In this document: one piece after another, positions 1 through 64,000 of the stretch
Layout: every line of letters starts with the position of its first letter
Position numbering within the stretch: position 1 is the stretch's first letter
Source: Candidatus Zixiibacteriota bacterium
GTDB taxonomy: Bacteria; Zixibacteria; MSB-5A5; DSPP01
Assembly (NCBI GenBank): GCA_022614805.1
Contig: JAKEHY010000025.1
Span: 5,098-69,097, forward strand
Length of the DNA stretch: 64,000 nucleotides
Reading direction: 5' to 3'
The notes under the pieces: model-generated
What the model was told of the DNA's origin: nothing
The model's database searches: none
The model's input: the letters and a program-made list of their open reading frames with translations, nothing else
Translations under genes and position numbers: made by a program

Positions 1-245
1 GGGCCTAATTTTACCGGGGTATTCCAATCGCTTCCGTTCCAATCTGCATACCAGATGTCGCCGTCCCTCATAAAATAAAGCCGGTTTCTTGGCCCGTCCC
101 AGAAGGGGTCGGACTCTACTGCAGAAGTATTTATTGGCGGGCCTAAATTTTGAGGTGGGCTGAACCAGGGTTGGGAAAAAGCGACCCCGGAAAAAAGTAA
201 CACTACCCCTATGGCAAGGAGCAAACGGAGTCTTGCGACCGTCAT
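1..245 (-). CDS. Exported beta-propeller (PD40/TolB-like) protein, N-terminal part
   Basis: This gene runs off the left edge of the window, so only its first 81 codons are seen. The ATG is at 245 on the minus strand. It is followed by a typical Sec signal peptide (basic start MTVARLR, hydrophobic stretch to about residue 24, then AFSQP). The mature part has the pattern ESDPFWDG..RLYF..DGDIWYADW, which is the usual blade motif of WD40-like/PD40 repeats in TolB-type propellers. The role is unknown; such proteins are exported and often bind other envelope proteins. It reads in the same direction as the protease downstream of window position 333 but the start of that gene is far away. Confidence 0.75.
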   Translation of the reverse strand, partial: MTVARLRLLLAIGVVLLFSGVAFSQPWFSPPQNLGPPINTSAVESDPFWDGPRNRLYFMRDGDIWYADWNGSDWNTPVKLG

Positions 246-332
246 TATTAAACCTCTACCGATAAGATGGTGCGGAAAGGAAACTTGTCAAGCCGTATTT
301 GTAGAAAGTGGAAACGGAAACTTACTACCGCC

Positions 333-2222
333 CTAACAGGCCGGGCGGCCGGCGAACATTATGTTCAAAAGCGTGACGATGTCCGAGGCGGACAAAAACC
401 CGTCGCAGTTCGTGTCCGCCACCAAAAGCTCGCAGTTGGGGCCTTCGGGATCGTTGAAAAGGCAGGCAATTAGCGTAACAATATCGGCCGACGAGCGAAA
501 CCCGTTCCGGGTCAAATCCCCGCGAATACTGGTCACCTGATACTCCACCCACACCTTTTGGGGAGTGTTCAAAGCGTCGGAGGAGGTGACGAAAACCGTG
601 TCGGTGTAGCTCCCCGGCAAAACGCTGGTGGAGACGATGCCAACGGTTGCAGAGGTAGGGGCAATGCCGGAATCGGGCGTCACGGCCAGCCATCCAGCGG
701 CGCGGTTCCACTCCGCTCTCCAGTTCAAACTTCCGCCGCCGTCGTTCGTGACGGTCATATTTTTTCCGGCCGGCGGCGCCCCCTTGTAAATGGCGGAAAA
801 AATCGCCCCCTCCCGGCTCAAAGCGATGAAGGGCTGGGGATAGGTCACCTGCAAATCGGCGGTCATCACCGAATCGGCATTGGAAATGTTGAAAACCGCC
901 ACCTGCGTCGGCTGAAGTGTATTGTTCAAGCTGTTCGGGTTGGAGGTTTCGTTGAACGCGCGGTTGTTGGCGCTTCCCGGAAAAACATCCCCGGCATCCC
1001 CCCGGCCGAATCCGTCTTCGAGATGCTTCCAGCCGTCCGCCTGCTCCAAGGCCACCCGAAAGCGGGTTTCGTTGTCGTTGCCGGCCACCGCCTCGTCGAT
1101 GTGCCAGATTAAAAGCCCGCCGGCGGGCAGGTAGCTGTCAAACCCGCGCCGGAAGCGGTTCTCCACCAAAAAATATTCCATCCCGCCGTTGCCGTGCGTC
1201 CACAATCGGTACACGGCCGGCTCGAACTGCACGGTCGGCAGGGAAACGCTTGCTTGATCGGCGGTGAGGTTGATGGGGGAAAGCCACCCCACCTCCTTCT
1301 TGCACCAGGCGGACATATGCGCCGGCGTGCGGCTGTTGTTCTGGTAATTGCCGGCCGACATCACGCACCAGACCCCGATGCCGGAGGAGGAATAATCGGT
1401 GTCGTACAAATCCGGCAGGCCGAAGAGGGCGTGCCCCGCCTCGTGGCAGAAAACGCCGATTTGTATCGGTATCGGGCCGGGCTGCTGCTCCGGCTCGATG
1501 GAATAGTGGGCCAGAATCATGCCGTCCCGGGGAATAAGGGGAGCCGTGTAGGCGTGCGACCAGATGTCCGAGGTACGGCCGGTGTATTCCGCCCCCGGCC
1601 CGGAATGGATGACGAAAAGCCCGTCCACCGCGCCGTTGTTGTCGGCGTCGAACTGGGAGAAATTCACGTCCGCATCCGCCAGGGCAACGGCGTCGACCAC
1701 GAACCGTTGCCCATTGTTGGGATAGCTCCCCAGTCCGTAGGCGTTGTTGGTGTAGTATTGGTTGGTCTGCGGCAGGGTGTAGGGGCCGAAGACCGTGCCG
1801 ACCACGACCGTCTGCCCGTAGGAAACCTCTTTGAAATAATCGGTCATACTGCCGGTCGGATTCGGGCCGAACAAAACCGCCTGCAATTGGTCGCGCGTAA
1901 CGTTAAGGCCGTCGGACGATGTCGGCCGGTCGGAAGGGGCGGCGTAAATCACCACCACTTTGATGGTGTCCGGCGGCGCCAAAGCGGCGCTGACTTTTCC
2001 GGAAAAGGAGAATTTGGCCCGATACGGGTTTGGGTTCGGATACCCCGGCTTTTCCTTCCAGCTTTTGTACTGGAGGGCGAAATCCCCCCACTTTCCCTCC
2101 CGTTTAAGCCGGGCTTCCAAGTCGGGATGGGGCGGGACGGCTTGGCTCGAAAAAGGGGTAAATAGGATGACGGCCAGACCTAAAAACAGCGCTTTTTTCT
2201 TCCCTCGCAACTTAATCCGCAT
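333..2222 (-). CDS. Secreted M6-family metalloprotease with C-terminal dockerin-like domain
   Basis: The 629-residue product is an exported zinc endopeptidase of the immune-inhibitor-A/M6 family. I chose the ATG at 2222 (MRIKLRGKKK) because it starts a clear signal peptide; the longer frame upstream only translates a REP palindrome. The M6 domain spans roughly residues 75-430, with the zinc site HEAGH at 260-264 followed by the family-typical GLPDLYD, whose first Asp is a likely third ligand. A short beta-sandwich region follows (about 470-560, with WLAVTPDSG). The last 65 residues are two EF-hand-like dockerin repeats (GDLTRNGFRSSADIV and DTNCDGFLSASDIV) with four cysteines, the last being the final residue (RPAC). 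It shares this tail with nine other proteins in the window. It likely acts outside the cell or at its surface. Confidence 0.9.
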   Translation of the reverse strand: MRIKLRGKKKALFLGLAVILFTPFSSQAVPPHPDLEARLKREGKWGDFALQYKSWKEKPGYPNPNPYRAKFSFSGKVSAALAPPDTIKVVVIYAAPSDRPTSSDGLNVTRDQLQAVLFGPNPTGSMTDYFKEVSYGQTVVVGTVFGPYTLPQTNQYYTNNAYGLGSYPNNGQRFVVDAVALADADVNFSQFDADNNGAVDGLFVIHSGPGAEYTGRTSDIWSHAYTAPLIPRDGMILAHYSIEPEQQPGPIPIQIGVFCHEAGHALFGLPDLYDTDYSSSGIGVWCVMSAGNYQNNSRTPAHMSAWCKKEVGWLSPINLTADQASVSLPTVQFEPAVYRLWTHGNGGMEYFLVENRFRRGFDSYLPAGGLLIWHIDEAVAGNDNETRFRVALEQADGWKHLEDGFGRGDAGDVFPGSANNRAFNETSNPNSLNNTLQPTQVAVFNISNADSVMTADLQVTYPQPFIALSREGAIFSAIYKGAPPAGKNMTVTNDGGGSLNWRAEWNRAAGWLAVTPDSGIAPTSATVGIVSTSVLPGSYTDTVFVTSSDALNTPQKVWVEYQVTSIRGDLTRNGFRSSADIVTLIACLFNDPEGPNCELLVADTNCDGFLSASDIVTLLNIMFAGRPAC

Positions 2223-2323
2223 ACAAAAACAGCCGACCCGCAAGTCCAAAAGAATGTTCGCCAGCCTCCGGGGGGCTGTCAGAATATACGCACGAAAAGC
2301 CGGTTTTGGGGGGGGAAATTTTC

Positions 2324-2432
2324 CCGACACTGAAGTGTCGGCTACCAAGAAGGCATTGGAAAATAAGCTGCAAGGTTAATGGTAGCCTCGACTTCAGTCG
2401 AGGGTTTTTTCCGAGGCTAAAGCCTCGGCTGC
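2324..2432. repeat. Three GTAG-hairpin (REP-like) repeats
   Basis: Three REP units lie in the gap between the divergent genes. One is on the minus strand at 2324-2345 (hairpin CCGACACTGAAGTGTCGG followed by CTAC). One is on the plus strand at 2382-2403 (GTAG then CCTCGACTTCAGTCGAGG). One is on the minus strand at 2411-2432 (CCGAGGCTAAAGCCTCGG then CTGC, so GTAG is changed to GCAG). The last two face each other, like the paired REPs of BIME elements. Each has a different stem but the same length, loop and foot. Confidence 0.85.
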
Positions 2433-2497
2433 CAACAAAAGGAATATCTTTCGAGGGTTAAAAATTGGCCTTCCGGCTGCCGATAATATAGAATAGT

Positions 2498-3454
2498 ATG
2501 AACGGCTCGCCAACTATGGGAAACTTCCCATTTTCCGACCGGACGCCGAAGGGGCGGATTTTTCCTTTTTCCGTCCCCCGCAAGGCCCTGCTTTTGACGG
2601 CTCTTTTAAGTTTTGCTTTCGCAGCCGGGTCAAATGCCCTTTCCCTGCGGGACGGACTGACGGGGCGCACCGGGGTGGCCTTTGAATCCGGCATGGCCAA
2701 ACCGATTTTGACCGAACGGGCCGACGCCTGGACCGTCAGCTTTCCGAAAGGGTTTCTGGTAAAACAGGAGTTCTCCAACCGCTTCTTCGCACTGCATTAC
2801 TTTCGCTCCGAATCCCGCCGGGCGGCAACCGGCGGCCCCGGCGAGGGGGCCGGCTTCACCTTCTCCGCAGGGGAGGATGCCGACCGGCTGACCAACAATT
2901 TCTTCATCTTGTCGATGGAGCACCCGGTCCGTTCCTTCTGGAAGCTGGATAATTACGTCACCGTGGGACTCGGCCTGAACAGCTGGAAAATGACCGACGC
3001 TTCCGGGGAGTTGAAGCAACTCGAGGATTTGAACGGCCGCTTTTTCGATGCCAAAGACGACCGCATCATTTTAGCCGTCGGCGCGGGGGGGCAAATCTTT
3101 TTCAGCGACTACCTCGCCTTGGACGTGGGGGGGGACTTGTTCTACAACACCAAAATTCTCTCCCAGTTCCGGGGGGAGCGCAACATCAAGAACAAAAACA
3201 ACTACGGGCTCTTTAATGCCCTGACCAGCCTGCATACCCGCTTGAACTTCTACTTCGGCCGCCCGCGCGACACGGACGGCGACGGCGTTCCGGACAACCG
3301 CGACGCCTGCGACAACAACCGCCCCCGCGAGGTGGTGGACTGCGACGGCTGCACGCTCGACAAGGATGCCGACGGGGTTCCCGACTGGCTGGATTTGTGC
3401 GCCGGCACTCCTTATGGCAGCCAAGTGGACGGCGACGGCTGCCCGCTCGAATAG
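2498..3454 (+). CDS. Outer-membrane beta-barrel protein with thrombospondin type 3 repeats
   Basis: The 318-residue product has an N-terminal signal sequence (hydrophobic LLLTALLSFAFAAG at about 31-44), then about 190 residues of alternating aromatic and polar strands of the kind seen in eight-stranded outer-membrane barrels. From about residue 255 there are calcium-binding thrombospondin type 3 repeats (DTDGDGVPDNRDAC, DKDADGVPDWLDLC, VDGDGCPLE). OmpA-like proteins use these repeats as a linker before a peptidoglycan-binding domain, but here the protein stops right after them, so the OmpA domain is missing. The start is uncertain: a second ATG lies at 2516, and neither has a good ribosome binding site. 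The gene is alone between REP clusters. Confidence 0.7.
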   Translation: MNGSPTMGNFPFSDRTPKGRIFPFSVPRKALLLTALLSFAFAAGSNALSLRDGLTGRTGVAFESGMAKPILTERADAWTVSFPKGFLVKQEFSNRFFALHYFRSESRRAATGGPGEGAGFTFSAGEDADRLTNNFFILSMEHPVRSFWKLDNYVTVGLGLNSWKMTDASGELKQLEDLNGRFFDAKDDRIILAVGAGGQIFFSDYLALDVGGDLFYNTKILSQFRGERNIKNKNNYGLFNALTSLHTRLNFYFGRPRDTDGDGVPDNRDACDNNRPREVVDCDGCTLDKDADGVPDWLDLCAGTPYGSQVDGDGCPLE

Positions 3455-3535
3455 CAAAAAAATCTCCGGCCCTTGTAACCGCCCTCAACCGATGCGAAAC
3501 TTGCGCTCAACTGGTCTCGGGCTGGCCCTAGACCG

Positions 3536-3574
3536 GTAGCCGACACTTTCCGGTAGCCGACACTTTAGTGTCGG
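3536..3574 (+). repeat. Half REP plus full REP upstream of the RAYT gene
   Basis: A truncated unit (GTAGCCGACACTTTCC, from 3536) is followed 17 bases later by a complete unit at 3553-3574 (GTAG then CCGACACTTTAGTGTCGG). It lies 39 bases upstream of the transposase start codon. The half unit keeps the GTAG foot and the 5' arm and lacks the 3' arm. Confidence 0.85.
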
Positions 3575-3612
3575 GGATTGAATGAAAACTCCGCCTCTGC
3601 TATATTCCGTAG

Positions 3613-4065
3613 GTGGGCAACTTTTCCCATGTGATATTGGACAATCAAATCTATTTTATCACCACAACTACAAGAGAGCGGGACAAGGTCTTTACCTCGG
3701 ATGAAAATTCCCGGGTCATGCTGAAAATTTTTGAAGAAATCCGGGAATCTGGGGCGGCAAAAATCTCTGCCTTCGTCATCATGCCCGACCACCTCCACTT
3801 GGTAGTAAAGCCGGAAAAGAAGTCGCTGGACAAAATTATGCAGAAAATCAAAGGCAAATCCTCACGCCTGATTAACCAGCTGCGCAATAGGAATGGCGGA
3901 CTCTGGCAAAGGGAATACTTTGAACGGGCCATACGGGACGAAAAGGATTTGGAAGAAAAATATCAATACATTGTATACAATCCTGTCAAAGAAGGCCTGG
4001 CGGAAAGGCCGGAAGAATATCCTTATTCCTCAGCGGCATTGAAAGAAATGGTGGATGAGCCGTAG
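3613..4065 (+). CDS. REP-associated tyrosine transposase (RAYT, Y1 HUH family)
   Basis: The 150-residue product belongs to the IS200-like Y1 transposases that act on REP hairpins. It shows the metal-binding HUH motif MPDHLHLVV (His60 and His62), the WQREYFERAIRDE segment, and the RAYT signature YIVYNPVKEGLA near residues 119-130, with the nucleophile among Tyr117-Tyr122. These enzymes cut single-stranded DNA next to a GTAG tetranucleotide at the foot of a hairpin, and both flanks of this gene carry exactly such structures. The start is a GTG at 3613; the next Met is too far inside the fold. Length is normal for a compact RAYT. It is probably intact and may be active; it is the only recognisable intact transposase gene in the window. 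Confidence 0.9.
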   Translation: MGNFSHVILDNQIYFITTTTRERDKVFTSDENSRVMLKIFEEIRESGAAKISAFVIMPDHLHLVVKPEKKSLDKIMQKIKGKSSRLINQLRNRNGGLWQREYFERAIRDEKDLEEKYQYIVYNPVKEGLAERPEEYPYSSAALKEMVDEP

Positions 4066-4082
4066 AAGAATAAAAAACCTCC

Positions 4083-4212
4083 GTAGCCGACACTCGTAGC
4101 TGACACTCGTAGCTGACATTCGTAGCTGACATTCGTAGCCGACACTCGTAGCTGACACTCGTAGCCGACACTTTAGTGTCGGAGAAAAACCCTCGACTAA
4201 AGTCGAGGCTAC
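4083..4212 (+). repeat. Tandem array of half REPs ending in a full REP, then an inverted REP
   Basis: Starting 18 bases after the RAYT stop codon, the 13-base unit GTAGC(C/T)GACA(C/T)TC occurs six times in exact tandem (starts at 4083, 4096, 4109, 4122, 4135, 4148). The seventh start, at 4161, continues into a complete unit (GTAG then CCGACACTTTAGTGTCGG, to 4182). A minus-oriented unit with a different stem (CCTCGACTAAAGTCGAGG then CTAC) follows at 4191-4212. The half units contain the foot and 5' arm only. Confidence 0.9.
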
Positions 4213-4545
4213 CATCTATATATTATCCATAAATAAAGCGGCCCTCCTCGGAAAAGAAGCATAAATGTAACTGACGAATAGTTTCCTCTCCCCCTGTATT
4301 TAAGGGGGAGACAAAGAAGGGATTGGCATTTTTTCTCCCCCTTGAGGGGGAGATTAAAGAGGGGGTCTTTTCCGCCGATACAAAAATCACAGGCCTTTGC
4401 GGCCGCAGCACCGAGAGGGGCTCGCTTGGGGAGGGGGGATTTGGGATGCCGTTCGCCCGTACGGGCGACGATATGAAGGAAAACCCCGAAGCGAGGAAAC
4501 TGTGCCGCCCGCAAGGGCTTTTTTTTTCTTTCGCTCGAAAAAAAT
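4213..4545. other. Non-coding stretch with C-rich palindromes
   Basis: I see no gene here. The stretch holds several imperfect palindromes of another kind: CTCCCCCTGTATTTAAGGGG around 4291, CTCCCCCTTGAGGGGGAG around 4337, and GTTCGCCCGTACGGGCGA around 4451. Similar C-run palindromes recur elsewhere in the window between genes. Confidence 0.6.
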
Positions 4546-4625
4546 CCTCGACTGAAGTCGAGGCTACCATTGAATATTATCCATTCCCCACCGCCCCACA
4601 TTGGTAGCCGACACTTTAGTGTCGG
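4546..4625. repeat. REP pair with different stems
   Basis: A minus-strand unit is at 4546-4567 (CCTCGACTGAAGTCGAGG then CTAC) and a plus-strand unit at 4604-4625 (GTAG then CCGACACTTTAGTGTCGG). They sit just downstream of the stop codon of the sugar-dehydrogenase-like gene. Confidence 0.85.
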
Positions 4626-4659
4626 GGACAAATCATTTGCCCATACCGCAAGAACTTCC

Positions 4660-6117
4660 CTAACAGGGAAACGGGCTGCCCGAAAAAGTGAAATTCACCA
4701 GAAGCACCACGTCCGCGGCGCTCGGGGCGCCGCTGCAGTCCAAATCGCAGGCGGCCGCCCCCGCCGGCGGCGGGATGGACGAAAAGACGCAGGCCACAAG
4801 CGTGACGATGTCCGCCCCGCTCATTTTGCCGTCCAGATTCAAATCCCCTTTCAAAAAGGCAATCCGCCGGAACTGGCCGCTCGTGGGGGCGAAGTTCACG
4901 AACTGCAAAAGGTAGTACAAAGCCCCGTCCGGCCCGACTTGAAAATCGGAACCGGAAACGAAACCGGCGGCCCAGTCGGCGGCGTTCGGCTGTCCCGGCA
5001 CCGGCGGCGGAGTTATCCAAGTGGAGCCGGATTTTTTTATCCGCCGCATAAATCCCTGGTAGTAGTCAATGAAAAAATAATCGCCGTCGTATTCGGCCGG
5101 AAAGTTGTAAAAATTCGTCGCGGGAATCGGACGATACAGCCCGGCGGAAATTATCGAGGCGGTGAATCCGGAGCGGTCGTAGTAGGCGATGGGGGGGATG
5201 AAACTGCCGTTGCCGCTTCCCCCCGGCTCCGTGCAGCCCCCCACCACCTGTGTGTCCGGCCCTTCCCGGAACGGCCAGCCGAAGTTTTCCCCGCCCCGAC
5301 ATTCATCCGCCTCCTCGTAATTGCTCTGTCCCACGTCGGCGATGTACAAATTCCCCGTTTGCGGGTCGATGTTGAAGCGGAACGGATTCCGCAGCCCGTA
5401 GGCCCAGGCGAGCCGGGCGTTGTCCGAACCGGGAAAAGGATTATCGGCGGGCGTGATGGACGATTTGGATGCCGGTCCGGAACCGGCCCCCGGCAGGCTG
5501 TCGACGGAGATTCGCAAAATCACTCCCTTGAACGAGCCCGAATCCTGCGCGCGGCAAAAATCGGCGTCCTCCCCCAGCGAGGGGTAGAGCCGGCCGTCCG
5601 GGCCGAAGCGCAAGGTTCCCCCGTTGTGGTTGCCGGCGGCGTCCGGAATGTCGGTGATGATGTCGTAGCGGCTGCCGAGTGACAGGTTATGGCTGGCCGG
5701 GTCGTTCAAATCTCCGCTGGCCGTGAACATCGAAAGATAAATGGTGGAACCCGGCGTGCGGTCGAAATAAACGTATACGTATGGCCGCGTCGGCCAGTCC
5801 GGGTCGATGGCGATTCCCAAAAGTCCCTGTTCGTTCCCGGCCGTCTGCACGTCGGCGATGGTCGTAATCGGGTCGGTCGTTGAAATAGCGCCGTTTACAA
5901 TCATCCGGATTCTCCGGGTCTTCTGCTCGGTGAACAAAATCCGACCATCGGGTAAAAAAGCAAAAGCGGCGGGCTGGGAAAGTCCCCCGACTATAAGCTC
6001 GTCAACGAATCCGGTCGGCACGGTGGCGGCCAAGGCGGAATTTTGAAAGGGAAAAACAAAAACGGCCGCCAAAAGCGAAGCGGCGAATCCGCCGAAGAAA
6101 ACCAAAGCTTTCTTCAC
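4660..6117 (-). CDS. Exported glucose/sorbosone dehydrogenase-like beta-propeller with dockerin-like tail
   Basis: The 485-residue product is an exported six-bladed propeller of the soluble PQQ-type glucose/sorbosone dehydrogenase family. Family motifs are visible: [21 protein letters not shown] near the N-terminus, [46 protein letters not shown] and NFGWPFREG. Such enzymes oxidise sugars with PQQ in the periplasm, but the substrate here is not known. I prefer the GTG at 6117 ([11 protein letters not shown]) since it begins a signal peptide and the longer frame reads a REP. The last 65 residues are a dockerin-like module with four cysteines and the terminal PFPC. It lies downstream of the paralog operon but is separated from it by a REP and has its own likely promoter. 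Confidence 0.85.
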
Positions 6118-6123
6118 AACGAT

Positions 6124-6153
6124 ATTATACGGTAAAGAGAGGAAATCCGTTAA
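6124..6153 (-). promoter_or_regulatory. Likely sigma-70 promoter, leaderless or near-leaderless
   Basis: On the minus strand there is a perfect -10 box TATAAT (6124-6129), with TTAACG 18 bases upstream (6148-6153). The -10 box ends only six bases before the preferred GTG start, so the transcript would be almost leaderless, and no ribosome binding site is visible. Inference from sequence only. Confidence 0.4.
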
Positions 6154-6172
6154 AAAGAAAATCCTTTCCCCC

Positions 6173-6194
6173 GTAGCCGGCACTTCAGTGCCGG
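6173..6194 (+). repeat. REP unit with GGCAC stem
   Basis: GTAG followed by CCGGCACTTCAGTGCCGG. Compared with the common CCGACAC stem, one base pair has changed on both arms, so pairing is kept. Confidence 0.85.
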
Positions 6195-6210
6195 AACAAA
6201 TCAATTCGGC

Positions 6211-6978
6211 TTAACACGGAAACGGCTCCTGCAAAAAGACGGCGTTCACTTCCGTAACCACGTCCGCGCCCGAGGCCTGCCCATCGCAGTTCACGTCGCA
6301 GGAAACACCCCCCGGCGGCGGTTGGCTTTGGAACACGCAGTTTAACAGGGTCACGATGTCCGCCGCGCTCATCCTCAAATCAAAATTGAAATCCCCTTTC
6401 GGATAGGCGGTGATGACGCTCTTCACAAAGTTGACCGGCACATCTTCCGCGATACCGGCCAGCCAGCTGGAAAAATAACCACCCCTATGGTTCAGTACCA
6501 CGGCCGAATCCAGCTCAAGGGTTCCCGCACCGCCTCGAACCGTGTCAAATTTGATTTCCCAGACCGCCTTGCGGGTGGCGTTGGGCGGTTCCACCGTGGA
6601 AAGGTCGCCGGGGCTGTACCCAGCCGCCACAAGGAAAGTATCCGGACTTGCACCGTTATAGCCGCCAAAATTGCCCACCCCGAAATCGTTCAGAGTCGGG
6701 GTCAAAGTCGTTATCACGGACGAAAAAGTCAGGAGGCCCGAAGCAGTCCTCGACAAAAGACCGTAGGTCCCGCCGGAGGTGGAAAGTTCCTTTAGGGCCA
6801 AAGTCATCCAGGCCAACGAATCTTTGTTGGTGATATAAACCTTGACGGTTGTATAGGGTTGGCCGGTCCCCAGCTGAACGGTTTTGGATTCCAGAATTAT
6901 CGAATCCCGCGGGTCGGGCTGCGCCCATACCACCGAAGCGGCAAGCAAAAAAATAAGAGCAAACATTACGCTTTTCAT
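6211..6978 (-). CDS. Exported paralog with one N-terminal beta-sandwich domain and a dockerin-like tail
   Basis: The 255-residue product starts at ATG 6978 behind a strong AAAGGAGG site; the signal peptide is MKSVMFALIFLLAASVVWAQ. Residues 21-190 form the family domain that begins DPRDSIILESKTV, continues VKVYITNKDSL, and ends KAVWEIKFDTV...GTLELDSAV...VNFVKSVIT. This layout of strands resembles cohesin or other CBM-like sandwiches, but I cannot prove that. The last 60 residues are the dockerin-like module with two calcium loops (DFNFDLRMSAAD, DVNCDGQASGAD), four cysteines and terminal PFPC. It is the last of four tightly spaced paralogs (gaps of 11-13 bases), so it is probably co-transcribed with them. 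Function unknown. Confidence 0.85.
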   Translation of the reverse strand: MKSVMFALIFLLAASVVWAQPDPRDSIILESKTVQLGTGQPYTTVKVYITNKDSLAWMTLALKELSTSGGTYGLLSRTASGLLTFSSVITTLTPTLNDFGVGNFGGYNGASPDTFLVAAGYSPGDLSTVEPPNATRKAVWEIKFDTVRGGAGTLELDSAVVLNHRGGYFSSWLAGIAEDVPVNFVKSVITAYPKGDFNFDLRMSAADIVTLLNCVFQSQPPPGGVSCDVNCDGQASGADVVTEVNAVFLQEPFPC

Positions 6979-6989
6979 ATGACCTCCTT

Positions 6990-8264
6990 TCAGCACGGAA
7001 ACGGCTCCTGGTTGAACACGGCTTGCACTTCCAAGACCACGTCCGCGCCGGAGGCTTGCCCGTCGCAGTTCACATCGCACGAAGCCCCTCCCGGCGGCGG
7101 TTGGCTTTGGAACACGCAGTTTAACAGGGTCACGATGTCCGCCGCGCTCATCCTCAAATCCTGATTGAAATCCCCCTTCGGGTAGGTGACGGTGACAACG
7201 CTTTTCAGAAAATGGGCCGCCACATCCACCGCATGTGTGGTGGTTAACAGAGCAGGTCCAACTGGAAAAGCGGGATGATGCACCGTATCCAATTCGAACG
7301 TTCCTACGTTGGTCAAAACCGTGTCAAACTTTATTTCCCAGACTGCCTTGCGGGTGGCGTTGGGCGGCTCGTTGGTGGCTGGGTCGACCCCGTCTCCCCC
7401 GGCGAAGACAAAGAAAGTGTCCGGACTGCTGTTGTTATACCGGAACTGGGCCGCCGAGCCGTAGATGAAGTATGTCAAGGGAGTTATGACCGAGCCAAAA
7501 GTCAGATTGCCCGCAACGTTTCTTGGCAAAATGCCATACGCCCCGCCGGAGGTCGATTTTTCCAAAAGCGACAGACCAAGAAAAGACAGCGAATCTTTGT
7601 TGGTGATGTAAACCTTGACGGTCGTATAGGGATGGCCTGTCCCCGGCTGAACGGTTTTGGATTCCAAAATGACGGAATCCCGCGGGTCGGGAACCAAAAC
7701 CCTTACGACGCTTTTCGCAAAGTTGAACGGCACATCCTGCCCCGCTGTGTTGAGCAACTCCGTGTAATGGCCCACTGTCGTTCTAACCGTGTCCAGTTCA
7801 AAAGTGCCCGCATTGCTTAAAACCGAGTCAAATTTGATTTCCCACATCGTCTTGCGAACGGCATTGGGCGGCTCAATGGTGGAAGGATCGACTCCGTCGG
7901 AAAGGGCTACAGCAGCGAAAGAATCGGGGCTGTCACTATGATACCAAGCCGTAGCCAACCCTGCGCCGTAGCGGATAGTCGATGCCAACGTCGTGATTAC
8001 CCCGCCAAAAGTCCGCGGCCTGCCCAATATGGCGTAAGCACCGCCAGATATGGAAGTTTGCTGCAAAGCCAACATCATACCAGTCAGTGAGTCTTTGTTG
8101 GTGATATAAACCTTCACGTAGAGATAGGCGGAGGTATCCGTCTCCCCCCGGACTCCCGGCGCCACGCTCTTCGATTCCAGAATGATGGAATCCCGCGCGT
8201 CCGGCTGCGCCCATACCACCGAAGCGGCAAGCAAAAAAATAAGAGCAAACATTACGCTTTTCAT
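6990..8264 (-). CDS. Exported paralog with two tandem N-terminal domains and a dockerin-like tail
   Basis: The 424-residue product starts at ATG 8264 behind AAAGGAGG. Its signal peptide is identical to that of the next gene (6211-6978), even at DNA level, which points to recent duplication or gene conversion. It carries two copies of the family domain: the first begins DARDSIILESKSV, the second begins DPRDSVILESKTV at about residue 200. The dockerin-like module follows and is almost identical in protein sequence to that of its neighbour (four cysteines, terminal PFPC). The doubled domain makes this the longest member of the operon. Role unknown; a two-domain scaffold or adhesin is possible. 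Confidence 0.85.
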   Translation of the reverse strand: MKSVMFALIFLLAASVVWAQPDARDSIILESKSVAPGVRGETDTSAYLYVKVYITNKDSLTGMMLALQQTSISGGAYAILGRPRTFGGVITTLASTIRYGAGLATAWYHSDSPDSFAAVALSDGVDPSTIEPPNAVRKTMWEIKFDSVLSNAGTFELDTVRTTVGHYTELLNTAGQDVPFNFAKSVVRVLVPDPRDSVILESKTVQPGTGHPYTTVKVYITNKDSLSFLGLSLLEKSTSGGAYGILPRNVAGNLTFGSVITPLTYFIYGSAAQFRYNNSSPDTFFVFAGGDGVDPATNEPPNATRKAVWEIKFDTVLTNVGTFELDTVHHPAFPVGPALLTTTHAVDVAAHFLKSVVTVTYPKGDFNQDLRMSAADIVTLLNCVFQSQPPPGGASCDVNCDGQASGADVVLEVQAVFNQEPFPC

Positions 8265-8275
8265 ATGACCTCCTT

Positions 8276-9034
8276 TCAGCACGGAAACGGCTCCTGCAAA
8301 AAGACGGCTTGCACTTCCAAAACCACGTCCGCGCCGGAGGCCTGCCCGTCGCAGTTCACATCGCAGGAAGCCCCTCCCGGCGGCGGCATGCTTTGAAACA
8401 CACAGTTTATCAAGAGCACAATGTCCGCCGCGCTAAAAGCCAAATCCAAATTGAAATCTCCCTTCGGGGCGACCGTGATGACGCCTTTCACGAAATTGAC
8501 CGGCAAATCAACTATGGGTCGGAGGCTGGTAAAGTAACAACCCGGCTGGCCGGCTATCATGGCGGAATCCAGTTCAAAGGTTCCCCCACCGCCTCGAATC
8601 GTGTCAAATTTGATTTCCCACACCGCCTTGCGGACCGCATTGGGCGGCTCCGTCTCCAGGTCAGACCCATCATACCCGGCTGCAACTATGAACGAATCCG
8701 GACTTTGACCGTCATACCGGCTGAAATTGGTCGCACTATAGATTCTGAAAGAGGGGGTCAAGGAATTTATCACCGAGCCAAACGTCAGGATGCCAGAAGC
8801 GTTCCTCCGCAAAGTGCCGTAAGCTCCGCCAATGGTTGTAACCTCCTTCAATGTCAAAACCAGATAAGCCAGCGAGTCCTTGTTCGTGATGAAGACCTTG
8901 ACGGTCATATAAGGACTTCCGGCGCCGGGTGCCACGGTTTTGGATTCCAGAATGATGGAGTCCCGCGCATCCGGCTGGGCCCAGCCAATGCCGGTTAAAA
9001 TTAATAAAAATGCAACCACCAGAATGGTCTTCAT
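8276..9034 (-). CDS. Exported paralog with dockerin-like tail
   Basis: The 252-residue product starts at ATG 9034 with GGAGGGAG as ribosome binding site. The signal peptide MKTILVVAFLLILTGIGWAQ differs from that of the two following genes, while the mature protein has the same family domain (DARDSIILESKTV, VKVFITNKDSL, KAVWEIKFDTI, GTFELDSAM, VNFVKGVIT). The C-terminal module has calcium loops DFNLDLAFSAAD and DVNCDGQASGAD and ends in PFPC. It is the second gene of the four-gene operon (13 bases after the previous stop, 11 bases before the next start). Confidence 0.85.
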   Translation of the reverse strand: MKTILVVAFLLILTGIGWAQPDARDSIILESKTVAPGAGSPYMTVKVFITNKDSLAYLVLTLKEVTTIGGAYGTLRRNASGILTFGSVINSLTPSFRIYSATNFSRYDGQSPDSFIVAAGYDGSDLETEPPNAVRKAVWEIKFDTIRGGGGTFELDSAMIAGQPGCYFTSLRPIVDLPVNFVKGVITVAPKGDFNLDLAFSAADIVLLINCVFQSMPPPGGASCDVNCDGQASGADVVLEVQAVFLQEPFPC

Positions 9035-9047
9035 ACTCCCTCCTCCC

Positions 9048-9824
9048 TTAGCAGGGAAACGGCCGCTCATTGATCGCGAACTCTATTTCAAAGACCACGT
9101 CCGCGGCGGAAAGTCGCCCGTCGCAGTTCAGGTCGCAGGCACCGACCCCAGCAGGCGGCGTCATTTCATTAAAAACGCACAAAATCGTCCAAATGATGTC
9201 GACGGCGGTTATCCTTCCATCCTCGTTCATATCTCCTTTGTCGTAGGCCACCGTTATGACGCTTTTCACAAAGTTGACCGGCAAATCCGCGACCGGCGAA
9301 ATCTTGGTGAAATAACACCCCGGCTGACCCGACACTACGGCGGAATCCAGTTCAAAAGTTCCGGGGTAGTTGTAGGTGATGGCCGAGTCGAATTTGATTT
9401 CCCACACCGCCTTGCGGACTCCATTGGGCGGCTCAAAGGTGTTTGGGTCGGTCCCATCAGCCCCCGCCCCGATTACGAATGAATCCGGACTGATACCGTC
9501 ATACTTGCTGAAAATGGTCGCCACACCGTAGCGGAAAGAGGGAGTCAAGGGAGTGATGACCCCGGTAAAAGTCCGCGGATAACCCAAAATACCATAGACC
9601 CCGTTGTAGGTGGAAACTTCCTTCAGGGACAAAACCATATAGGCGAGCGAATCCTTGTTGGTGATGTAAACCTTCACATAAAGATAAGCGGAAGTATCCG
9701 TCTCCCCCCGGTGCCCCGGCTCCACGGACTTCGATTCCAGAATTATGGAATCCCGCACATCGGGCTGCGCCCAAACCGTTGTTCCAAGAAGTAAAAAGCA
9801 ACCTGCAATGAACAACTTTTTCAT
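9048..9824 (-). CDS. Exported paralog with dockerin-like tail, first gene of a four-gene operon
   Basis: The 258-residue product starts at ATG 9824 with AGGAGG seven bases upstream. The signal peptide is MKKLFIAGCFLLLGTTVWAQ. The family domain (DVRDSIILESKSV to VNFVKSVIT) is followed by a more divergent dockerin-like module (DMNEDGRITAVD and DLNCDGRLSAAD) that still has the four cysteines and ends in PFPC. It leads a run of four paralogs, so any promoter should lie in the 9825-9971 gap, which also holds two REPs. Function unknown. Confidence 0.85.
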   Translation of the reverse strand: MKKLFIAGCFLLLGTTVWAQPDVRDSIILESKSVEPGHRGETDTSAYLYVKVYITNKDSLAYMVLSLKEVSTYNGVYGILGYPRTFTGVITPLTPSFRYGVATIFSKYDGISPDSFVIGAGADGTDPNTFEPPNGVRKAVWEIKFDSAITYNYPGTFELDSAVVSGQPGCYFTKISPVADLPVNFVKSVITVAYDKGDMNEDGRITAVDIIWTILCVFNEMTPPAGVGACDLNCDGRLSAADVVFEIEFAINERPFPC

Positions 9825-9901
9825 TTGAACCTCCTTTTCAACACGGCCAAATTAACTACCCTCCTTCAAACATAATCTATACGCTGCATTGCCCTATTTT
9901 C

Positions 9902-9951
9902 GTAGCCGAGGTTTTAACCTCGGAAGAACCCTCGACTGAAGTCGAGGCTAC
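9902..9951. repeat. Convergent REP pair with two different stems
   Basis: Plus-strand unit at 9902-9923 (GTAG then CCGAGGTTTTAACCTCGG) and minus-strand unit at 9930-9951 (CCTCGACTGAAGTCGAGG then CTAC). They lie between two tandem genes and could act on the message between them. Confidence 0.85.
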
Positions 9952-9971
9952 GGGCGTATGAAAATTCCTTT

Positions 9972-10748
9972 TCAACACGGCCAGGTCAAGGTCACGAAAT
10001 TGTACGTTATCATCGTTATGATGTCCGCCGCCGAGAGTGTCCCGTCGCAGTTCAAATCGCAGGCCGCCCGCCCCGCCGGCGGGGTTTCGCCGCCGAGCAC
10101 ACACCGTATTTCCCAAACAATGTCCGCCCCCGTCACGCCATCGCCGCCCAGATTCAAATCCCCCTTTATGCCAACCGAAAGCACCCCCGGCCGAAAGTTC
10201 ACCTCCACGTCTAACGCCCGGATGCTGGTGAAGTAGCTGCCCAGTTGACTTCCGAAAAGAAAGGCCTCGCTGATGAGCATCTCCCCCGCCGTTGCGGAAG
10301 AGGCCCTGAACTTCAACGCCCAGACCGGCGTCCGGGCGGAATGAGGCGGCCAGTTGGTGGCCGGGTCAACCCCATCACCACCGCCGGGCAACTTAAACGC
10401 ATCCGGGCTGACATCGTCTACTGTTGCGCCCAGCGCCGTGAAGAACGAGCCGAAAGGCGTCAGGGGGCGCACGATGCTGCCAAAAGTCAACTGGCCGGTG
10501 GCGGTTCGGTTCAAAAGGGCATATCCTCCACCGGAAATGGTCCGCGTGGAACAGTTCAGCACCATATAGGAGAGCGAATCCTTGTTGGTGGTGTACACCA
10601 GCACCTCAAAGGCCGGCGTTCCGGGCGGTGTTCCAGCCAACCCGGATGCCACCGCCTTGGATTCGATGATTATCGAATCCCGCGGGTCCTGTGCCCAAGC
10701 GGCTGTTGCGGCGAGCAAAAACATAAGAGCAAGCTTTACGCTTTTCAT
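9972..10748 (-). CDS. Exported paralog with dockerin-like tail ending in WPC
   Basis: The 258-residue product starts at ATG 10748 behind AGGAGG; its signal peptide (MKSVKLALMFLLAATAAWAQ) resembles those of the operon downstream. The family domain (DPRDSIIIESKAV, VYTTNKDSL, TPVWALKFRAS) is more divergent than in the others. The dockerin-like module has loops DLNLGGDGVTGAD, with a slightly altered first calcium loop, and DLNCDGTLSAAD. It keeps the four cysteines but ends TWPC instead of PFPC. A REP pair separates it from the four-gene operon, so it may be transcribed apart. Confidence 0.8.
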   Translation of the reverse strand: MKSVKLALMFLLAATAAWAQDPRDSIIIESKAVASGLAGTPPGTPAFEVLVYTTNKDSLSYMVLNCSTRTISGGGYALLNRTATGQLTFGSIVRPLTPFGSFFTALGATVDDVSPDAFKLPGGGDGVDPATNWPPHSARTPVWALKFRASSATAGEMLISEAFLFGSQLGSYFTSIRALDVEVNFRPGVLSVGIKGDLNLGGDGVTGADIVWEIRCVLGGETPPAGRAACDLNCDGTLSAADIITMITYNFVTLTWPC

Positions 10749-10936
10749 ACGACCTCCTGTGGGGTTAAAAACCGGCCGGAAACAAAAAGCGGGCAACATT
10801 CCGCCGTCGGCAAAGAACAATGCGACCGGCAGACCTGCCCGTTCATTTTACGCTTTTCCTTTCCGGTAAAAGCTAATCCGCCGGGAAGGGCGTGTCAAGA
10901 GATATTACTGTCATAATTCTGCCTTACCCCTTCTTC

Positions 10937-11013
10937 GTAGCCGGCACTTCCTTGCCCCGAGCATCGTCGCGGGGAGTGCCGGGGGAAGAACCCTCGACTA
11001 AAGTCGAGGCTAC
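10937..11013. repeat. REP split by an insertion in its loop, plus an inverted REP
   Basis: The unit at 10937-10983 has GTAGCCGGCACTTC, then about 25 extra bases (a small palindrome CTTGCCCCGAGC...GCGGGGA), then the closing arm GTGCCGG. A normal minus-strand unit follows at 10992-11013 (CCTCGACTAAAGTCGAGG then CTAC). The insertion sits exactly at the hairpin tip, so the stem can still form. Confidence 0.8.
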
Positions 11014-11036
11014 GGATGGAGGCTACCAGGTCCGGA

Positions 11037-12611
11037 CTAACACGGAAACGGCACTTCCCGAAAGATGGCGTCTATCATTGAGACGACGTCGGAGGGGGAG
11101 CCGTACCCGCTGCAGTTCACATCGCAGGCCCATCGGCCGGCCGGCGGAGGCTGGTCCGCGAAGTTGCAATTGATGATGAGCACCAAATCGGCGCCGGAAA
11201 GGGCTCCGTCGCCGTTCAAATCCCCCTTGCGCAGCGAAACGGCAAAATCAAGCCGGCAGTTGGAAAAAGCCCCGCACAAATCCCGCACCTGCAGGGTGGC
11301 CGACTGCAAACCGGTTTGCGACCCGGCGGGCGTCCACTGCGCCAGACCGGAGGGGGAAACCGAAAATCCGGCCGGGCCGGAAACCACGGAGAAAAGCAGA
11401 TTTCCGGCATCCGCCAAATCGGCATCGGCGGCGGAAAGTTGCCGGGAGAAAGCCGTGCCGGTGTCCGCCGTCAAAACCTCTCCCGGGCAGTCCGTAAATG
11501 CGGGGGTGGCGTTTGTGACGACTAACTGGAATTGAGAGGTATCCGCCAGCGGCCCCGGACTGCACGAGCCGAAAGCATCGGAGGTTTTGATTTGAATCGT
11601 CCGTGGGGAAATGCCAACATCAGCGCAGCCGGTTGGATACGACCAGCTTCCGTTCGAAGCCACCGTTCCCGGCCCGCTCAATTTCGAAAAGACAAATCCA
11701 TCCCCCGCATCCGGGTCGGAGGCGTTTATCTGGTTTGTGGCCGTCTGCCCGTGCGAAACCGTAATGACGTTTTGCTCCGGCGAGGAGGAGGGGCGGGTGT
11801 CTTTCACCTTGAGTTGGAACGAGCAGTCGGACGGGCTTCCGGAACCGGGGGTGAAACGCACTCCCACCGATATGTTCCCCGTATTACACGCCCCGGAAAA
11901 GCTGTACATCCCCGTATTCGGGTCTATCGTTCCCGGGCCGGAAACCATAGACCAACTGCCGGTCTGGCCGCAATCGTCGAAATTGTAAGATGCCGGGCGG
12001 CCGTACAAAACCTCGATGGGGGAATCCGGATGGGGACAGCCCAAATCGCAGAAGGGAGCGGACACCGCCACAATACCCCGGACGAAATTCGCTTCCACCG
12101 GCTCTCCCGCTATGGAAACAAAACCAACCTGATTGTCAAAAATCTGGGCCGAGTCTATTTGCACCTCCCCTGCGGGCGCCCGTACGGAGTCGAATTTCAG
12201 TTCCCAGAAGGCTTTTCGAGTTGGATTGGGCGGTTCGGCCGTGCTCGTGTCTCTCGGGTCCCAAAAGGCCGACCAAACGGCCGAATCGGGATTGGCGCTG
12301 TTTACAAAAGGAGAAAATACCGGATTATCGCCCAACGTGCCCGTAAGCCGGTTGCAGGTTCCGGCAAACGTGCGCGGATAACCGAGAACGACAAACGCCG
12401 CGCCGTCGATGGTGCGAATTTCCACCGGCAGGGTGAAATTGGCCAGGGTGTCTTTGTTCGTTATGTAAACTTTGAGCGTGAAAGCGGGCGAACCGACAAG
12501 GCCGGGGCTGATAGCCTTCGATTCGACAATCACCGAATCCCTTGGGTCGGGCCCCTGGGCGAAGGCGAAATTGGAACCCGCAATCAACAATACGGCAACC
12601 ATCCTTTTCAT
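11037..12611 (-). CDS. Exported multi-domain protein: family domain, Ig/cadherin-like repeats, dockerin-like tail
   Basis: The 524-residue product starts at ATG 12611 (signal MKRMVAVLLIAGSNFAFAQ). The first 180 residues are the same family domain as in the tandem paralogs (DPRDSVIVESKAI, VYITNKDTL, KAFWELKFDSV). Residues of about 190-455 form three immunoglobulin-like or cadherin-like repeats, with patterns such as VSGPGTIDPNTGMYSF, DPDAGDGF and a He_PIG-like stretch FSVSPSGLAQWTP. The dockerin-like module (DLNGDGALSGAD, DVNCSGYGSPSD) carries four cysteines and terminal PFPC. It is the largest member of this paralog group and lies upstream of the others. Probably extracellular; ligand unknown. 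Confidence 0.8.
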   Translation of the reverse strand: MKRMVAVLLIAGSNFAFAQGPDPRDSVIVESKAISPGLVGSPAFTLKVYITNKDTLANFTLPVEIRTIDGAAFVVLGYPRTFAGTCNRLTGTLGDNPVFSPFVNSANPDSAVWSAFWDPRDTSTAEPPNPTRKAFWELKFDSVRAPAGEVQIDSAQIFDNQVGFVSIAGEPVEANFVRGIVAVSAPFCDLGCPHPDSPIEVLYGRPASYNFDDCGQTGSWSMVSGPGTIDPNTGMYSFSGACNTGNISVGVRFTPGSGSPSDCSFQLKVKDTRPSSSPEQNVITVSHGQTATNQINASDPDAGDGFVFSKLSGPGTVASNGSWSYPTGCADVGISPRTIQIKTSDAFGSCSPGPLADTSQFQLVVTNATPAFTDCPGEVLTADTGTAFSRQLSAADADLADAGNLLFSVVSGPAGFSVSPSGLAQWTPAGSQTGLQSATLQVRDLCGAFSNCRLDFAVSLRKGDLNGDGALSGADLVLIINCNFADQPPPAGRWACDVNCSGYGSPSDVVSMIDAIFREVPFPC

Positions 12612-12684
12612 TTTAACGCCTCTCCTTTCCGATGGAAGTTAACCATTTTTAATCCGGGGTCAACGAATAAAATTCCAATTCGTC

Positions 12685-12821
12685 GCAGCCGAGGTTTTCC
12701 TGTCCCGACTTGTCCCGAGCTTTGTCGAGGGAGCGGAGTCGAGGGAAACCTCGGAATTAACCTATTTTTGGTAGCCGAGGCTTTAGCCTCGGAATTGACC
12801 CTCGACTTAGGTCGAGGCTAC
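12685..12821. repeat. REP cluster: one split by an insertion, one intact, one inverted
   Basis: 12685-12754 is a GCAG unit with arms CCGAGGTTTT and AAACCTCGG separated by about 45 bases that contain TGTCCCGAGC...GTCGAGGGA. An intact unit is at 12771-12792 (GTAG then CCGAGGCTTTAGCCTCGG), and a minus-strand unit at 12800-12821 (CCTCGACTTAGGTCGAGG then CTAC). Confidence 0.8.
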
Positions 12822-12905
12822 GATTCAAGGGGCTGCCATTTTTGTGAAGATTATGACGGCGGTCAGACACGACTTTGACAAAATTGCCGATATTCTCCAG
12901 CGACG

Positions 12906-13145
12906 ATGAGCCTGCTTTTCAAAAACAACCTCCCCCGGGCGCGGAAGTTTTTCATCGGCGCAACCTTATTCTTTTCCGGCTGGACGGTTTTGAACGCCGC
13001 TTCGGCTTTGCAGTTTAACCCCCTCTGGGAATTCAACTGGCTGGCCTCGCTGGCCGTTTTCGGAAAGGCGTGCGGCTCCAGCTTCAGCTGGTGGTTGACG
13101 GAAAAACGGCTGAAAAAACAGACGCAGCCACAGGTATTCGTTTGA
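12906..13145 (+). CDS. Possible small membrane protein, unsupported
   Basis: A 79-codon frame with one hydrophobic segment (about residues 17-31, FIGATLFFSGWTVLN) and a second weaker one, ending in a basic tail (EKRLKKQTQ). I do not recognise a family. There is no clear ribosome binding site before the ATG, and its neighbours are REPs and non-coding DNA. It could equally be a chance frame. Confidence 0.25.
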   Translation: MSLLFKNNLPRARKFFIGATLFFSGWTVLNAASALQFNPLWEFNWLASLAVFGKACGSSFSWWLTEKRLKKQTQPQVFV

Positions 13146-13482
13146 AGGGTTTGAACTTATCCAGCCTGCATCTGCCAGCGGGCCGATAGTCTAAACCTTA
13201 TTGCAAAATGCAACACCAAGTATGAAACGGTTTGCAACTGTTTTAACCCGTTAAGCTTAAACTAATTGCGGACAAAAGTGACGGTTTTTGGCGGTTTTCG
13301 CCTGCAAAAGATGAAAAAATTCTTTCTAATCCTTTTGTTTTTTCTCTGTTAACGGAAATTTTTGCAACTATCACATTCGGGTCACATTCTTTTTTAACTT
13401 GCGCAAGGCCGGATGAATCGGGCTAAGTGCTTGACGGCACGAGAATTGCTTTTTGTCAACATTCGCAATTGGTTTGAAAAGT
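13146..13482. other. AT-rich non-coding region
   Basis: This stretch of about 340 bases is clearly more AT-rich than its surroundings and holds no convincing reading frame. It leads into a structured RNA-like element and two terminators, so it may contain the promoter for that RNA, although no clean -35/-10 pair is visible. Confidence 0.5.
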
Positions 13483-13563
13483 TTGGGAGAGTGGTGCCGC
13501 GCTGGTATTGTACCCCAGCCACCTGACGTTAGAGTCGGGCATCCCCCCTCCACCACTCCCCAA
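13483..13563 (+). ncRNA. Putative structured RNA with a three-way junction
   Basis: The ends pair in a long helix: TTGGG (13483-13487) with CCCAA (13559-13563), and AGTGGTG (13490-13496) with CACCACT (13551-13557). Inside are two hairpins: GCTGG/CCAGC around 13501-13519, and CCTGAC/GTCGGG around 13522-13539 with loop GTTAGA. A perfect intrinsic terminator starts nine bases downstream, which argues for plus-strand transcription. It has the size of a tRNA but lacks a T-loop, so I do not call it one. Read on the minus strand, the second hairpin loop would contain CTCTAAC. Confidence 0.45.
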
Positions 13564-13571
13564 TTCAATTG

Positions 13572-13602
13572 AAAAGCCCCGGCGAAAGCCGGGGCTTTTT
13601 TT
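13572..13602 (+). terminator. Strong intrinsic terminator
   Basis: AAAAGCCCCGGC, a GAAA loop and GCCGGGGC followed by seven T. It directly follows the structured RNA-like element. Confidence 0.85.
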
Positions 13603-13637
13603 GCGGCACTAAAGTGCCGCCTGCGGACTGGCTATTG

Positions 13638-13666
13638 AAAACCCCGGCGAACGGCCGGGTTTTTTT
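13638..13666 (+). terminator. Second intrinsic terminator
   Basis: AAAACCCCGGC(GAAC)GGCCGGG followed by seven T. It lies 35 bases after the first terminator. Confidence 0.7.
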
Positions 13667-13830
13667 GTAGGGGCGAACCTTGCTTGCGGTGAGCGAAGTC
13701 GAATCCGTGTTCGCCCTGTAGGGGTTTGCCTGCCCGGCCAGGGATTAATCAAACCCCTACGACAGACAAAACTATGTAGGGGCGTATCTTCAGATGTGCC
13801 CGATAAGGGGAAACCGCAGGTTTCCCCTTA
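13667..13830. repeat. Group of GTAGGGG-type palindromes, two with loop insertions
   Basis: Four units in a row. 13667-13717: GTAGGGGCGAACCT and TGTTCGCCC separated by about 27 extra bases. 13718-13760: arms GTAGGGGTTTG and ATTAATCAAACCCCTAC, split by CCTGCCCGGCCAGGG. 13776-13801: GTAGGGGCGTATCTTCAG then ATGTGCCC. 13806-13829: AGGGGAAACC then GGTTTCCCCT. They end at the stop codon of the endolysin gene. Confidence 0.75.
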
Positions 13831-14220
13831 TTTTTTTCCTACCTGTATGTGAATGTGCGGAAACCCCTCTCCCCGGTCGTTGGCCAGAATGGCCCAGCCG
13901 GGGAGCTCGTCCCACCAGGTTTCAAAATAGTTCCACAGCGCTTCGATTTCCTCCGGCCTTAAATCCCGCGAGCGGAGGTCAATCGCGCGGCAGGGGGTGT
14001 CCAGATGGGCGCTGGGGCGGACGCGCCCGGCCCAGGCGAAAAATTGGGGATAAAGTTCCTTTTGTTCCTCTTCCGTGCGCCAAACAGAGGTGACCAAAAG
14101 TTCCCGCCCGAATTTTTGCTGAAAGAAAAAGTCCAGCTCGGCCGCGACGGCCCGCAGGCGCGGGTCGGTGGCGTTAAGGTTGTAGAATTGGCTGCGCAAG
14201 GTGTCGTGTTTGAATTGCAT
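13828..14220 (-). CDS. M15-type peptidase, probable phage endolysin
   Basis: The 130-residue product fits the compact D-Ala-D-Ala carboxypeptidase/L-Ala-D-Glu endopeptidase fold (M15, VanY/Ply type) used by phages to cut peptidoglycan crosslinks. The zinc ligands are visible: SAHLDTPCRAIDL supplies a His and an Asp, and FPHIHIQV near the C-terminus supplies the last His. SVWRTEEEQ is the typical first strand and helix. There is no signal peptide. A GGGAG site precedes ATG 14220. It is the last gene of the minus-strand phage-derived group, where an endolysin is expected. A holin partner is not certain (see 21484-21807). Confidence 0.75.
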   Translation of the reverse strand: MQFKHDTLRSQFYNLNATDPRLRAVAAELDFFFQQKFGRELLVTSVWRTEEEQKELYPQFFAWAGRVRPSAHLDTPCRAIDLRSRDLRPEEIEALWNYFETWWDELPGWAILANDRGEGFPHIHIQVGKK

Positions 14221-14288
14221 AGTCTCCCTTTCAAGGTTGACCCCACCCCTACCCCTCCTTTTAGGGGAAGAGAATTGTTTTGCCCTAT

Positions 14289-14368
14289 GTAGGGGTTTGA
14301 TTAATCAAACCCCTCCGGGCGAATCTTGTGTTCGCCCCCAAAGGGCAGACACACCGGTCTGCCCCTAC
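14289..14368. repeat. Three GTAGGGG-type palindromes
   Basis: 14289-14316 is the GTAGGGGTTTGATTA palindrome with a CCTCC end. 14317-14338 is GGGCGAATC/TTGTG/TTCGCCC. 14343-14368 is GGGCAGAC...GTCTGCCCCTAC. No gene lies in this gap. Confidence 0.75.
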
Positions 14369-14376
14369 AAGGGCAA

Positions 14377-15408
14377 TTACCAGGTAAACTGCCAGTTGGA
14401 TTGATTCGGGACGGCCAGCGTGCGTTTGGCGATGGGGGTGGCGGAGAGGTAAATGGTGAATTCGTATTTCGTGGTTGACGGCGTCAAACTCGAATTCGGA
14501 TACAAATCGAGATACCAGTAGCCGGAGGAATTGGTGGAAGCCGCCTTGAGATAGGGCGAGATTACGATGGAACCGGCCTTCAAGGGGGAGGTTTTAATCT
14601 CCGCCGTGACGGTTACCCCCAAAAGCGAGTCCGCCGAAAGGCCGAAAACCCAGCCATAGACCCGGCAGAGGGATGGGCTGGATGGGGTTCCGGGGTCGAA
14701 CAACGTGCCGGAGTAGTTTTTCGAGGTTGCACCCGACACAATCAGTGTTTCCGGAGCGGTAAAAATATACCCCGGCTTGAACAGCCGGACGAAGTAGTAA
14801 CCGGAGTTCAAATTGAATTTGATGACGCCATTCGCATCGGTATTCCCGATGACCTGGGTGGCCAGCTGGGTGGAAGAATCGACTACCTGCACCTGTACGC
14901 CGGCGATGGGAACGGAACCCTGCTTCACGTTGACGGTGACCGGATTGGAGCCGACACCGAGCGTCAAAACCTGCGCAATCGTATCGGAGGAGGCGACGTT
15001 CACCTCCGGGTAGGCCGAAGTGACGGAATAGGTGAACCAGCCTCCCTCATCAAAATTATGGGAAGCCCGCCCGCCGTTTTTCCAGATTAAAACCCGGACA
15101 GCGTAGCCGCCGGTCGAACCATCCGTTTTGGAAGCCCGAAAGGCGCGGCGGAAATTCCCCGGCCAGATTCTGTCGGTTGAGAAAGCGACGAAGGTCGATT
15201 CGAAAAGACTTCCCTGATAGAAGCGCCAGTAGGCAATGGAGTCGCCGTCCGTCTCTTTCAGCCCGAGCGAGTCGTGGAAGTTGCCATAAAGATAAAGCGT
15301 GTCCCATTTGACGCCGCTGGAGTTGCGGAACTGGCCCCATAAATCGGCGCGGGCGGAAGTGGACAAACCAGTTAAAATCGCAAGCACAAAAAGAATTTTT
15401 CTGAACAT
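14377..15408 (-). CDS. Exported protein with a carboxypeptidase-regulatory-like domain
   Basis: The 343-residue product has a signal peptide (MFRKILFVLAILTGLSTSARA). Residues of about 150-235 look like a carboxypeptidase regulatory/CnaB-type beta-sandwich (PVTVNVKQGSVPIAGVQVQV, NTDANGVIKFNL, YYFVRLFKPGY). The N-terminal part has DGDSIAYWRFYQGS and similar beta-rich segments that I cannot assign. The C-terminal part (SSGYWYLDLYPNSSL) looks like another beta-sandwich. It is transcribed with the phage-derived genes but the signal peptide is unlike a virion protein, so it may be a host surface protein or a moron gene. Confidence 0.6.
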   Translation of the reverse strand: MFRKILFVLAILTGLSTSARADLWGQFRNSSGVKWDTLYLYGNFHDSLGLKETDGDSIAYWRFYQGSLFESTFVAFSTDRIWPGNFRRAFRASKTDGSTGGYAVRVLIWKNGGRASHNFDEGGWFTYSVTSAYPEVNVASSDTIAQVLTLGVGSNPVTVNVKQGSVPIAGVQVQVVDSSTQLATQVIGNTDANGVIKFNLNSGYYFVRLFKPGYIFTAPETLIVSGATSKNYSGTLFDPGTPSSPSLCRVYGWVFGLSADSLLGVTVTAEIKTSPLKAGSIVISPYLKAASTNSSGYWYLDLYPNSSLTPSTTKYEFTIYLSATPIAKRTLAVPNQSNWQFTW

Positions 15409-15426
15409 AGTTCTCCTTTGAAAAGC

Positions 15427-15507
15427 CCGACGCTGAAGCGTCGGCTACCAATCCGGGCCAGACCCAAAATGGTAGCCGCAATATGGTAGCCGCGACTTCA
15501 GTCGCGG
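15427..15507. repeat. REP cluster with a half unit
   Basis: Minus-strand unit at 15427-15448 (CCGACGCTGAAGCGTCGG then CTAC). A half unit (GTAGCCGC) starts at 15472, followed 14 bases later by a full unit at 15486-15507 (GTAG then CCGCGACTTCAGTCGCGG). This is another case where a 5' half copy precedes a full REP. Confidence 0.8.
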
Positions 15508-15520
15508 GTCTTCTCCCGTT

Positions 15521-16111
15521 TCACTTTTTCAACAGCCGGTTGCGCCTCGGGGAGGCCCCGCCCGAGGCCGGGGTGTAATAAACCGTGACCCGCACGTGGT
15601 CGACGTTGATTTGATTGTTGCCCGTTTCCTCGGAGGTGTATTCCATCCAGACCCGGAAGTTGGCGTTGAAAAACTCCGCGGCCGACCAGCTCCGGCCCCA
15701 CGTATCGTTGGCGGTACAGCCGGCCGGGAAACAATAGTAGGCATCCGTTGTGCCGGTCACATCGTTCGTTTTGACGGCCGTAAAGCTGGTGCCCCCGTTC
15801 CAGGACAGGGCGCAACTGACCGTGACGGGCAGCCCGCCCGTGCCGGAACGGGCCATCTCCCACTCGACTAAAATCCCGTTAATCGTGCCGCTGATGCCGG
15901 AAAAATTGAAATCCCAGCAGGCCATCGTGTCGCCGACCGTTCCCTCGACGGCGTCGGCATCGTTGGAGGAAAAAACGTTGGCCGGGCTGGTGAACTGCCC
16001 GACCGCCGTTGTCGGATCTTTCGGGCCGGTGTCGTCCGCCCGCGCAAGCGGCGCGTGCAAGGCCAGACAGAAAAGCACCCATCCCAGGCCGCACAGGCTA
16101 ACTTTTTTCAT
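15521..16111 (-). CDS. Exported beta-rich protein of unknown function
   Basis: The 196-residue product starts at ATG 16111 with AGGTCC as a weak ribosome site. The signal peptide is MKKVSLCGLGWVLFCLALHAPLARA. The mature part is beta-rich with patterns seen in jelly-roll surface proteins (GTINGILVEWEMARSG, WNGGTSFTAVKTNDVTG, NQINVDHVRVTVYYTPA). The C-terminus is basic (SPRRNRLLKK). It overlaps the end of the preceding small gene by 14 bases, suggesting coupled translation. I do not recognise the family. Confidence 0.6.
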   Translation of the reverse strand: MKKVSLCGLGWVLFCLALHAPLARADDTGPKDPTTAVGQFTSPANVFSSNDADAVEGTVGDTMACWDFNFSGISGTINGILVEWEMARSGTGGLPVTVSCALSWNGGTSFTAVKTNDVTGTTDAYYCFPAGCTANDTWGRSWSAAEFFNANFRVWMEYTSEETGNNQINVDHVRVTVYYTPASGGASPRRNRLLKK

Positions 16112-16358
16112 CGCCGGGGACCTCCTTCGGCTGTTCCACGGATTTTCCGGCCCGCTCGAGCATTTCCAAAAAAGGCCGGAGAATCTCATCCTTGGAAGTT
16201 TCGTTCCGGAAAAGTTTGTGTTTCAACTCGATGGTTTTCAAGGCGTCGGCGGCTTTCAGCTCGAGGCTGCCTTTTTCCACCATTTCCAGGATTTTTTCGA
16301 GGAGGATTTCAAGATAGGCCAGGTCATCGGCCAGTTCCTTCGGTTTTTGGTTTTGCAT
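16098..16358 (-). CDS. Small coiled-coil protein in the phage-derived group
   Basis: The 86-residue product is almost wholly alpha-helical and charged, with heptad-like spacing (LAYLEILLEKILEMVEKGSL). It has no signal peptide or membrane segment. It lies between a phage-type gene and an exported protein, and its end overlaps the next start by 14 bases. Small helical proteins of this kind are common in phage structural clusters, but no function can be given. Confidence 0.55.
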   Translation of the reverse strand: MQNQKPKELADDLAYLEILLEKILEMVEKGSLELKAADALKTIELKHKLFRNETSKDEILRPFLEMLERAGKSVEQPKEVPGDEKS

Positions 16359-16438
16359 AATTTAAAACACCTCACCCTTTGTCCCTCTCCATAGGATGGA
16401 GAGGGAAACGGGCAGCCACGGAGGGCTGCCCCCTACGT

Positions 16439-16807
16439 TTATCCCATTTCGACAATCAGCAAATCGACAAAGGCGTTGTCAGCTCCGGCGGTTTTGGCCA
16501 GGCGGAAGAGCTCGTCCGATTCGCCGCCGACGACGATGGCGCCAATGGCCGATTTCGGCAGAACCACCACTTTCGGATTTTTCAGTTTCTGCGGCAGTTT
16601 GTTGCCGCGGAAATCGGTCAGGTTGGCATAAAAGAGGACTTGCTCGACGCCCCCCAGAACGGCGGTTTCGAAAATTATCCGTTTGGTCGAGGCCGTGACC
16701 TCCGAGCGGAGAAGCAAAAGCTCCGCCGCCCCCAACGTGCCGTAAACGGCGACGCCGGGGACGGCCCAGATGCGTTTCGATTTGAGATAGTTCAAGGTTT
16801 GCGACAT
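16439..16807 (-). CDS. Phage-cluster protein of unknown function
   Basis: The 122-residue product starts at ATG 16807 behind GGAGG. It has no signal peptide; two hydrophobic stretches (VAVYGTLGAAELLLL and NPKVVVLPKSAIGAIVV) look like buried strands of a soluble alpha/beta protein rather than membrane segments. A GTAGGGG palindrome lies directly upstream. Position between capsid-type genes suggests a structural or completion role, but this is inference. Confidence 0.55.
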   Translation of the reverse strand: MSQTLNYLKSKRIWAVPGVAVYGTLGAAELLLLRSEVTASTKRIIFETAVLGGVEQVLFYANLTDFRGNKLPQKLKNPKVVVLPKSAIGAIVVGGESDELFRLAKTAGADNAFVDLLIVEMG

Positions 16808-16819
16808 TCGTTATCCTCC

Positions 16820-16875
16820 GTAGGGGTTTGATTAATCAAACCCCTACAGGGCAACCACGGAGGGCTGCCCCTACG
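16820..16875. repeat. GTAGGGGTTTGATTA palindrome plus a second palindrome
   Basis: 16820-16847 is a 28-base perfect palindrome formed by GTAGGGGTTTGATT and its reverse complement. GGGCAACC...GGGCTGCCCCTAC follows at 16849-16874. They separate two phage-type genes. Confidence 0.85.
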
Positions 16876-17692
16876 GTTTTCCCGGCAGCGTCAACGGTTT
16901 CAAGCAGCCCGGTTTTTTGGCGAAGGGGGCCAGAAGTCCCTGCGCCCGCTTGCGATAGAAATTGGACATAATCGCCCAGGAGCGGGACAACTGGTGCGAG
17001 GGGCTGCCCGCCTGCATCGATTCCAACGATTTCACCTGTGCTAAAATCGAGACCGCCAGATAGGTGGCGCCGGCGGAAAGGCCCGGGTCGGAGGAATCGA
17101 GATGGGCCGGGTCGATGAGCAAAACGACCTGCGCTTCCGCTTCCGCCACGGCGTTTTCGATTACCTCCTGCCCCAGAAAGGCCGGGTCCAGTTTGAAATC
17201 GGCGTAAACCGTCTGGCCGTCTTCGATGATGCCGGTTGCCAGCCGCGTGATTTCCCCTTTGCCGTAGTCAATTTTGTAGTCCGTTCCGCGCGCGTAAATT
17301 TTGAACGGCACATACCAGACCACCACGGTCGCATCGGAAGTCAAAGCCCCGCCCACGAGGCGGCGGATTTTTCCGGCCGGGTAATCGACGGCAAAATCCA
17401 CCTGCTCCACGTACACCGTGCCGAGGGAAGAATCGGAGGCGCAGGCGACCGATTCTGGTATCAAATCGGTCGAAGTGAGCGGAACGCCCGCCAACGTGAG
17501 CAGAACCGTTTCCTGGTTCGGCGTTCCATCCTCTTTTCCTTTGACCTTGTCCGAACCGGCAAGAACAGGCGCCCCCGGCAGCTTGACCGGAGAAGTTCCG
17601 GCCAGCTTCAAGGGAAAGTTTTCCACCGTCTGGCCGACGGCGGAGTGTTCGATTAAATGTTTGTGAACGAGCTGCGCATTGGTAAAAGGCAT
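16871..17692 (-). CDS. Putative phage head-tail or neck protein
   Basis: The 273-residue product has no signal peptide. The beta-rich N-terminal half contains VYVEQVDFAVDYPAGKIRRLV and GTDYKIDYGKGEITRLATG, a repeated pattern seen in virion proteins that carry a stalk or adaptor. The C-terminal part is helical and basic (YRKRAQGLLAPFAKKPG). The ATG at 17692 lies one base before the preceding stop codon ends, so translation is probably coupled to the 474-residue gene upstream. Family not recognised; assignment rests on position and fold impression. Confidence 0.5.
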   Translation of the reverse strand: MPFTNAQLVHKHLIEHSAVGQTVENFPLKLAGTSPVKLPGAPVLAGSDKVKGKEDGTPNQETVLLTLAGVPLTSTDLIPESVACASDSSLGTVYVEQVDFAVDYPAGKIRRLVGGALTSDATVVVWYVPFKIYARGTDYKIDYGKGEITRLATGIIEDGQTVYADFKLDPAFLGQEVIENAVAEAEAQVVLLIDPAHLDSSDPGLSAGATYLAVSILAQVKSLESMQAGSPSHQLSRSWAIMSNFYRKRAQGLLAPFAKKPGCLKPLTLPGKP

Positions 17693-17693
17693 A

Positions 17694-19118
17694 TCACCCC
17701 GCTATGTTTGGATAAATGGTTTCCAGAATGGCGGAAAGCTGCGTTCCCACCGGGCCGGTGGAAAAGCCGGTCGTCACCTCGATTTTCAAGAAATATTTCA
17801 AGGCGCCCGAGATGGAGGCTTTCAACCAGACGGAGGGAATTTGCGATTTGTCCAGCCAGAGATAGACGCCCGCGCCGGTGTCGGTGAAATTGTAATTGCC
17901 GGAGTCGGGCGTAAAGGCAGTCCACTCCGAGCCGTTCCAGTAGGAGTAGGCAACCACTCCGCCGACCCCTGCAACCGAGTGGATGGCGCGGAAGAAGTGG
18001 AACGGTTCCTCGGCGCCCAGATAAAGCGCATCGCCAACGTCTTTCAGCATCGCGCCGGAAGTCGAATGCAAAACGTCTCCGGCAGCGGCCGACGATGCCT
18101 CCGCCGTTTTGTCCTGAAACTTCACCGCCGCCGAGGCGTCATAGACGAAAACTTTGGCGAAGGCCGCTTCGGCGATGAACAAGGGAACCGTGGCGCCAAA
18201 GCCGGTCTCCCCTTTTTGTGAAAAAACCGGTTGGTTTTGCGCCGTGCCGAAGTTTTTCAGATACAAGACTGTTGGCTTGCCGCCCAGGAAAACTAACAAG
18301 GGAGCCCCGCCCCCGGTATCGATTTGCAAAGCGCCGGACCAGGCCACGCCGTCGAATTCCCGGTAAAACAGGCCGGTCGAGCTGACGTAGGTGACTCCCA
18401 ATTTTCCATCCGCCGAGGCGCGGATGGCGAAATTGGAGTCGAAGCCCGTGCCGGTCGCAAGCACCTCTTCCGCCGCCCAGACCGAGCCCAAAATCGGGAA
18501 GTAGCGGTCGGCCAGCTTCGTGCCGCCATCGGTATAGACAGCGTAAATCCGGTCGGCAAAGATTTCCACCTGTCCATACACCGGCGTTGTCGTGCCCAAA
18601 GTCAGAGTTGTGCCGACGTCGGTCGGCCCGCTCCCCCAGGTGGCGCCGTCGTTGATGGAGTTTTTGGCCTGCAGGTAATATTTGCTGTCGGCGGCCGCCA
18701 GCCGCGTCCAGATGGCCCAGAGCCGGTCGGTGCGGTCTTTGACTATGACCGGATAGTAGTTCGAATCGGCCGTCAAAATTTGCCTGACCGTGCCAGCTGT
18801 CCAGACGCCATTGGCAAAAGAGAGTTTCACCATCATCAGGGCCAGTGTGGTCGCCTGCGTATAGACCAGGTAAATATTGCCGTCTTTGTCCATCGTGGCG
18901 GAAAATGGCAAATCGGCCGAATCCGTGACGACGTTTTGCGCCGCCGGCCAGGTTGTAAACGGCGGGTCGGCGAACGTCAAGACGATGGTGCCGGCGGACT
19001 TCTGAAAAAGCGCCGCCGCCCGCCCGGCATAGACGCCGGAGGGGATGTGGAAAATTTTCCGCTGCGTCGGAAGCCCGGTCGGGTAGAGCGCCGATGAGGT
19101 GTCCAGGAGTTTTTGCAT
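17694..19118 (-). CDS. Large BNR/sialidase-like propeller protein of the phage group
   Basis: The 474-residue product has no signal peptide. Residues of about 70-330 contain Asp-box-like repeats (DKDGNIYLVYTQ, DRTDRLWAIWTR, SINDGATWGSG, SADGKLGVTYVS), as in sialidase or exo-glycosidase propellers. The last 100 residues (AYSYWNGSEWTAFTPDSG, WLDKSQIPSVWLKASISG, LKYFLKIEV) resemble a discoidin- or jelly-roll-like domain found in phage baseplate and neck proteins. A receptor-binding or stalk protein is plausible. Upstream ribosome site is poor. Confidence 0.5.
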   Translation of the reverse strand: MQKLLDTSSALYPTGLPTQRKIFHIPSGVYAGRAAALFQKSAGTIVLTFADPPFTTWPAAQNVVTDSADLPFSATMDKDGNIYLVYTQATTLALMMVKLSFANGVWTAGTVRQILTADSNYYPVIVKDRTDRLWAIWTRLAAADSKYYLQAKNSINDGATWGSGPTDVGTTLTLGTTTPVYGQVEIFADRIYAVYTDGGTKLADRYFPILGSVWAAEEVLATGTGFDSNFAIRASADGKLGVTYVSSTGLFYREFDGVAWSGALQIDTGGGAPLLVFLGGKPTVLYLKNFGTAQNQPVFSQKGETGFGATVPLFIAEAAFAKVFVYDASAAVKFQDKTAEASSAAAGDVLHSTSGAMLKDVGDALYLGAEEPFHFFRAIHSVAGVGGVVAYSYWNGSEWTAFTPDSGNYNFTDTGAGVYLWLDKSQIPSVWLKASISGALKYFLKIEVTTGFSTGPVGTQLSAILETIYPNIAG

Positions 19119-19137
19119 TGTTTAATCCATTTTCTTT

Positions 19138-19403
19138 GTAGGGGTGAACCTTCAGGTTCACCCTCGGGCGAATCTGAAGATTCGCCCCTGCGTTATTGGA
19201 CGCTGAAAAATCACCCCCTGACCCGCCCCGATTGCTCGGGGCGGGTCGTCCCCCTTGGTTAAGGGGGACAGGCAGGAGGTGTGGGGACGTGTGGCGGGAT
19301 GCCCACGCGAGTCTTTCGTTGCGTCAGGAGTCACTCCCGACCCAAAACCGTAGGGGTTTGATTAATCAAACCCCTACACGGGCGACCACAAGGGTTGCCC
19401 CTA
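19138..19403. repeat. Several GTAGGGG-type palindromes; otherwise non-coding
   Basis: 19138-19164 (GTAGGGGTGAACCTTCAGG then TTCACCC), 19167-19189 (GGGCGAATCTGAAGATTCGCCCC), 19350-19377 (GTAGGGGTTTGATT with its reverse complement) and 19380-19403 (GGGCGACC...GGTTGCCCCTAC). Between them I see only C-rich sequence and no gene. Confidence 0.8.
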
Positions 19404-19407
19404 CCGA

Positions 19408-20505
19408 TTACCAGCTAACGTCCAGAATCAAGCCCGCTTCTTTGACCACCTTGGCATAGGCGACCGATTCGGAAATCACCGCCTCTTCGAGCCTTTGCTC
19501 GATGACCTTGTCGAACTCCACCATCAGGGGCTGCGAGACGACCTCTTCGATGGCGAAGCGGGCATCCAAACCGATGAGCAAATCGGCCGGGGCGTCGTCG
19601 GAGCGAATCAGCTTGGTGCCCAAAGGCGTAACCAGCTCGCCCGTTTTCTGGAAGCGGAAGCCGACCATCGGGTCCTTGAACTCCGAGAGGGTCAGAATCG
19701 TTTTCAGCTTGTCCTTCGACACTACCAAGGTGTTCATCTCGAAGGGATAAAACTCGTTCCAGAAACTGACCAAATCGGTGTAGGCCAAAGTCCCCGTCAC
19801 CGCCGTGTTGATGACCGTGGCGGGATTCGAATTGCCGTCGCCGTTGATTATCGTGTTCACCAAGAGGCCGATTTTGTCCGCCGAAAGCCGGAAGCCGACG
19901 TACCAGAGCAGCACCTTGAACTGCGCCATCGAGCGGTAGCGCAAAGCCCGATATGAAATGGAAAGCGCCAGCCCGTATTCCGGCACGGTGATGGTGTGCT
20001 GCTGTTCGGTGACTAACATCTCCGGCACCGCGGCCCCTTCGCCGACCGGCTTTAGGGAGAGTTTGGTCTGCGCCGGCGTCACGTTGATGTAAAAAGGCGT
20101 GTAGCGCGAGGCGAAAACCGGCGTCGAAGTCGCAATCAGCGCTTCGAGGCCGGGCCGCATCCGCTGTCCGCGCAAAATTTCCCGGCGGATGAATTCCGGC
20201 ATCAAAACCGGCGCGGCCGCGAAAAACTCCTCCACCGTGGAGGCGGCCTTCCCCTCCGTTTTCAACCCGCGCACGACCAGCTGGCGCTCGAAGGCGTCCA
20301 GGGCCGAACCGACCGGCGTGGGGTCGTAGCGTTCGGTTTCGAGCAACTCCGACAGGGTCAGCCCCTGATTTTGCGCTTCGAGATACGTTTCCCGCGAGAT
20401 TTCCAGCTGCGCCGCGCGGGTCAAATCGGCCGTCCCCCTTCTCGGCTTCTCGGCCAAAGCGAGCGCCATCGCACTCGGTTCCTCCAGCAATTTTTCCAGT
20501 TCCAT
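19408..20505 (-). CDS. Phage major capsid protein (HK97-type)
   Basis: The 365-residue product fits an HK97-like major capsid protein in length and layout: a charged helical N-terminal arm (about 1-110), then the shell core. Typical features are PAQTKLSLKPVGEGAAVPEMLV, the central ITVPEYGLALSISYRALRYRS, the long helix segment with SADKIGLLVNTIINGDGN, and the C-terminal strand ESVAYAKVVKEAGLILDVSW. It starts at ATG 20505 after AAAGGAAA. Decoration-type and protease genes lie upstream in the same direction, the normal order in tailed phages. No insertion or truncation is seen. Confidence 0.8.
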   Translation of the reverse strand: MELEKLLEEPSAMALALAEKPRRGTADLTRAAQLEISRETYLEAQNQGLTLSELLETERYDPTPVGSALDAFERQLVVRGLKTEGKAASTVEEFFAAAPVLMPEFIRREILRGQRMRPGLEALIATSTPVFASRYTPFYINVTPAQTKLSLKPVGEGAAVPEMLVTEQQHTITVPEYGLALSISYRALRYRSMAQFKVLLWYVGFRLSADKIGLLVNTIINGDGNSNPATVINTAVTGTLAYTDLVSFWNEFYPFEMNTLVVSKDKLKTILTLSEFKDPMVGFRFQKTGELVTPLGTKLIRSDDAPADLLIGLDARFAIEEVVSQPLMVEFDKVIEQRLEEAVISESVAYAKVVKEAGLILDVSW

Positions 20506-20524
20506 CTATTTTCCTTTCACTTTT

Positions 20525-20690
20525 GTAGGGGTTTGATTAATCAAACCCCCGTCTTCCGGTGGCGCCGAATGGTTTTTGTATTCGGCGTAACGCACATTAC
20601 AAAAACCAATGTGCGCCACCGGTAATTGGTATTTTTTGTAGGGGCGAGGGATGCCTCGCCCTTACAATCCGGCGCTGAAGCGTCAGCTAC
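20525..20690. repeat. GTAGGGG-type palindromes and a REP
   Basis: 20525-20550 carries the GTAGGGGTTTGATTA palindrome (last bases changed). 20561-20622 has an inverted repeat GGTGGCGC...GCGCCACCGG. 20638-20666 is GTAGGGGCGAGGGATGCC/TCGCCCTTAC. 20669-20690 is a REP on the minus strand with one stem mismatch (CCGGCGCTGAAGCGTCAG then CTAC). Confidence 0.7.
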
Positions 20691-20702
20691 CATCGCCGTT
20701 GA

Positions 20703-21125
20703 TTAGTTCAAGATTAATGTGCAGTCCGTCGTCCCGTTGACGGCGATGACGGTGCCCCGGGCGACGTTGCCGCCGGCCGGGTCGGAAGCCCCCAGGGCCG
20801 GCGCCTGCTTGACCGTTCCTCCGGCTCCGCCCACGACCCGGTTGCCCACCACCGGCGCGGGGGTGGCCAGATTCAAATTGACGATGCCGCCGATTTGCAC
20901 CGTGGCCACCCGCTTGCCGCCATCCGCATCGGTGAGCGACAAATCGACTAACTTGCCCAGAAGCACCGCGCCGTCTGTGGCCGGCCCGACCGTGTTGTTG
21001 GCGGTGATCGCGACCGCCTTGCCGACGTCGATATCTTTCAGGTCATCCACACCGGCGGTTTGTTTGATTAAAAAAGTTGCAAAGACGGCCCCCAGACCTT
21101 CGAGGGCCAAATCCCGAACGCCCAT
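20703..21125 (-). CDS. Putative capsid decoration/stabilising protein
   Basis: The 140-residue product is a Gly/Ala/Val-rich beta protein: GKAVAITANNTVGPATDGAVLLGKLVDLS and ATVQIGGIVNLNLAT resemble the small phage head proteins (DUF2190-type) encoded next to the major capsid gene. It starts at ATG 21125 with AAAGGAGA upstream. It lies directly before the capsid gene in the direction of transcription, which is the expected place. Confidence 0.65.
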   Translation of the reverse strand: MGVRDLALEGLGAVFATFLIKQTAGVDDLKDIDVGKAVAITANNTVGPATDGAVLLGKLVDLSLTDADGGKRVATVQIGGIVNLNLATPAPVVGNRVVGGAGGTVKQAPALGASDPAGGNVARGTVIAVNGTTDCTLILN

Positions 21126-21156
21126 TGGTTCTCCTTTCGTTTGTTTTTGGTTTTAT

Positions 21157-21230
21157 GTAGGGGTTTGATTAATCAAACCCCTACGGTTCCCGGTTTGTTC
21201 ACCGTAGGGGCGTATTGCGATACGCCCCCA
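21157..21230. repeat. Two GTAGGGG-type palindromes
   Basis: 21157-21184 is the perfect 28-base palindrome with GTAGGGGTTTGATT arms. 21204-21230 is GTAGGGGCGTATTGC followed by GATACGCCCC. Confidence 0.85.
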
Positions 21231-21241
21231 CAAAAATGGTT

Positions 21242-21487
21242 CTATTTCTGTTGTGATTTGAACCGGACGTCGGCCGCTGGCGAAACGGCTAACGCCGCAT
21301 CCAGTTTTTGCTTCAATTTCCTTTTCAGTTCCAGCAATTTTTCGGCGCCAAGACCGTCGAACCCTTCCGTATCTTGTGGCGGGGAGCCGGTGGTGAGAGC
21401 CGTTAGTACGGCGAAAAGGGATTTGACTTCCCGCGCCAGCTCGGCTTTCAAAAGCGTCAGTTCCTTCTCGATTTTATTTTCCGTCAT
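21242..21487 (-). CDS. Small charged helical protein of the phage group
   Basis: The 81-residue product is predicted to be mostly alpha-helical with two coiled-coil-like stretches (IEKELTLLKAELAREVKSLF and EKLLELKRKLKQKLDAAL). Its ATG at 21487 overlaps the TGA of the preceding gene, so the two are translationally coupled. It could be a scaffold fragment or a spanin-like helper; no family is recognised. Confidence 0.55.
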   Translation of the reverse strand: MTENKIEKELTLLKAELAREVKSLFAVLTALTTGSPPQDTEGFDGLGAEKLLELKRKLKQKLDAALAVSPAADVRFKSQQK

Positions 21488-21807
21488 CGTTTCCCCGAAT
21501 TCCGCTCCAGCTTGGCTTCGATTTTGCTCAAGCGTTCCAAAAGCTCCTCTTTCAGGCGGTAAAAATCATCCTTGGTCATAAAACGTTCGGCCAGTTGCAC
21601 CTCGATGGCGGCGATTTTTTTGTCGCTTACCGCCACGGAAGCGGCGTCCGCCTTGGCCGCCAGTTCCAGCTTCAGCCCGGAGACCGTGGCGTAGTAGGCC
21701 GTCAGGATGCCTCCGGCAGTCATTGCAAAGGAGAACAAGAACTTGAGCAAAGTCGCCGCCGTCATCCCCGCCAGGGGACCGGTGCCGTTTTTCTTTTTGG
21801 CGTTCAT
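21484..21807 (-). CDS. Single-span membrane protein with coiled coil, holin-like
   Basis: The 107-residue product has one hydrophobic segment (about residues 15-42, MTAATLLKFLFSFAMTAGGILTAYY without long charged breaks), then a charged helical tail (KKIAAIEVQLAERF, RLKEELLERLSKIEAKLER). A single span plus coiled coil fits class III holins or hemolysin XhlA-like proteins, but it is encoded near capsid genes, not next to the endolysin. The start ATG 21807 has GGAGG upstream, and the conserved 60-base phage-gene element A lies just before it. Confidence 0.5.
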   Translation of the reverse strand: MNAKKKNGTGPLAGMTAATLLKFLFSFAMTAGGILTAYYATVSGLKLELAAKADAASVAVSDKKIAAIEVQLAERFMTKDDFYRLKEELLERLSKIEAKLERNSGKR

Positions 21808-21819
21808 CGCTGCACACCT

Positions 21820-21880
21820 CCTTCTATAAATAGTTCCCTTTCGGACAACTCGCTCGAAAGAACTACCGAATTTGGCAATT
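21820..21880 (-). promoter_or_regulatory. Conserved phage-gene element, copy A
   Basis: On the minus strand this copy has ATTCGG, the exact core TTCGAGCGAGTTGTCC (21843-21858), a spacer of ten bases and TATTTATAGAAGGAGG, which runs into the ribosome binding site of the membrane protein gene. Three further copies occur at 22717-22780, 22934-22993 and 46251-46316. It could be a promoter or activator site. Confidence 0.7.
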
Positions 21881-21905
21881 TCCCCCGGTTCCTCTCCTCA
21901 TTTTC

Positions 21906-21952
21906 GTAGGCCGGGTTTTCAACCCGGCAGCGGCATTGGAAATGCCGCCTAC
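21906..21952. repeat. Two REP-like units of a longer-stem type
   Basis: 21906-21928 is GTAGGCCGGGTTTTC then AACCCGGC. 21930-21952 is an inverted unit with arms CGGCATT and AATGCCG and a CTAC end. The first is nearly identical to a unit inside the coding sequence at 58504-58526. Confidence 0.75.
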
Positions 21953-22005
21953 GATGACATGGTTTTATTGGCCCGTTTGATGGAGAGGGGAACCAAGAGC
22001 GGTTC

Positions 22006-22716
22006 TTACCGGCCGTAAATCGGATGCAACCGTTTGCGGCGCGACGGAACGTTTTTCCGTTCCGCAGTTTTAGTGGTGAAAAGCTCCTGATTCTGTTCGG
22101 ACCTTCCCGCCAACGGCACCGTGATTTTTGTCCCCGGCACGGCGCCGCGATAGACCAAAGATGTTTCCAGAAGTTTGGTCACGTTGCGGTACCAGAAAAA
22201 GGCGGGCGCAAGCGAACCGTTCGGAACCGCATAGCGGCGGAAGGGGATATGCTCGCAGATTCGGATATCCCGACCGCAGACGGAACATTCCGGCAGCTCG
22301 AACAAAAAGGCCGCCGAAACCTCCTTGTAAATGCCGCCGTCGATATTTTTCAGCAGATTCAGCGCGCCATCCGAATCCGCCAGCCAGTAAAAATGGACCG
22401 CAAGCCAAGTCTCCTCCATTTTCTCAACCAAATCCGCTTTGAAATTGCGGGCGATGGGAAGCTTCTGGTGGTTATGCCCGACCAGAACCGGGCTGCCCTC
22501 GGCCAGCTCCCCCATTTTTGCCAGCTCTTTTTTGTCGAACCGCCCCCCGAAGGAGTTTATCCGGTTGGACGCCAAAAACATCCGCCGGATGAAAACATCC
22601 CCTTCCCCCAAGGGCCGGTTTGGTTGGACCCGGGCGTTTATCAATTGAACCAGTTCCGCCGTTCCCCAGCCTTCGGGGGCGGCGAGCATTGTCTTTTGTT
22701 TCGTCTCGGTTATCAT
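22006..22716 (-). CDS. Phage prohead protease-like protein with a zinc-knuckle insert
   Basis: The 236-residue product resembles caudovirus prohead maturation proteases. Telling segments are SPVLVGHNHQKLPIAR (catalytic His region), EETWLAVHFYWLADSDGALNLLKNI, GGIYKEVSAAFLFELPECSVCGRD and ETSLVYRGAVPGTKI. The CSVCGRDIRICEH motif is a Cys/His cluster found in one branch of these proteases. The start at 22716 follows AGAGGG; the longer frame only translates the regulatory element. It is the first gene of the minus-strand head module and lies upstream of the decoration and capsid genes, the expected order. The catalytic Ser cannot be fixed by eye. Confidence 0.65.
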   Translation of the reverse strand: MITETKQKTMLAAPEGWGTAELVQLINARVQPNRPLGEGDVFIRRMFLASNRINSFGGRFDKKELAKMGELAEGSPVLVGHNHQKLPIARNFKADLVEKMEETWLAVHFYWLADSDGALNLLKNIDGGIYKEVSAAFLFELPECSVCGRDIRICEHIPFRRYAVPNGSLAPAFFWYRNVTKLLETSLVYRGAVPGTKITVPLAGRSEQNQELFTTKTAERKNVPSRRKRLHPIYGR

Positions 22717-22780
22717 AGTCCCTCTATTAAATGGCGTCCCTTTGGACAACTCGCTCGAAAAGACTGCCGAATTTGGCAAA
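22717..22780 (-). promoter_or_regulatory. Conserved phage-gene element, copy B
   Basis: Core TTCGAGCGAGTTGTCC at 22744-22759 (minus strand), then ten bases and CATTTAATAGAGGGACT, which abuts the start codon of the prohead protease gene; AGAGGG would serve as ribosome binding site. The upstream part GCCAAATTCGGCAG matches copy A. Confidence 0.75.
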
Positions 22781-22804
22781 TTTGCGGGTTTTTCCATTTT
22801 ATTC

Positions 22805-22892
22805 GTAGCCTCTTATTCGTAGCCTCGACTTCACTTGTCCCGAGCGGAGTCGAGGGAGTCGAGGAATTTTCCGACACTAAAGTGTCGGCTAC
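22805..22892. repeat. REP cluster: half unit, split unit and inverted unit
   Basis: A half unit (GTAGCCTC) at 22805 is followed 14 bases later by a unit at 22819-22864 whose loop holds the insertion CTTGTCCCGAGC...GTCGAGGGA. An intact minus-strand unit is at 22871-22892 (CCGACACTAAAGTGTCGG then CTAC). Confidence 0.8.
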
Positions 22893-22933
22893 CAATACCG
22901 GCACGGGCCAAAAAACTAAATTCCGTCCCGCGC

Positions 22934-22993
22934 CCCTCTATTAAATAGCGCCGGTTGGGACAACTCGCTCGAAAGTTGTAGCGATTTTGTCAA
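22934..22993 (-). promoter_or_regulatory. Conserved phage-gene element, copy C (no gene attached)
   Basis: Core TTCGAGCGAGTTGTCC at 22958-22973 (minus strand), then ten bases and TATTTAATAGAGGGGCG. A TTGACA lies upstream at the element's 5' end. No gene follows; the downstream DNA is a REP cluster and then copy B. It may mark a lost gene or a rearrangement junction. Confidence 0.7.
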
Positions 22994-23113
22994 CCTCCCC
23001 CCTGCCGTCCCTTGCACGGACACAAAATTTTGCGCTCCAGCAAATTAACGGCCATTGAGATGGGGATTTTGGGCTTGACGGGGAAAAAACGGTGCGAGTT
23101 ATTGCGTCCGGCA

Positions 23114-24667
23114 ATGGAACAAAAATATCCGGGAGGAAATCGCAGCTCCTGGCTTTATGCGGCGGCGGCGCTGGCCATCCTTGGGGCGGTTTTCTTTTTT
23201 ATGGCCCGCCACCGGCTGGTGGACGTGGACGAAGGCTACTACCTTCTGGCCGCCAAACTGGTGACGGAGGGGAAAACCCCCTACATCGACTTTTTTTACC
23301 CCCAAATGCCCCTGCTCCCTTACGTGTACGGATGGTGGATGAAACTTTTCGGCGCTTCCTGGTACTCGGCCCGCTGCCTTTCCGCGTTGCTGGCCATTGC
23401 TCTGGGGGCTCTCGTTTACTTTCATCTGACAAAAACGACCGGGAAGCGAAGCTTGGGATTTTTGGGGGCAGCCTTGTTCGCTTTCAGCAGTTTTTCGCTC
23501 GCCTGGTTCACGGTGGTTAAAACCTATTCCCTTTCCGCCCTCTTGGTTTTTCTTTCCTATCTGTTTTTGCGTTCATCCTCTGCTTCGCCTAAAAAATATT
23601 TCTGGGGCGGGCTTTTTCTCGGCTTGGCGGTGGACACCCGGCTGCTTTTGGCCGGGCTGGTTTTGGCGGCGGCCGCACAAATCTTATGGCTGGATAAAAC
23701 GCCGGGGATCCGGGCCTCCCGCCTCGGGTGGTGGGCCTTTGGATTTCTGGCCGCCCTGTCGCTCAACGGCTTCTTTTTGACCAACCCGGACAACTTCTTT
23801 TTCAACAACTTGGGCTACCACCTCCTTCGCTCCGATTACGGGGCAGCCGAAACGCTGAAACTAAAATTGGAGACCGGTTTGAAGCTCTTTGGAATCGGCG
23901 CCACCGAGCCGGCTTTTGCTCTTCAATTTCTCCTGCTTTTTCTGGCCGCCCTCTTTTTTTTCCGCCCGTTTTCCAATTTTGCCCAAAAACCCCTCTTGGG
24001 GGCCATCTTCGCCGCCTCCCTCTTAATTATTTCCTTTTTTCCCACCCCGGCCTACACCCAGTACTTTTGCGTGGCGGTGCCGTTTATGATTGTGGTTCTC
24101 CTCGAAAGCCTGGCGGGAAGATGGAAGGAATGGTTCCCCCCGCAGGGGAAGAAAAGCCGCCCGGTATGGAGATGGGGCCTGTCCGCCGCCCTCTTCCTTT
24201 ATCTGGCCGGGGGGATTTTCGACGGCTACCGCTATGCTTTCTGGGGCGAGCGCGTACCGGGGATTGATTTGTCGGAGAACGCCGGCAACTGGAAAGTCGA
24301 AATCATCCGCGAAATCTCCGGACTCATTGACGCCTATTCGACCCGGACGGGGGAGGCCGTCATCAGCTGGTGGCCGGGCTATTTCGTGGAAACGGAGGCC
24401 GTTCCCCTGCCGGGAATGGAAAACAACTTTGGATTGGCCATCGCCTCCCGGCTGACCGCGGAGGAAAGAAGAAAATATCGAATCGTATCCGAGGAGGAAA
24501 TCGTGCGGGAGATTCGGCAACGGCAAGTCGGGCTGGTGGTTTTGGACAACCGGCTGGCCAAACTGCCGGACTTTCACAGACGGGACCGGCTGCTGAAGGA
24601 AGAAGGCTTTGCGCTCGTGCAGGCCGTGCAGTCCACGCTTTTGTACAAACGGCAGGGCGAATTTTAA
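23114..24667 (+). CDS. Integral membrane glycosyltransferase (GT39/ArnT-like)
   Basis: The 517-residue product has a first membrane segment at about 14-34 and then the loop signature DVDEGYYLLAAKLVTEGKTPYIDFFYPQMPLLPY, typical of GT39/PMT-like enzymes that take sugar from a polyprenyl-phosphate donor; the acidic pair in DVDEG is the expected catalytic site. About ten further membrane helices follow, then a soluble C-terminal domain of about 100 residues (from around EIIREISGLID). I prefer ATG 23114 over the GTG at 23012, which adds a non-membrane leader. It probably modifies lipid or surface polysaccharide. Neighbours do not define its acceptor. Confidence 0.8.
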   Translation: MEQKYPGGNRSSWLYAAAALAILGAVFFFMARHRLVDVDEGYYLLAAKLVTEGKTPYIDFFYPQMPLLPYVYGWWMKLFGASWYSARCLSALLAIALGALVYFHLTKTTGKRSLGFLGAALFAFSSFSLAWFTVVKTYSLSALLVFLSYLFLRSSSASPKKYFWGGLFLGLAVDTRLLLAGLVLAAAAQILWLDKTPGIRASRLGWWAFGFLAALSLNGFFLTNPDNFFFNNLGYHLLRSDYGAAETLKLKLETGLKLFGIGATEPAFALQFLLLFLAALFFFRPFSNFAQKPLLGAIFAASLLIISFFPTPAYTQYFCVAVPFMIVVLLESLAGRWKEWFPPQGKKSRPVWRWGLSAALFLYLAGGIFDGYRYAFWGERVPGIDLSENAGNWKVEIIREISGLIDAYSTRTGEAVISWWPGYFVETEAVPLPGMENNFGLAIASRLTAEERRKYRIVSEEEIVREIRQRQVGLVVLDNRLAKLPDFHRRDRLLKEEGFALVQAVQSTLLYKRQGEF

Positions 24668-24841
24668 ACCGGAAGGAGACGATTTGTGCTCTATCAAAAC
24701 ACCGTTCTCGCATCCAAATTAGGGCCGGGCAGGGTAACCGGATAGCTCGCCAAGCCGTTGACAAGCAACGTCCGATAACTTTTCTTTCCTCTGCAACGGG
24801 CAGGTTTTTTTAGCGAATGCACCCTTAAAACGGGAGGTACT

Positions 24842-25702
24842 ATGCCAAAGCGCAAAGCGATTTTGAGTTTGGCCTGCGGAGTCAGCTTCCTCGTTCTGAC
24901 CGAACTCGCCTTCCCCCAGTCCATCTGGATTGACAAAAGCGTGGACAAAGCCATCTGGCTGGAGATACAAAAGCCGGACTTTTCAAAAGAGTTTGACCCG
25001 TTTGTTAATTCCACATTTTCCACTTCCGCCATCTTTCTATCGGCCCGCTGGCGGCTGACGAGTTCGGTGCTTTTGCGAGCGGAAATTCCGTTTGTCAGTG
25101 CAGACGTTGGAGACCGACGCCGCATTGGCGAAACCGCCGACACAATTTACGATGTGGGAAGCTCCGAAAACCAGTTCGGAAATCCGCTTGTGGGAATAGA
25201 GGTGGGCGGCCCGGACGCTCCCACGGCCGGGGAAATCGGGGTTCGAATCCCGATTGTGGACGACGAGCATTCTTTCTCTTCGCTAATCGGCACCTACACC
25301 GACTTCGACCGCTTCGAGGCCTTTGTGCCGAAGGTGGTCGTCCTCACCGCTATGGCCAAAATCCAGTATAAGGGGCCGACGGGACTGTTGCTGCGGCTCC
25401 GAGTCGGTCCGGCATTTTTCATCCCCATCGAACGCGCCCCGGAGCATGAACTCTTCGGCGATTACAGCCTCCAGGCGGGGTACCAGTTTGACCGCGTTAC
25501 TTTATTGGGCGGCTTTAGCGGCCGCGGTTTGCTCTCCGAATCAAACGTGGGCAACCGCTTTGTCGACCAATTCGGGTTGGCCGCCGGCTACAGAGCCGGA
25601 AACTTCATCCCCGGCGTTCACTTACGCTTCCCGCTGGACGTGGAATTGAACGATTTTGTGGATTTCGTTTTTGGCGTCAACGTCGGCTACCGCCTGCCGT
25701 AG
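24842..25702 (+). CDS. Outer-membrane beta-barrel protein, paralog 1
   Basis: The 286-residue product has a signal peptide (MPKRKAILSLACGVSFLVLTELAFP) and then a conserved plug-like start QSIWIDKSVDKAIWLE, also found in the next gene. The rest is a series of amphipathic strands ending in an aromatic-rich final strand (FVFGVNVGYRLP). GGGAGG precedes ATG 24842. No known porin family is recognised. The two barrels follow each other in the same direction and arose by duplication. Confidence 0.7.
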   Translation: MPKRKAILSLACGVSFLVLTELAFPQSIWIDKSVDKAIWLEIQKPDFSKEFDPFVNSTFSTSAIFLSARWRLTSSVLLRAEIPFVSADVGDRRRIGETADTIYDVGSSENQFGNPLVGIEVGGPDAPTAGEIGVRIPIVDDEHSFSSLIGTYTDFDRFEAFVPKVVVLTAMAKIQYKGPTGLLLRLRVGPAFFIPIERAPEHELFGDYSLQAGYQFDRVTLLGGFSGRGLLSESNVGNRFVDQFGLAAGYRAGNFIPGVHLRFPLDVELNDFVDFVFGVNVGYRLP

Positions 25703-25775
25703 TCTATACGCTGGCGCTAATGGAAATTAGGATGGTTGCGTATATTAAAGCAGAGTGGCAGAAAAGAAGATAAAT

Positions 25776-26810
25776 ATGGCAGGACGCCAAAATTACCCCC
25801 GGCGGGCGCTTCTTTTGTGGCTTGTTTTTATCTTTTTGACCCAAACCGCGCTCGCCCAGTCCATCTGGATGGACAAAAGCGTGGACAAAGTTATTTGGCT
25901 GGAGGTGCAAAAGCCGGACTATACGAAGGAGTATCTCGGCGAGGATTTCTACGACTCCAGGCAAACAACCCTGGCCACCTCGGTTCTTTTTCTCTCCGGC
26001 CAGTGGCGGGTTTCTAAGCCGTTCGCTTTTCGGGCGGAAATTCCCTTCGCAAGCTGGGGCTATAAGGACTACTCCAGGGTATTTTTCATCACAACTTACG
26101 ACTACCCCACCGGCACCCTCGACACCCTCCACTTTTCAGGTTTTTCCGAAACCGGATTCGGCAACCCCTTGGCCGCCGTGCAACTGGGGGGCGGGACCTT
26201 TCCCCTCCTCGGTGAAATAGGCGTCCGCTTTCCGCTTGCCCGAACCGAGCCGGCGGCACGCCTTGCGGAAACAAAACTCGGCGGCAGCTATTCCAATCAA
26301 GCTTTGACCGCCAGCCGCACCATCGACTACGACCGCTTGGAGGCCTTTTTGGAGGATTTTTGGTCGTTTACCGCAGCCGCCGAATATCAATTCAGCGGAC
26401 CCTCCGGGGCCATCCTGCGCCTGCGGGCCGCCCCGGTTTGGACCGTATCGCTAAATGAACGCGCCAGGTACGAAATGCTCAATAATCCTTTCGATAATGA
26501 AGTCTATGCCGACTACAGCTTTCAAGTGGGATACCAATCAACGCGGCTTCTCTTGCTCACCGGGGTGACCAGCCGCTCGCTTTTGACTGCGGGCGAAAAT
26601 GACCTCGGCGAAAAAACCATCAGCCACTGGGGCTTTGCCGCCAGCTACTCCATCGGCCATTTCATCCCCGGTTTTCACTTTCGCCTGCCGCTGGATGAAC
26701 AGTTGAGCCGGGATTTGGACTTCGTTTTCGGGTTTCACGTCGGCTACGCCTTGCCCGGCTTTTCAAAAATCCTGCAACGGAAGCCGAAAGAACCGGAACT
26801 GGACGTGTAG
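25776..26810 (+). CDS. Outer-membrane beta-barrel protein, paralog 2
   Basis: The product (344 residues from ATG 25776; a GTG at 25755 would add seven) shares with its upstream neighbour the signal region and the motif QSIWMDKSVDKVIWLEVQKPD, the strand AEIPF, the FGNPL loop and the final FVFGFHVGYALPGF. It has an extra loop of about 40 residues around DYPTGTLDTLHFSGFS. The stop codon TAG is supplied by the GTAG foot of a REP, so a repeat insertion has set the C-terminus (EPELDV). Function unknown. Confidence 0.7.
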   Translation: MAGRQNYPRRALLLWLVFIFLTQTALAQSIWMDKSVDKVIWLEVQKPDYTKEYLGEDFYDSRQTTLATSVLFLSGQWRVSKPFAFRAEIPFASWGYKDYSRVFFITTYDYPTGTLDTLHFSGFSETGFGNPLAAVQLGGGTFPLLGEIGVRFPLARTEPAARLAETKLGGSYSNQALTASRTIDYDRLEAFLEDFWSFTAAAEYQFSGPSGAILRLRAAPVWTVSLNERARYEMLNNPFDNEVYADYSFQVGYQSTRLLLLTGVTSRSLLTAGENDLGEKTISHWGFAASYSIGHFIPGFHFRLPLDEQLSRDLDFVFGFHVGYALPGFSKILQRKPKEPELDV

Positions 26811-26828
26811 CCGACACTTTAGTGTTGG
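26807..26828 (+). repeat. REP unit overlapping a stop codon
   Basis: GTAG then CCGACACTTTAGTGTTGG (one G-T pair in the stem). The TAG of the foot is the stop codon of the barrel gene. Confidence 0.8.
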
Positions 26829-26928
26829 GGATTCTCCTTTCATTTGTTGTATCTTACGGCCTGTGGCCGCCAAGGTTGCGGGAATGATAGGCAAAGCAAT
26901 CCACGAAAGCAACCACCAAGAATTCGCC

Positions 26929-26950
26929 GTAGCCGGCACTTTAGTGCCGG
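26929..26950 (+). repeat. REP unit with GGCAC stem
   Basis: GTAG then CCGGCACTTTAGTGCCGG, 14 bases before the start of the next gene. Confidence 0.85.
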
Positions 26951-26963
26951 GATTTTCCACTAC

Positions 26964-27554
26964 ATGAGTATGGGAAAAAAAGAAGGTAAGCTTTTCTTAA
27001 GAAGAAAAACAAAATTCAAGTCAAAAAAACAACCCATACAATTCCAATTAGACCAGCTCCCAAATACCCCAAAGGCTTGGATAATTAGCAAGAAAGTTGT
27101 TGCAATAGTCACTTTTTTAATAACATTGACGGGAATTTTTGTTGTTTGGCCAAGGCTTTCCGTTTATCCCGGCGAAGCGTTAGACCCTTTCCAGCCATTT
27201 GAGACTCCATTTATTATTAAAAATGATGGATATTTGCCACTTTTCGATATTGATTACTCTATTCGAGCAGAAAAAGTAAAAGACATGAACAATAATAGCA
27301 TTATTAATTCTACTTTCACGGGCCTGTCCATAAAAATACCTAAAATAAGTGCGAATACAAGTTCTGCTATTTCTATACCTATCCATCAAATTGTCGTTTT
27401 CCCAGCAAAAAATATAACTTATGTGGAGCTCTATTTTTACATCACCTATAAGCTATCCATTATACCGATTACTTTCAAAGAGGCCAGAAGATTTAAAACT
27501 GACAGGAAATCGGACGGGAGCTTCGTTTGGAATGAGTATTACAGCAAAGAATAA
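26964..27554 (+). CDS. Single-span membrane protein of foreign composition
   Basis: The 196-residue product (ATG 26964) has a basic N-terminus (KLFLRRKTKFKSKKQ), one membrane span at about residues 41-60 (KVVAIVTFLITLTGIFVVW), and an external beta-rich domain (SVYPGEALDPFQPFETPFIIKNDG by segments, with NITYVELYFYITYKL near the end). Its DNA is strikingly AT-rich against the GC-rich neighbours, so it was probably acquired recently. I recall similar hypothetical proteins in many phyla but no function. Confidence 0.65.
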   Translation: MSMGKKEGKLFLRRKTKFKSKKQPIQFQLDQLPNTPKAWIISKKVVAIVTFLITLTGIFVVWPRLSVYPGEALDPFQPFETPFIIKNDGYLPLFDIDYSIRAEKVKDMNNNSIINSTFTGLSIKIPKISANTSSAISIPIHQIVVFPAKNITYVELYFYITYKLSIIPITFKEARRFKTDRKSDGSFVWNEYYSKE

Positions 27555-27575
27555 AGCAGGGAGGTTCGAAAGACA

Positions 27576-28055
27576 ATGACGCCCCTCCTCAAAACCCTCA
27601 TCTTCCTCCTCCTCGTCCCGGTCACCGGCGTCATTTTGATTCCCCGCTGGATTCTGCTCTCCGGCTGGAACCGCACCTTTGAAATCGGAAATTGGAACCT
27701 TCTTGGCGCTCCTCTCATCGCTCTCGGCGCCGCCGGTCTTCTGTGGTGCTTCTGGGACTTCGCCACCTTTGGCAAAGGCACCCCCGCCCCCATCGACCCT
27801 CCAAAAGTTTTCGTCTCCCGCGGCCTCTACCGCTGGGTGCGCAACCCAATGTACGTCGGCATTGCTTTGATACTATCCGGCGAAGCCCTCTTCTTTGAAT
27901 CCTGGTCCCTCTTCGGCCTCGCCGCCTTCGTCTGGTTCGCCCAGCATTTGTTCGTCCTGCTCTACGAAGAACCGGTTTTGAAACAAAAATTCGGCGCGGA
28001 ATACGAAGCGTATCTGAAAACCGTCCCCCGCTGGCTCCCAAAACGCCCCAAATAA
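27576..28055 (+). CDS. Isoprenylcysteine carboxyl methyltransferase-like membrane protein
   Basis: The 159-residue product has four hydrophobic segments and the family signature GLYRWVRNPMYVGIALILSGEAL followed by EEPVLKQKFGAEYEAYLKTVPRWLP, which binds S-adenosylmethionine in ICMT/PEMT-type enzymes. In bacteria these usually methylate small or lipid substrates. The ATG at 27576 is the only reasonable start. It ends 15 bases before a C-rich palindrome and is read in the same direction as the FkbM gene. Confidence 0.8.
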   Translation: MTPLLKTLIFLLLVPVTGVILIPRWILLSGWNRTFEIGNWNLLGAPLIALGAAGLLWCFWDFATFGKGTPAPIDPPKVFVSRGLYRWVRNPMYVGIALILSGEALFFESWSLFGLAAFVWFAQHLFVLLYEEPVLKQKFGAEYEAYLKTVPRWLPKRPK

Positions 28056-28070
28056 TTGACCGTCTTTTTT

Positions 28071-28117
28071 GTCCCCCTTGCCAAGGGGGACGAGGCCGCA
28101 GGCCGGAGGGGGTGTCT
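28071..28117. repeat. C-rich palindrome of a second repeat family
   Basis: GTCCCCCTTGCCAAGGGGGAC, then GAGGCCGCAGGCCGGAGGGGGTGTC. The same arrangement occurs at 32800-32852, and in reverse near 62970-63050. Confidence 0.75.
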
Positions 28118-28187
28118 TTTCGAATTCCCGCTTGACGGCCGCCGCCGGGCCTTCGTTATTGGCCGGGGCGGCGGCAAGAGCTCGATT

Positions 28188-29057
28188 ATGAACTTGGAGC
28201 GCACGATTTCCTCTCTCTTGGGAAAAACCCTCCGGCTGATTACCGGACGGGGGCTTGGAAAAATCCCCTTTCTGCGCCGGGCGTATGGCTGGGCCGCATC
28301 CGGCCTTCATCCGGCGGTGGAACTGGATGGAATGAAACTCTACCTCCATCCGCAGGATTTGGAACTCTCCAAAAAACTGCTCACCGACAAAACCTGGGAG
28401 CCGTTTGAAACCGGAATATTGGCCGGGCAGGTCAAAAAAGGGGACGTGGTCTTGGACGTGGGGGCCAACGTCGGCTACTACACTCTCCTTTTTTCCCGGT
28501 GGGTCGGCGAAACGGGAAAAGTCTATGCCTTTGAGCCAGACCCGGACAATTTCGCCCTGCTGCAAAAAAACGTGCGGGCGAACCGGCGGCAAAACGTGAC
28601 TTTGGTGCAAAAGGGGGTCTCCAACCGGACTGGAAAACTGAAACTCTACCTTTCCGGCCGGAACAAGGCGGGGCATCGCATTTACGCTACCGGCGAAGCC
28701 CGTCCGTCGCTGGAAATCGAATCGGTCCGTCTCGATGATTTTTTCCGGGACTACGAAGGCAAAATCGACTTCATCAAGATGGATATCGAAGGGGCGGAAG
28801 CGCTGGCGCTGGAGGGAATGGCGGAGTTGCTCGCCAAAAACGGGACGTTGAAGCTGGCGACGGAATTTTGGCCCTCTGCGCTCAAAGCCGCCGGCACAGA
28901 CCCCGGCAAATATCTAAGCTCGCTGGTGGAAGCCGGGTTTGTGCTCCTCGAAATCGATGAACAAAAAGAGCAGGCTTTGCCGGCGGACGTCCCCGCTCTG
29001 CTGAAAAGAACCGACCCGCCCACTAACCTCCTAGCCCTGCGGGAATACAATCCTTGA
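28188..29057 (+). CDS. FkbM-family SAM-dependent methyltransferase, paralog 1
   Basis: The 289-residue product has the Rossmann SAM site VVLDVGANVGYYTLLF (about 90-105), FEPDPDNFALLQKNV, and the FkbM signature DFIKMDIEGAEALALEGM. FkbM enzymes O-methylate sugars or polyketides; here, with glycosyltransferases nearby, methylation of surface glycans is likely. I chose ATG 28188 (MNLERTISSLL) because the frame upstream only reads a repeat. It is about 55 % identical by eye to the product of 34917-35774, including the N-terminal helical region. Confidence 0.8.
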   Translation: MNLERTISSLLGKTLRLITGRGLGKIPFLRRAYGWAASGLHPAVELDGMKLYLHPQDLELSKKLLTDKTWEPFETGILAGQVKKGDVVLDVGANVGYYTLLFSRWVGETGKVYAFEPDPDNFALLQKNVRANRRQNVTLVQKGVSNRTGKLKLYLSGRNKAGHRIYATGEARPSLEIESVRLDDFFRDYEGKIDFIKMDIEGAEALALEGMAELLAKNGTLKLATEFWPSALKAAGTDPGKYLSSLVEAGFVLLEIDEQKEQALPADVPALLKRTDPPTNLLALREYNP

Positions 29058-29117
29058 GCGGCGCCTGTCCCCCCTGGCTCCCCAAACCCCCCAAGTAATT
29101 CATCTGAACTATATTTG

Positions 29118-29185
29118 GTAGCCGACACTTTAGTGTCGGATCTGTTTTCCCCCTTCCCGCTTGGGAAGGGGGTCAAGGGGTTAGG
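29118..29185. repeat. REP unit followed by a C-rich palindrome
   Basis: 29118-29139 is GTAG then CCGACACTTTAGTGTCGG. 29149-29185 is CCCCCTTCCCGC/TTGGGAAGGGGG followed by GGGGTTAGG, a third repeat type that also occurs near 46370, 51490 and 53460. Confidence 0.8.
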
Positions 29186-29289
29186 TTTGCCTTTCAATCG
29201 TCAATTTTCCAATTTCCGCTTGACGGCCGCCGACTGTCAATCTTACTTGTCCGCCGAACGGGGAGGCTTCCCCCATTAGGAGGATGCAC

Positions 29290-30015
29290 GTGACGAACCA
29301 TGCCGCCGAAACGTCGCCGCGCAAGTATGCCAAAATCGCCGGGCTCCTGTACATCGTTGTCATAGTAGCCGGCGCCTTCGCCCAGTTTTTTGTTCGCTCC
29401 AAACTCATCGTGCCGGGCGATGCCGCGGCAACCGCCGGTAACATTATGGCCTCCGAGTGGCTGTTCCGGTTCAGCATTGTGAGCGACCTAATCGCAGCCG
29501 TCTGTTATTTTCTGTTGGCTCTCGCCTTATACGTGTTGCTCAAACCGGTCAATAAAAACCTCGCTTTGCTTTTTGTGTTCTTGGTTTCAATCAGCACCGC
29601 CATATTCTGCCTCAATTTCTTGAACCAGTTTGCCGCCCTCCTGCTTTTGGGCGGCGCGGGCTACTTGAGCGTATTCGACCGGAACGAGCTGCAGGCGCTG
29701 GTGCTGTTCTTTCTTGATATGCACGGTCATGGATATGTCATCGCCAATATATTTTTTGGCGGTTGGCTCTTTCCCCTCGGTTATTTGGTTTTCAAGTCGG
29801 GTTTCTTTCCCAAAACCCTGGGCGTTTTGTTGATGCTTGCTGCTTTTGGCTATCTGATACCTTTTTTTACGACTTTTCTTCTCCCGAACTACGAGGTGAT
29901 GGCATACCCGGGTCTCATAGTTGCCGTTATTGCGGAGGTGTCATTTTGCCTGTGGCTTTTGATTAAGGGGGTAAACGTGGAGCAGTGGCAAAAACGCGCC
30001 CTTGAATCGGCCTGA
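29290..30015 (+). CDS. DUF4386-type integral membrane protein
   Basis: The product (241 residues) has six to seven membrane helices and the usual start of DUF4386 proteins (SPRKYAKIAGLLYIVVIVAGAFAQFFVRSKLIVPGDAAATA by parts; AGLLYIV, RSKLIVPGD). Function of the family is unknown. AGGAGG lies directly before ATG 29284, which gives no spacing, so GTG 29290 six bases after it is the more likely start. It lies with two other small membrane proteins. Confidence 0.75.
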   Translation: MTNHAAETSPRKYAKIAGLLYIVVIVAGAFAQFFVRSKLIVPGDAAATAGNIMASEWLFRFSIVSDLIAAVCYFLLALALYVLLKPVNKNLALLFVFLVSISTAIFCLNFLNQFAALLLLGGAGYLSVFDRNELQALVLFFLDMHGHGYVIANIFFGGWLFPLGYLVFKSGFFPKTLGVLLMLAAFGYLIPFFTTFLLPNYEVMAYPGLIVAVIAEVSFCLWLLIKGVNVEQWQKRALESA

Positions 30016-30109
30016 ATCTAACTCATATCGTAGTTGTTGCGGAAAAATGAATACGGTCTGAAAGAAATTGATTGATAGTCATTCGAATTTTTAATGGAAA
30101 GGGAAAAAA

Positions 30110-30538
30110 ATGAATGCAAACAAAACAACCGCAGGATATCCGGTGGATGTGAGGATAATCCTTTCGGCCTTATGGGCCGCTCGAATGTTGAGCGGTTTAC
30201 AGGGGGATTCGACGCGCTTGCATGATCCGGCGGCGCTGAAGGAACTGGTGGCAGGAACCACGGCTGTACCGGTAACCGATGAATTATTGTTGGCAATGTC
30301 AATAATATTTGCGGTTCCGATTTTTATGAGTTTCCTCTCCCTGACGTTGAAGGATAAGGCGAATCGCCGGGCAAACCGCGCTATAGGCATGTTCTTTGTT
30401 GTGTTTGATCTCGCTTTTTTGGGCTTGGTTCTGTTCCAAGGGTCGTTTTCCTATGAGACATTTTGGTCATTTGTATATCCTGTGTTTCCTGCACTGATTG
30501 TCTGGTATGCCTGGAAGTGGCCCCAACAGGAAGCATGA
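30110..30538 (+). CDS. Small integral membrane protein (DUF6326-like)
   Basis: The 142-residue product has four hydrophobic segments (about 12-30, 60-80, 95-112, 118-135), with VDVRIILSALWAARMLSGLQGDSTRL near the N-terminus. It looks like the small four-helix proteins grouped as DUF6326; function unknown. GGAAAGGG lies before ATG 30110. Base composition is lower in GC than the surroundings, as in the gene before it. Confidence 0.6.
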   Translation: MNANKTTAGYPVDVRIILSALWAARMLSGLQGDSTRLHDPAALKELVAGTTAVPVTDELLLAMSIIFAVPIFMSFLSLTLKDKANRRANRAIGMFFVVFDLAFLGLVLFQGSFSYETFWSFVYPVFPALIVWYAWKWPQQEA

Positions 30539-30721
30539 GCCGCTTCCATTTTTTTAAACCACTCAGAGAAAACATGGTAATAGCTTTGGGGCATAATAAC
30601 TAAACCTGACGAAATTTCCTTTTTCAAATTTCATCTTGACGCCCGCCGCCGGGCTTCCGTTATTGAGCGGTGTAACCTAACTCGGTGAGGAGCGGGGAAG
30701 AACTCCCGGCGCAGCAAAAAA

Positions 30722-31183
30722 ATGAACCCGGTTCAAGAAATAAAGGGAAAAAAACTTCGGCCGCCCCGGGTCTATCTTTCCGAGGAGGACGTGGAGGAGG
30801 CCAAAATCATCCTGAAGCGCAACGGCCCGGCTTTCTACGAGGAAATTTTGCGCTTTCTGTCCCATCCCCTGGCGGCGCGCCGGGCGCGATTGGTGGCCGG
30901 AACGCGCTTTGTGGAATTTTCCCGCGAATTTCTGGCCGCTCTTCAACCTCTTGCCTTTATCGCGGCCTTCTTCCTCTTGACCAAAGCCTTTGACTTGGCC
31001 AACCCGTTGAGCTGGGTGGTGCTTTTGGTTTTGGTCTGGCCCTTTTTTAAAGGAAAAACGGAAAAAGAAATCAACTACGAGATTTTCGCCCGACTAATTT
31101 GTCTGGATGAAAAAATCCGCCGGGGCGAATTGGAGGCTCCGGAGCTTCCGTTCGTCAAAACGTCGCCGTTCAGCGAAAACTGA
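30722..31183 (+). CDS. Membrane protein of unknown function
   Basis: The 153-residue product has a soluble N-terminal third (YLSEEDVEEAKIILKRNGPAFYEEIL), two close membrane spans at about 76-108 (LQPLAFIAAFFLLTKAFDL, PLSWVVLLVLVWPFF), and a charged C-terminal helix region. No family recognised. It stands alone upstream of a broken gene. Confidence 0.55.
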   Translation: MNPVQEIKGKKLRPPRVYLSEEDVEEAKIILKRNGPAFYEEILRFLSHPLAARRARLVAGTRFVEFSREFLAALQPLAFIAAFFLLTKAFDLANPLSWVVLLVLVWPFFKGKTEKEINYEIFARLICLDEKIRRGELEAPELPFVKTSPFSEN

Positions 31184-31195
31184 AACCTCTTTTTT

Positions 31196-31291
31196 CATTT
31201 TCCCTTCGGTATTGCCCTCGGCATCTACACGATTTGGCTTTTGACCCGCAAGGAAACGGCCGGGGTTTTTGCATCCAAGCCATCCCCTTAG
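31196..31291 (+). pseudogene. C-terminal remnant of a small membrane protein gene
   Basis: The frame reads HFPFGIALGIYTIWLLTRK and ends in a stop at 31289-31291. LPLGxxLGIYTxWxL is a common last-helix motif of small bacterial membrane proteins. There is no start or upstream part, so this is a gene end left by a deletion, right before a MITE-like insertion. Confidence 0.5.
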
Positions 31292-31297
31292 CTGCCG

Positions 31298-31577
31298 TCG
31301 GCGGGTTGGATATGTATTGTTTCCAGACATGGGTAACAAATGAAAAAACGCCCCTGGCATCTACAGAGCGTGACCGGTGGTAACCCAACCGGGTCCTAGC
31401 TTGGTCCAAACCGACTGGACAAGTTTTTACATGCGAAACAGATACCCAAAACCGCTTAGCCCCCGGCCTCCGCTGGGGGGATTCGTTTCCCAGGGGCAGA
31501 GGCCCCTGGGCTACCCTTTGGGTGGGCGCAAAAAAGTGTTACCCATGTCTGGGTACTGTACATCGGCGGGTTGGATA
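31298..31577. mobile_element. MITE-like element flanked by a 15-base direct repeat
   Basis: A 250-base element (31313-31562) has inverted ends: TGTATTGTTTCCAGACATGG... on the left (31313-31338) matches the reverse complement of the right end (31537-31562) at about 20 of 26 positions, including a perfect CCAGACATGGGTAACA. The direct repeat TCGGCGGGTTGGATA occurs immediately outside on both sides (31298-31312 and 31563-31577), as a target duplication would. It encodes no protein and contains a copy of a 66-base double hairpin (31448-31513). Confidence 0.6.
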
Positions 31578-31634
31578 CCTCTTGACAGACGCCCCGGCAT
31601 TGAATTATTTTCTTTTCAGCATGGAGGGATTCCG

Positions 31635-32705
31635 ATGAAGCAGGATGCTTCGGTAACGTCATCCCCAAGCGCCGCGCCGTACCGCGCTTTCCACTCCCGG
31701 TCCGAAGAGGCGCGCGAGCGCAAGGAGAAAATCCGGGAATTGCACAAAACCAAGCCCATCTACGCGGGCATTGCTCCGGTCTTTTTCGTCATCTGGGCCG
31801 CCTCGGCGTATTTTACCCTGCAGATGCCTAATGTCTGGCTCAAGCTTCCCGGCTATTTTCTTATCGGCGTGGTCCTGCACTCCCTCGGGATTCTGATGCA
31901 TGAGGGGCTGCACGGCAAGCTTTTCAAAAGCAAGAAGCCGAATCGCTGGGTCGGGTTTCTCTGCGGCGCCCCCGCCCTCGTGGGGATTTCCGCCTACAAA
32001 ACGGTGCATCTTTACCATCACCGCTTCGAGCGGGGAATCGAAGACCCGGATGAATTCGAAAATATCTCCCGCCGTCCTTTCGTTCTTAAACTGGTTCTCT
32101 TGGGCTGGTTTTTTGTGGGGGCCTATTTTTACATCTTCCACGTTCCCATAAACGGGCTGCGGCTCGGCAACCGGCTGGAAAGAAGAAGAATCATCGAAGA
32201 ATATCTCTTGATGATTGCCCTGATTTTCTTGGCCTTCCAAATCGTTCCCATTCAGATTTTGGCCCAGGTCTGGCTGATTCCGATTCTCTTCACCGCCCAG
32301 CTGGCCCAGGTGCGCGGGCTCGCGGAGCACGTTTTCACCGCCGGGGATGACCCCGTGCGCGCCACCCGCACGGTGCACTCAAACTTTCTGGTCCGCTTCT
32401 TTATGTGCAATATGAACTACCATCTCGAGCACCACCTCTATCCCGGCGTTCCTTGGTACAACTGCCGCCGCCTCCATTTTCTGCTTTTGGACGACATCAA
32501 AAAAGCGGGCGGCTCGGTCTACAACTCTTATCTCGTTTACCTCTGGGATATGGGTAAAGCCCTCTTTTCAAAAGTCACCAATCCGTATGCCGAAACCGGC
32601 CCCCCCGCCGGCTACTACACGCATTATATGCCGGTTTTGAGCGGCAGCGGAGCGCAACCCAACGGCGCCGCTTCGTCAAAGTCAACTCAAACGCCCGCCA
32701 AGTAA
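31635..32705 (+). CDS. Membrane fatty acid desaturase-like di-iron protein
   Basis: The 356-residue product has the three histidine boxes of membrane desaturases/hydroxylases: HEGLH (89-93), HLYHH (125-129) and HLEHH (263-267, in NYHLEHHLYPGVPWY), plus the extra His in GLAEHVF. Four membrane spans are visible. The enzymes use O2 and two irons to desaturate or hydroxylate acyl chains or carotenoids. ATG 31635 has GGAGGGA upstream. The last 30 residues (from GSGAQPNGA) are a low-complexity tail. Confidence 0.85.
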   Translation: MKQDASVTSSPSAAPYRAFHSRSEEARERKEKIRELHKTKPIYAGIAPVFFVIWAASAYFTLQMPNVWLKLPGYFLIGVVLHSLGILMHEGLHGKLFKSKKPNRWVGFLCGAPALVGISAYKTVHLYHHRFERGIEDPDEFENISRRPFVLKLVLLGWFFVGAYFYIFHVPINGLRLGNRLERRRIIEEYLLMIALIFLAFQIVPIQILAQVWLIPILFTAQLAQVRGLAEHVFTAGDDPVRATRTVHSNFLVRFFMCNMNYHLEHHLYPGVPWYNCRRLHFLLLDDIKKAGGSVYNSYLVYLWDMGKALFSKVTNPYAETGPPAGYYTHYMPVLSGSGAQPNGAASSKSTQTPAK

Positions 32706-32713
32706 GCTCGTGT

Positions 32714-32852
32714 CTTTTCCCTCCCCTTAAGGGGAGGGATTAAGGGTGGGGTCGCCTTTCAATCATCAATCGTCAATCATTCAGTCTTCAATCCCCGTCT
32801 TTTTTGTCCCCCTTGGCAAGGGGGACGAGGCCCGAAGGGCCGGAGGGGGTGT
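32714..32852. repeat. C-rich palindromes
   Basis: CCCTCCCCTTAAGGGGAGGG (about 32718-32737) with trailing ATTAAGGGTGGGGTC, then GTCCCCCTTGGCAAGGGGGAC at 32808-32828 with GAGGCCCGAAGGGCCGGAG after it. The remaining bases up to 33006 hold no recognisable gene. Confidence 0.75.
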
Positions 32853-33006
32853 CCTTGCAACCACAACGCCCGTTTTCCGCCATCTCCGGCAAAAATCCGC
32901 CAATGCTCGTTGCGGATGCCGCCGAACCCTCTTTCCATCCCTTTGTCCGCCAACACCGACGCACCGCATTTGCTTTTGGCATCAAACTTGATGAATATTC
33001 GGCCGT

Positions 33007-33585
33007 ATGGGCGGGCCAAAATCAAACTGGGGCAAAAAACTTCTCCTTACCGCTGTGGGAACGTTTATTGTCCAGACTGCCCCGACCATAGCGCAAGATT
33101 ATTACAACCCCAAATCCGAAAAAGCCGCCGAAGTCCTTTCCTTCTTCGGCACGGCCGTGCCGGTCGCTTTCGGCGTCTGGCAGGTGAGCCGGGAAAGCAA
33201 CAACGACTACGGCTCTTTCGTGGCCGCCGGGGGCTTGATATTGGGACCGGCTGCGGGCTATTTCTACGCCGATATGCCCCGGCGGGGACTGATTGGAATG
33301 GGAATTCGAACAATTTTATTCACTGGAACCCTAATCACGGCAGCCGCCGTGGATAATTCGACAAGCCTCAAACATTTTGACCGGACAAAAGAGGCCGGGG
33401 AAGTCCTCACGGTCCTTGTTGTAGGCACGAGCGCCGTTGCTTTGGCTGCACTCGTAGATATCTTATCGGTTAGGGAAGCGGTCAAAAAGCAGAACCAAAA
33501 ACTTTACTACTGCGATTTTACTCTCCTTCCGGCATATTTTACGCAGCACCAAGCGGGCAGCCTGCAACTGCGGCTTGCGTTCTAA
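33007..33585 (+). CDS. Putative exported or membrane protein of unknown function
   Basis: The 192-residue product begins with a signal-like stretch (KKLLLTAVGTFIVQTAPTIAQ) and has further hydrophobic segments (TAVPVAFGVWQV, GGLILGPAAGYFYA, GIRTILFTGTLITAAAV, VLVVGTSAVALAALVDILS). The C-terminus (TQHQAGSLQLRLAF) ends in a Phe, as in outer-membrane proteins. No family recognised. Confidence 0.5.
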   Translation: MGGPKSNWGKKLLLTAVGTFIVQTAPTIAQDYYNPKSEKAAEVLSFFGTAVPVAFGVWQVSRESNNDYGSFVAAGGLILGPAAGYFYADMPRRGLIGMGIRTILFTGTLITAAAVDNSTSLKHFDRTKEAGEVLTVLVVGTSAVALAALVDILSVREAVKKQNQKLYYCDFTLLPAYFTQHQAGSLQLRLAF

Positions 33586-33601
33586 TTTTTCATTAACGAT
33601 T

Positions 33602-33670
33602 AAACCGCTTAGTCCCCCGGCTTCTGCCGGGGGGATTGGCATTCCCAGGGGCAGAAGCCCCTGGGCTAAA
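33602..33670. repeat. Double-hairpin repeat, second copy
   Basis: Starts AAACCGCTTAGTCCCCCGG, then CTTCTG, CCGGGGGG, and a second hairpin CAGGGGC/AGAAG/CCCCTGGG. The first copy is inside the MITE-like element at 31448-31513, with matched changes in the hairpin bases (TTC to CTC). Confidence 0.7.
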
Positions 33671-33739
33671 CTCTCTCGTTTTCCGAATCTCAAAAAATAT
33701 CTACTTGACGGTTCATTGTAACCGGCCTTAATTAAAATC

Positions 33740-34348
33740 GTGCCGATTTTATCCGCGTTGGTGCTGGCCTCCGGCCTTCTGACCGATTCCCCTCCGCCCG
33801 ATTTCCAACTGCAAAACTTGAAAAAAGAGCCCGCCAAGCTTTCGGACTACAGCGGCAAAATCACAGTCTTGAATTTCTGGGCCACCTGGTGCGTCCCCTG
33901 CCGCAAGGAAATGCCCCTTTTCGTGGAATTGCAGAACGAGTACGGCCCTAAGGGGGTGCAGTTCATCGCCGCCTCGACCGACCCCGCCAGAGATAGAAAA
34001 AAAGTGGAAAAGTTTACCCAAAAATACGGCCTCAACTTTCCCGTCTGGACCGGCGCGCGGCCCGAAGAGCAAATTGCCTTTCACCTGGGCACTTCCCTGC
34101 CGGCAACGGTCATTTTAGACACCAACGGACAACCGGTTTTTCGCATAATCGGCGAAGCCCAGCGCGATTCGCTCGTTTTGCGGCTGAATTGGCTGCTTTC
34201 CGACCGAAAAGCGCCAATGCCGGGGGAAATCGTTTTGCCCCCCGGAATCACGCCGGAGCATTGGAAGGAACACGAACTGGGAGAAGAAGAGGATGAGCAC
34301 GAGCACGAACAACACGCCCAAACCCCGGGGTCGGAGGTCCCCAGCTGA
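33740..34348 (+). CDS. TlpA/ResA-like thioredoxin-fold protein
   Basis: The 202-residue product has a short signal-like N-terminus (MPILSALVLASGLL) and a thioredoxin fold of the AhpC/TSA-TlpA type with the active site FWATWCVPCRKEMP at about residues 46-59, cis-Pro in TSLPATVIL, and DTNGQPVFR. Such proteins reduce disulfides in the envelope, for example in cytochrome c maturation. The last 30 residues are rich in Glu and His (EHELGEEEDEHEHEQHAQ), a possible metal-binding tail. The start is GTG 33740; no better one exists. Confidence 0.8.
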   Translation: MPILSALVLASGLLTDSPPPDFQLQNLKKEPAKLSDYSGKITVLNFWATWCVPCRKEMPLFVELQNEYGPKGVQFIAASTDPARDRKKVEKFTQKYGLNFPVWTGARPEEQIAFHLGTSLPATVILDTNGQPVFRIIGEAQRDSLVLRLNWLLSDRKAPMPGEIVLPPGITPEHWKEHELGEEEDEHEHEQHAQTPGSEVPS

Positions 34349-34396
34349 CCCCTCTGACCCGGCGAGGGTCGGGCGGTCCGTGGGACTGCCGGGGAT

Positions 34397-34909
34397 TTGG
34401 AGGGGCGCTGGATTGCCGCCGTGCGGGTGATTCCGGACGCCGTCAAGCGGGCCCGGTGGCGCAATACGCTCCAGTTCCGGTTTCTGCCGACCCTCTCCGC
34501 CGGAGTTGAATTGAATCTCCTCTCGGAAAAAGAAATCGCCAACCCACTGGCGAACTGGCTGGCGGTAACGGAAACCAAAACCCGCCCGGCCTTGATTTTC
34601 GGCACCAGCTCCGACCGCATCGGCACCCCCACCGGCCAATCCTTCTTCGGAACGCTAAGCAAGGATTTAAAATCCCACACTGGGATTCCGATTGCCCCCT
34701 ATGCCGGCGTGACCTACGGCACCTACGAGGACAAATGGCGCCCAATCGGCGGGGTAAATATCCGCTTCCCGCATAACTTCTCGTCCTTGATAATTTTCGA
34801 CGGCGTCAAACTCCACCCCACCGCCGGCTGGTCGTACAGGAATTTCACCTTCACCTTCCTCCTCGCCGCCGGCCAAGACCCGGGCCTCGCCGCAAGCGTT
34901 GCGTTTTAA
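34397..34909 (+). CDS. Beta-barrel-like protein lacking a signal peptide
   Basis: The 170-residue frame (TTG start; an in-frame stop lies at 34355-34357) is rich in amphipathic strands (NTLQFRFLPTLSAGVELNLL, PIAPYAGVTYGTYED, GWSYRNFTFTFLLAAG) and ends in a Phe (ASVAF), as outer-membrane barrels do. No signal peptide can be read, so it may have lost its start or be a decayed barrel gene. It ends eight bases before the FkbM start codon. Confidence 0.45.
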   Translation: MEGRWIAAVRVIPDAVKRARWRNTLQFRFLPTLSAGVELNLLSEKEIANPLANWLAVTETKTRPALIFGTSSDRIGTPTGQSFFGTLSKDLKSHTGIPIAPYAGVTYGTYEDKWRPIGGVNIRFPHNFSSLIIFDGVKLHPTAGWSYRNFTFTFLLAAGQDPGLAASVAF

Positions 34910-34916
34910 TCTGACA

Positions 34917-35774
34917 ATGGGATTGCGCAATTGGGTGTTCTCGACCGCTCGTAAAACTCTTCGCGGTCTGTCCGGCCGGGGACTGGGCACGCTTGGACCG
35001 GCCCGGGCGGCTTATGCTTTGTTCTTCAAATATCTACGCCCGGCGGTTGAAATCAACGGCTACAAAATGTATATCAACCCGCACGACATGGTGGTTTCCA
35101 AAAAACTGGTTTTCGACAATGCCTGGGAGCCGTTCGAAACCGAAATTTTCATGCGGGAAATCAAACCGGGGGACGTGGTTTTGGATATCGGCGCAAACAT
35201 CGGCTACTATACCCTTCTGGCCGCCAAGCTGGTCGGCCCGACGGGCCGTGTGTACGCTTTCGAGCCGGAGCCGGTCAATTTCGAGCTGTTGAAAAAGAAT
35301 GTGCAGGCCAATGGATTCACCAACGTAATTCTGGAACAAAAAGCGGTCTCCAATCAAACCGGCAGATTGAAGTTGTACGTTAGCGACCAGAATAAGGGAG
35401 ACCACCAAATATACGCTTCCGGGGAAAGCCGCTCTTTCGTCGAAATAGAGGCGGTGCGGTTGGATGATTACTTCCGGGACTATACGGCGGCCATCCACGT
35501 CGTTAAAATGGATATCCAGGGCGCGGAAGGTTTCGCGCTGGAAGGAATGGAAAAACTTCTGAATAAATTTCCAAAGCTGAAGCTTCTCACCGAGTTTTGC
35601 CCGGAAAGGTTGAAAGCTTGCGGAATCGACCCGCGGGAATATCTCGATCGCTTGAAGGCCTGCGGCTTTCACCTGCAAAAAATCGACGACCATAGAGGCC
35701 GGGTGGAGGCCGCAAGCGCCGAAAACCTGTTGCAAATGTCCGCGCCCGAAACTAACTTGTTGTGCACAAAATGA
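34917..35774 (+). CDS. FkbM-family SAM-dependent methyltransferase, paralog 2
   Basis: The 285-residue product (ATG 34917; a TTG six codons earlier is less likely) carries VVLDIGANIGYYTLLA, FEPEPVNFELLKKNV, and HVVKMDIQGAEGFALEGM. It matches the product of 28188-29057 over its whole length, including the N-terminal region with AVEINGYKMYINPHDMVVSKKL. It is followed 55 bases later by a membrane glycosyltransferase, which supports a role in O-methylating a cell-surface glycan. Confidence 0.8.
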   Translation: MGLRNWVFSTARKTLRGLSGRGLGTLGPARAAYALFFKYLRPAVEINGYKMYINPHDMVVSKKLVFDNAWEPFETEIFMREIKPGDVVLDIGANIGYYTLLAAKLVGPTGRVYAFEPEPVNFELLKKNVQANGFTNVILEQKAVSNQTGRLKLYVSDQNKGDHQIYASGESRSFVEIEAVRLDDYFRDYTAAIHVVKMDIQGAEGFALEGMEKLLNKFPKLKLLTEFCPERLKACGIDPREYLDRLKACGFHLQKIDDHRGRVEAASAENLLQMSAPETNLLCTK

Positions 35775-35829
35775 ATTTCCCGAGTAATTCTCTTCTGTCC
35801 CCGTTCGATTTCCGAAACTCCGTTTACGG

Positions 35830-37449
35830 ATGAAATTGGAAACGCGTATGACAGGCCCGTCCCTCTCCGCCGGGGAAAAACCGGATCTTCCCGGGTTCAT
35901 TTTATGGGTCCTCTCTGCGGTTGCCGCCGTTTTCTTCATTTTTTTCGGCATTGCCCACACTTTCGGAATGGATGAAGCCTGCAGCGTTCATATAGCCATC
36001 GGTTCCCCCTCCCAGATTGTCAGAAACATTTCCGAAAACAGCCACACCCCCCCGCTCTATTACTTTTTGCTTGCCGGCTGGATGAAACTGTTCGGTATTG
36101 GAGAAGTTGCCACTCGGATTCTTTCCGGCCTGTTTTTCATCCTCAGCCTGCCCGCCATCTACGCGCTCGGCAGACGGCTGTATGACCCGAAAACCGGAGC
36201 GCTGGGCGCGTTTCTTTACCTCATCAGCCCCATTGCCATCGGCCAGTCGCAAAACGCGCGGATGTATTCCCTGCTCGGGTTTTTGACCATCCTTTCACTG
36301 CTCTATTTTTTCAAATTGGTCAACGCCAAATCCCCCCGCAAATGGGATGGGGTGCTGTATGCCGCCGCTACCGCTGCCGGCATCTTCACACATTACTGGT
36401 TTTTCTTCGTAGTCGCATCGCAGGTTGCCACCACCCTTCTGCTTTTCCGGGGGCCCTCGCTCAAATGGATCGGAGCCGCTGTTGCAGCCGCCGGGCTCTC
36501 CTTCTTGCCCTGGGTTCCCTCGCTTTTGAAACAAATGGCGAATGGCGGCGCCTACTGGTGGATTCCCAAACCGGACGCCCTTCTTTTCTTCTCTTCTTTT
36601 CTCGGATTTTATGGCGGAGGAAAACAAGGCTTGCCGGTTTTTGCCGCTTTCTTGTTTCTCGTTTTGTTGTCGTTTCATAATTTTAAGCCGCGCCTTGCTT
36701 CCTTGGTTTCGCTGAAACGGTTTTTGGCGCAAAAAAATACTCTATCCCTCGTCTTGCTGTCCGCAATTGCCCTTTTAATCCCGCTCCTGATTTCGCTGGA
36801 AAAACCGATTTTTGCGCCCAACAAATACACCGTAATCGCCCTTCCGCCCTTCGCTTTGTTCGTCGCTGCGCTGTTGAGCCGGTTTGGCAGCCAGATTTTA
36901 GTTCTGGTGTTTTGCTATGCCCTCCTGGGAACGGTAGTCGCGGCATATGCGCATAGAAAAACCCGCTTTCACGAACACACGGATCAATCGACCGCCGACT
37001 ACTTGATTAAACACGCCGCGGACGGCGATGTTTTGCTTTTTGCCGGGGCCAGCCGGTCGGCTCTAGAGTATTACTTGCGCCTTCGGAAGCCGCCAAAAAG
37101 CTTCGTCAAACTGTCATTCCCCGTTGAAATGGCCGCGCACCCTTGCTGGATGAATCGGGAGGACACCCTAAGCCGGCTGCCGCTGCTGACAAGGGAGGCG
37201 GACAGTTTGGCGGCTGCGTTGGACTCTGCTTTGGTACGGAAAGAACGGAAGGTCTGGCTTATTTACGGCTTTTACGGGGAAATCGACGGGGCCATCCGCG
37301 CCGGCCTCGATCGCCGCTTTCAACTCTTGCAGGAAAAAAATCTGGAAAATGCCTATTATACTTTTTACAAAAAAATCGCCGTCTTTCAAAAACCGAGGGT
37401 TCATTCATTTCATCAACCGACAACCCCGCAAAAAAAGCAAAACCACTGA
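35830..37449 (+). CDS. Integral membrane glycosyltransferase (GT39-like)
   Basis: The 539-residue product has a first membrane span at about 23-43 and the loop FGMDEACSVHIAIG with an acidic pair in the position of the GT39/PMT catalytic DE, then ENSHTPPLYYFLLAGWMKLFG. About ten membrane helices follow, and a soluble C-terminal part of about 150 residues (from HEHTDQSTADYLIKHA). It probably moves a sugar from a polyprenyl-phosphate donor to a periplasmic acceptor. Its stop codon overlaps the likely start of the GT4 gene. Confidence 0.8.
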   Translation: MKLETRMTGPSLSAGEKPDLPGFILWVLSAVAAVFFIFFGIAHTFGMDEACSVHIAIGSPSQIVRNISENSHTPPLYYFLLAGWMKLFGIGEVATRILSGLFFILSLPAIYALGRRLYDPKTGALGAFLYLISPIAIGQSQNARMYSLLGFLTILSLLYFFKLVNAKSPRKWDGVLYAAATAAGIFTHYWFFFVVASQVATTLLLFRGPSLKWIGAAVAAAGLSFLPWVPSLLKQMANGGAYWWIPKPDALLFFSSFLGFYGGGKQGLPVFAAFLFLVLLSFHNFKPRLASLVSLKRFLAQKNTLSLVLLSAIALLIPLLISLEKPIFAPNKYTVIALPPFALFVAALLSRFGSQILVLVFCYALLGTVVAAYAHRKTRFHEHTDQSTADYLIKHAADGDVLLFAGASRSALEYYLRLRKPPKSFVKLSFPVEMAAHPCWMNREDTLSRLPLLTREADSLAAALDSALVRKERKVWLIYGFYGEIDGAIRAGLDRRFQLLQEKNLENAYYTFYKKIAVFQKPRVHSFHQPTTPQKKQNH

Positions 37450-38609
37450 CTGCCTCCTCCGGCCGTCCTCTAAAAATTGCCTTTCTCACCTCCGGCGATG
37501 CGGCGAATAAAAAACACTGGTCCGGCAGTCCGTACTACATGGCCCGGGCCTTGGAAAAAAACGTTGGGGAAGTCGTTTTTCTCGGCCCCGTCCGGCTGAA
37601 AAGAAAGTGGCTGGGTAAACTGGCCAATCGGACCGCCCGGATGTTCGCAAAGCAGTACGACTACACCCACAACACTTTCATGTCCAAAGCCTACGCCCGG
37701 TCTTTTGCCCGCAAGCTGGCTGGACAAAACTTCGATTTTATCTTCGCCCCGGCCGCCTCGACCGAAATCGCTTTTCTGGAAACGAAACTTCCCATTCTTT
37801 ATAGCTCCGATACGACCTTCGAGTTGATGGTAAATTATTACCCCGGTTTTAGCCGCTTGCTTCCATATTCGATCCGGGAGGGAAACTTCGTAGAACGGAA
37901 AGCGGTGAACAAAGCCGCTCTGCTGATTTACCCCACCGACTGGGCCGCCCGTTCGGCGGTCGAGGACTACGGTGCTGACCCGAAGAAGGTGCACGTCGTT
38001 CCCTACGGAGCCAACCTGGATGAAGTACCGGAACGGGAAAAGGTTTTGCAAAGAAAAAAATCCGAGCGATGTCGGCTGCTTTTTTTGGGTGTGAACTGGG
38101 AGCGTAAAGGGGGGCCGATTGCCTTCGAAACACTCTCGCAGTTGGAAAAAACCGGAATCCCGGCGGAGTTGACGGTCTGCGGCTGCACGCCGCCGGCCTC
38201 CTTTTCGCACCAGAAAATGCGGGTCATTCCGTTCCTGGACAAAAACGACCCGGCTCAAAGCAGGCAATTAGCCGACCTTTTTTGGGAGTCCGATTTTCTG
38301 CTACTGCCCACTCGCTACGAATGCTATGGAGTGGTGTTTTGCGAGGCGGCTGCCTTCGGCCTGCCAGTGATAACCACCGATACGGGAGGTGTCTCGAGCG
38401 TGATTCGGAATGGAGAGAACGGATATATGCTCCCGTACGAGGCCGGCGGCGCCGACTACGCCCGGCTGATTGCTGAAATTTACGGTGACAACACCCGCTA
38501 CTATGAACTCGTTCGCAAAAGCAGGCAAGCGTTTGAAGAGCGGCTGAACTGGGACTTCTGGGCTCAAACGGTGAGGCGGCTGATTTCCCAAAAATTCGGC
38601 CTCCGATAG
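37446..38609 (+). CDS. GT4-family (GT-B) glycosyltransferase, start codon uncertain
   Basis: The protein has the GT-B layout: an N-terminal domain starting LKIAFLTSGDAANKKHWSGSPYYMARAL and a C-terminal domain with RLLFLGVNWERKGG, LTVCGC and the family E-x7-E region TRYECYGVVFCEAAAFGLPVITT. No ATG, GTG or TTG fits before the first strand. A CTG at 37446 overlaps the TGA of the upstream gene (CTGA), which would mimic the common ATGA coupling; I use it as the likely start, giving about 387 residues. It lacks membrane segments and probably uses a nucleotide sugar in the cytoplasm. Confidence 0.7.
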   Translation: MTASSGRPLKIAFLTSGDAANKKHWSGSPYYMARALEKNVGEVVFLGPVRLKRKWLGKLANRTARMFAKQYDYTHNTFMSKAYARSFARKLAGQNFDFIFAPAASTEIAFLETKLPILYSSDTTFELMVNYYPGFSRLLPYSIREGNFVERKAVNKAALLIYPTDWAARSAVEDYGADPKKVHVVPYGANLDEVPEREKVLQRKKSERCRLLFLGVNWERKGGPIAFETLSQLEKTGIPAELTVCGCTPPASFSHQKMRVIPFLDKNDPAQSRQLADLFWESDFLLLPTRYECYGVVFCEAAAFGLPVITTDTGGVSSVIRNGENGYMLPYEAGGADYARLIAEIYGDNTRYYELVRKSRQAFEERLNWDFWAQTVRRLISQKFGLR

Positions 38610-38628
38610 GGCCTTGCGCATTCAAAAC

Positions 38629-38650
38629 AAAAAAAGCGGCTTCCGCCGCC
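38629..38650 (-). terminator. Intrinsic terminator of the zinc-ribbon/TPR gene
   Basis: On the minus strand GGCGGC, loop GGAA, GCCGC, then seven T. It lies 21 bases after the stop codon at 38671. Confidence 0.8.
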
Positions 38651-38670
38651 TTCGGCATCCGTCAAGCCCC

Positions 38671-40812
38671 TTATTCCCGGACGGAAAGCTCCGCCAAAAC
38701 CCGCGACCAGTCCCGGTGGTTTTTCAACGTGGACAACTCCGACGGGGTGGCCAGCTTCATAAAACTGTCATAGGCGGCCTGCGCTTTCCTTTTATTGTTG
38801 GACTGGATGTAACTCAAGACCAAATAGCCGTGAATCATCGCCGGCTTGCTGCTGGAGCCAAGCGCCTTCTCAAACGCACGGGCGGCGTCCTTAAACTGCC
38901 TTTCCTGGTATTCCAGCTTCCCCAAAGCGAAAAAGCCGTCCAGCGAACCGCCGAACTTTTTGGTATGCTCCTGAAAAGTTTCCCGCGCCGCTTTCGTGTT
39001 TCCCATCGCCACGTACAAATTCCCCAGCTCCATAAGCGCCCCCCCCTGGTTCGGGTCCGCTTCCAGAACTTTCAGGTACAGCTCCTCCGCCTTTGGATAC
39101 GAACCCTGCTGGGCATAAATTCGGGCCGCTTTCGTAAAATAAGTGTTGCCGGAGCGGACCTCCTGTTTTCCCCAATACGCCTCTCCCAAAAGGGTGTGGG
39201 CGGCGGCCGAGCCGGGACGGATTTTTACCGCCTCGGAAAGGGCCGTTACCGCCCTGGAGTAATCGTTTTTGGCCAAATAATTTTCCCCTTCTTTCAAATA
39301 ATCCTCGAACCCTTTGCGCACCGGCTGCTCGGAGACGGTCGGGACCGTTTTTTCGGGAACCAAAGCCACCCGCACCCGGTTCATCTGTCCCGGTTTCAAC
39401 TCCACCGGGTTCTGCCAGTCCTGATAACGCTCCCGCTTGACGGAAAGAGTGTGCCGCCCCGCCGGCAAATCCTTGAAAATTCCCCCGCTCCCCAACGACT
39501 GGCCGTCCAGGTACGCTTCCGCATCCGCGGGCTCAACCGAAAGGGTCAATCCGGCCAAACGCGGCTCCGGCGCCGGCGGCGTTTCCGGCTGGGAGGGGAG
39601 AGCCGGCTTCGGCTCCACCACCGGAATCTGGCTCAAAATCTCCTCCTGGGTGGGCTGCAGGGTGATAATTATCGGGGCAATCCCCCCCTTGGTTACCTCC
39701 ACCTGGGCCCTTCCCTCCAACCCCGCCCCTTCCGCCAGCAGGTTGTAGCTGCCGGGCGGCAGCTCTGGCATAACGAAAAACCCGGCCTCGTTGGCGATGG
39801 CGCTTTCCCCTCTTTCCAAGAGGCGCACACGGGCGCCGGGAAAAGTGGAACGGGTGCGGCTGTCCAGGGCCAGCCCGGCGATGCCGCCTGGTGACGGGCG
39901 GGAAACCACCCACAAAAGCGCCCCCGCCAGAAGCAGCATCACCATCGGCAAAACGTAAACCCATCTCCCCCCGCCGGCCGAACCGGGCTTTTCTCTCAAA
40001 ACGTAAATCCGGTCCTTGAATGTCAGTTCCTCTCCGGAAGCCAGGTGGGCGCCGCCGACTAAGTGAATGTGCGTGCCTGAAAAATAGGCGATTCCCCGCG
40101 CCACGGAGGTGGGGGATGGACGGTCGTTTGGGACAGATTCACCGCCGCTCGGCGGAGCGGAGCGCCCTCCCCGCGCGCTCATCGGCAAATCGTTTCGCTT
40201 GCGCTCGATTTTGGGGGAAAGGGTGGAAGCGGCCGATTCGCGGACAGCTCCCCCGGAGGTCGTTTTCCGCGCCGCATCCAGTTCCAACAAAAGCGCCCGG
40301 CGCTCCTCGGCCGAAAGGTAGCTTTTCGGCCCGCCCCCTGATTCTTCGTGGGGCGACGAGCCGGTCGAACCGCCTTTTTCGATGGCGGCCGAAAGGGTCT
40401 CCGGCTCCTCCTTGGCGGTTTCGGGGACGGCGAACCCCTCGCTCAAAGGGGATTCGCTGAAGGCCAAGGGCTCCTCGTCCGCCGGGGCGGGTTGGGGCGC
40501 GGCCGGAGCCGTTTCATTGTCAGGGTTGGCTTCGGCCTTATTTGGATTGGCTTCGGGTTCCTCCGGAGTGGTTCCGACCTTGTCCGTGTCCTCCTCACTT
40601 TTTTCCGGGCCGGTTTTTCCGCCCGGTTCGGAAAGCTTCACAACGCTCACCCGCTGGGTGTCCCCTTCGAGGGTCAACTCCCCTTTTTCCGCCTCCGGCC
40701 CCTCCCCGGCCAGCCCCACCTCCCTGCCTTCCCGGGCGGAAGCTTCGCAGGCCGGGCAAAAAACTTTCCCTTCTTCGTGGATGGTAATACCGCAGCTTTT
40801 GCAAATGTTCAT
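38671..40812 (-). CDS. Membrane-anchored zinc-ribbon, PEGA and TPR protein
   Basis: The 713-residue product starts at ATG 40812 behind GGGGGAGAG. It has an N-terminal zinc ribbon (CKSCGITIHEEGKVFCPAC, residues 4-22), a long acidic low-complexity region (about 30-230), a segment that resembles an FHA-like or Yop-type strand set (IHLVGGAHLASGEELTFKDRIYVL), one membrane span at about residue 290 (MVMLLLAGALLWVVS), a carboxypeptidase-regulatory-like domain, a PEGA domain (LSVEPADAEAYLDGQSLGSGGIF), and five or six TPR repeats to the end. The layout suggests an envelope assembly or signalling scaffold with the TPRs outside the membrane. Zinc ligands are intact. Confidence 0.75.
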   Translation of the reverse strand: MNICKSCGITIHEEGKVFCPACEASAREGREVGLAGEGPEAEKGELTLEGDTQRVSVVKLSEPGGKTGPEKSEEDTDKVGTTPEEPEANPNKAEANPDNETAPAAPQPAPADEEPLAFSESPLSEGFAVPETAKEEPETLSAAIEKGGSTGSSPHEESGGGPKSYLSAEERRALLLELDAARKTTSGGAVRESAASTLSPKIERKRNDLPMSARGGRSAPPSGGESVPNDRPSPTSVARGIAYFSGTHIHLVGGAHLASGEELTFKDRIYVLREKPGSAGGGRWVYVLPMVMLLLAGALLWVVSRPSPGGIAGLALDSRTRSTFPGARVRLLERGESAIANEAGFFVMPELPPGSYNLLAEGAGLEGRAQVEVTKGGIAPIIITLQPTQEEILSQIPVVEPKPALPSQPETPPAPEPRLAGLTLSVEPADAEAYLDGQSLGSGGIFKDLPAGRHTLSVKRERYQDWQNPVELKPGQMNRVRVALVPEKTVPTVSEQPVRKGFEDYLKEGENYLAKNDYSRAVTALSEAVKIRPGSAAAHTLLGEAYWGKQEVRSGNTYFTKAARIYAQQGSYPKAEELYLKVLEADPNQGGALMELGNLYVAMGNTKAARETFQEHTKKFGGSLDGFFALGKLEYQERQFKDAARAFEKALGSSSKPAMIHGYLVLSYIQSNNKRKAQAAYDSFMKLATPSELSTLKNHRDWSRVLAELSVRE

Positions 40813-40868
40813 CTCTCCCCCACCGTTCCCTTTGAGTATCGGAAAAAAAAGGCTTATCTTTAACCGGG

Positions 40869-41429
40869 ATGAAAATTGGGACGGTTTACCTTCCGGTCCT
40901 GCTGCTGGCCGGCCTCTTTTTAACCTGCCGGAGGCAAAAAACGGACTCGCAGTCCGCCGTTGCCCCCCCGGCCGCCGCACCCGCCTCCTCCGGGCTGGAA
41001 CTTAAAGACCGCCTAAGTGAGGGAAAGGAGTTTCCCCGTTTGAGCGTGGCCGACCATCTGGGAAACCGTTACAATTTGTATGCTCTTTTATCCAAACCGA
41101 AAAACGTCGTGCTCTTGGTGGATGCCCACTGCCCCGCCTGCGCCGAGGAGGCCGAAACTCTGCAGCGCTTCGCTTTGCGAAGGCCGGACTTGAACGTGCT
41201 GGGTATTTCAAAAGACTCTCTTTCGGCGGTTCTGGCCTTCAAAAAGCGCCACGGCCTGGTTTTTCCGATTTTGCTGGACGTGGAAGAAAAACTGGTGCCG
41301 GACTACCGGCGGGTGACTTTTCCGACCTTGATTTTGGTGGGGCCGGACAAAAGAATAATCAAACTGTACGAAGGGGGAATTCCCCCGGCAGAAGCGGGGG
41401 TGTTGCTGCAAACCCTTTTGGGGAATTAG
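40869..41429 (+). CDS. Thioredoxin-like lipoprotein or exported peroxiredoxin-type protein
   Basis: The 186-residue product has a signal peptide ending LFLTCRR, so Cys20 may be lipidated although Thr at -1 is unusual. After a Pro/Ala linker comes a TlpA/AhpC-like thioredoxin fold with a HCPACAEEAE active site (about 85-95), the strand LNVLGISKDSL and the cis-Pro strand VTFPTLILVGPDKR. It would act as a thiol reductant in the envelope. It diverges from the zinc-ribbon/TPR gene across 56 bases. Confidence 0.75.
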   Translation: MKIGTVYLPVLLLAGLFLTCRRQKTDSQSAVAPPAAAPASSGLELKDRLSEGKEFPRLSVADHLGNRYNLYALLSKPKNVVLLVDAHCPACAEEAETLQRFALRRPDLNVLGISKDSLSAVLAFKKRHGLVFPILLDVEEKLVPDYRRVTFPTLILVGPDKRIIKLYEGGIPPAEAGVLLQTLLGN

Positions 41430-41480
41430 CCGGCGGGGCGCACCAAACTTTCCCTGGCCGGGCAGGCGCCCGAAAGCGGG

Positions 41481-42131
41481 CTACCCTTTCCGTTTCGGTT
41501 TGGAAGGAACCGACGGTTTGGCCGGCTTTTTATCCGGTGCGGCCGCCCCGCCATCCCCCAGGCGAACGACGGCCGGATAAATGGGCGCCCCTTGCGGGGT
41601 AACGAATTCGAGGTTGGGCTGCATGCTGACGGTGGCCACCGAACGGATGGAAATCGGACGGGATGCGGGCGCCCGGAAAAACATCTTCATCACCAGCCCG
41701 TTCCCCGGGCTCATGGAAGGGGCCCCCGCCGAGAGAGCCGAAAAAAGCCCCACGACGACCGTATTGGCCACCTTGGTGGATTTGTTGACCAGCTTGGTCT
41801 GAAAGAAATCGATGCGCGTCCCGGCCAGGCTGATGGAATCAAACTTCATTAAGGAATCGTGGCGGATGGGGAAGGTGAAGGCGAAAAGGGATTCGTCGTT
41901 GAAAACGTGGAAGTGCAAAACCCACTCCCCCTCCTTGGCCCCTTTTTGCAGGTCCAGAAACAAAGTATCAGCGGCTCCCAGGGAATCCCGCACGGCGGGG
42001 GGCAAAAACGGCACCTCGCCGGGCTTGAGCTGGGTTAATAGGGTTAAAGGGTCTTTTTTCTCTTTCTCTTGAGCAAAAACAAAAACGAAAGCCCCCACCA
42101 AAAGAATTACTGCCAAACCAATCTTGCGCAT
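41481..42131 (-). CDS. Exported protein of unknown function
   Basis: The 216-residue product starts at ATG 42131 with AGGAGG upstream. After the signal peptide (MRKIGLAVILLVGAFVFVFAQ) comes a domain with the order of strands found in the cohesin-like family domains (LHFHVFNDESLFAFTFPIRHD, MKFDSISLAGTRIDFFQ, GNGLVMKMFF, VMQPNLEFVTP by parts). Unlike those proteins it lacks a dockerin-like tail and ends in a basic low-complexity stretch (KPAKPSVPSKPKRKG). Function unknown. Confidence 0.6.
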   Translation of the reverse strand: MRKIGLAVILLVGAFVFVFAQEKEKKDPLTLLTQLKPGEVPFLPPAVRDSLGAADTLFLDLQKGAKEGEWVLHFHVFNDESLFAFTFPIRHDSLMKFDSISLAGTRIDFFQTKLVNKSTKVANTVVVGLFSALSAGAPSMSPGNGLVMKMFFRAPASRPISIRSVATVSMQPNLEFVTPQGAPIYPAVVRLGDGGAAAPDKKPAKPSVPSKPKRKG

Positions 42132-42213
42132 TTTTCCTCCTAAGCCCATATTTTGTTATACCCTTGCAATATCGCCCCCAATCCGCCTTTGTCAAGGCAA
42201 AATCAGACGTAAT

Positions 42214-42327
42214 GTAGGGGCGGGTTTCCCCGTCCCGAGCAACGCCGAGGGAAAACCCGCCCTTTATCCTCGACGGTAGCCGACACTTTAGTGTCGGAAA
42301 ATCTCCTCGACTAAATTCGAGGCCGCC
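42214..42327. repeat. Split GTAGGGG palindrome and two REPs
   Basis: 42214-42262 has GTAGGGGCGGGTTT and AAACCCGCCC with about 25 extra bases between (CGTCCCGAGC...GCCGAGGGA). 42276-42297 is GTAG then CCGACACTTTAGTGTCGG. 42306-42327 is a decayed minus-strand unit (CCTCGACTAAATTCGAGG then CCGC). Confidence 0.75.
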
Positions 42328-42403
42328 GTCAGGCCATACGCTTGCCGAACCTCATCCCGGCGGCGGGGTCAAATATACCCTGCTCAACTCCGGCCTATTT
42401 TCT

Positions 42404-43915
42404 TCAGCAGGGAAAAGGCGCCTCGTTGAACGTCGCTGCAATCAGCGATACAATATCTGCGCCGGAGAGGTTCCCGGTGCAGTTTACGTCCGCGTAGCAC
42501 AGGTTGCAGTCCCCGCCAATCGTTCCGGTTCCATTCTCGTTGAACGTGCAATTTATCAGCAATACAATATCGGCGCCGCTCAAAGTCCCCGAGCCGTTCA
42601 TATCCCCCTTCACCGCCGCACAAAGGCCATAAACAAAAGCCGAACCGGCCTTGGCCGCTCCGCCCGGGTTGGTGGAAGGAGCGCCAATAATGAGGTCAGC
42701 TTTGCCGTCCCCGTTGACGTCTCCGGCCGAGGCCACGGAGAAACCTAAACTGTCGCCGACGGCGGCGCCGTTTATCTGACCGAGCAGGGAGCCATCGGCA
42801 CCGGAATGGACGTAGGCGGAGCCGGCGCCGCTAAGCCCGCCTGCGCCGGCGCTAGGAGCGCCGATGATGAAGTCGGCCTTGCCATCCCCGTTGACATCCC
42901 CGGCGGAAGCGACGGAGAAGCCCAGATAGTCACCGGCAGCGACGCCGTTTTTCAGGTAGAGCAGGGAGCCATCGGCGCCGGAATAGACGTAGGCGGTGCC
43001 GGCGTCGCTAAGCAAGCCCACGTCCATAAAAGGAGCGCCGATGATGAAGTCCGCCTTGCCATCCCCGTTGACGTCTCCGGCGGAGGCGGCGGAGAAGCCC
43101 AGAAGGTCTCCGGCGGCGGCGCCGTGTTTCTGGTAGAGTAGGGAACCGTCGGCGCCGGAATAGACGTAGGCGGTGCCGGCGTCGTCTTGCCGCAAAGGGT
43201 CGTTCCTAGGAGTTCCGATGATGAAATCAGCTTTACCATCCCCGTTGTCGTCCCCGGCGGAGGCCACGGAGAAACCTAAGCTGTCGCCGATGGTGCCCCC
43301 GTTTTTCTCATATAGCAGGGAGCCATCGGCGCCGGAATAGACGTAGGCGGAGCCGGCGCCGCTAAACCCGGCGGTGGGGTCGGCGCCAGGAGCACCGATG
43401 ATAAAATCAGCCCTGCCATCCCCGTTGACGTCTCCGGCGGAGGCGACGGAGAAGCCCAGAAGGTCTTCAACGGCGCCGCCTTTCTGGTAGAGCGGAAGGA
43501 CACCGCCGCCTGAATAAACAAAGGCGGAGCCGTTGACTTGGCCGGAGAACGGGGCACCGACGATGTAATCGTCGTTGCCATCGCCGTTGACGTCTCCAGC
43601 CCCGGCGACAGACCAGCCCAGAAGGAATAAGTTGCCGTCGCCCTTTCTCGTATGGAGCACAGCTCCGCTGGCGCCGGAATAAACGACGGCCAAACCTGTG
43701 TTCAACTCGCCCTCCAGTTCGAAAGCAGGAAGACCGATGATGAAGTCGGCTTTGCCATCGCCGTTCACGTCCCCGGCCGAAGCCACCGACCAGCCCAGAA
43801 AGTCTTGGGCTGCGGCGCCGTCTTTCTGGTAATGAAGATTAAATTGACCGAAAGTAACTGCCGGCAAAATCAAAACTAAAAGAAATACCGCCAGAACTCC
43901 TGCCCGAATTCTCAT
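42404..43915 (-). CDS. Exported FG-GAP (integrin-alpha-like) propeller with dockerin-like tail
   Basis: The 503-residue product has a signal peptide (MRIRAGVLAVFLLVLILPAVTFG) and seven FG-GAP repeats, each with LGFSVASAGDVNGDGKADFIIGAP, enough for a full seven-bladed calcium-binding propeller. The last 75 residues are the dockerin-like module (DMNGSGTLSGADI, DVNCTGNLSGADI) with two extra cysteines (DCNLC) and the terminal PFPC. GGGAGG precedes the ATG. The repeats are so alike at DNA level that the copy number could change by recombination. Likely a surface or secreted binding protein. Confidence 0.85.
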   Translation of the reverse strand: MRIRAGVLAVFLLVLILPAVTFGQFNLHYQKDGAAAQDFLGWSVASAGDVNGDGKADFIIGLPAFELEGELNTGLAVVYSGASGAVLHTRKGDGNLFLLGWSVAGAGDVNGDGNDDYIVGAPFSGQVNGSAFVYSGGGVLPLYQKGGAVEDLLGFSVASAGDVNGDGRADFIIGAPGADPTAGFSGAGSAYVYSGADGSLLYEKNGGTIGDSLGFSVASAGDDNGDGKADFIIGTPRNDPLRQDDAGTAYVYSGADGSLLYQKHGAAAGDLLGFSAASAGDVNGDGKADFIIGAPFMDVGLLSDAGTAYVYSGADGSLLYLKNGVAAGDYLGFSVASAGDVNGDGKADFIIGAPSAGAGGLSGAGSAYVHSGADGSLLGQINGAAVGDSLGFSVASAGDVNGDGKADLIIGAPSTNPGGAAKAGSAFVYGLCAAVKGDMNGSGTLSGADIVLLINCTFNENGTGTIGGDCNLCYADVNCTGNLSGADIVSLIAATFNEAPFPC

Positions 43916-43968
43916 AATACCTCCCTAATGTTTTAAACGCTGCCTGCTCAACTCCGGTCCTTTTTCGT

Positions 43969-46160
43969 TCAGCAGGGGAAAGGCGCCTCGTTGAACGTCG
44001 CCGCAATCAGCGATACAATGTCTGCGCCGGAAAGATTCCCGGTGCAGTTTACGTCCGCATAGCACAGGTTGCAGTCGCCGCCGACCGTTCCCGTTCCATT
44101 CTCGTTGAACGTGCAATTTATCAGCAAGACAATATCGGCGCCGCTCAAAGTCCCCGAGCCGTTCAGGTCTCCCTTCACCGCCGCGCAGGAGGAAGTGATG
44201 GTCAAAAGGTTGTTGCCCGTGCGGCTTTGGCCGTCTGGATTGGTAATGGTCACACTTTGGCTTCCGAGGGAAGCCCCCACGGTGGAGATGTTGAGCGTCA
44301 CCGATGTCGGGCTGTTGAAGGTGACGCTGTTCACGGTAACGCCGCCGCTGACCGTAGCGCTGATATGATTTGGGAAACCGGGCCCGCCAATATCTGCTCC
44401 CGGGTCGAAAAACTCCGAGCCGGAGACGGAACTCCCGGAAATGGTCACGACCACCGAAGCTTGCCCCGGCGCCACGCTGGGCGGCGCAGCCGTTGCCGGG
44501 GTTGCCGGCGGCGGCGCCAGAAGCTGAATGACCCGAACGCCCCAGGAACTGGTCGCATTGCAATATTCCTGAAAAGTCCACATCGTCTGGTCATCGGCCG
44601 GATCGACGACTGTCTGCGAATAATCCCCCCAGCGTTGCGGCGGACTAGAATAGCTGTAAATCGTGCTGCTCGATTGGGTCAGCGTATGCGCCTGGGTGGT
44701 TCCTAAAGCGTCGGTTCGCAGCCTCCCGGCCGCGGCAATGCTGGCAAATCCCGTAGTGTTATTCAAGCTGGCCCGGCTGGAGGCGATAGCCATATGCCCC
44801 TGTCCCGACATCGCCACGGAGGGAATCCAGAAGCCAAAGGGGTTGCTGGCGGCAGGATCGAACAGCGTCCCCAACTGAACCAAAGTTGGACTGGTGGTCA
44901 AATCCCCTATTTCATACCAGCGGGAACCGTTGCGATTCCCGGCGGCCGAACCGACTCCGCTGCTGTTTACCTCGATGTTATGCGCGGTCCAAAGCGTGCG
45001 GGTCCCGTTGATTTTATTGGTATGAATCGAGGCGGAAAACAGCCGGTCGTCAATTGCGTCGAGCGTGGCCCCGGGGGAGGGTTGAACCTGCTCCATCGGA
45101 AAAGTGGTTATCGGTACGGGGAGAACGATGTTTCCCGAAAGGGTTGGCGTCCCCCCCGGGTTGTTGACCCGCCGTAAAACCAGCTTGCTGAAAACAAAGA
45201 CATCCACCCCTATAAAGTATCCTTCGGTTGCGTTCGGGTCATCATTCTGCACACCTTGAGGGGTAAAAGGGCCGACACTGCCCACAAAGTCAATGAGTCC
45301 AGGGAACGCCGTGACTGTCAGCGAACCGCCTATAAGGTCGGCCTTGTTGATGACAAACGCGGTGGTATTGGTAAAATTGAACGTAACGCCATCAAACACG
45401 TTCACCCCCACATAAAGGGCATTCCTGTCAATGCCTAAGGTGGGATAATCAGCAAAATCGGCCGGGTCGCCTTGGAAGCTGAAGAAAGTAAAACTGGAGG
45501 TGTTGGTGATGGTTGAACTGGAACTGACGGCAATCAACACATCGTTGGAGGGGCTGCTAACATTAATACAAACTACGAACCACCGCCCGGAGAGCCGGTC
45601 GTAGCGAATACGCGGATAAGCCGTGCCGGCCCCCCCCTTACGGATACAAAAAAAGTCTCCAGCGAGGTGTTAAGTCCGCCAAGCACTCCGCTTTTGCTAA
45701 AAACCTTGATGCGGCCATTGGTGGCGACGAGAATCTGCGTCGGACTGACGTCTCCGGCCGGATCCGGCGGGACAAAGCCGGATTCGGTGCTCTGGATTGC
45801 CAGAAAACTGGTCCCCACGGTTTGCGGATTGAGTGCTTGAGGTAAGGATGACAAGGCGGTTTTTTCAACCGGCGCCGGCCATTGGGCGGCCTCCAGCGCA
45901 TTCGGATTCCGTTGTTTGTTTCTTAGAGAAATCAAAGGGCTTGGCCTGCTCCGTACAGCGGCAATTGCGGCAAGGCTGCCCGCTTTTTGCTCCCGTGCCA
46001 TAATCTCCGCAACCGTTTCGCTCTTTCCTCTCTCACCGGTCCAAGGAACACCCGGAGTTAAAGCCGGATTTCCGAAAACAAGTGAGTTGGAGAAAAAAAA
46101 CGCAACCGGCAAAATCAAAGCCGCACGAACTAACGCCAGAACTCCTGCCCGAATTCTCAT
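43969..46160 (-). pseudogene. Exported IPT/dockerin-type protein, split by a +1 frameshift in a G tract
   Basis: Two frames make one gene. The 5' part (45573-46160) has a signal peptide whose first nine residues match the neighbour's (MRIRAGVLA) and ends in a wrong frame. The 3' part (43969-45540 and upstream) carries the rest, an IPT/TIG-like domain (VSGSEFFDPGADIGG) and a dockerin-like tail ending PFPC. At 45630-45637 there is a run of eight G (minus strand). Removing one G joins the frames as GAGTAYPRIRYDRLSGRWFVV, a sequence typical of such proteins. This may be a recent mutation, a phase-variable tract, or a sequencing error. Confidence 0.75.
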
Positions 46161-46250
46161 AAAACCTCCCGTTATGTTTTTAACCCTGCACTATTAGTAT
46201 AGCCTCCCTTTTTTCCTGACGCAAGCAAAATCAATACAAAACCGATATGA

Positions 46251-46316
46251 ATTCCGCCAAAATTGGCAGCTTCTTCGAGCGAGTTGTCCAAAAGCCCCCT
46301 ATTTAGTAGAGGGACG
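46251..46316 (+). promoter_or_regulatory. Conserved phage-gene element, copy D
   Basis: On the plus strand: GCCAAAATTGGCAG, the core TTCGAGCGAGTTGTCC (46274-46289), ten bases, then TATTTAGTAGAGGGACG. It lies about 120 bases upstream of the portal gene and is the only plus-strand copy. The other three copies lie at the head of the minus-strand phage module 23 kb away. Confidence 0.75.
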
Positions 46317-46367
46317 TGTGTGCACGAATCACTAATCACCCCTCTCTAATCTCTGTTTCATTTCCCT

Positions 46368-46408
46368 CCCCCTTCCCGCATCGGGAAGGGGGATTAAGGG
46401 GGTTAGGT
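46368..46408. repeat. C-rich palindrome before the portal gene
   Basis: CCCCCTTCCCGC/ATC/GGGAAGGGGG followed by ATTAAGGGGGTTAGG. Same family as near 29150. Confidence 0.75.
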
Positions 46409-46436
46409 CAAATGCCCACCCAAAATGGAGGTAAAA

Positions 46437-47720
46437 ATGCTCAAATTCTTAACAAGGCTTTTCCCCGGTCACAAAAACGCAAAAAAATTCCCCGGTTTTG
46501 AGGCTTCGCTAAAGCTTCACAGGCCGAAAAAACTGTATCCAAAAAGACCGCAGGCAATTTCGGAACCGAATGCCGACGTTTTTCGCTTTCAAACCTGGGA
46601 CCGGCCGACGCGGTTGGAGTTCTACCGATTCATAAGGGATAATGTTCCGATTTTGAACTCCGTCATTTGGACTTGGGCAAGATTATGCGCCGCGCCAAAT
46701 CGATTGGAAATCACTGGAGAAACTGCAGCGGAACAAAAAAAGAAGGCGCAAAAAATTCTGCGGGGGCTGGATGAGCGGCTGTACCAATATCCCTTCGCCC
46801 GTTTCGGCGGCACGGATGCGGTTCTGGCCCAGTTTTTCAATTCGCTCTTTACGCTGGGAGCGGTGGCCGGTGAAATCGTTTTGAACCCCAGCCGCACGAA
46901 AATCGAGAAATTTTTCTTCATCGACCCGGCCACGCTCGGTTTTGTGTGGGATAAATCAGGGAACTGTCAAATATATCAGCAAACCGAAAACGGGGAAAAA
47001 CTCTTGAACCCCTACTCGATTTACTACGCCGGGCTGGATGCCGAGATGGCCAACCTGTATGGCCGCTCTATTCTCGGTTCGATTCCTTTCGTCGCCAAAG
47101 TCGAGCAGTCGCTCGTGGCGGATATGCAGAAAACGATGCACAACGCCGGCTACAACCGGATTCACGTCAAAATCAAACCGCCCGAGAAACGGGAGCTGGA
47201 AACGGATGAAACCTATCTCGAACGCGCGAACAAATATTTCGACGACACGGTGAGAGCGGTGAAGGATTTGGCGCCGGAGGACAACCCGGTGACCTGGAAC
47301 GACGTGGAGATTGAATATATCGGCCCCAAAGGCCCCCTTTCCTCCTCCGAGTCATGGTATATCACCCACAAGGCGATGGTGGAGGACATTTGCGCCGGCA
47401 CGCATCTCGACCCTTTTCTGCTCGGCTATTCTTACGGCACGACCCAGACCTGGGCCCGCTTCAAATACGAACTGGTCTTGCGGCAGGTCGTCTCCGTGCA
47501 AAGAATCGCCAAACGCTTTATGGAATGGATTTACAATTTGGAATTGGCGTTGAACGGCATCGACAATCTGAAAGCCGAGTTCCATTTCGACAACAGAAAG
47601 AGTTTCGACATTCTTGAAAATGCGAAGACCGAGCAGATGAAGTTAGATAATTTGATTAAAAAACAGACCGCCGGATACATCACTTTCGACCAAGCCAAAT
47701 CCCAGGCGCAAGGGTCGTAG
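46437..47720 (+). CDS. Phage portal protein
   Basis: The 427-residue product fits a tailed-phage portal (SPP1/HK97-like): NVPILNSVIWTWARLCAAP near the start, FNSLFTLGAVAGEIVLN, IDPATLGFVWD, YYAGLDAEMANLYGRSIL, SLVADMQKTMHNAGYNRIHVKIKPPEK in the clip/stem region, and the acidic helical C-terminus. The ATG at 46437 follows a GGAGG that is itself inside the earlier ATG at 46425, so the later start is right. It is the first gene behind regulatory element D. Portal before terminase is the reverse of the usual order. Confidence 0.75.
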   Translation: MLKFLTRLFPGHKNAKKFPGFEASLKLHRPKKLYPKRPQAISEPNADVFRFQTWDRPTRLEFYRFIRDNVPILNSVIWTWARLCAAPNRLEITGETAAEQKKKAQKILRGLDERLYQYPFARFGGTDAVLAQFFNSLFTLGAVAGEIVLNPSRTKIEKFFFIDPATLGFVWDKSGNCQIYQQTENGEKLLNPYSIYYAGLDAEMANLYGRSILGSIPFVAKVEQSLVADMQKTMHNAGYNRIHVKIKPPEKRELETDETYLERANKYFDDTVRAVKDLAPEDNPVTWNDVEIEYIGPKGPLSSSESWYITHKAMVEDICAGTHLDPFLLGYSYGTTQTWARFKYELVLRQVVSVQRIAKRFMEWIYNLELALNGIDNLKAEFHFDNRKSFDILENAKTEQMKLDNLIKKQTAGYITFDQAKSQAQGS

Positions 47721-47910
47721 GGGCAGGCCGCCTTGCCTGCCCAGTAGGGGTTTGATTAATCAAACCCCTACACAAAACCGTAGGGGCACGGCATGCCGTG
47801 CCCCTACGGGCGAACGCCGTTCGCCCCTACGGTTTTATTTTTTCCCTCCCCTTGAGGGGAGGCTTGCCCGAGTCGCCCGTACGGACGGCCAGGGGATTAA
47901 GGGTGGGGTC
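47717..47910. repeat. Run of GTAGGGG-type and C-rich palindromes between portal and terminase
   Basis: 47717-47742 (GTAGGGGCAGGC...GCCTGCCC), 47744-47771 (perfect 28-base GTAGGGGTTTGATT palindrome), 47780-47807 (GTAGGGGCACGGCATGCC then GTGCCCCTAC), 47808-47830 (GGGCGAACGCCGTTCGCCCC), then CCCTCCCCTTGAGGGGAGG around 47840 with ATTAAGGGTGGGGTC at its end. The same 28-base palindrome separates genes of the other phage module. Confidence 0.85.
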
Positions 47911-47922
47911 AATTTTTTTCAA

Positions 47923-49263
47923 ATGCAGCAAAATGTTCAAAGGTTTCTCGATGAATCCCTCTGGCTCAAGGCCGCCGCCGACCCGGCCTGTTTCGCAGAA
48001 ACAATCCTGGGCGCCGGACTGCATCTTGGCCAAAAAAAATGGCTGACAAACGCCAATAAAAATGAAAACCTGCTCCACGCCGGCAATCGCTGGGGGAAGG
48101 GAGAGGTGCAGGCGTTAAAAATTCTGCACCTTATGCTGTTTCGACTCGCGGGGGGCAAACCCGTCAAGGAAAATTACCGCCTGGCGAACGTCAGCATCAC
48201 CCAGAACCAGTCCGAAATCGTCTTTCGGAAGATTCTCCGCTGGATAAAGGAAGCCAAATGGCTGGAAATTCTGGTGAAGGAAGAAAAGCGCACCCCTTTC
48301 CCAACCATCCGATTGGCCACCGGCGCCGAAATCTCGGCCCGGACGACCCAGAAGCGTGGGGAATATTTGTTGGGGGAGGGATACGATTTCATAAACTTTG
48401 ACGAGGCCGCCTTCGACCCGGCGGGGGAATACGTGGCCGACAAAGTGCTGGCAATGCGGCTGGCGGACCGCGGCGGGATGCTGGATTTCACTTCGACGCC
48501 GAAAGGGCGCAACTGGTTCTATCAGCGCGCAGAAAAATTGAAGGTGAATCCACGTTGGGGATACGTCCAGGGAGGCGACACACGCGAAAACCGTTTCGTC
48601 AACCAGGAATATCTTGCCGAACGGATAAGAAGCTGGCCGGAGAATCTGGCGCGGCAGAACGTGGGGGGCGAGTTTGTGGAGGATGCGGAGACGCTTCTTT
48701 TGGAGGAGGAAATCGAGCGGGCGATTGCGGCTTCCACCGGCCTGTCTTTGCGGCAGGCCGGGGGGCGCTACATCGCGGGGTGGGATTTGGGGCGGAAGGT
48801 GAGCTTTACCACGGGGGCGATTTTGGACATTTCCGAAAAACCGTATCAGTTAGTCGCCTATGAACGCTTTCGCCACCGCAGTTGGGAGCAGGTTTTTCAA
48901 ACCATCCGCAAGCGGAAAAAAGAGTATGGCGGGCCGGTGATGATTGACGCGACGGGTTTGGGGGACGTGGTTTTGGACGAACTGAAGGACATCAAGCCGA
49001 CTGGATTTACCTTCAACAAAAAAACCAAAAACGAACTTTTATTGAATTTCAAACGGGCGCACGAGAAAGGGGAAATCGCCTATCCGTATCTGGAGCAATG
49101 GGAGGATGCCGAGACGCTTTGGAGTTTGCGGGCGGAGCTGGAAAGCTTGAATTGGGAGGACAACCAGGAGGCCGATTTTTCTTTCGCCCTCGCTTTGGCC
49201 CTCTGGCTCTTACGAGTCAGAGAAAGTATCGTCCTCCCGCAGGGAAGGTGGGATAAGGTTTGA
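47923..49263 (+). CDS. terL: Phage terminase large subunit
   Basis: The 446-residue product starts at ATG 47923; the longer frame upstream only reads palindromes. Visible motifs: Walker A-like AGNRWGKG (53-60), Walker B FINFDEA (156-162), the coupling motif TSTPKGRNWFY (190-200), and the RNase H-like nuclease domain with Asp residues in AGWDLG (288), MIDATGLGD (342) and a late acidic residue in ADFSFALAL. It would pump DNA into proheads and cut it. All active-site residues look intact. It follows the portal and ends the plus-strand phage module; the toxin-antitoxin genes follow. Confidence 0.85.
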   Translation: MQQNVQRFLDESLWLKAAADPACFAETILGAGLHLGQKKWLTNANKNENLLHAGNRWGKGEVQALKILHLMLFRLAGGKPVKENYRLANVSITQNQSEIVFRKILRWIKEAKWLEILVKEEKRTPFPTIRLATGAEISARTTQKRGEYLLGEGYDFINFDEAAFDPAGEYVADKVLAMRLADRGGMLDFTSTPKGRNWFYQRAEKLKVNPRWGYVQGGDTRENRFVNQEYLAERIRSWPENLARQNVGGEFVEDAETLLLEEEIERAIAASTGLSLRQAGGRYIAGWDLGRKVSFTTGAILDISEKPYQLVAYERFRHRSWEQVFQTIRKRKKEYGGPVMIDATGLGDVVLDELKDIKPTGFTFNKKTKNELLLNFKRAHEKGEIAYPYLEQWEDAETLWSLRAELESLNWEDNQEADFSFALALALWLLRVRESIVLPQGRWDKV

Positions 49264-49348
49264 AAAACTAAGTCGTCCTAATCTGGAACAAAGTAGCCCA
49301 AAACGGGGTAATATAGGCAGATAGAACTGTCGATACAATAAATAGAGC

Positions 49349-49376
49349 TTGACAGGTGGTTTTATGGGATTAAATT
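49349..49376 (+). promoter_or_regulatory. Likely promoter of the hicB-like gene
   Basis: TTGACA (49349-49354), 16 bases, TAAATT (49371-49376). It lies about 60 bases upstream of the start codon, in an AT-rich stretch. Confidence 0.5.
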
Positions 49377-49407
49377 CCAGAATGCGAGGAGCCGGGGATG
49401 CTGTCGG

Positions 49408-49434
49408 CTCTATCTTACGAAGGGAGAGATAGAG
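49408..49434 (+). promoter_or_regulatory. Inverted repeat over the ribosome binding site of the hicB-like gene
   Basis: CTCTATC (49408-49414) and GATAGAG (49428-49434) bracket AGGGAGA just before the TTG start. It could be an operator for autoregulation or an RNA hairpin that hides the ribosome binding site. Confidence 0.45.
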
Positions 49435-49785
49435 TTGTCAAAGAGCGGATTTAACTTTAAGGTAAGAGGTTACACCAAGCCAGAAAGCGACCATTACGTC
49501 GCAGTCTGTATAGATTTGAATTTAGTAGGTCAGGGTAATACCCCGGAAGAAGCCATGGATAAAGTCTCAGATGCAATCCGACTTTATTTTAGTTATCTAA
49601 AAGATCATCCCGAAGAAATTCCACTGCGCTTGCCCCGGAGAGCAAAATTCGGGTTTCTTATGACCTATTGGGGAATTAGGATAAATCACTATATAGTGCA
49701 TAAATTTATTCATCTAAAAAACTGGTTTAAAGAATATAGGCCCTTCGAGAAAAGAGTTATTCCCACCCAATATAAATTGGCTTAA
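49435..49785 (+). CDS. hicB: HicB-like antitoxin
   Basis: The 116-residue product has the partial RNase H-like HicB fold: SGFNFKVRGYTKPESDHYVAVCIDLNLVGQGNTPEEAMDKVSDAIRLY, in which VAVCIDLNLVGQGNTPEEA is the family hallmark (segments quoted separately in the protein: HYVAVCIDL, GQGNTPEEAM). The C-terminal 50 residues lack a recognisable ribbon-helix-helix. HicB antitoxins bind HicA toxins and often repress their own gene. The start is a TTG after AGGGAGA. It ends one base from the end of the convergent hicA-like gene, which is an unusual arrangement. Confidence 0.7.
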   Translation: MSKSGFNFKVRGYTKPESDHYVAVCIDLNLVGQGNTPEEAMDKVSDAIRLYFSYLKDHPEEIPLRLPRRAKFGFLMTYWGIRINHYIVHKFIHLKNWFKEYRPFEKRVIPTQYKLA

Positions 49786-49786
49786 T

Positions 49787-50032
49787 CTACAATCTCGAAA
49801 GTATTTTATAAAATTCTTTCTTGCTACATCCAATTTGATTGATTATAGATTTAAGTAAATCGCCGAAAATTTCGTCAAGATTTTTGGGCACTGTTACTAA
49901 ATCTTTGTGGGGTTCAATTCGATGTTTATATTGGTGGTGTGAACCGCTGGAACGCTCAACATAATATCCAAGATGGGCCAACACCTTATGAATGTCCCGA
50001 ACCTTGATGGGACCGCCGGTTTTACTCACCAA
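49787..50032 (-). CDS. hicA: HicA-like mRNA interferase toxin
   Basis: The 81-residue product fits the HicA double-stranded-RNA-binding-like fold: IKVRDIHKVLAHLGYYVERSSGSHHQYKH with the catalytic His32 in GSHHQY, then HKDLVTVPKN. HicA cuts mRNA and is neutralised by HicB. The start is TTG 50032 or GTG 50029. Normally hicA lies upstream of hicB in one operon, but here the genes converge tail to tail with one base between them. The start overlaps a transposase remnant, so the gene's promoter may have been changed. Confidence 0.75.
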   Translation of the reverse strand: MVSKTGGPIKVRDIHKVLAHLGYYVERSSGSHHQYKHRIEPHKDLVTVPKNLDEIFGDLLKSIINQIGCSKKEFYKILSRL

Positions 50033-50096
50033 TAGCCCCGGCCCATGTCCAGATGTGGTTGGTCAATGCCTGCTTCATCGCCAAAGTCATACGCAT
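50022..50096 (-). pseudogene. C-terminal remnant of a transposase
   Basis: The frame MRMTLAMKQALTNHIWTWAG matches in spacing the C-terminal MRVTPAMAAGVTD..W motif of common insertion-sequence transposases. No upstream coding part remains. It overlaps the start of the hicA-like gene. Confidence 0.35.
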
Positions 50097-50301
50097 AGCA
50101 TATATTTTATAGACCTGCCTTTCTATAACCCTATGCAGGCCAATGCCAAAGTAAATCTTGACATGAGATTTACCGACACTTATATTCAGGTGCTTTCCGT
50201 AGCTCTGTAAGGGGTTACGGTAGTGGAAATGGCATTCACTGACCGGTCAAGGCCGGTTCCTTGTTTAGGATGTTCTTTGACAAATTTAATTCCGAAATCG
50301 G

Positions 50302-50402
50302 AGGAGGGTGTAGGATTCGAACCTACGGGGAGCACTGCCTTGTCAAGGACTACCCCCACCCCGGTATAAGCGGGGCGCATTAAGCCGCTCTGCCAACCCT
50401 CC
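50302..50402 (-). tRNA. Non-canonical class II tRNA with UAU anticodon and a very long variable arm
   Basis: The minus strand folds as a cloverleaf: acceptor GGAGGGT/ACCCTCC, D-arm GCA/TGC with loop GAGCGGCTTAA, anticodon stem CCCCG/CGGGG with loop CTTATAC (anticodon TAT), and T-arm GTAGG/CCTAC with loop TTCGAAT. Between anticodon and T arms are about 31 bases, longer than in Ser or Leu tRNAs, with GGGG/CCCC pairing and an inner CCTT/AAGG hairpin. The discriminator base is T and CCA is not encoded. The body looks like tRNA-Ser, but the anticodon would read AUA. Charging cannot be deduced. Confidence 0.65.
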
Positions 50403-50423
50403 AATGGTTTTGGGAATAAACGA

Positions 50424-50492
50424 TGCCCTGCCCCCGGATTGAACGGGGAAGGCCCGCTTACGAAAGCGGGTTGGTGTCCGATACCGCAGGGC
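50424..50492 (-). tRNA. Non-canonical tRNA-like gene with reduced D-arm and CGU anticodon
   Basis: The minus strand gives acceptor GCCCTGC/GCAGGGC, a minimal D-arm GGT/ACC with loop ATCGGAC, an anticodon stem CCCGC/GCGGG with an eight-base loop (TTTCGTAA, or six base pairs and a six-base loop), and a normal T-arm CCCCG/CGGGG with loop TTCAATC. The anticodon would be CGT (Thr). Discriminator A; CCA not encoded. At 69 bases it is short. It lies 21 bases upstream of the other tRNA on the same strand. Confidence 0.55.
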
Positions 50493-50497
50493 CTGTC

Positions 50498-50530
50498 AGA
50501 AGGCGAAGTGTCAGCTTCGCCTTCTTTTTT
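50498..50530 (+). terminator. Intrinsic terminator
   Basis: AGAAGGCGAAG, loop TGTCAG, CTTCGCCTTC and six T on the plus strand. It lies at the stop codon of the convergent gene and would end transcripts coming from the left. Confidence 0.75.
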
Positions 50531-51047
50531 ACTTATCTTCAATCTTATCTTCTTTTTCCCTAAGTTTCGAGGTCAACTGAACAAAGAGCGTTCCATTTTC
50601 TTTAATTAGTTCAAATAATTCGGGAAGATTTTTTACTTGCCCGTAGGCAGAAACATAGGCATTCTTGGCTTTGAATGAATACCCCTCTTTCTCTAAGTGC
50701 CTCGGCACATCCGATAGCTTCATTTTGGGCGTGCGAAGCAATATGTTCGCCAGTATCGTGCCGAATTGATTGGGGTCATCCGAAGTGATAACCCGAAAAG
50801 AACGCATTTTCGGTTCACTTGGAATGGTTTCTGGTTTAACCTCCGGTAGAGAGGGGATTACCAAGCTATCCCCCAGTTTATCCTGAAGGTCTTTGATGCA
50901 CCGGTCAATCTCTGTAATCTGGGCCTCGACCTGTCCCTGCCTCTGTGAAAGCTCGAACAGTTCCGACTGGAGACGGTTGCGCCGTCTTTGCCAATCCGCC
51001 ACTACTTGCTCCACATTTGTCGCAGACCGTTTCCTCCTGTTCATCAT
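50529..51047 (-). CDS. Coiled-coil protein with a HARE-HTH-like winged helix
   Basis: The 172-residue product has an N-terminal coiled coil (about 10-60, VVADWQRRRNRLQSELFELS and following), a Pro/Glu-rich linker, and a C-terminal domain (FGTILANILLRTPKMKLSDV, HLEKEGYSFKAKNAYVSAYG) that resembles the HARE-HTH or similar winged helices used in DNA-linked proteins. It lies in the accessory block next to the tRNA-like genes and may regulate DNA or phage functions. Family match is by eye only. Confidence 0.5.
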   Translation of the reverse strand: MMNRRKRSATNVEQVVADWQRRRNRLQSELFELSQRQGQVEAQITEIDRCIKDLQDKLGDSLVIPSLPEVKPETIPSEPKMRSFRVITSDDPNQFGTILANILLRTPKMKLSDVPRHLEKEGYSFKAKNAYVSAYGQVKNLPELFELIKENGTLFVQLTSKLREKEDKIEDK

Positions 51048-51854
51048 TTTCCTCCGCGCCCGGACTATGCGGGCGACAATCCATTATAGCCAATGACCGG
51101 GAAAAAGCAAGGAAATTCTGCAAAAAATACTACAATATCTTGTGGTAGATAAGATGTTGGTAACGATTTTTTGGTATGGTTTTTGCTTATGTGAAAAATA
51201 ACGGGCATTGGCCAACTTGGATTAGGCGATTTGGCCAATGGCCGGGTATAACCTATGCGGGTGGGGGGTCTGGGGGGGTTCGGTGGGCGAGGTCACGCTA
51301 GTCAACGAGGCCCGTTGTTACCTCACCCCTCAAGGGTTTCCTGCCCCACCTTTTCCTCGGCTACCCCTCGATTTCCCTTCCTCGACAAGCTTCGGAACTC
51401 CTCGGCTCCGCTCGGAGCAAGCAAGTAGGAGCAAGGCTTAAGGGAAAATTAAGCGTGGGGTTGGGGGGAAGTCAAGGGAGGAAGAACGAACCTAACCCCT
51501 GGCCCCTTCCCGACACGGGAAGGGGAAGGGCGAACGCCGTTCGCCCCTACGTTTTTGGTCTTTTGGTTTTTTGTTTTCGTAGGGGCGAGGCGCCCTCGCC
51601 CGGTGGGGTTTGTGGCGCAGGTTAGGTTTTTCTTAACCTGCGCACCCCGCAGGATACGTCCCGCCGAGGGCGGGGCTTTATCCCGCGCCACATTTACTTT
51701 CACGAAAATTTTAAAGGGGACACCTGTTTCCTCATCAGCTTCCGTCCTTGAGGGTCGGGAAAATCCGGAAAGGGCATAGTGTCCCCGTTTTTCACATCGA
51801 ACGGGTAAGAGCGTATTTCAATCGTCAATCATCAATCCCTCAATCGTCAATCAT
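51048..51854. other. Long non-coding region with palindromes
   Basis: No gene is recognisable in about 800 bases. Seen features: an inverted repeat GGCATTGGCCAA...TTGGCCAATGGCC (about 51207-51244), CCTAACCCCTGGCCCCTTCC with a GGGAAGGGG arm (51490-51530), GGGCGAACGCCGTTCGCCCC (51528-51547), and GTAGGGGCGAGGCGCCCTCGCC (51579-51600). It separates the accessory block from the fibre-like protein genes. Confidence 0.6.
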
Positions 51855-53267
51855 TTAATTATTGGCCACAATCCACCAGTTCGCGCCGTCGCTGATGATG
51901 CTTACGTACTTTAATGGCTGAAGAGAGTAGCTCGGGTTTCCGTCAATGGTTTCGCTTCCGAAAGGTGTGATGGGTTCTGCACATGGAGTCGTACCACCTA
52001 TATGCTTAATGGTATAGGCCCGTCCTTTGATTCCGACGGCAGACGGTAATTCCACTCCACAAGGGACACAAAAATTGTTGTGAACCAGTAACACGCAGTC
52101 GTTTGCATTGAGCTTATGGGGTTCAAGGCACACCGTTGGCGTAACGACAACATGAAATGAAATTGCGCCGTTTACCTGCAGGGGGCTGTTTGGAATCGCT
52201 GCTCCCGTCCCGATGCCAACATTCCCCCCGACAATCACGTCTCCGCCGGCGTTGATGCCGCCGCTGTTGTACAGGTAGCCCATAGAAGAGATGTTTCCCG
52301 AAGCATCGATGGAAGCCACCGGGTTCCCCAGCGCATCCGTACACTCTAAAAAGTTGAAACCACCCCCAACCGGTACCTTGCATAAACCAAGGTTATGTCC
52401 CAGTTCATGCTCAATGGTCGTGGCGCCCGAAGGTTCTATGGAAGCGACGGCCGCGCCCGCGCCGTTTTTCCATTCCGTCAGCTTGCTGACCGACGCGGCG
52501 GGGTCCAAAGAAATTTGCTGCAGTATGCCATCATCCCTGCCTATATATATGCTCCCCTTGCTGGTTTTAATCTCTATGGGAACGGGAGCGGGGAAATTGG
52601 ATATCGTCGGCGAAAAACTGGTCAGCTGTATGGCGGGCGTGGCGATGATGCCGTCGGAAGCACAGCTTACCAAAGTTGCGCCGGAGCTGTTTTTTATCTC
52701 CATCAATGGGGACGTCTGTAGGGGGGAAGCATGAATCGTAAGCGGCGTTTGGACGGGGCCGGGGCCAGACAACACCATATTTTTCGCATTCATTGCGCCA
52801 GCCACGGCCAGGTCGCTTTGAATCGAGACGTCGCCGGAGATGACCCCGCCGGTGGCACCGTCCACCGTCCCCACCCGCGCCGAGTAGGGAACAGAGGTCA
52901 ACTGCGTGCGCGGAGAGGCCTCCGGGTCGGCCCCGACCGAAACCCCCACCCAGAGATTGGCGTTGGAAAATAAACTCGCCGGCAAGGGCTGCTCCGACCC
53001 CAGAACTACGTTAAAAAGCCCGCCGGTGGTGTTCACGCTGAAAGTATCCGACCACAAGGCCGGATTGAGGCCGGAAGCCTCGTCGTAAATCCGAACGGCG
53101 ACCGAGTAGCTGGCGTTCGGCACCGGATTGCCGGAGCCATCTTTCAGGATACCCTGGAAATTGATGAGTTGGGGCACCGCTCCAAGGGCTGCACTTGGGG
53201 CAAGCGCCGTGAACATCGAGCAGAAAAGCAGAATCCCCGCTCCCAAAAGCATTGTGGTGCGTTTCAT
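51855..53267 (-). CDS. Exported tail-fibre-like surface protein, C-terminal cap type SDGANWW
   Basis: The 470-residue product (ATG 53267) has a signal peptide ending ALAPSAALGA and the family N-terminal domain: VPQLINFQGILKDGSGNPVP, SYSVAVRIYDEASG, TTGGLFNVVLGS, SPRTQLTSVPYSARVGTVDGATGG. The middle is beta-rich with loose repeats (SGPGPVQTPLTIHASPLQTS). The C-terminus (GSETIDGNPSYSL, YVSIISDGANWWIVANN) is a compact cap also found at the ends of phage and surface fibres. Such proteins are likely trimeric rods on the cell surface; the ligand is unknown. Confidence 0.75.
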   Translation of the reverse strand: MKRTTMLLGAGILLFCSMFTALAPSAALGAVPQLINFQGILKDGSGNPVPNASYSVAVRIYDEASGLNPALWSDTFSVNTTGGLFNVVLGSEQPLPASLFSNANLWVGVSVGADPEASPRTQLTSVPYSARVGTVDGATGGVISGDVSIQSDLAVAGAMNAKNMVLSGPGPVQTPLTIHASPLQTSPLMEIKNSSGATLVSCASDGIIATPAIQLTSFSPTISNFPAPVPIEIKTSKGSIYIGRDDGILQQISLDPAASVSKLTEWKNGAGAAVASIEPSGATTIEHELGHNLGLCKVPVGGGFNFLECTDALGNPVASIDASGNISSMGYLYNSGGINAGGDVIVGGNVGIGTGAAIPNSPLQVNGAISFHVVVTPTVCLEPHKLNANDCVLLVHNNFCVPCGVELPSAVGIKGRAYTIKHIGGTTPCAEPITPFGSETIDGNPSYSLQPLKYVSIISDGANWWIVANN

Positions 53268-53333
53268 GAAAACCTCCCTTTGGGTTTTGTGAGGACAGGT
53301 CTTATGCCTGCCCGTTTCCTTTTGTTCAGACAT

Positions 53334-53650
53334 AGTTCAACCCTTTCGGCAAATTTCCCTCCCTCCTTTCGCCGTTTGAAATGCCTTAAATCAGTGGCTG
53401 AAAGATAACCAACCCGGAGGGCCTGTCAAGGAAAAAGGGCGGGATGAACGAACCTAACCCCCTCCCCCCCTTCCCAGAGCGGGAAGGGGCCAGGGGTTAG
53501 GTAAAAAAAGGGCGGGTTTGTTTATCCCGACTTGCTCCGACCCCAATTTTCTTGGGGAAAGGAACTGAAGACGGGAAAAACCCGCCGCTTTATTGAAGTT
53601 AGGTTGCCATTGTAAGGGCGAGGCATGCCTCGCCCCTACGTCGGCAAAAA
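53334..53650. other. Non-coding region with inverted repeats
   Basis: No gene seen. It contains CTAACCCC...GGGGTTAG arms around 53452-53501 and the palindrome GGGCGAGGCATGCCTCGCCC (53616-53635), the latter ending near the aquaporin stop codon. Confidence 0.6.
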
Positions 53651-54397
53651 TTACCGCGCGCCGACCTTCGCCTCCGGCCGGATGATGTGGGAGAGTTCCG
53701 CCCACGGGCTGGAAGCCGCCTTGGTTACTTTGCCGCCGGCCAAACGCACGAGATACGGGGCAACGATGGCGCCCAAAATCGGCCCGACCCAGTACACCCA
53801 CTGGTCGGTCCAGTATCCGGAGCCGGCCGCCGCGCCGAACGAGCGCGCCGGGTTCAAAGCCGCACCGGTCAAAGGCCCGGCCACCAGCGTGCAGAATCCG
53901 AGCGCGCATCCGACGGCCCAGGGGGCCGCGTTTTTGGAGATGCGCTCATCGGACATACAGGCCAGGAAGCAAGCCACGAAAATACAGGTGAATAACAGTT
54001 CAATCAAGACCGCCCCGATGGTGGAAACCCCGCTGCCGACCACCGGCGTGCCCAAAAGCACCGGTTCCCACGCGGAGGCCGGAAACATCCCCCGCGTGAC
54101 CAGCCCGGCTACCAGGGCGCCGACCAGTTGCGCGGCGATGTAAAACATAGCGGTCTGTATTCCGATCCGCCCGGCGAAAAAATGCCCGATGGTGACCGCC
54201 GGGCTGATGTGCCCGCCCGAGCTGTGCATGGTGAAGGTTAGAAGCGCCGTGAAGACGAAAACGTTCGCCAGCGCGATTCCGACCCAGCCGATGTTCCCCC
54301 CGCTCATAACGTCGGCGGAGAAGGCCCCGGTCACCGTTAAAACGAAGATGAAACTGGCAATCATCTCCGTCAAAACCGGTCTATATGTTTTTTCCAT
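53651..54397 (-). CDS. Aquaporin/MIP channel with SPA instead of the first NPA
   Basis: The 248-residue product has six membrane spans and the two MIP half-helices. The second is normal (ALNPARSFG, Asn182 to Arg185), but the first reads GGHISPAVTIG, with Ser65 where Asn is almost always present. Loop residues fit a water-selective channel more than a glycerol facilitator, but this is uncertain. GGAGG lies before ATG 54397. It is a housekeeping-type gene set between two fibre-like protein genes. Confidence 0.85.
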   Translation of the reverse strand: MEKTYRPVLTEMIASFIFVLTVTGAFSADVMSGGNIGWVGIALANVFVFTALLTFTMHSSGGHISPAVTIGHFFAGRIGIQTAMFYIAAQLVGALVAGLVTRGMFPASAWEPVLLGTPVVGSGVSTIGAVLIELLFTCIFVACFLACMSDERISKNAAPWAVGCALGFCTLVAGPLTGAALNPARSFGAAAGSGYWTDQWVYWVGPILGAIVAPYLVRLAGGKVTKAASSPWAELSHIIRPEAKVGAR

Positions 54398-54593
54398 AAC
54401 ACCTCCTTGGTTGCCTTGTTAATGGAAAGAAATACCCGCTTCTTTGCTGCTATAATTTTACATTTAACCCCCGCCCTTGTTCCAGCAGCTTATAAGTCGT
54501 TGGTTTACAATAGAATACCCATATCTCCCTTCCGTGTTTCGGGCTTGTCCCGAAGCTTGTCGAGGGGAAGGGGGCTGGGGGTTAGGTTACTAA

Positions 54594-55979
54594 TTATTTC
54601 GCTATCACCCACCAGTTCGCCCCATCGCTGACGATGGTTACAAACTCGTTTGCCGTTGAAAGAACATAGTTGCCCGCCCCGTCAATGGTCTCGCTTCCGA
54701 ATGGGTCTATGGTAACGCCATTTAAAGGCAGTGTTGGCGGCAGATACTTGACGGTATACTGTCTTCCGGCTATGCCAACCGCTGACGGTAAATCGATGGT
54801 AATGCTGGAACTGACGAGGGAGCACAAAATCACGCTGTGTTCGCCGGTAAGGGTGAGATTGGAGGTGGTATTGGTGATGGCTGTGGCCAAAGCGCCGTTT
54901 ATCTGCAGCTTGCTGTTTGCCGGCGCCATCGCCCCGACGCTGACGTTGTCGCCAAAGCTGCTTGCCCCCATCGTGTGTAGGCCGCCGTCCGGGCCGACCG
55001 TGAGCAAAGGAGACCCCGCGCTGTTTTTCATCTCCATAAAATTGGCGGTTTGCCCCGCCACTCCTTGAATTTCGAGACCGGGCAGTGCCGGGCTGGATGT
55101 GGGCAGGAGAATAAAAATACGGGGAGCGCCGGAAAAGGCGCCATCCGGGCCAACCGAGCCGACGGTGAAACCGTCTGCATCCACGTAATCCACGATATTG
55201 CCGGCCAAAGGCGCCAGAAAGCGGGTGGTTCCCGTAAAGCTGCTCGGCTTGAATGCGTGCAGGCCGCCGGTTGGGTCAACGTTAAGCAGGGGCGTTCCCG
55301 CCGCATTTTGAATCTGCAGCAAATTGCCGGTCTGGCGCAGCCCGCCCTGGATGAGCATCGTGGGCTTACTATCGTCGGGCGGGGGTAAAAGCATCATATT
55401 GGGAGCGGTCAGCCCTCCGTCCGGGCCAACATACCAGCAGGGATTGACGCCGCCCGCCTCGAAAATTTCCAGAAGATTGGCGGTCTGGCCCTCGGCGCCC
55501 TGGATTACGAGACCGGGCGTAATCGGGTTCGGAGGATGAGCCATCATCGTCCCGGCCACGTTTAAATCACCGTTTAACGTACCCCCTTTAGCCCCGTCGA
55601 TGGTTCGGACGTGAAAGGCACGGGGCACGGATGCAAGCCGGATTCTTGGTGTTATTACTTCTGAATTCACGACCATTTCTAACCAGAGGGGAACAATTTT
55701 GAAAAGTGAATCGGGTATGGGTGTAACCGAACCCAAATTGAGTGTGAATAACCCGCCCGATACCGCTACAGAACTATGGGTCTCTTCATACAACGGGACA
55801 CCACCGGTAGGTTCGTTATACAGGTGAGACTCCATTGGATAGTTCCCATCTGGAATGGAACCTCCGGGAAGTGTTATCCTGCCCTGAATAAGAGCATATT
55901 CCTCGATGTCCTGTCCCCACGCTGCCGAGCCGAGGAATAAAACCATCCCCATTGCCCACAAGATTTGTAACCGTCTCAT
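54594..55979 (-). CDS. Exported tail-fibre-like surface protein, cap type SDGANWW
   Basis: The 461-residue product starts with a signal peptide (MRRLQILWAMGMVLFLGSAAWG) and a divergent form of the family N-terminal domain (YALIQGRITLPGGSIPDGNY, SGGLFTLNLGSV, TPRIRLASVPRAFHVRTIDG). The middle holds four or five repeats of about 40 residues with PGLVIQGAEGQTANLLEI and VGPDGGLHTMGASSF. The C-terminus (GSETIDGAGNYVL, VTIVSDGANWWVIAK) is the same cap type as in the product of 51855-53267. Probably a surface fibre. Confidence 0.75.
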   Translation of the reverse strand: MRRLQILWAMGMVLFLGSAAWGQDIEEYALIQGRITLPGGSIPDGNYPMESHLYNEPTGGVPLYEETHSSVAVSGGLFTLNLGSVTPIPDSLFKIVPLWLEMVVNSEVITPRIRLASVPRAFHVRTIDGAKGGTLNGDLNVAGTMMAHPPNPITPGLVIQGAEGQTANLLEIFEAGGVNPCWYVGPDGGLTAPNMMLLPPPDDSKPTMLIQGGLRQTGNLLQIQNAAGTPLLNVDPTGGLHAFKPSSFTGTTRFLAPLAGNIVDYVDADGFTVGSVGPDGAFSGAPRIFILLPTSSPALPGLEIQGVAGQTANFMEMKNSAGSPLLTVGPDGGLHTMGASSFGDNVSVGAMAPANSKLQINGALATAITNTTSNLTLTGEHSVILCSLVSSSITIDLPSAVGIAGRQYTVKYLPPTLPLNGVTIDPFGSETIDGAGNYVLSTANEFVTIVSDGANWWVIAK

Positions 55980-56125
55980 TTGAAACCTCCTTTTGGGTTT
56001 TTTGTTCCACTTCGCCTCATCTTCGTTGCACTTAACCCCCCCAACGTTCCTTCTTCAATGGAGAAGGAACGAAATGGGATACCCGATTGCTTGGGCTCCC
56101 TTGCCGTCGTGAGGGGAAGCAAAGC

Positions 56126-58546
56126 TTATTCCTCCTTTTCCCAGCTTTCCATAAGGAATTGTTCGCCGGTGAGTTCTTCGATTTTGCGAACCAGTTTTTC
56201 CATATTTACTTTGACCACCCGGCCGGTCTTGACGTTTTTGGAATAAAAAACCCATTCGCCAGTTGCTGTGTCATGTGGGGAAAGTAGAGAGAAGTTCCCC
56301 GCCGCATCCATAGCATACAATTCTCCGAAGGAGGAAAGAACGCCCGAGTGTCCGACAGATGGAGAAGGTATTGCCGCATCTTCCAACATCACTGGCCCGG
56401 AGACTTCCAATCTGTAAGCGGGGCTGGTCGTCCCGATGCCAACATTGCCAGAGAAATTCGCACCGGCAGAGAAATTCGCACCGGCATTGTTAATGCGCAT
56501 CTGTTCCACCCCCGACGTGGAAAAGGCGATTTGATTCCCGGTCGGCCAAAACATTCCCGTATTCAAATTTCCTACAAATGAATATGCAGGAGCGGAAGCA
56601 CTTCCAGGGCTTGCGGAAACTTGGCCAGTTGAGGTAATTGACATCCGGGTAACGTTTCCGTTCGTGCGCAAATCCAGCCGGTTGTTGGCGCCGTCGTAAA
56701 CGATTCCACCGTCCGCGATGCTGCCGGGTTCGCCAAACAAAACGCCCCGGTCGGAAGCGGTGGGGGAGAGAATGGATACGAAGTTATGCGTATTGTTTTC
56801 AAAAATTCCGACCGAGTTACCGTCCGCCGTTACCGCTCCCGCACTGCCCTTGTGAACGTGCAGCGTTTGCTCCGGACTGAACGTCCCAATGCCAATGTTG
56901 CCACTGGATTTGATTGAGACTTTTTCTGCACCGTTTGCAAGCAAAGCCAGACTGTTGTCGGAACCTCGATGGATTACTCCACCAGCGAATGACTGGCCGC
57001 TGGTACTGAACAGAACACCTCGATCCGAAGCATCCGGAGCAAGGATGGATACATAGCTATTAGTACTGTTTTCAAAAATTCCAACCGAATTGCCGTCCGC
57101 CGTCACTGCTCCAGCGCTCCCTTTTAAGGCGTGGAGTGGTCCCTCGGGGGCATTTGTTCCAATTCCCACTCCCCCGGCGGCACGGATTAGAAACTGATTG
57201 TCGCCGGTGGAAACAAAATCGGCATTGACGCTGTTATCTGCCCAAACGAAAGAGCCATGGGTTATTGCCTTGGCCCGACGACCAGCAGCAAATGAATTAG
57301 TGCCGAAAGCTTTGTTTGCAACACCACCGGGAACGGTCGCGTAAAGCCCGCTGGCGGTGTCATACAGCCCTCCGCCAACTGTGCAATGGAAGCCGTTGGC
57401 CACGTTGCCAGAGCCACCGCCAACGGTAGCGGCGATGTCCGTTGCCCAGTTTGCCGCACCGCCGCTTACCACAGAGGCAAGACCGGATGCGCTATTCCCG
57501 GCTCCACCTCCAACTGTTGAGCTATCGCCGCTGGCTATGTTGGCCTGGCCACCCCCGATGGTCGAATTGATTCCAAGTGCCGAATTGGAATCGACGAACA
57601 GGGAGCCGCCCCCACCGGCTACGACCGAATACGGTCCACGGGCATGGTTAAATCTACCACCGCCGACCGTAGCGGCGGAAGCGCTGGCGGTGTTGCCCAC
57701 CCCGCCAGCAACTGTAGCCTCCCCGCTGGCGGTGTTGTCGCCACCACCACCGATCGTTGAAAAATTACCGCTGGTGATGTTCTGAATGCCACCGCCGATG
57801 GTGGAATTTAGCCCTGAGGCGGAGTTGGAATCTGCCGCTGTGGAGCCGCCACCCCCGGTTATCACCGAAAAATCGCCGCGCGCCCGATTGTGCCTGCCCC
57901 CACCCACGGTGGAATGATTCCCGGTGGCAAAATTGCGGGAGCCGCCCCCGATTGTCGAAACAGGTCCGGTTGCGGTATCGCCCGCGCCCCCGCTGACCGT
58001 AGCATAGTCCGCACCGGCCACGTTATCCGCCCCAGCCACAAAGGCGTCAATTCCCGTATTCGTATGCCCCGGGCCGATGGAAACTTTGCTGGTTATGGTT
58101 CCTCCGGAAGCGCCGTCCACCGAGTTGACCCGATACCCATACGCCACGGACGCTAACTTTTGCCTCGGCGTCATCTCCAGGTCGGGTGAAACGGTAACAC
58201 CCAAATAACGTGAGCTATCGCTTAACACCGCGTCCGGTATTCCCCCTACGGTAGCTGAACCTAAAAGCACCGTAAAAAGCCCGCCGGTAGTCCCCACCGA
58301 CTGGGTCTCGGACCAGAGCAGCGTGCCGCCCGATGGGGCGTCGTAAATCTTGAACGTGACCGAATAGGTGCTGTTGGCCACCGGGTTGCCGCTCCCATCC
58401 CGCAGGATGCCCTGGAAGTTGATGAGCTGGGGGACGGCTGCCTCGGCTACGCTCGGGACAAGTCCGAAAATCGCTATCGTCCACAGCGCCAAAAGCGCTG
58501 TCAGTAGGCCGGGTTTCCAACCCGGCAAAAACGTTATGCGTTTCAT
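56126..58546 (-). CDS. Exported fibre protein with YadA-like 16-residue repeats, helical cap
   Basis: The 806-residue product (ATG 58546) carries the N-terminal LINFQGILRDGSGNPV domain and, from about residue 150 to 430, many repeats such as STIGGGSRNFATGNH that should form a left-handed beta-roll as in trimeric autotransporter heads. Two KGSAGAVTADGNSVGIFEN modules follow. The C-terminal cap (GEWVFYSKNVKTGRVVKVN, MEKLVRKIEELTGEQF) is a hairpin plus helix, probably a trimer foot; there is no S74 chaperone. The signal peptide contains FLPGWKPGLL, which is encoded by a REP-like palindrome absent from the paralogs. Confidence 0.75.
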   Translation of the reverse strand: MKRITFLPGWKPGLLTALLALWTIAIFGLVPSVAEAAVPQLINFQGILRDGSGNPVANSTYSVTFKIYDAPSGGTLLWSETQSVGTTGGLFTVLLGSATVGGIPDAVLSDSSRYLGVTVSPDLEMTPRQKLASVAYGYRVNSVDGASGGTITSKVSIGPGHTNTGIDAFVAGADNVAGADYATVSGGAGDTATGPVSTIGGGSRNFATGNHSTVGGGRHNRARGDFSVITGGGGSTAADSNSASGLNSTIGGGIQNITSGNFSTIGGGGDNTASGEATVAGGVGNTASASAATVGGGRFNHARGPYSVVAGGGGSLFVDSNSALGINSTIGGGQANIASGDSSTVGGGAGNSASGLASVVSGGAANWATDIAATVGGGSGNVANGFHCTVGGGLYDTASGLYATVPGGVANKAFGTNSFAAGRRAKAITHGSFVWADNSVNADFVSTGDNQFLIRAAGGVGIGTNAPEGPLHALKGSAGAVTADGNSVGIFENSTNSYVSILAPDASDRGVLFSTSGQSFAGGVIHRGSDNSLALLANGAEKVSIKSSGNIGIGTFSPEQTLHVHKGSAGAVTADGNSVGIFENNTHNFVSILSPTASDRGVLFGEPGSIADGGIVYDGANNRLDLRTNGNVTRMSITSTGQVSASPGSASAPAYSFVGNLNTGMFWPTGNQIAFSTSGVEQMRINNAGANFSAGANFSGNVGIGTTSPAYRLEVSGPVMLEDAAIPSPSVGHSGVLSSFGELYAMDAAGNFSLLSPHDTATGEWVFYSKNVKTGRVVKVNMEKLVRKIEELTGEQFLMESWEKEE
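58504..58526. repeat. REP-like palindrome inside the signal-peptide coding sequence
   Basis: GTAGGCCGGGTTTCC then AACCCGGC. It is the same as the intergenic unit at 21906-21928 except for one loop base. Read on the minus strand in frame it encodes LPGWKPGLL. Confidence 0.8.
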
Positions 58547-58564
58547 CACGCACCTCCTTTGGAT

Positions 58565-61306
58565 TTAGTTTTCCACCTGCGCTTGAGGTGGCTGGTTTTT
58601 CAGTTTCGCCATCTCTTTTTTCAATTCCTCTATTTCCTTTTGCTGTTCTTTTATGGCCTGCAATAAAAGCAGGGGGAGTTCGTGGTATTGGATGGCTTTA
58701 AATCCGTTTTCATCCGTGGTGACCAGCTCGGGCAGAATTTTTTCCACTTCCTGGGCAATCAGCCCCTGGTCCCGAACAGCCGGAAGATTGAGTTTGGGAT
58801 ATTCCTCTTTTCTCCAATCGAACCGCACCGGCTCCAAGCGGGCCAGTTTATCCAAAAGAGGCTCGAACGGTTGGACGTTCTTTTTTAAGCGTTTATCCGA
58901 GACGCAGGTACCTGCGATGGAGACGCCGTCGAACCTTCGCACGCAACCGTTGGTGCCGGCCGTGCCGACGCGGATATCTCCAATCACTTGCAAAATATCC
59001 AGCGGCGCTGCCGTGCCGATTCCCACACTGCCGCCGGCGGTAATGGACATTTTGGTCACGTTCCCGTTCGTGCGCAAATCCAGCCGGTTGTTGGCGCCGT
59101 CGTAAACGACGCCCCCGTCGGCAATGCTGCCCGGTTCGCCGAACAAAACGCCGCAATCCGAGGACGCAGGGCGGAGGATGGAAAGGAAATTGTGCGTGCT
59201 GTTTTCGAAAACCCCGGTCGAGTTGCCGTCCGCCGTCACCGCGCCCGCGCTTCCTTTGTGAACGTGCAGCGTGGCTTCGGGGACAGTCGTCCCAATGCCA
59301 ACGCTGCCGGTTGAGGTTATGGATATGCCCGTGAGACCTTCCCTCCACAAATTAAGGGTATTACTGCCTGGCTCATAATACACATACGACTTCACAACTC
59401 CGGCTTCGAGGAAGGCCACTCCCGCATTTTGACCGGCCGCCTCGGTGTCAAAATAGCCGAATGAATTCTGAAAGCCTGTACCTTTCAGATGTAATCTTGC
59501 GGAAGGGGCATTCGTTCCAATGCCCACTCCGCCCGAGGCGCGGATTAAGAACTGATTGTCGCCGGTGGAGGCGAAATCGGCGACTGTATTATCGGCCCAA
59601 ACAAACGTTCCATCCGTATAAGCTTTGGCCTGCCGCCCGGCGGCGAACGAAAATCTCCCTGAAGCGGTATTCAAACTTCCACCCGGCACGGTTGAGTAGG
59701 CCCCTGAAGCATTGTTGTTTTTCCCGCCGCTTACCGTGGCGGATGTATCATTCGCTTGATTTGCCAAACCGCCCCCAATTGCGCTCGATGGACCGGTGGT
59801 AGAATTTAATGTGCCGCCCGCGATGACGGATTCCAGTCCTAAAGCTTTGTTGGCGCGCCCGCCACTAACGGTGGAAGTCACTCCAAGGGCCACATTGGAG
59901 TCCGCTGCGTCATTGCCGCCCCCTCCAGCCACGACTGAAAAATTACCACGAGCCAGATTAGCCCTTCCGCCGCCAACCGTGGAATAGTTGCCGCCGGCCA
60001 AGTTCGCACTGCCGCCGACGATAGCGGAATTTGTTCCAAGTGCCGAGTTGGAATCGGAGGGAGAAAAACCGCCCCCACCGCCGACCACGGAGAAGTGGCC
60101 GCTTGCTTTGTTGTGGTAACCGCCGCCTACGAAGGCAAAATCCCCATTGGTGACACAATTTAATCCGCCCCCGATGGTGGAATTGCCGCCGACAGCCAAG
60201 TTGTCGAAACCCCCGCCTATGAAAGCGGCGCTGCCAGCTGCATCATTGAGTGCACCTCCAGCCACGGTCGCGTAAATGCTTCCAGCCGAATTGCCAACTC
60301 CACCGCCAATGAAAGTAAGGTTGCCCGTTGCGTTGTTATTTCGACCTCCAGAAACAGTCGCACTTGCAGCGGCCGCCTTGTTGAGGACTCCACCGCTGAC
60401 GGTGGCACTATCGCCGCTGGCAATGTTCTTCCGGCCGCCGCCGATGGTGGAATAATCCCCCAGGGCGGAGTTGGAATCGGAAGCGAACGATCCGCCGCCG
60501 CCGGCCACTACCGAAAATTCACCACGCGCCCGGTTGTTACCACCGCCACCAACCGTAGCGAACTGTACGCCGGCGGTGTTCATAGTGCCGCCGCCGACGG
60601 TGGAATAATTTCCAAGCGCCGCGTTGGAATCAGCCGCCGTAGGTCCCCCGCCTCCGCTTACAACGGAATATTCACCGCGAGCCATGTTATACTGTCCGCC
60701 GCCAATCGTCGCCTCGTTGCCGCTGGCCACGTGGTAAAGACCGCCGCCAATGGCGGTGCCGTGCCCGCTGGCGGTGTTAACCGTGCCGCCGTCGATGGTG
60801 GAGTAATCTCCGTTTGCGGTATTGTTTTCCCCGGCTACAAAAGCATTCGTTCCCGTATTTGTATGCCCCGGGCCGATGGAAACCTTGTTGGTAATCGTCC
60901 CCCCGGAAGCGCCGTCCACCGAATTGACCCTATACCCATACGCCACGGAGGCCAACTTTTGTCTCGGCGTCATCTCCGGGTCGGGTGAAACGGTAACGCC
61001 CAAATAGCGTGAGCTGTCGCCTAACACCGCGTCCGGTATTCCCCCTACGGTGGCTGAACCTAAAAGCACGGTGAAAAGCCCGTTGACAGTCCCCACCGAC
61101 TGGGTTTCCGAATAAAGCAATGTGCCCCCCGTTGGTGCATCGTAGATTCGAAACGTGACCGAATAGGTGCTGTTTGGCACCGGATTGCCGCTCCCATCCC
61201 GCAGAATGCCTTGGAAGTTGATGAGTTGGGGAACTGCCGCAAAGACCGCCGTTGTCCACAGCGCTACAAGCGCTGTCAGTGTGGTTAAAACCGGGATGCG
61301 TTTCAT
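58565..61306 (-). CDS. Exported fibre protein with YadA-like repeats and an S74 endosialidase-type chaperone
   Basis: The 913-residue product (ATG 61306) has a signal peptide, the LINFQG N-terminal domain, and a very long series of about 16-residue repeats (STVGGGTMNTAGVQF, ATVGGGGNNRARGEF and so on, residues of about 150-560). The last 120 residues are a peptidase S74 intramolecular chaperone (CVSDKRLKKNV, VRFDWRKEEYP, GLIAQEVEKILPELV, LLLLQAIKEQQKEIEELKKE). S74 domains guide trimer folding and cut themselves off before the Ser of the SD motif; that Ser is present. It is the largest fibre in the window. Confidence 0.85.
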   Translation of the reverse strand: MKRIPVLTTLTALVALWTTAVFAAVPQLINFQGILRDGSGNPVPNSTYSVTFRIYDAPTGGTLLYSETQSVGTVNGLFTVLLGSATVGGIPDAVLGDSSRYLGVTVSPDPEMTPRQKLASVAYGYRVNSVDGASGGTITNKVSIGPGHTNTGTNAFVAGENNTANGDYSTIDGGTVNTASGHGTAIGGGLYHVASGNEATIGGGQYNMARGEYSVVSGGGGPTAADSNAALGNYSTVGGGTMNTAGVQFATVGGGGNNRARGEFSVVAGGGGSFASDSNSALGDYSTIGGGRKNIASGDSATVSGGVLNKAAAASATVSGGRNNNATGNLTFIGGGVGNSAGSIYATVAGGALNDAAGSAAFIGGGFDNLAVGGNSTIGGGLNCVTNGDFAFVGGGYHNKASGHFSVVGGGGGFSPSDSNSALGTNSAIVGGSANLAGGNYSTVGGGRANLARGNFSVVAGGGGNDAADSNVALGVTSTVSGGRANKALGLESVIAGGTLNSTTGPSSAIGGGLANQANDTSATVSGGKNNNASGAYSTVPGGSLNTASGRFSFAAGRQAKAYTDGTFVWADNTVADFASTGDNQFLIRASGGVGIGTNAPSARLHLKGTGFQNSFGYFDTEAAGQNAGVAFLEAGVVKSYVYYEPGSNTLNLWREGLTGISITSTGSVGIGTTVPEATLHVHKGSAGAVTADGNSTGVFENSTHNFLSILRPASSDCGVLFGEPGSIADGGVVYDGANNRLDLRTNGNVTKMSITAGGSVGIGTAAPLDILQVIGDIRVGTAGTNGCVRRFDGVSIAGTCVSDKRLKKNVQPFEPLLDKLARLEPVRFDWRKEEYPKLNLPAVRDQGLIAQEVEKILPELVTTDENGFKAIQYHELPLLLLQAIKEQQKEIEELKKEMAKLKNQPPQAQVEN

Positions 61307-61361
61307 TGCTCCTCCTTTGTCGTTCAACCTGCAATTCCATAATCTCTTTAAACGCGATAAT

Positions 61362-62855
61362 CTATTTTGTCACCCAAGCGCCATTTTCCCGAAATTCGAA
61401 CCGACCCCCGGCCACTGCATCCGTATTGTAAATTATCATCCCGTTCACAGGGGTTAAAGCGTTCCTTTGAGCCGTGGTCATTCGGGGGACGATGAAGGCA
61501 CCCGTGGTTGAGCTTACATCCAGCGCTCCTTGCGGGGCGTTGGTCCCAATCCCCACCCCACCCGAGGCGCGGATTAAGAACAGGTTTTCTCCCGTGGAAG
61601 CAAAATTTTCCAAAGTATTGTCCCCCCACACAAAAGTTCCATCGTGGTTGGCCTTCGCCCGCTGACCGGCGGCAAAGGAAGATGCACCGGTCGCTTCGTT
61701 GGAGGAGCCGCCCGGCACGGTGGCGCGGTCCCCGCCGGCGACGTTGCCTTCGCCGCCGCCGACTGTGGCATAAGAGTTGCTGGCGGTGTTCTGCACACCG
61801 CCTCCTACCGTGCCCCCGTCCCCGCTGGCGGTGTTGCTTACGCCGCCGCCGACCGAGACACCCACTCCGCCGGCGATGTTTCTAAAGCCGCCGCCGACCA
61901 CCGAATAGTCCCCCAACGCCGCGTTTGAATCCGCCGCGCCAAAGGCGGTTCCGCCGCCGCCACACACAACAGCGTAGGCGCCCCGCGCCTTGTTGTTTTC
62001 TCCGCCGGCAATGGTTGAGGAGGTTCCCCCGGCAAGGTTGTATCGGCCGCCGCCGACGGTTGAATAGGAACCGCTGGCGGTGTCGCTCAAGCCGCCGCCG
62101 ACCGTGGCATTAAAGCTGCTTGCGGCGTTAAGGGAGCCGCCCCCAACCGTGGCCTGAAAGCCGTTGGCCGTATTCCCTTCCCCGCCGCCGACGGTGGCGC
62201 CGGTGAAGCCGCTGGCGGTGTTGCCGCTGCCGCCGCCGACCGTGGCAAAGATGTCGCCGCTGGCGATGTTGTCTTGTCCCCCTCCAACCGTCGCTCGCTG
62301 ACCACTGGCGGTGTTACTCACGCCGCCACCGACGGCGGAATAGTCACCGCTTGCGATGTTGGATGCTCCCGTGACAAAAGCATTAAGGCCAGTATTCGTA
62401 TGCCCCGGGCCGATGGAGACCTTGCTGGTGATGGTTCCGCCGGAAGCGCCGTCCACCGAGTTAACCCGATAGCCATACGCCACGGAGGCCAACTTTTGTC
62501 TCGGCGTCATCTCCGGGTCGGCCCCCACTTTGACTCCCAAATACCGGGAACTGTCATTGAAAACCGAATTCGGCATCGGATTGTCCGCCCCCAGCAACGT
62601 GGTGAAAAGACCGCTGCTCGTGCTCACCGAGGTCGTTTCCGCCCAGAACACGTTGCCGCCGGATGGAGCATCGTAAATGGTGAAGGCGACCGAGTAGCTG
62701 CCGTTGGCCACCGGATTGCCGCTCCCATCCCGCAGAATGCCTTGGAAGTTGATGAGTTGAGGGACTGCTCCAAGGGCTACGCTCGGGACAAGGGCATAGA
62801 CAATCGCGCAGAGTAGCAATAATCCCACTCCCAAAAGCATTGTAAGGCGTTTCAT
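61362..62855 (-). CDS. Exported fibre protein with YadA-like repeats, cap type MTTAQRNAL
   Basis: The 497-residue product (ATG 62855) has a signal peptide (MKRLTMLLGVGLLLLCAIVYALVPSVALG), the LINFQG domain, about fifteen 16-residue repeats (ATVGGGSGNTASGFTG and similar), the FVWGDNTLENFASTGENLF segment and then GVGIGTNAPQGALDVSSTTG. It ends VPRMTTAQRNALTPVNGM...ENGAWVTK, a fibre-end motif known from phage and surface proteins, and has no S74 domain. It shares long blocks of DNA identity with its neighbours, which invites recombination among them. Confidence 0.75.
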   Translation of the reverse strand: MKRLTMLLGVGLLLLCAIVYALVPSVALGAVPQLINFQGILRDGSGNPVANGSYSVAFTIYDAPSGGNVFWAETTSVSTSSGLFTTLLGADNPMPNSVFNDSSRYLGVKVGADPEMTPRQKLASVAYGYRVNSVDGASGGTITSKVSIGPGHTNTGLNAFVTGASNIASGDYSAVGGGVSNTASGQRATVGGGQDNIASGDIFATVGGGSGNTASGFTGATVGGGEGNTANGFQATVGGGSLNAASSFNATVGGGLSDTASGSYSTVGGGRYNLAGGTSSTIAGGENNKARGAYAVVCGGGGTAFGAADSNAALGDYSVVGGGFRNIAGGVGVSVGGGVSNTASGDGGTVGGGVQNTASNSYATVGGGEGNVAGGDRATVPGGSSNEATGASSFAAGQRAKANHDGTFVWGDNTLENFASTGENLFLIRASGGVGIGTNAPQGALDVSSTTGAFIVPRMTTAQRNALTPVNGMIIYNTDAVAGGRFEFRENGAWVTK

Positions 62856-63152
62856 TTGAACCTCCGCTCCGGCTGGATTTTCCTGCCCTTCGGCTCCTCC
62901 AACCGGCCGGAGCCGAAAAGCCCCCACCTTGCGGAAGGGAAAATTAACCGTGGGGTTGGGGGGAAGTCAAGACACCCCCTCCGGCCCTACGGGCCTCGTC
63001 CCCTCCCTCGGCTACGCTCGGGACAGGCTTGTTAAAGGGGACAAAAAGAAGGGGCGGGCAGACACTCTGCGCCACGGCACCATTCATACACCTCCATACC
63101 GGTTGACCAAATTCCTTTGGATAAAATTGCCTGCCGCGTTCTGCGCAGGCCT
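62856..63152. other. Non-coding region with repeat sequences
   Basis: No gene seen. It holds a reversed C-rich unit (GACACCCCCTCCGGCCCTAC...GGGGACAAAAAGAA, about 62970-63050) with an insertion CCTCGGCTACGCTCGGGACA (63006-63025). The latter 20 bases are identical to a stretch of the signal-peptide coding region at 58441-58460. Confidence 0.6.
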
Positions 63153-64000
63153 TTATTTCCTTTCCAAGCGGCCGACCCTTGTCCGAAGCTCTTCGATCAG
63201 CCGCTGCTGTTCCTGAATGGCCTGGAGCAAGATTGGAATCATTTCAATCTTCTTAACTGCCTTGTATTCGACCGGTTCACCCGTGGCGGTCCCCTGTGCA
63301 CCCGGTTCGGGGGGTTGAACGGTGGTGACAATCAACTCCGGAAACACCCGTTCCAATTCTTGCGCGAGGAAGCCATAGTGCTGTCCGGCGGAAAAATTGA
63401 AACGATTGTACTCGCGGCCCGATTTGAACGTGAAGGTGCGCGGCTTCACCTGCATGATTTTTGCCAACGCGCCGGAGCAATCCTGAATATTTTCCTTGAA
63501 CTTGGCGTCCGAGACATCGATGAGACTCCCCGTATATACGACGTCGCCGGAGGCGTAAACCGCGTAGTTGTTTGTCGCTCCTGCGGCGTAGCCGTAAACG
63601 CCATAATGAGTGGTTCCGCCCGCTCCGTCTGCATAACCGTATAGGCCGATGCCAAAAATGCCCGTTGAGTTATTGTCAAACCAGGCAGCCGCCTGGGATG
63701 TCGTAGAAATATGTAATGGATAGGATGGTGCAACCGTCCCGATGCCGACGTGGCCGTCACTGCCCTGTATTCTCATTCGCTCGGCACCACCGGCTCGAAA
63801 GTACAAATCGTTTGTTGTAGCCGGAAGCCCGATTTCGCCCTGGGTAACCCCACCACGGTTGAAGGTTAGTATGTTCCACTGCGATAGGTCGGATGATAAT
63901 ACAACCCTATTTATCCCTGCTTCCGTCTTGACTTCAAGCTTGCCTCCTGGGGCAGTCGTCCCGATGCCCACACTGCCATCGTTGCCTATTATCCTCATTC
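63153..64000 (-). CDS. Fibre-like protein with S74 chaperone, C-terminal part (runs off the right edge)
   Basis: Only the last 280 or so residues are seen, so the N-terminus lies beyond the window. The visible part has GSVGIGTTAPGGKLEVKTE and GHVGIGTVAPSYPLHIST modules, a Gly/Tyr-rich segment (GIGLYGYADGAGGTTHYGVYG) that marks the shaft of such fibres, and a full S74 domain (DVSDAKFKENI, YGFLAQELERVFPELI, KIEMIPILLQAIQEQQRLIEEL). The Ser of the SD cleavage motif is present. It is the sixth member of the fibre group. Confidence 0.8.
   Translation of the reverse strand, partial: MRIIGNDGSVGIGTTAPGGKLEVKTEAGINRVVLSSDLSQWNILTFNRGGVTQGEIGLPATTNDLYFRAGGAERMRIQGSDGHVGIGTVAPSYPLHISTTSQAAAWFDNNSTGIFGIGLYGYADGAGGTTHYGVYGYAAGATNNYAVYASGDVVYTGSLIDVSDAKFKENIQDCSGALAKIMQVKPRTFTFKSGREYNRFNFSAGQHYGFLAQELERVFPELIVTTVQPPEPGAQGTATGEPVEYKAVKKIEMIPILLQAIQEQQRLIEELRTRVGRLERK

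Follow-up and report, generated by a model that had tools for sequence, protein, structure and literature searches.

A tandem array of half REPs beside a RAYT gene of Candidatus Zixiibacteriota, and its probable origin by replication slippage

Introduction

The way in which REPs multiply has not been settled. A locus in Candidatus Zixiibacteriota raises the question in a simple form: a RAYT (REP-associated tyrosine transposase) gene is followed by a row of half REPs, each made of the GTAG foot and the 5' arm, leading into one complete REP. Such an array, which is 5'-polar and advances in whole-arm steps, is a simple substrate on which hairpin slippage and RAYT chemistry can be set against each other. 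Did the transposase make the half copies, or did they arise in place?

Materials and Methods

The DNA analysed (the window) is a stretch of 64,000 nt, positions 5098-69097 of contig JAKEHY010000025.1 (C25), from an assembly of 2.56 Mb in 38 contigs that is 93% complete. REP data for this genome came from searches with sequence patterns and from sampled stretches. A foreign origin of the contig was considered and rejected, as its 4-mer composition and G+C match those of the rest of the genome.

Polarity was assessed on 518 distinct REPs, taken from the own-genome sample, 109 loci from relatives and 80 loci around RAYTs in named genomes. A 5'-half duplication was scored when the first ten bases of a REP recurred upstream within less than one REP length, and a mirror test served for the 3' side. 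The null was obtained by swapping flanks between REPs 200 times. Looser thresholds (10-mer, 2 mismatches) added matches to partner REPs on the 3' side and were uninformative.

Results and Discussion

The RAYT gene and its REPs

The features at and around the gene are:

2324-2345, minus strand: full REP GTAGCCGACACTTCAGTGTCGG
2382-2403, plus strand: full REP GTAGCCTCGACTTCAGTCGAGG
3553-3574, plus strand: full REP GTAGCCGACACTTTAGTGTCGG, in the upstream flank of the RAYT gene
3613-4065, plus strand: RAYT gene, 150 aa, GTG start, with HLH (H60, H62) and Y119 with NPVKEG
4161-4182, plus strand: full REP closing the half-REP array
4191-4212, minus strand: full REP GTAGCCTCGACTTTAGTCGAGG, a REPIN-type inverted pair with 4161-4182, feet outward, with a different stem
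4546-4567, minus strand: full REP GTAGCCTCGACTTCAGTCGAGG
4604-4625, plus strand: full REP GTAGCCGACACTTTAGTGTCGG

The encoded protein matches the NCBIfam model REP_Tyr_transpos (NF047646) with 151.3 bits against a cut-off of 80 (1.6e-44), and Pfam Y1_Tnp at 1.8e-18. Residues H60, H62, Y119, N123 and P124 are invariant in the RAYT alignment, and the best solved relative is the E. coli TnpA_REP (4er8), whose Tyr 115 aligns with Y119. RAYTs are recognised by an HxH motif and a nucleophilic Tyr followed by NP(L/V)(R/K)xG (PMC2817692), which here reads NPVKEG. The nearest named relatives, at 47% identity, are in two Zixibacteria genomes; PMC6006769 makes no mention by name of a Zixibacteria subgroup. 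Like IS200/IS605 insertion sequences, the locus combines an HUH/Y1 fold with a hairpin that has a 5' guide tetranucleotide, but the score of the protein with the IS200/IS605 model NF033573 (54.3 bits) lies just under the cut-off of 55, whereas it is far above that of REP_Tyr_transpos.

Inverted GTAG REPs flank the gene, among them the plus-strand copy at 3553 and the minus-strand copy at 4191-4212. A complete Y1/HUH RAYT with GTAG hairpins on both sides, as reported in the preliminary description, is thus borne out (REPs at 3553, 4161 and 4191). Some RAYT homologue is present in 55 of the 58 genomes searched (this genome and relatives), and many other RAYTs in this set show a similar REP arrangement. 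On the strength of the family match, the GTAG hairpins on either side in both orientations and the likeness to many other RAYTs, the gene at 3613-4065 and its cognate REPs are, by their sequence features, an ordinary REPtron. The likeness to known REPtrons (TnpA_REP; PMC2817692, PMC3733652, PMC8266576) extends to the HUH/Y1 protein, the NPVKxG motif and inverted GTAG hairpins that recur across the genome; the difference is that one flanking REP here bears tandem foot-plus-5'-arm halves.

The full REP folds as single-stranded DNA (z = -6.6), while the half unit does not. Within the window, GTAGCYGACAYT has 23 matches with at most one mismatch, compared with 0.43 in shuffled sequences. A genome-wide count, proposed with the preliminary description, gave a modest number of full REPs of this RAYT's family, 42, against 2 for a reversed control pattern. 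Nineteen of them lie on the 69-kb contig C25 (window 2324-42297), where about one would be expected for a genome of 2.56 Mb; seven of these are within 2 kb of the RAYT gene, leaving 12 without them. The family is locally dense on this contig and may therefore have spread locally. Another REP family of this genome, and one from a genome of the same order assembled as a single contig, are mainly clustered at the RAYT, with the rest scattered.

Closely spaced inverted REP pairs with feet outward have different stems in 60 of 67 cases in the window and the sampled loci, and in all 28 in the own genome (e.g. 4161-4212). They are similar in this respect to the Y/Z pairs of E. coli; tested by shuffling, the heterotypic pairing in the own genome falls short of significance (p 0.23). 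Another element, GTAGGGGTTTGATTAATCAAACCCCTAC, is fully symmetric, with GTAG on each strand; it occurs at about 37 places in the genome and at 14289, 16820, 19350, 20525, 21157 and 47744 of the window.

The half-REP array

Half copies were found at four places in the window, all on the plus strand:

3536-3552, plus strand: 5'-side half REP (GTAGCCGACACT) plus linker, duplicated perfectly over 17 bases in the following unit (full REP 3553)
4083-4160, plus strand: six half REPs of 13 bases each (foot, 5' arm and C) in tandem, CGTAGCYGACAYT, arranged A B D D A B
15465-15507, plus strand: partial half (GTAGCCG, period 14), then full REP 15486-15507
22799-22864, plus strand: perfect 14-base duplication with GTAGCCTC, ahead of an imperfect longer hairpin (22819-22855)

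The large array begins 18 bases past the RAYT stop codon and leads straight into a hairpin. Its units start at 4083, 4096, 4109, 4122, 4135 and 4148, and the array enters the full REP at 4161-4182 in unchanged register; Tandem Repeats Finder (TRF) reports 4082-4172 with period 13 and 7.0 copies. The six tandem units had been described as exact. This holds for the period, which is exactly 13, but the units are not identical: there are three variants, A (GTAGCCGACACT), B (GTAGCTGACACT) and D (GTAGCTGACATT), which differ by C/T only, B being A with one C>T and D being A with two. The six units run A B D D A B, and the copy in the full REP that follows them is of type A. All four genome-wide matches to the B and D variants are in the array, and the junction between the two D units (CATTCGTAG) has no CT. 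Shuffled versions of the 100-base array fold as well as the array itself.

Elsewhere such arrays are very scarce. In this genome the tandem pattern of a half followed by another half or by a full REP is confined to the RAYT gene (seven overlapping matches, control 0), and half units are nearly absent outside its contig. A four-foot, period-13 array was absent from the other genomes among the 132 of the phylum that were searched; one of them (G051) gave a single chance-like match to the pattern, without repeated units. The half-REP array is the odd part of the locus, a rare variant beside an ordinary RAYT and its REPs. Tandem clusters of whole REPs and REPINs are already known (PMC3116915, PMC3733652, PMC2817692). 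These clusters and BIMEs resemble the array in being local tandem amplifications that involve REPs, some of them beside RAYT genes, but they repeat whole REPs or REPINs with their flanks, whereas the 13-base unit repeated here comprises no more than the foot and 5' arm; the array is not a row of whole REP pairs and spacers, as a BIME or tandem REPIN cluster would be. Half-REP arrays were not mentioned in the literature searched for half, partial or truncated REPs, which is weak evidence of novelty because that coverage is incomplete.

The single half unit ahead of the full REP on the 5' side of the RAYT gene (3536/3553) was confirmed as a perfect 17-base duplication, and the half copies noted earlier at 15472 and 22805 are also present, both with period 14. 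The statement that halves always lie 5' of a full copy does not hold: a 9-base duplicate of the 3' arm follows the hairpin at 22819-22855 (22856-22864) and is also found in a sister copy of the element (L028). This composite longer hairpin, GTAGCCTCGACTTCACTTGTCCCGAGCG(G/A)AGTCGAGG with its 9-base 3'-arm duplicate, occurs at least twice in the genome. Decay of full REPs was rejected as a source of the halves, since the copies are spaced by less than the length of a full REP and are exactly periodic.

An independent array in a Chlamydiae MAG

A second array was found in a Chlamydiae MAG (JABDEO010000096.1; locus L072, 4538-4595), where GTAGCGTAGACT occurs three times in exact tandem and is followed by the full REP GTAGCGTAGACTTTAGTCTGCG. 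It lies about 3 kb from a RAYT gene and was detected by a search around RAYTs; a genome-wide count, which is free of such bias, gave about 134 foot-plus-arm copies with only this one tandem array. The two arrays are alike in having half units in exact tandem followed by a full REP, in lying near a RAYT and in being the only one in their genome, and differ in phylum, stem and period (12 instead of 13). The independent occurrence of arrays in two distant phyla suggests that the process can recur.

Two other features of this locus may be mentioned. Four copies of a 92-base REP composite stand immediately before the RAYT gene (L072 6976-7343), and copies near L072 4640-4670 carry a piece, GAAGCGTACCCTTACAGTAG, that is similar to the gene's 3' end. 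Judging from this resemblance, the Chlamydiae REP element looks as if it were derived from the end of the RAYT gene.

Polarity and end-points of the duplications

Among the 518 REPs there were seven 5'-half duplications, compared with a null mean of 0.43 (maximum 3 in 200), and two 3'-half duplications, barely above the null of 0.53. The preference for the 5' side that had been proposed is retained in this weaker form: the excess is real, though the numbers are small and concentrated in the window, which holds four of the seven cases (the others are in the Chlamydiae MAG, a Thiocystis MAG and a Zixibacterium). The duplications do not all end at the same point. Both large arrays stop at the start of the loop, the unit at 3553 two bases into the loop, and those at 15472 and 22805 in mid-arm. 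Ends other than CT are CACTTT (3553), GCCG (15486) and CCTC (22805), and periods of 12, 13, 14 and 17 were seen.

Origin of the half REPs

The half REPs are probably local tandem duplications made in place by hairpin-promoted replication slippage. When a strand carrying a REP is copied, the hairpin would halt the growing end once the foot and some or all of the 5' arm had been copied; the halted end could slip back and copy foot and arm again, leaving a half unit ahead of the intact REP. If the duplicated unit, of 13 bases here and of 12 in the Chlamydiae array, includes the entire 5' arm, any of several identical 5' arms could be the partner of the one 3' arm; whole-unit slippage could therefore recur and build an array, while partial-arm duplications would remain at two copies. 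The array would afterwards have evolved as a small minisatellite, by the mutations A>B>D, a duplication of D and a two-unit duplication of A-B. The RAYT would promote this indirectly at most, through exposure or nicking of single-stranded DNA in the vicinity.

Varied end-points (loop, loop+2, mid-arm) and periods are as slippage predicts. Because the T-variant units are absent elsewhere in the genome, the array grew from itself. Its arrangement, A B D D A B A with the full copy included, implies stepwise growth that included a two-unit step. Slippage by itself leaves the 5' bias and the closeness of both arrays to RAYTs unexplained. It is expected on both strands, and the rarity of 3'-half duplications (2 versus 7, both small numbers) therefore counts against it. 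The 5' bias and the proximity to RAYTs could come from exposure or nicking of single-stranded DNA by the RAYT, or from an effect of the replication strand.

The preliminary description had left strand transfer and slippage side by side. A direct role of the transposase would have it cut at CT in the loop (...GACACT^TTAG) and join the 3' end just ahead of a foot, either that of the same REP or that of a sister copy. Each event would add one foot-plus-5'-arm unit, so that half REPs would be by-products of aborted REP transposition. CT is the measured cleavage dinucleotide of the Stenotrophomonas RAYT and the common one in the family, thought to be positioned by the GTAG foot (PMC8266576). In both arrays of at least three halves the units end at CT at the loop, both arrays lie at or near a cognate RAYT (the second having been found by searching around RAYTs), and 5' polarity exceeds 3'. 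Yet most other 5'-half duplications end elsewhere than CT, and the adjacent identical D units stand in tandem without it. Half units have no hairpin, which the RAYTs characterised so far need; these enzymes cut beside the folded REP and not inside it (PMC8266576), and in reported substrates the cut lies on the 5' or the 3' side of the hairpin rather than in the loop. The variable end-points and the variants confined to the array favour slippage, the D-D units without CT speak against strand transfer, and manufacture of the array by the RAYT is on balance doubtful. It is somewhat more doubtful again that the arrays are genuine products of this kind, with the loop cut at CT and the 5' half rejoined before the foot, that record the activity and strand-transfer polarity of the enzyme. 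The wider suggestion that the half copies are a fossil record of how REPs multiply is not borne out, with half units nearly absent off the RAYT's contig and offering no hairpin for recognition by the RAYT. If slippage is the true origin, half-REP arrays should not be taken for traces of transposition.

Repair after hairpin cleavage is improbable as a source. An SbcCD-type enzyme would open the hairpin 5' of the loop, and end joining or a template switch to a sister copy would leave the foot and 5' arm ahead of a full REP. Palindromes are known to be unstable, and the loop-proximal end-points of the two large arrays and of 3553 would fit; however, 8-bp stems are short for such nucleases, and mid-arm end-points are unaccounted for. 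A selected device, such as a decoy that offers the RAYT several sites or a 3' control element of its mRNA, is suggested by the position of the array just past the stop codon and leading into a hairpin, but is highly improbable given its absence from the other genomes of the phylum (132 searched), its unfolded half units and its drifting unit sequence. Short tandem arrays can be mis-assembled, and this is a metagenome-type assembly in 38 contigs. An artefact is nevertheless barely credible, as the units carry distinguishable variants, the array of about 100 bases could fit within a short read, an independent array exists in another phylum and the window is similar in composition to the rest of the genome.

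Other repeats in the window

Apart from REPs, the window carries several other repeats. Secreted-looking proteins at 333-2348, 4660-6204 and 6211-7080 (minus strand) have, in their ORF translations, similar dockerin-like C-terminal repeats (SAADIVTLLNCVF and variants). A 177-base tandem repeat of 4.8 copies (42677-43532) is probably inside the gene of a repeat protein. Two similar 7-base arrays, TCAATCA and TCAATCG, with 4.9 copies each, lie far apart at 32759-32793 and 51818-51852.
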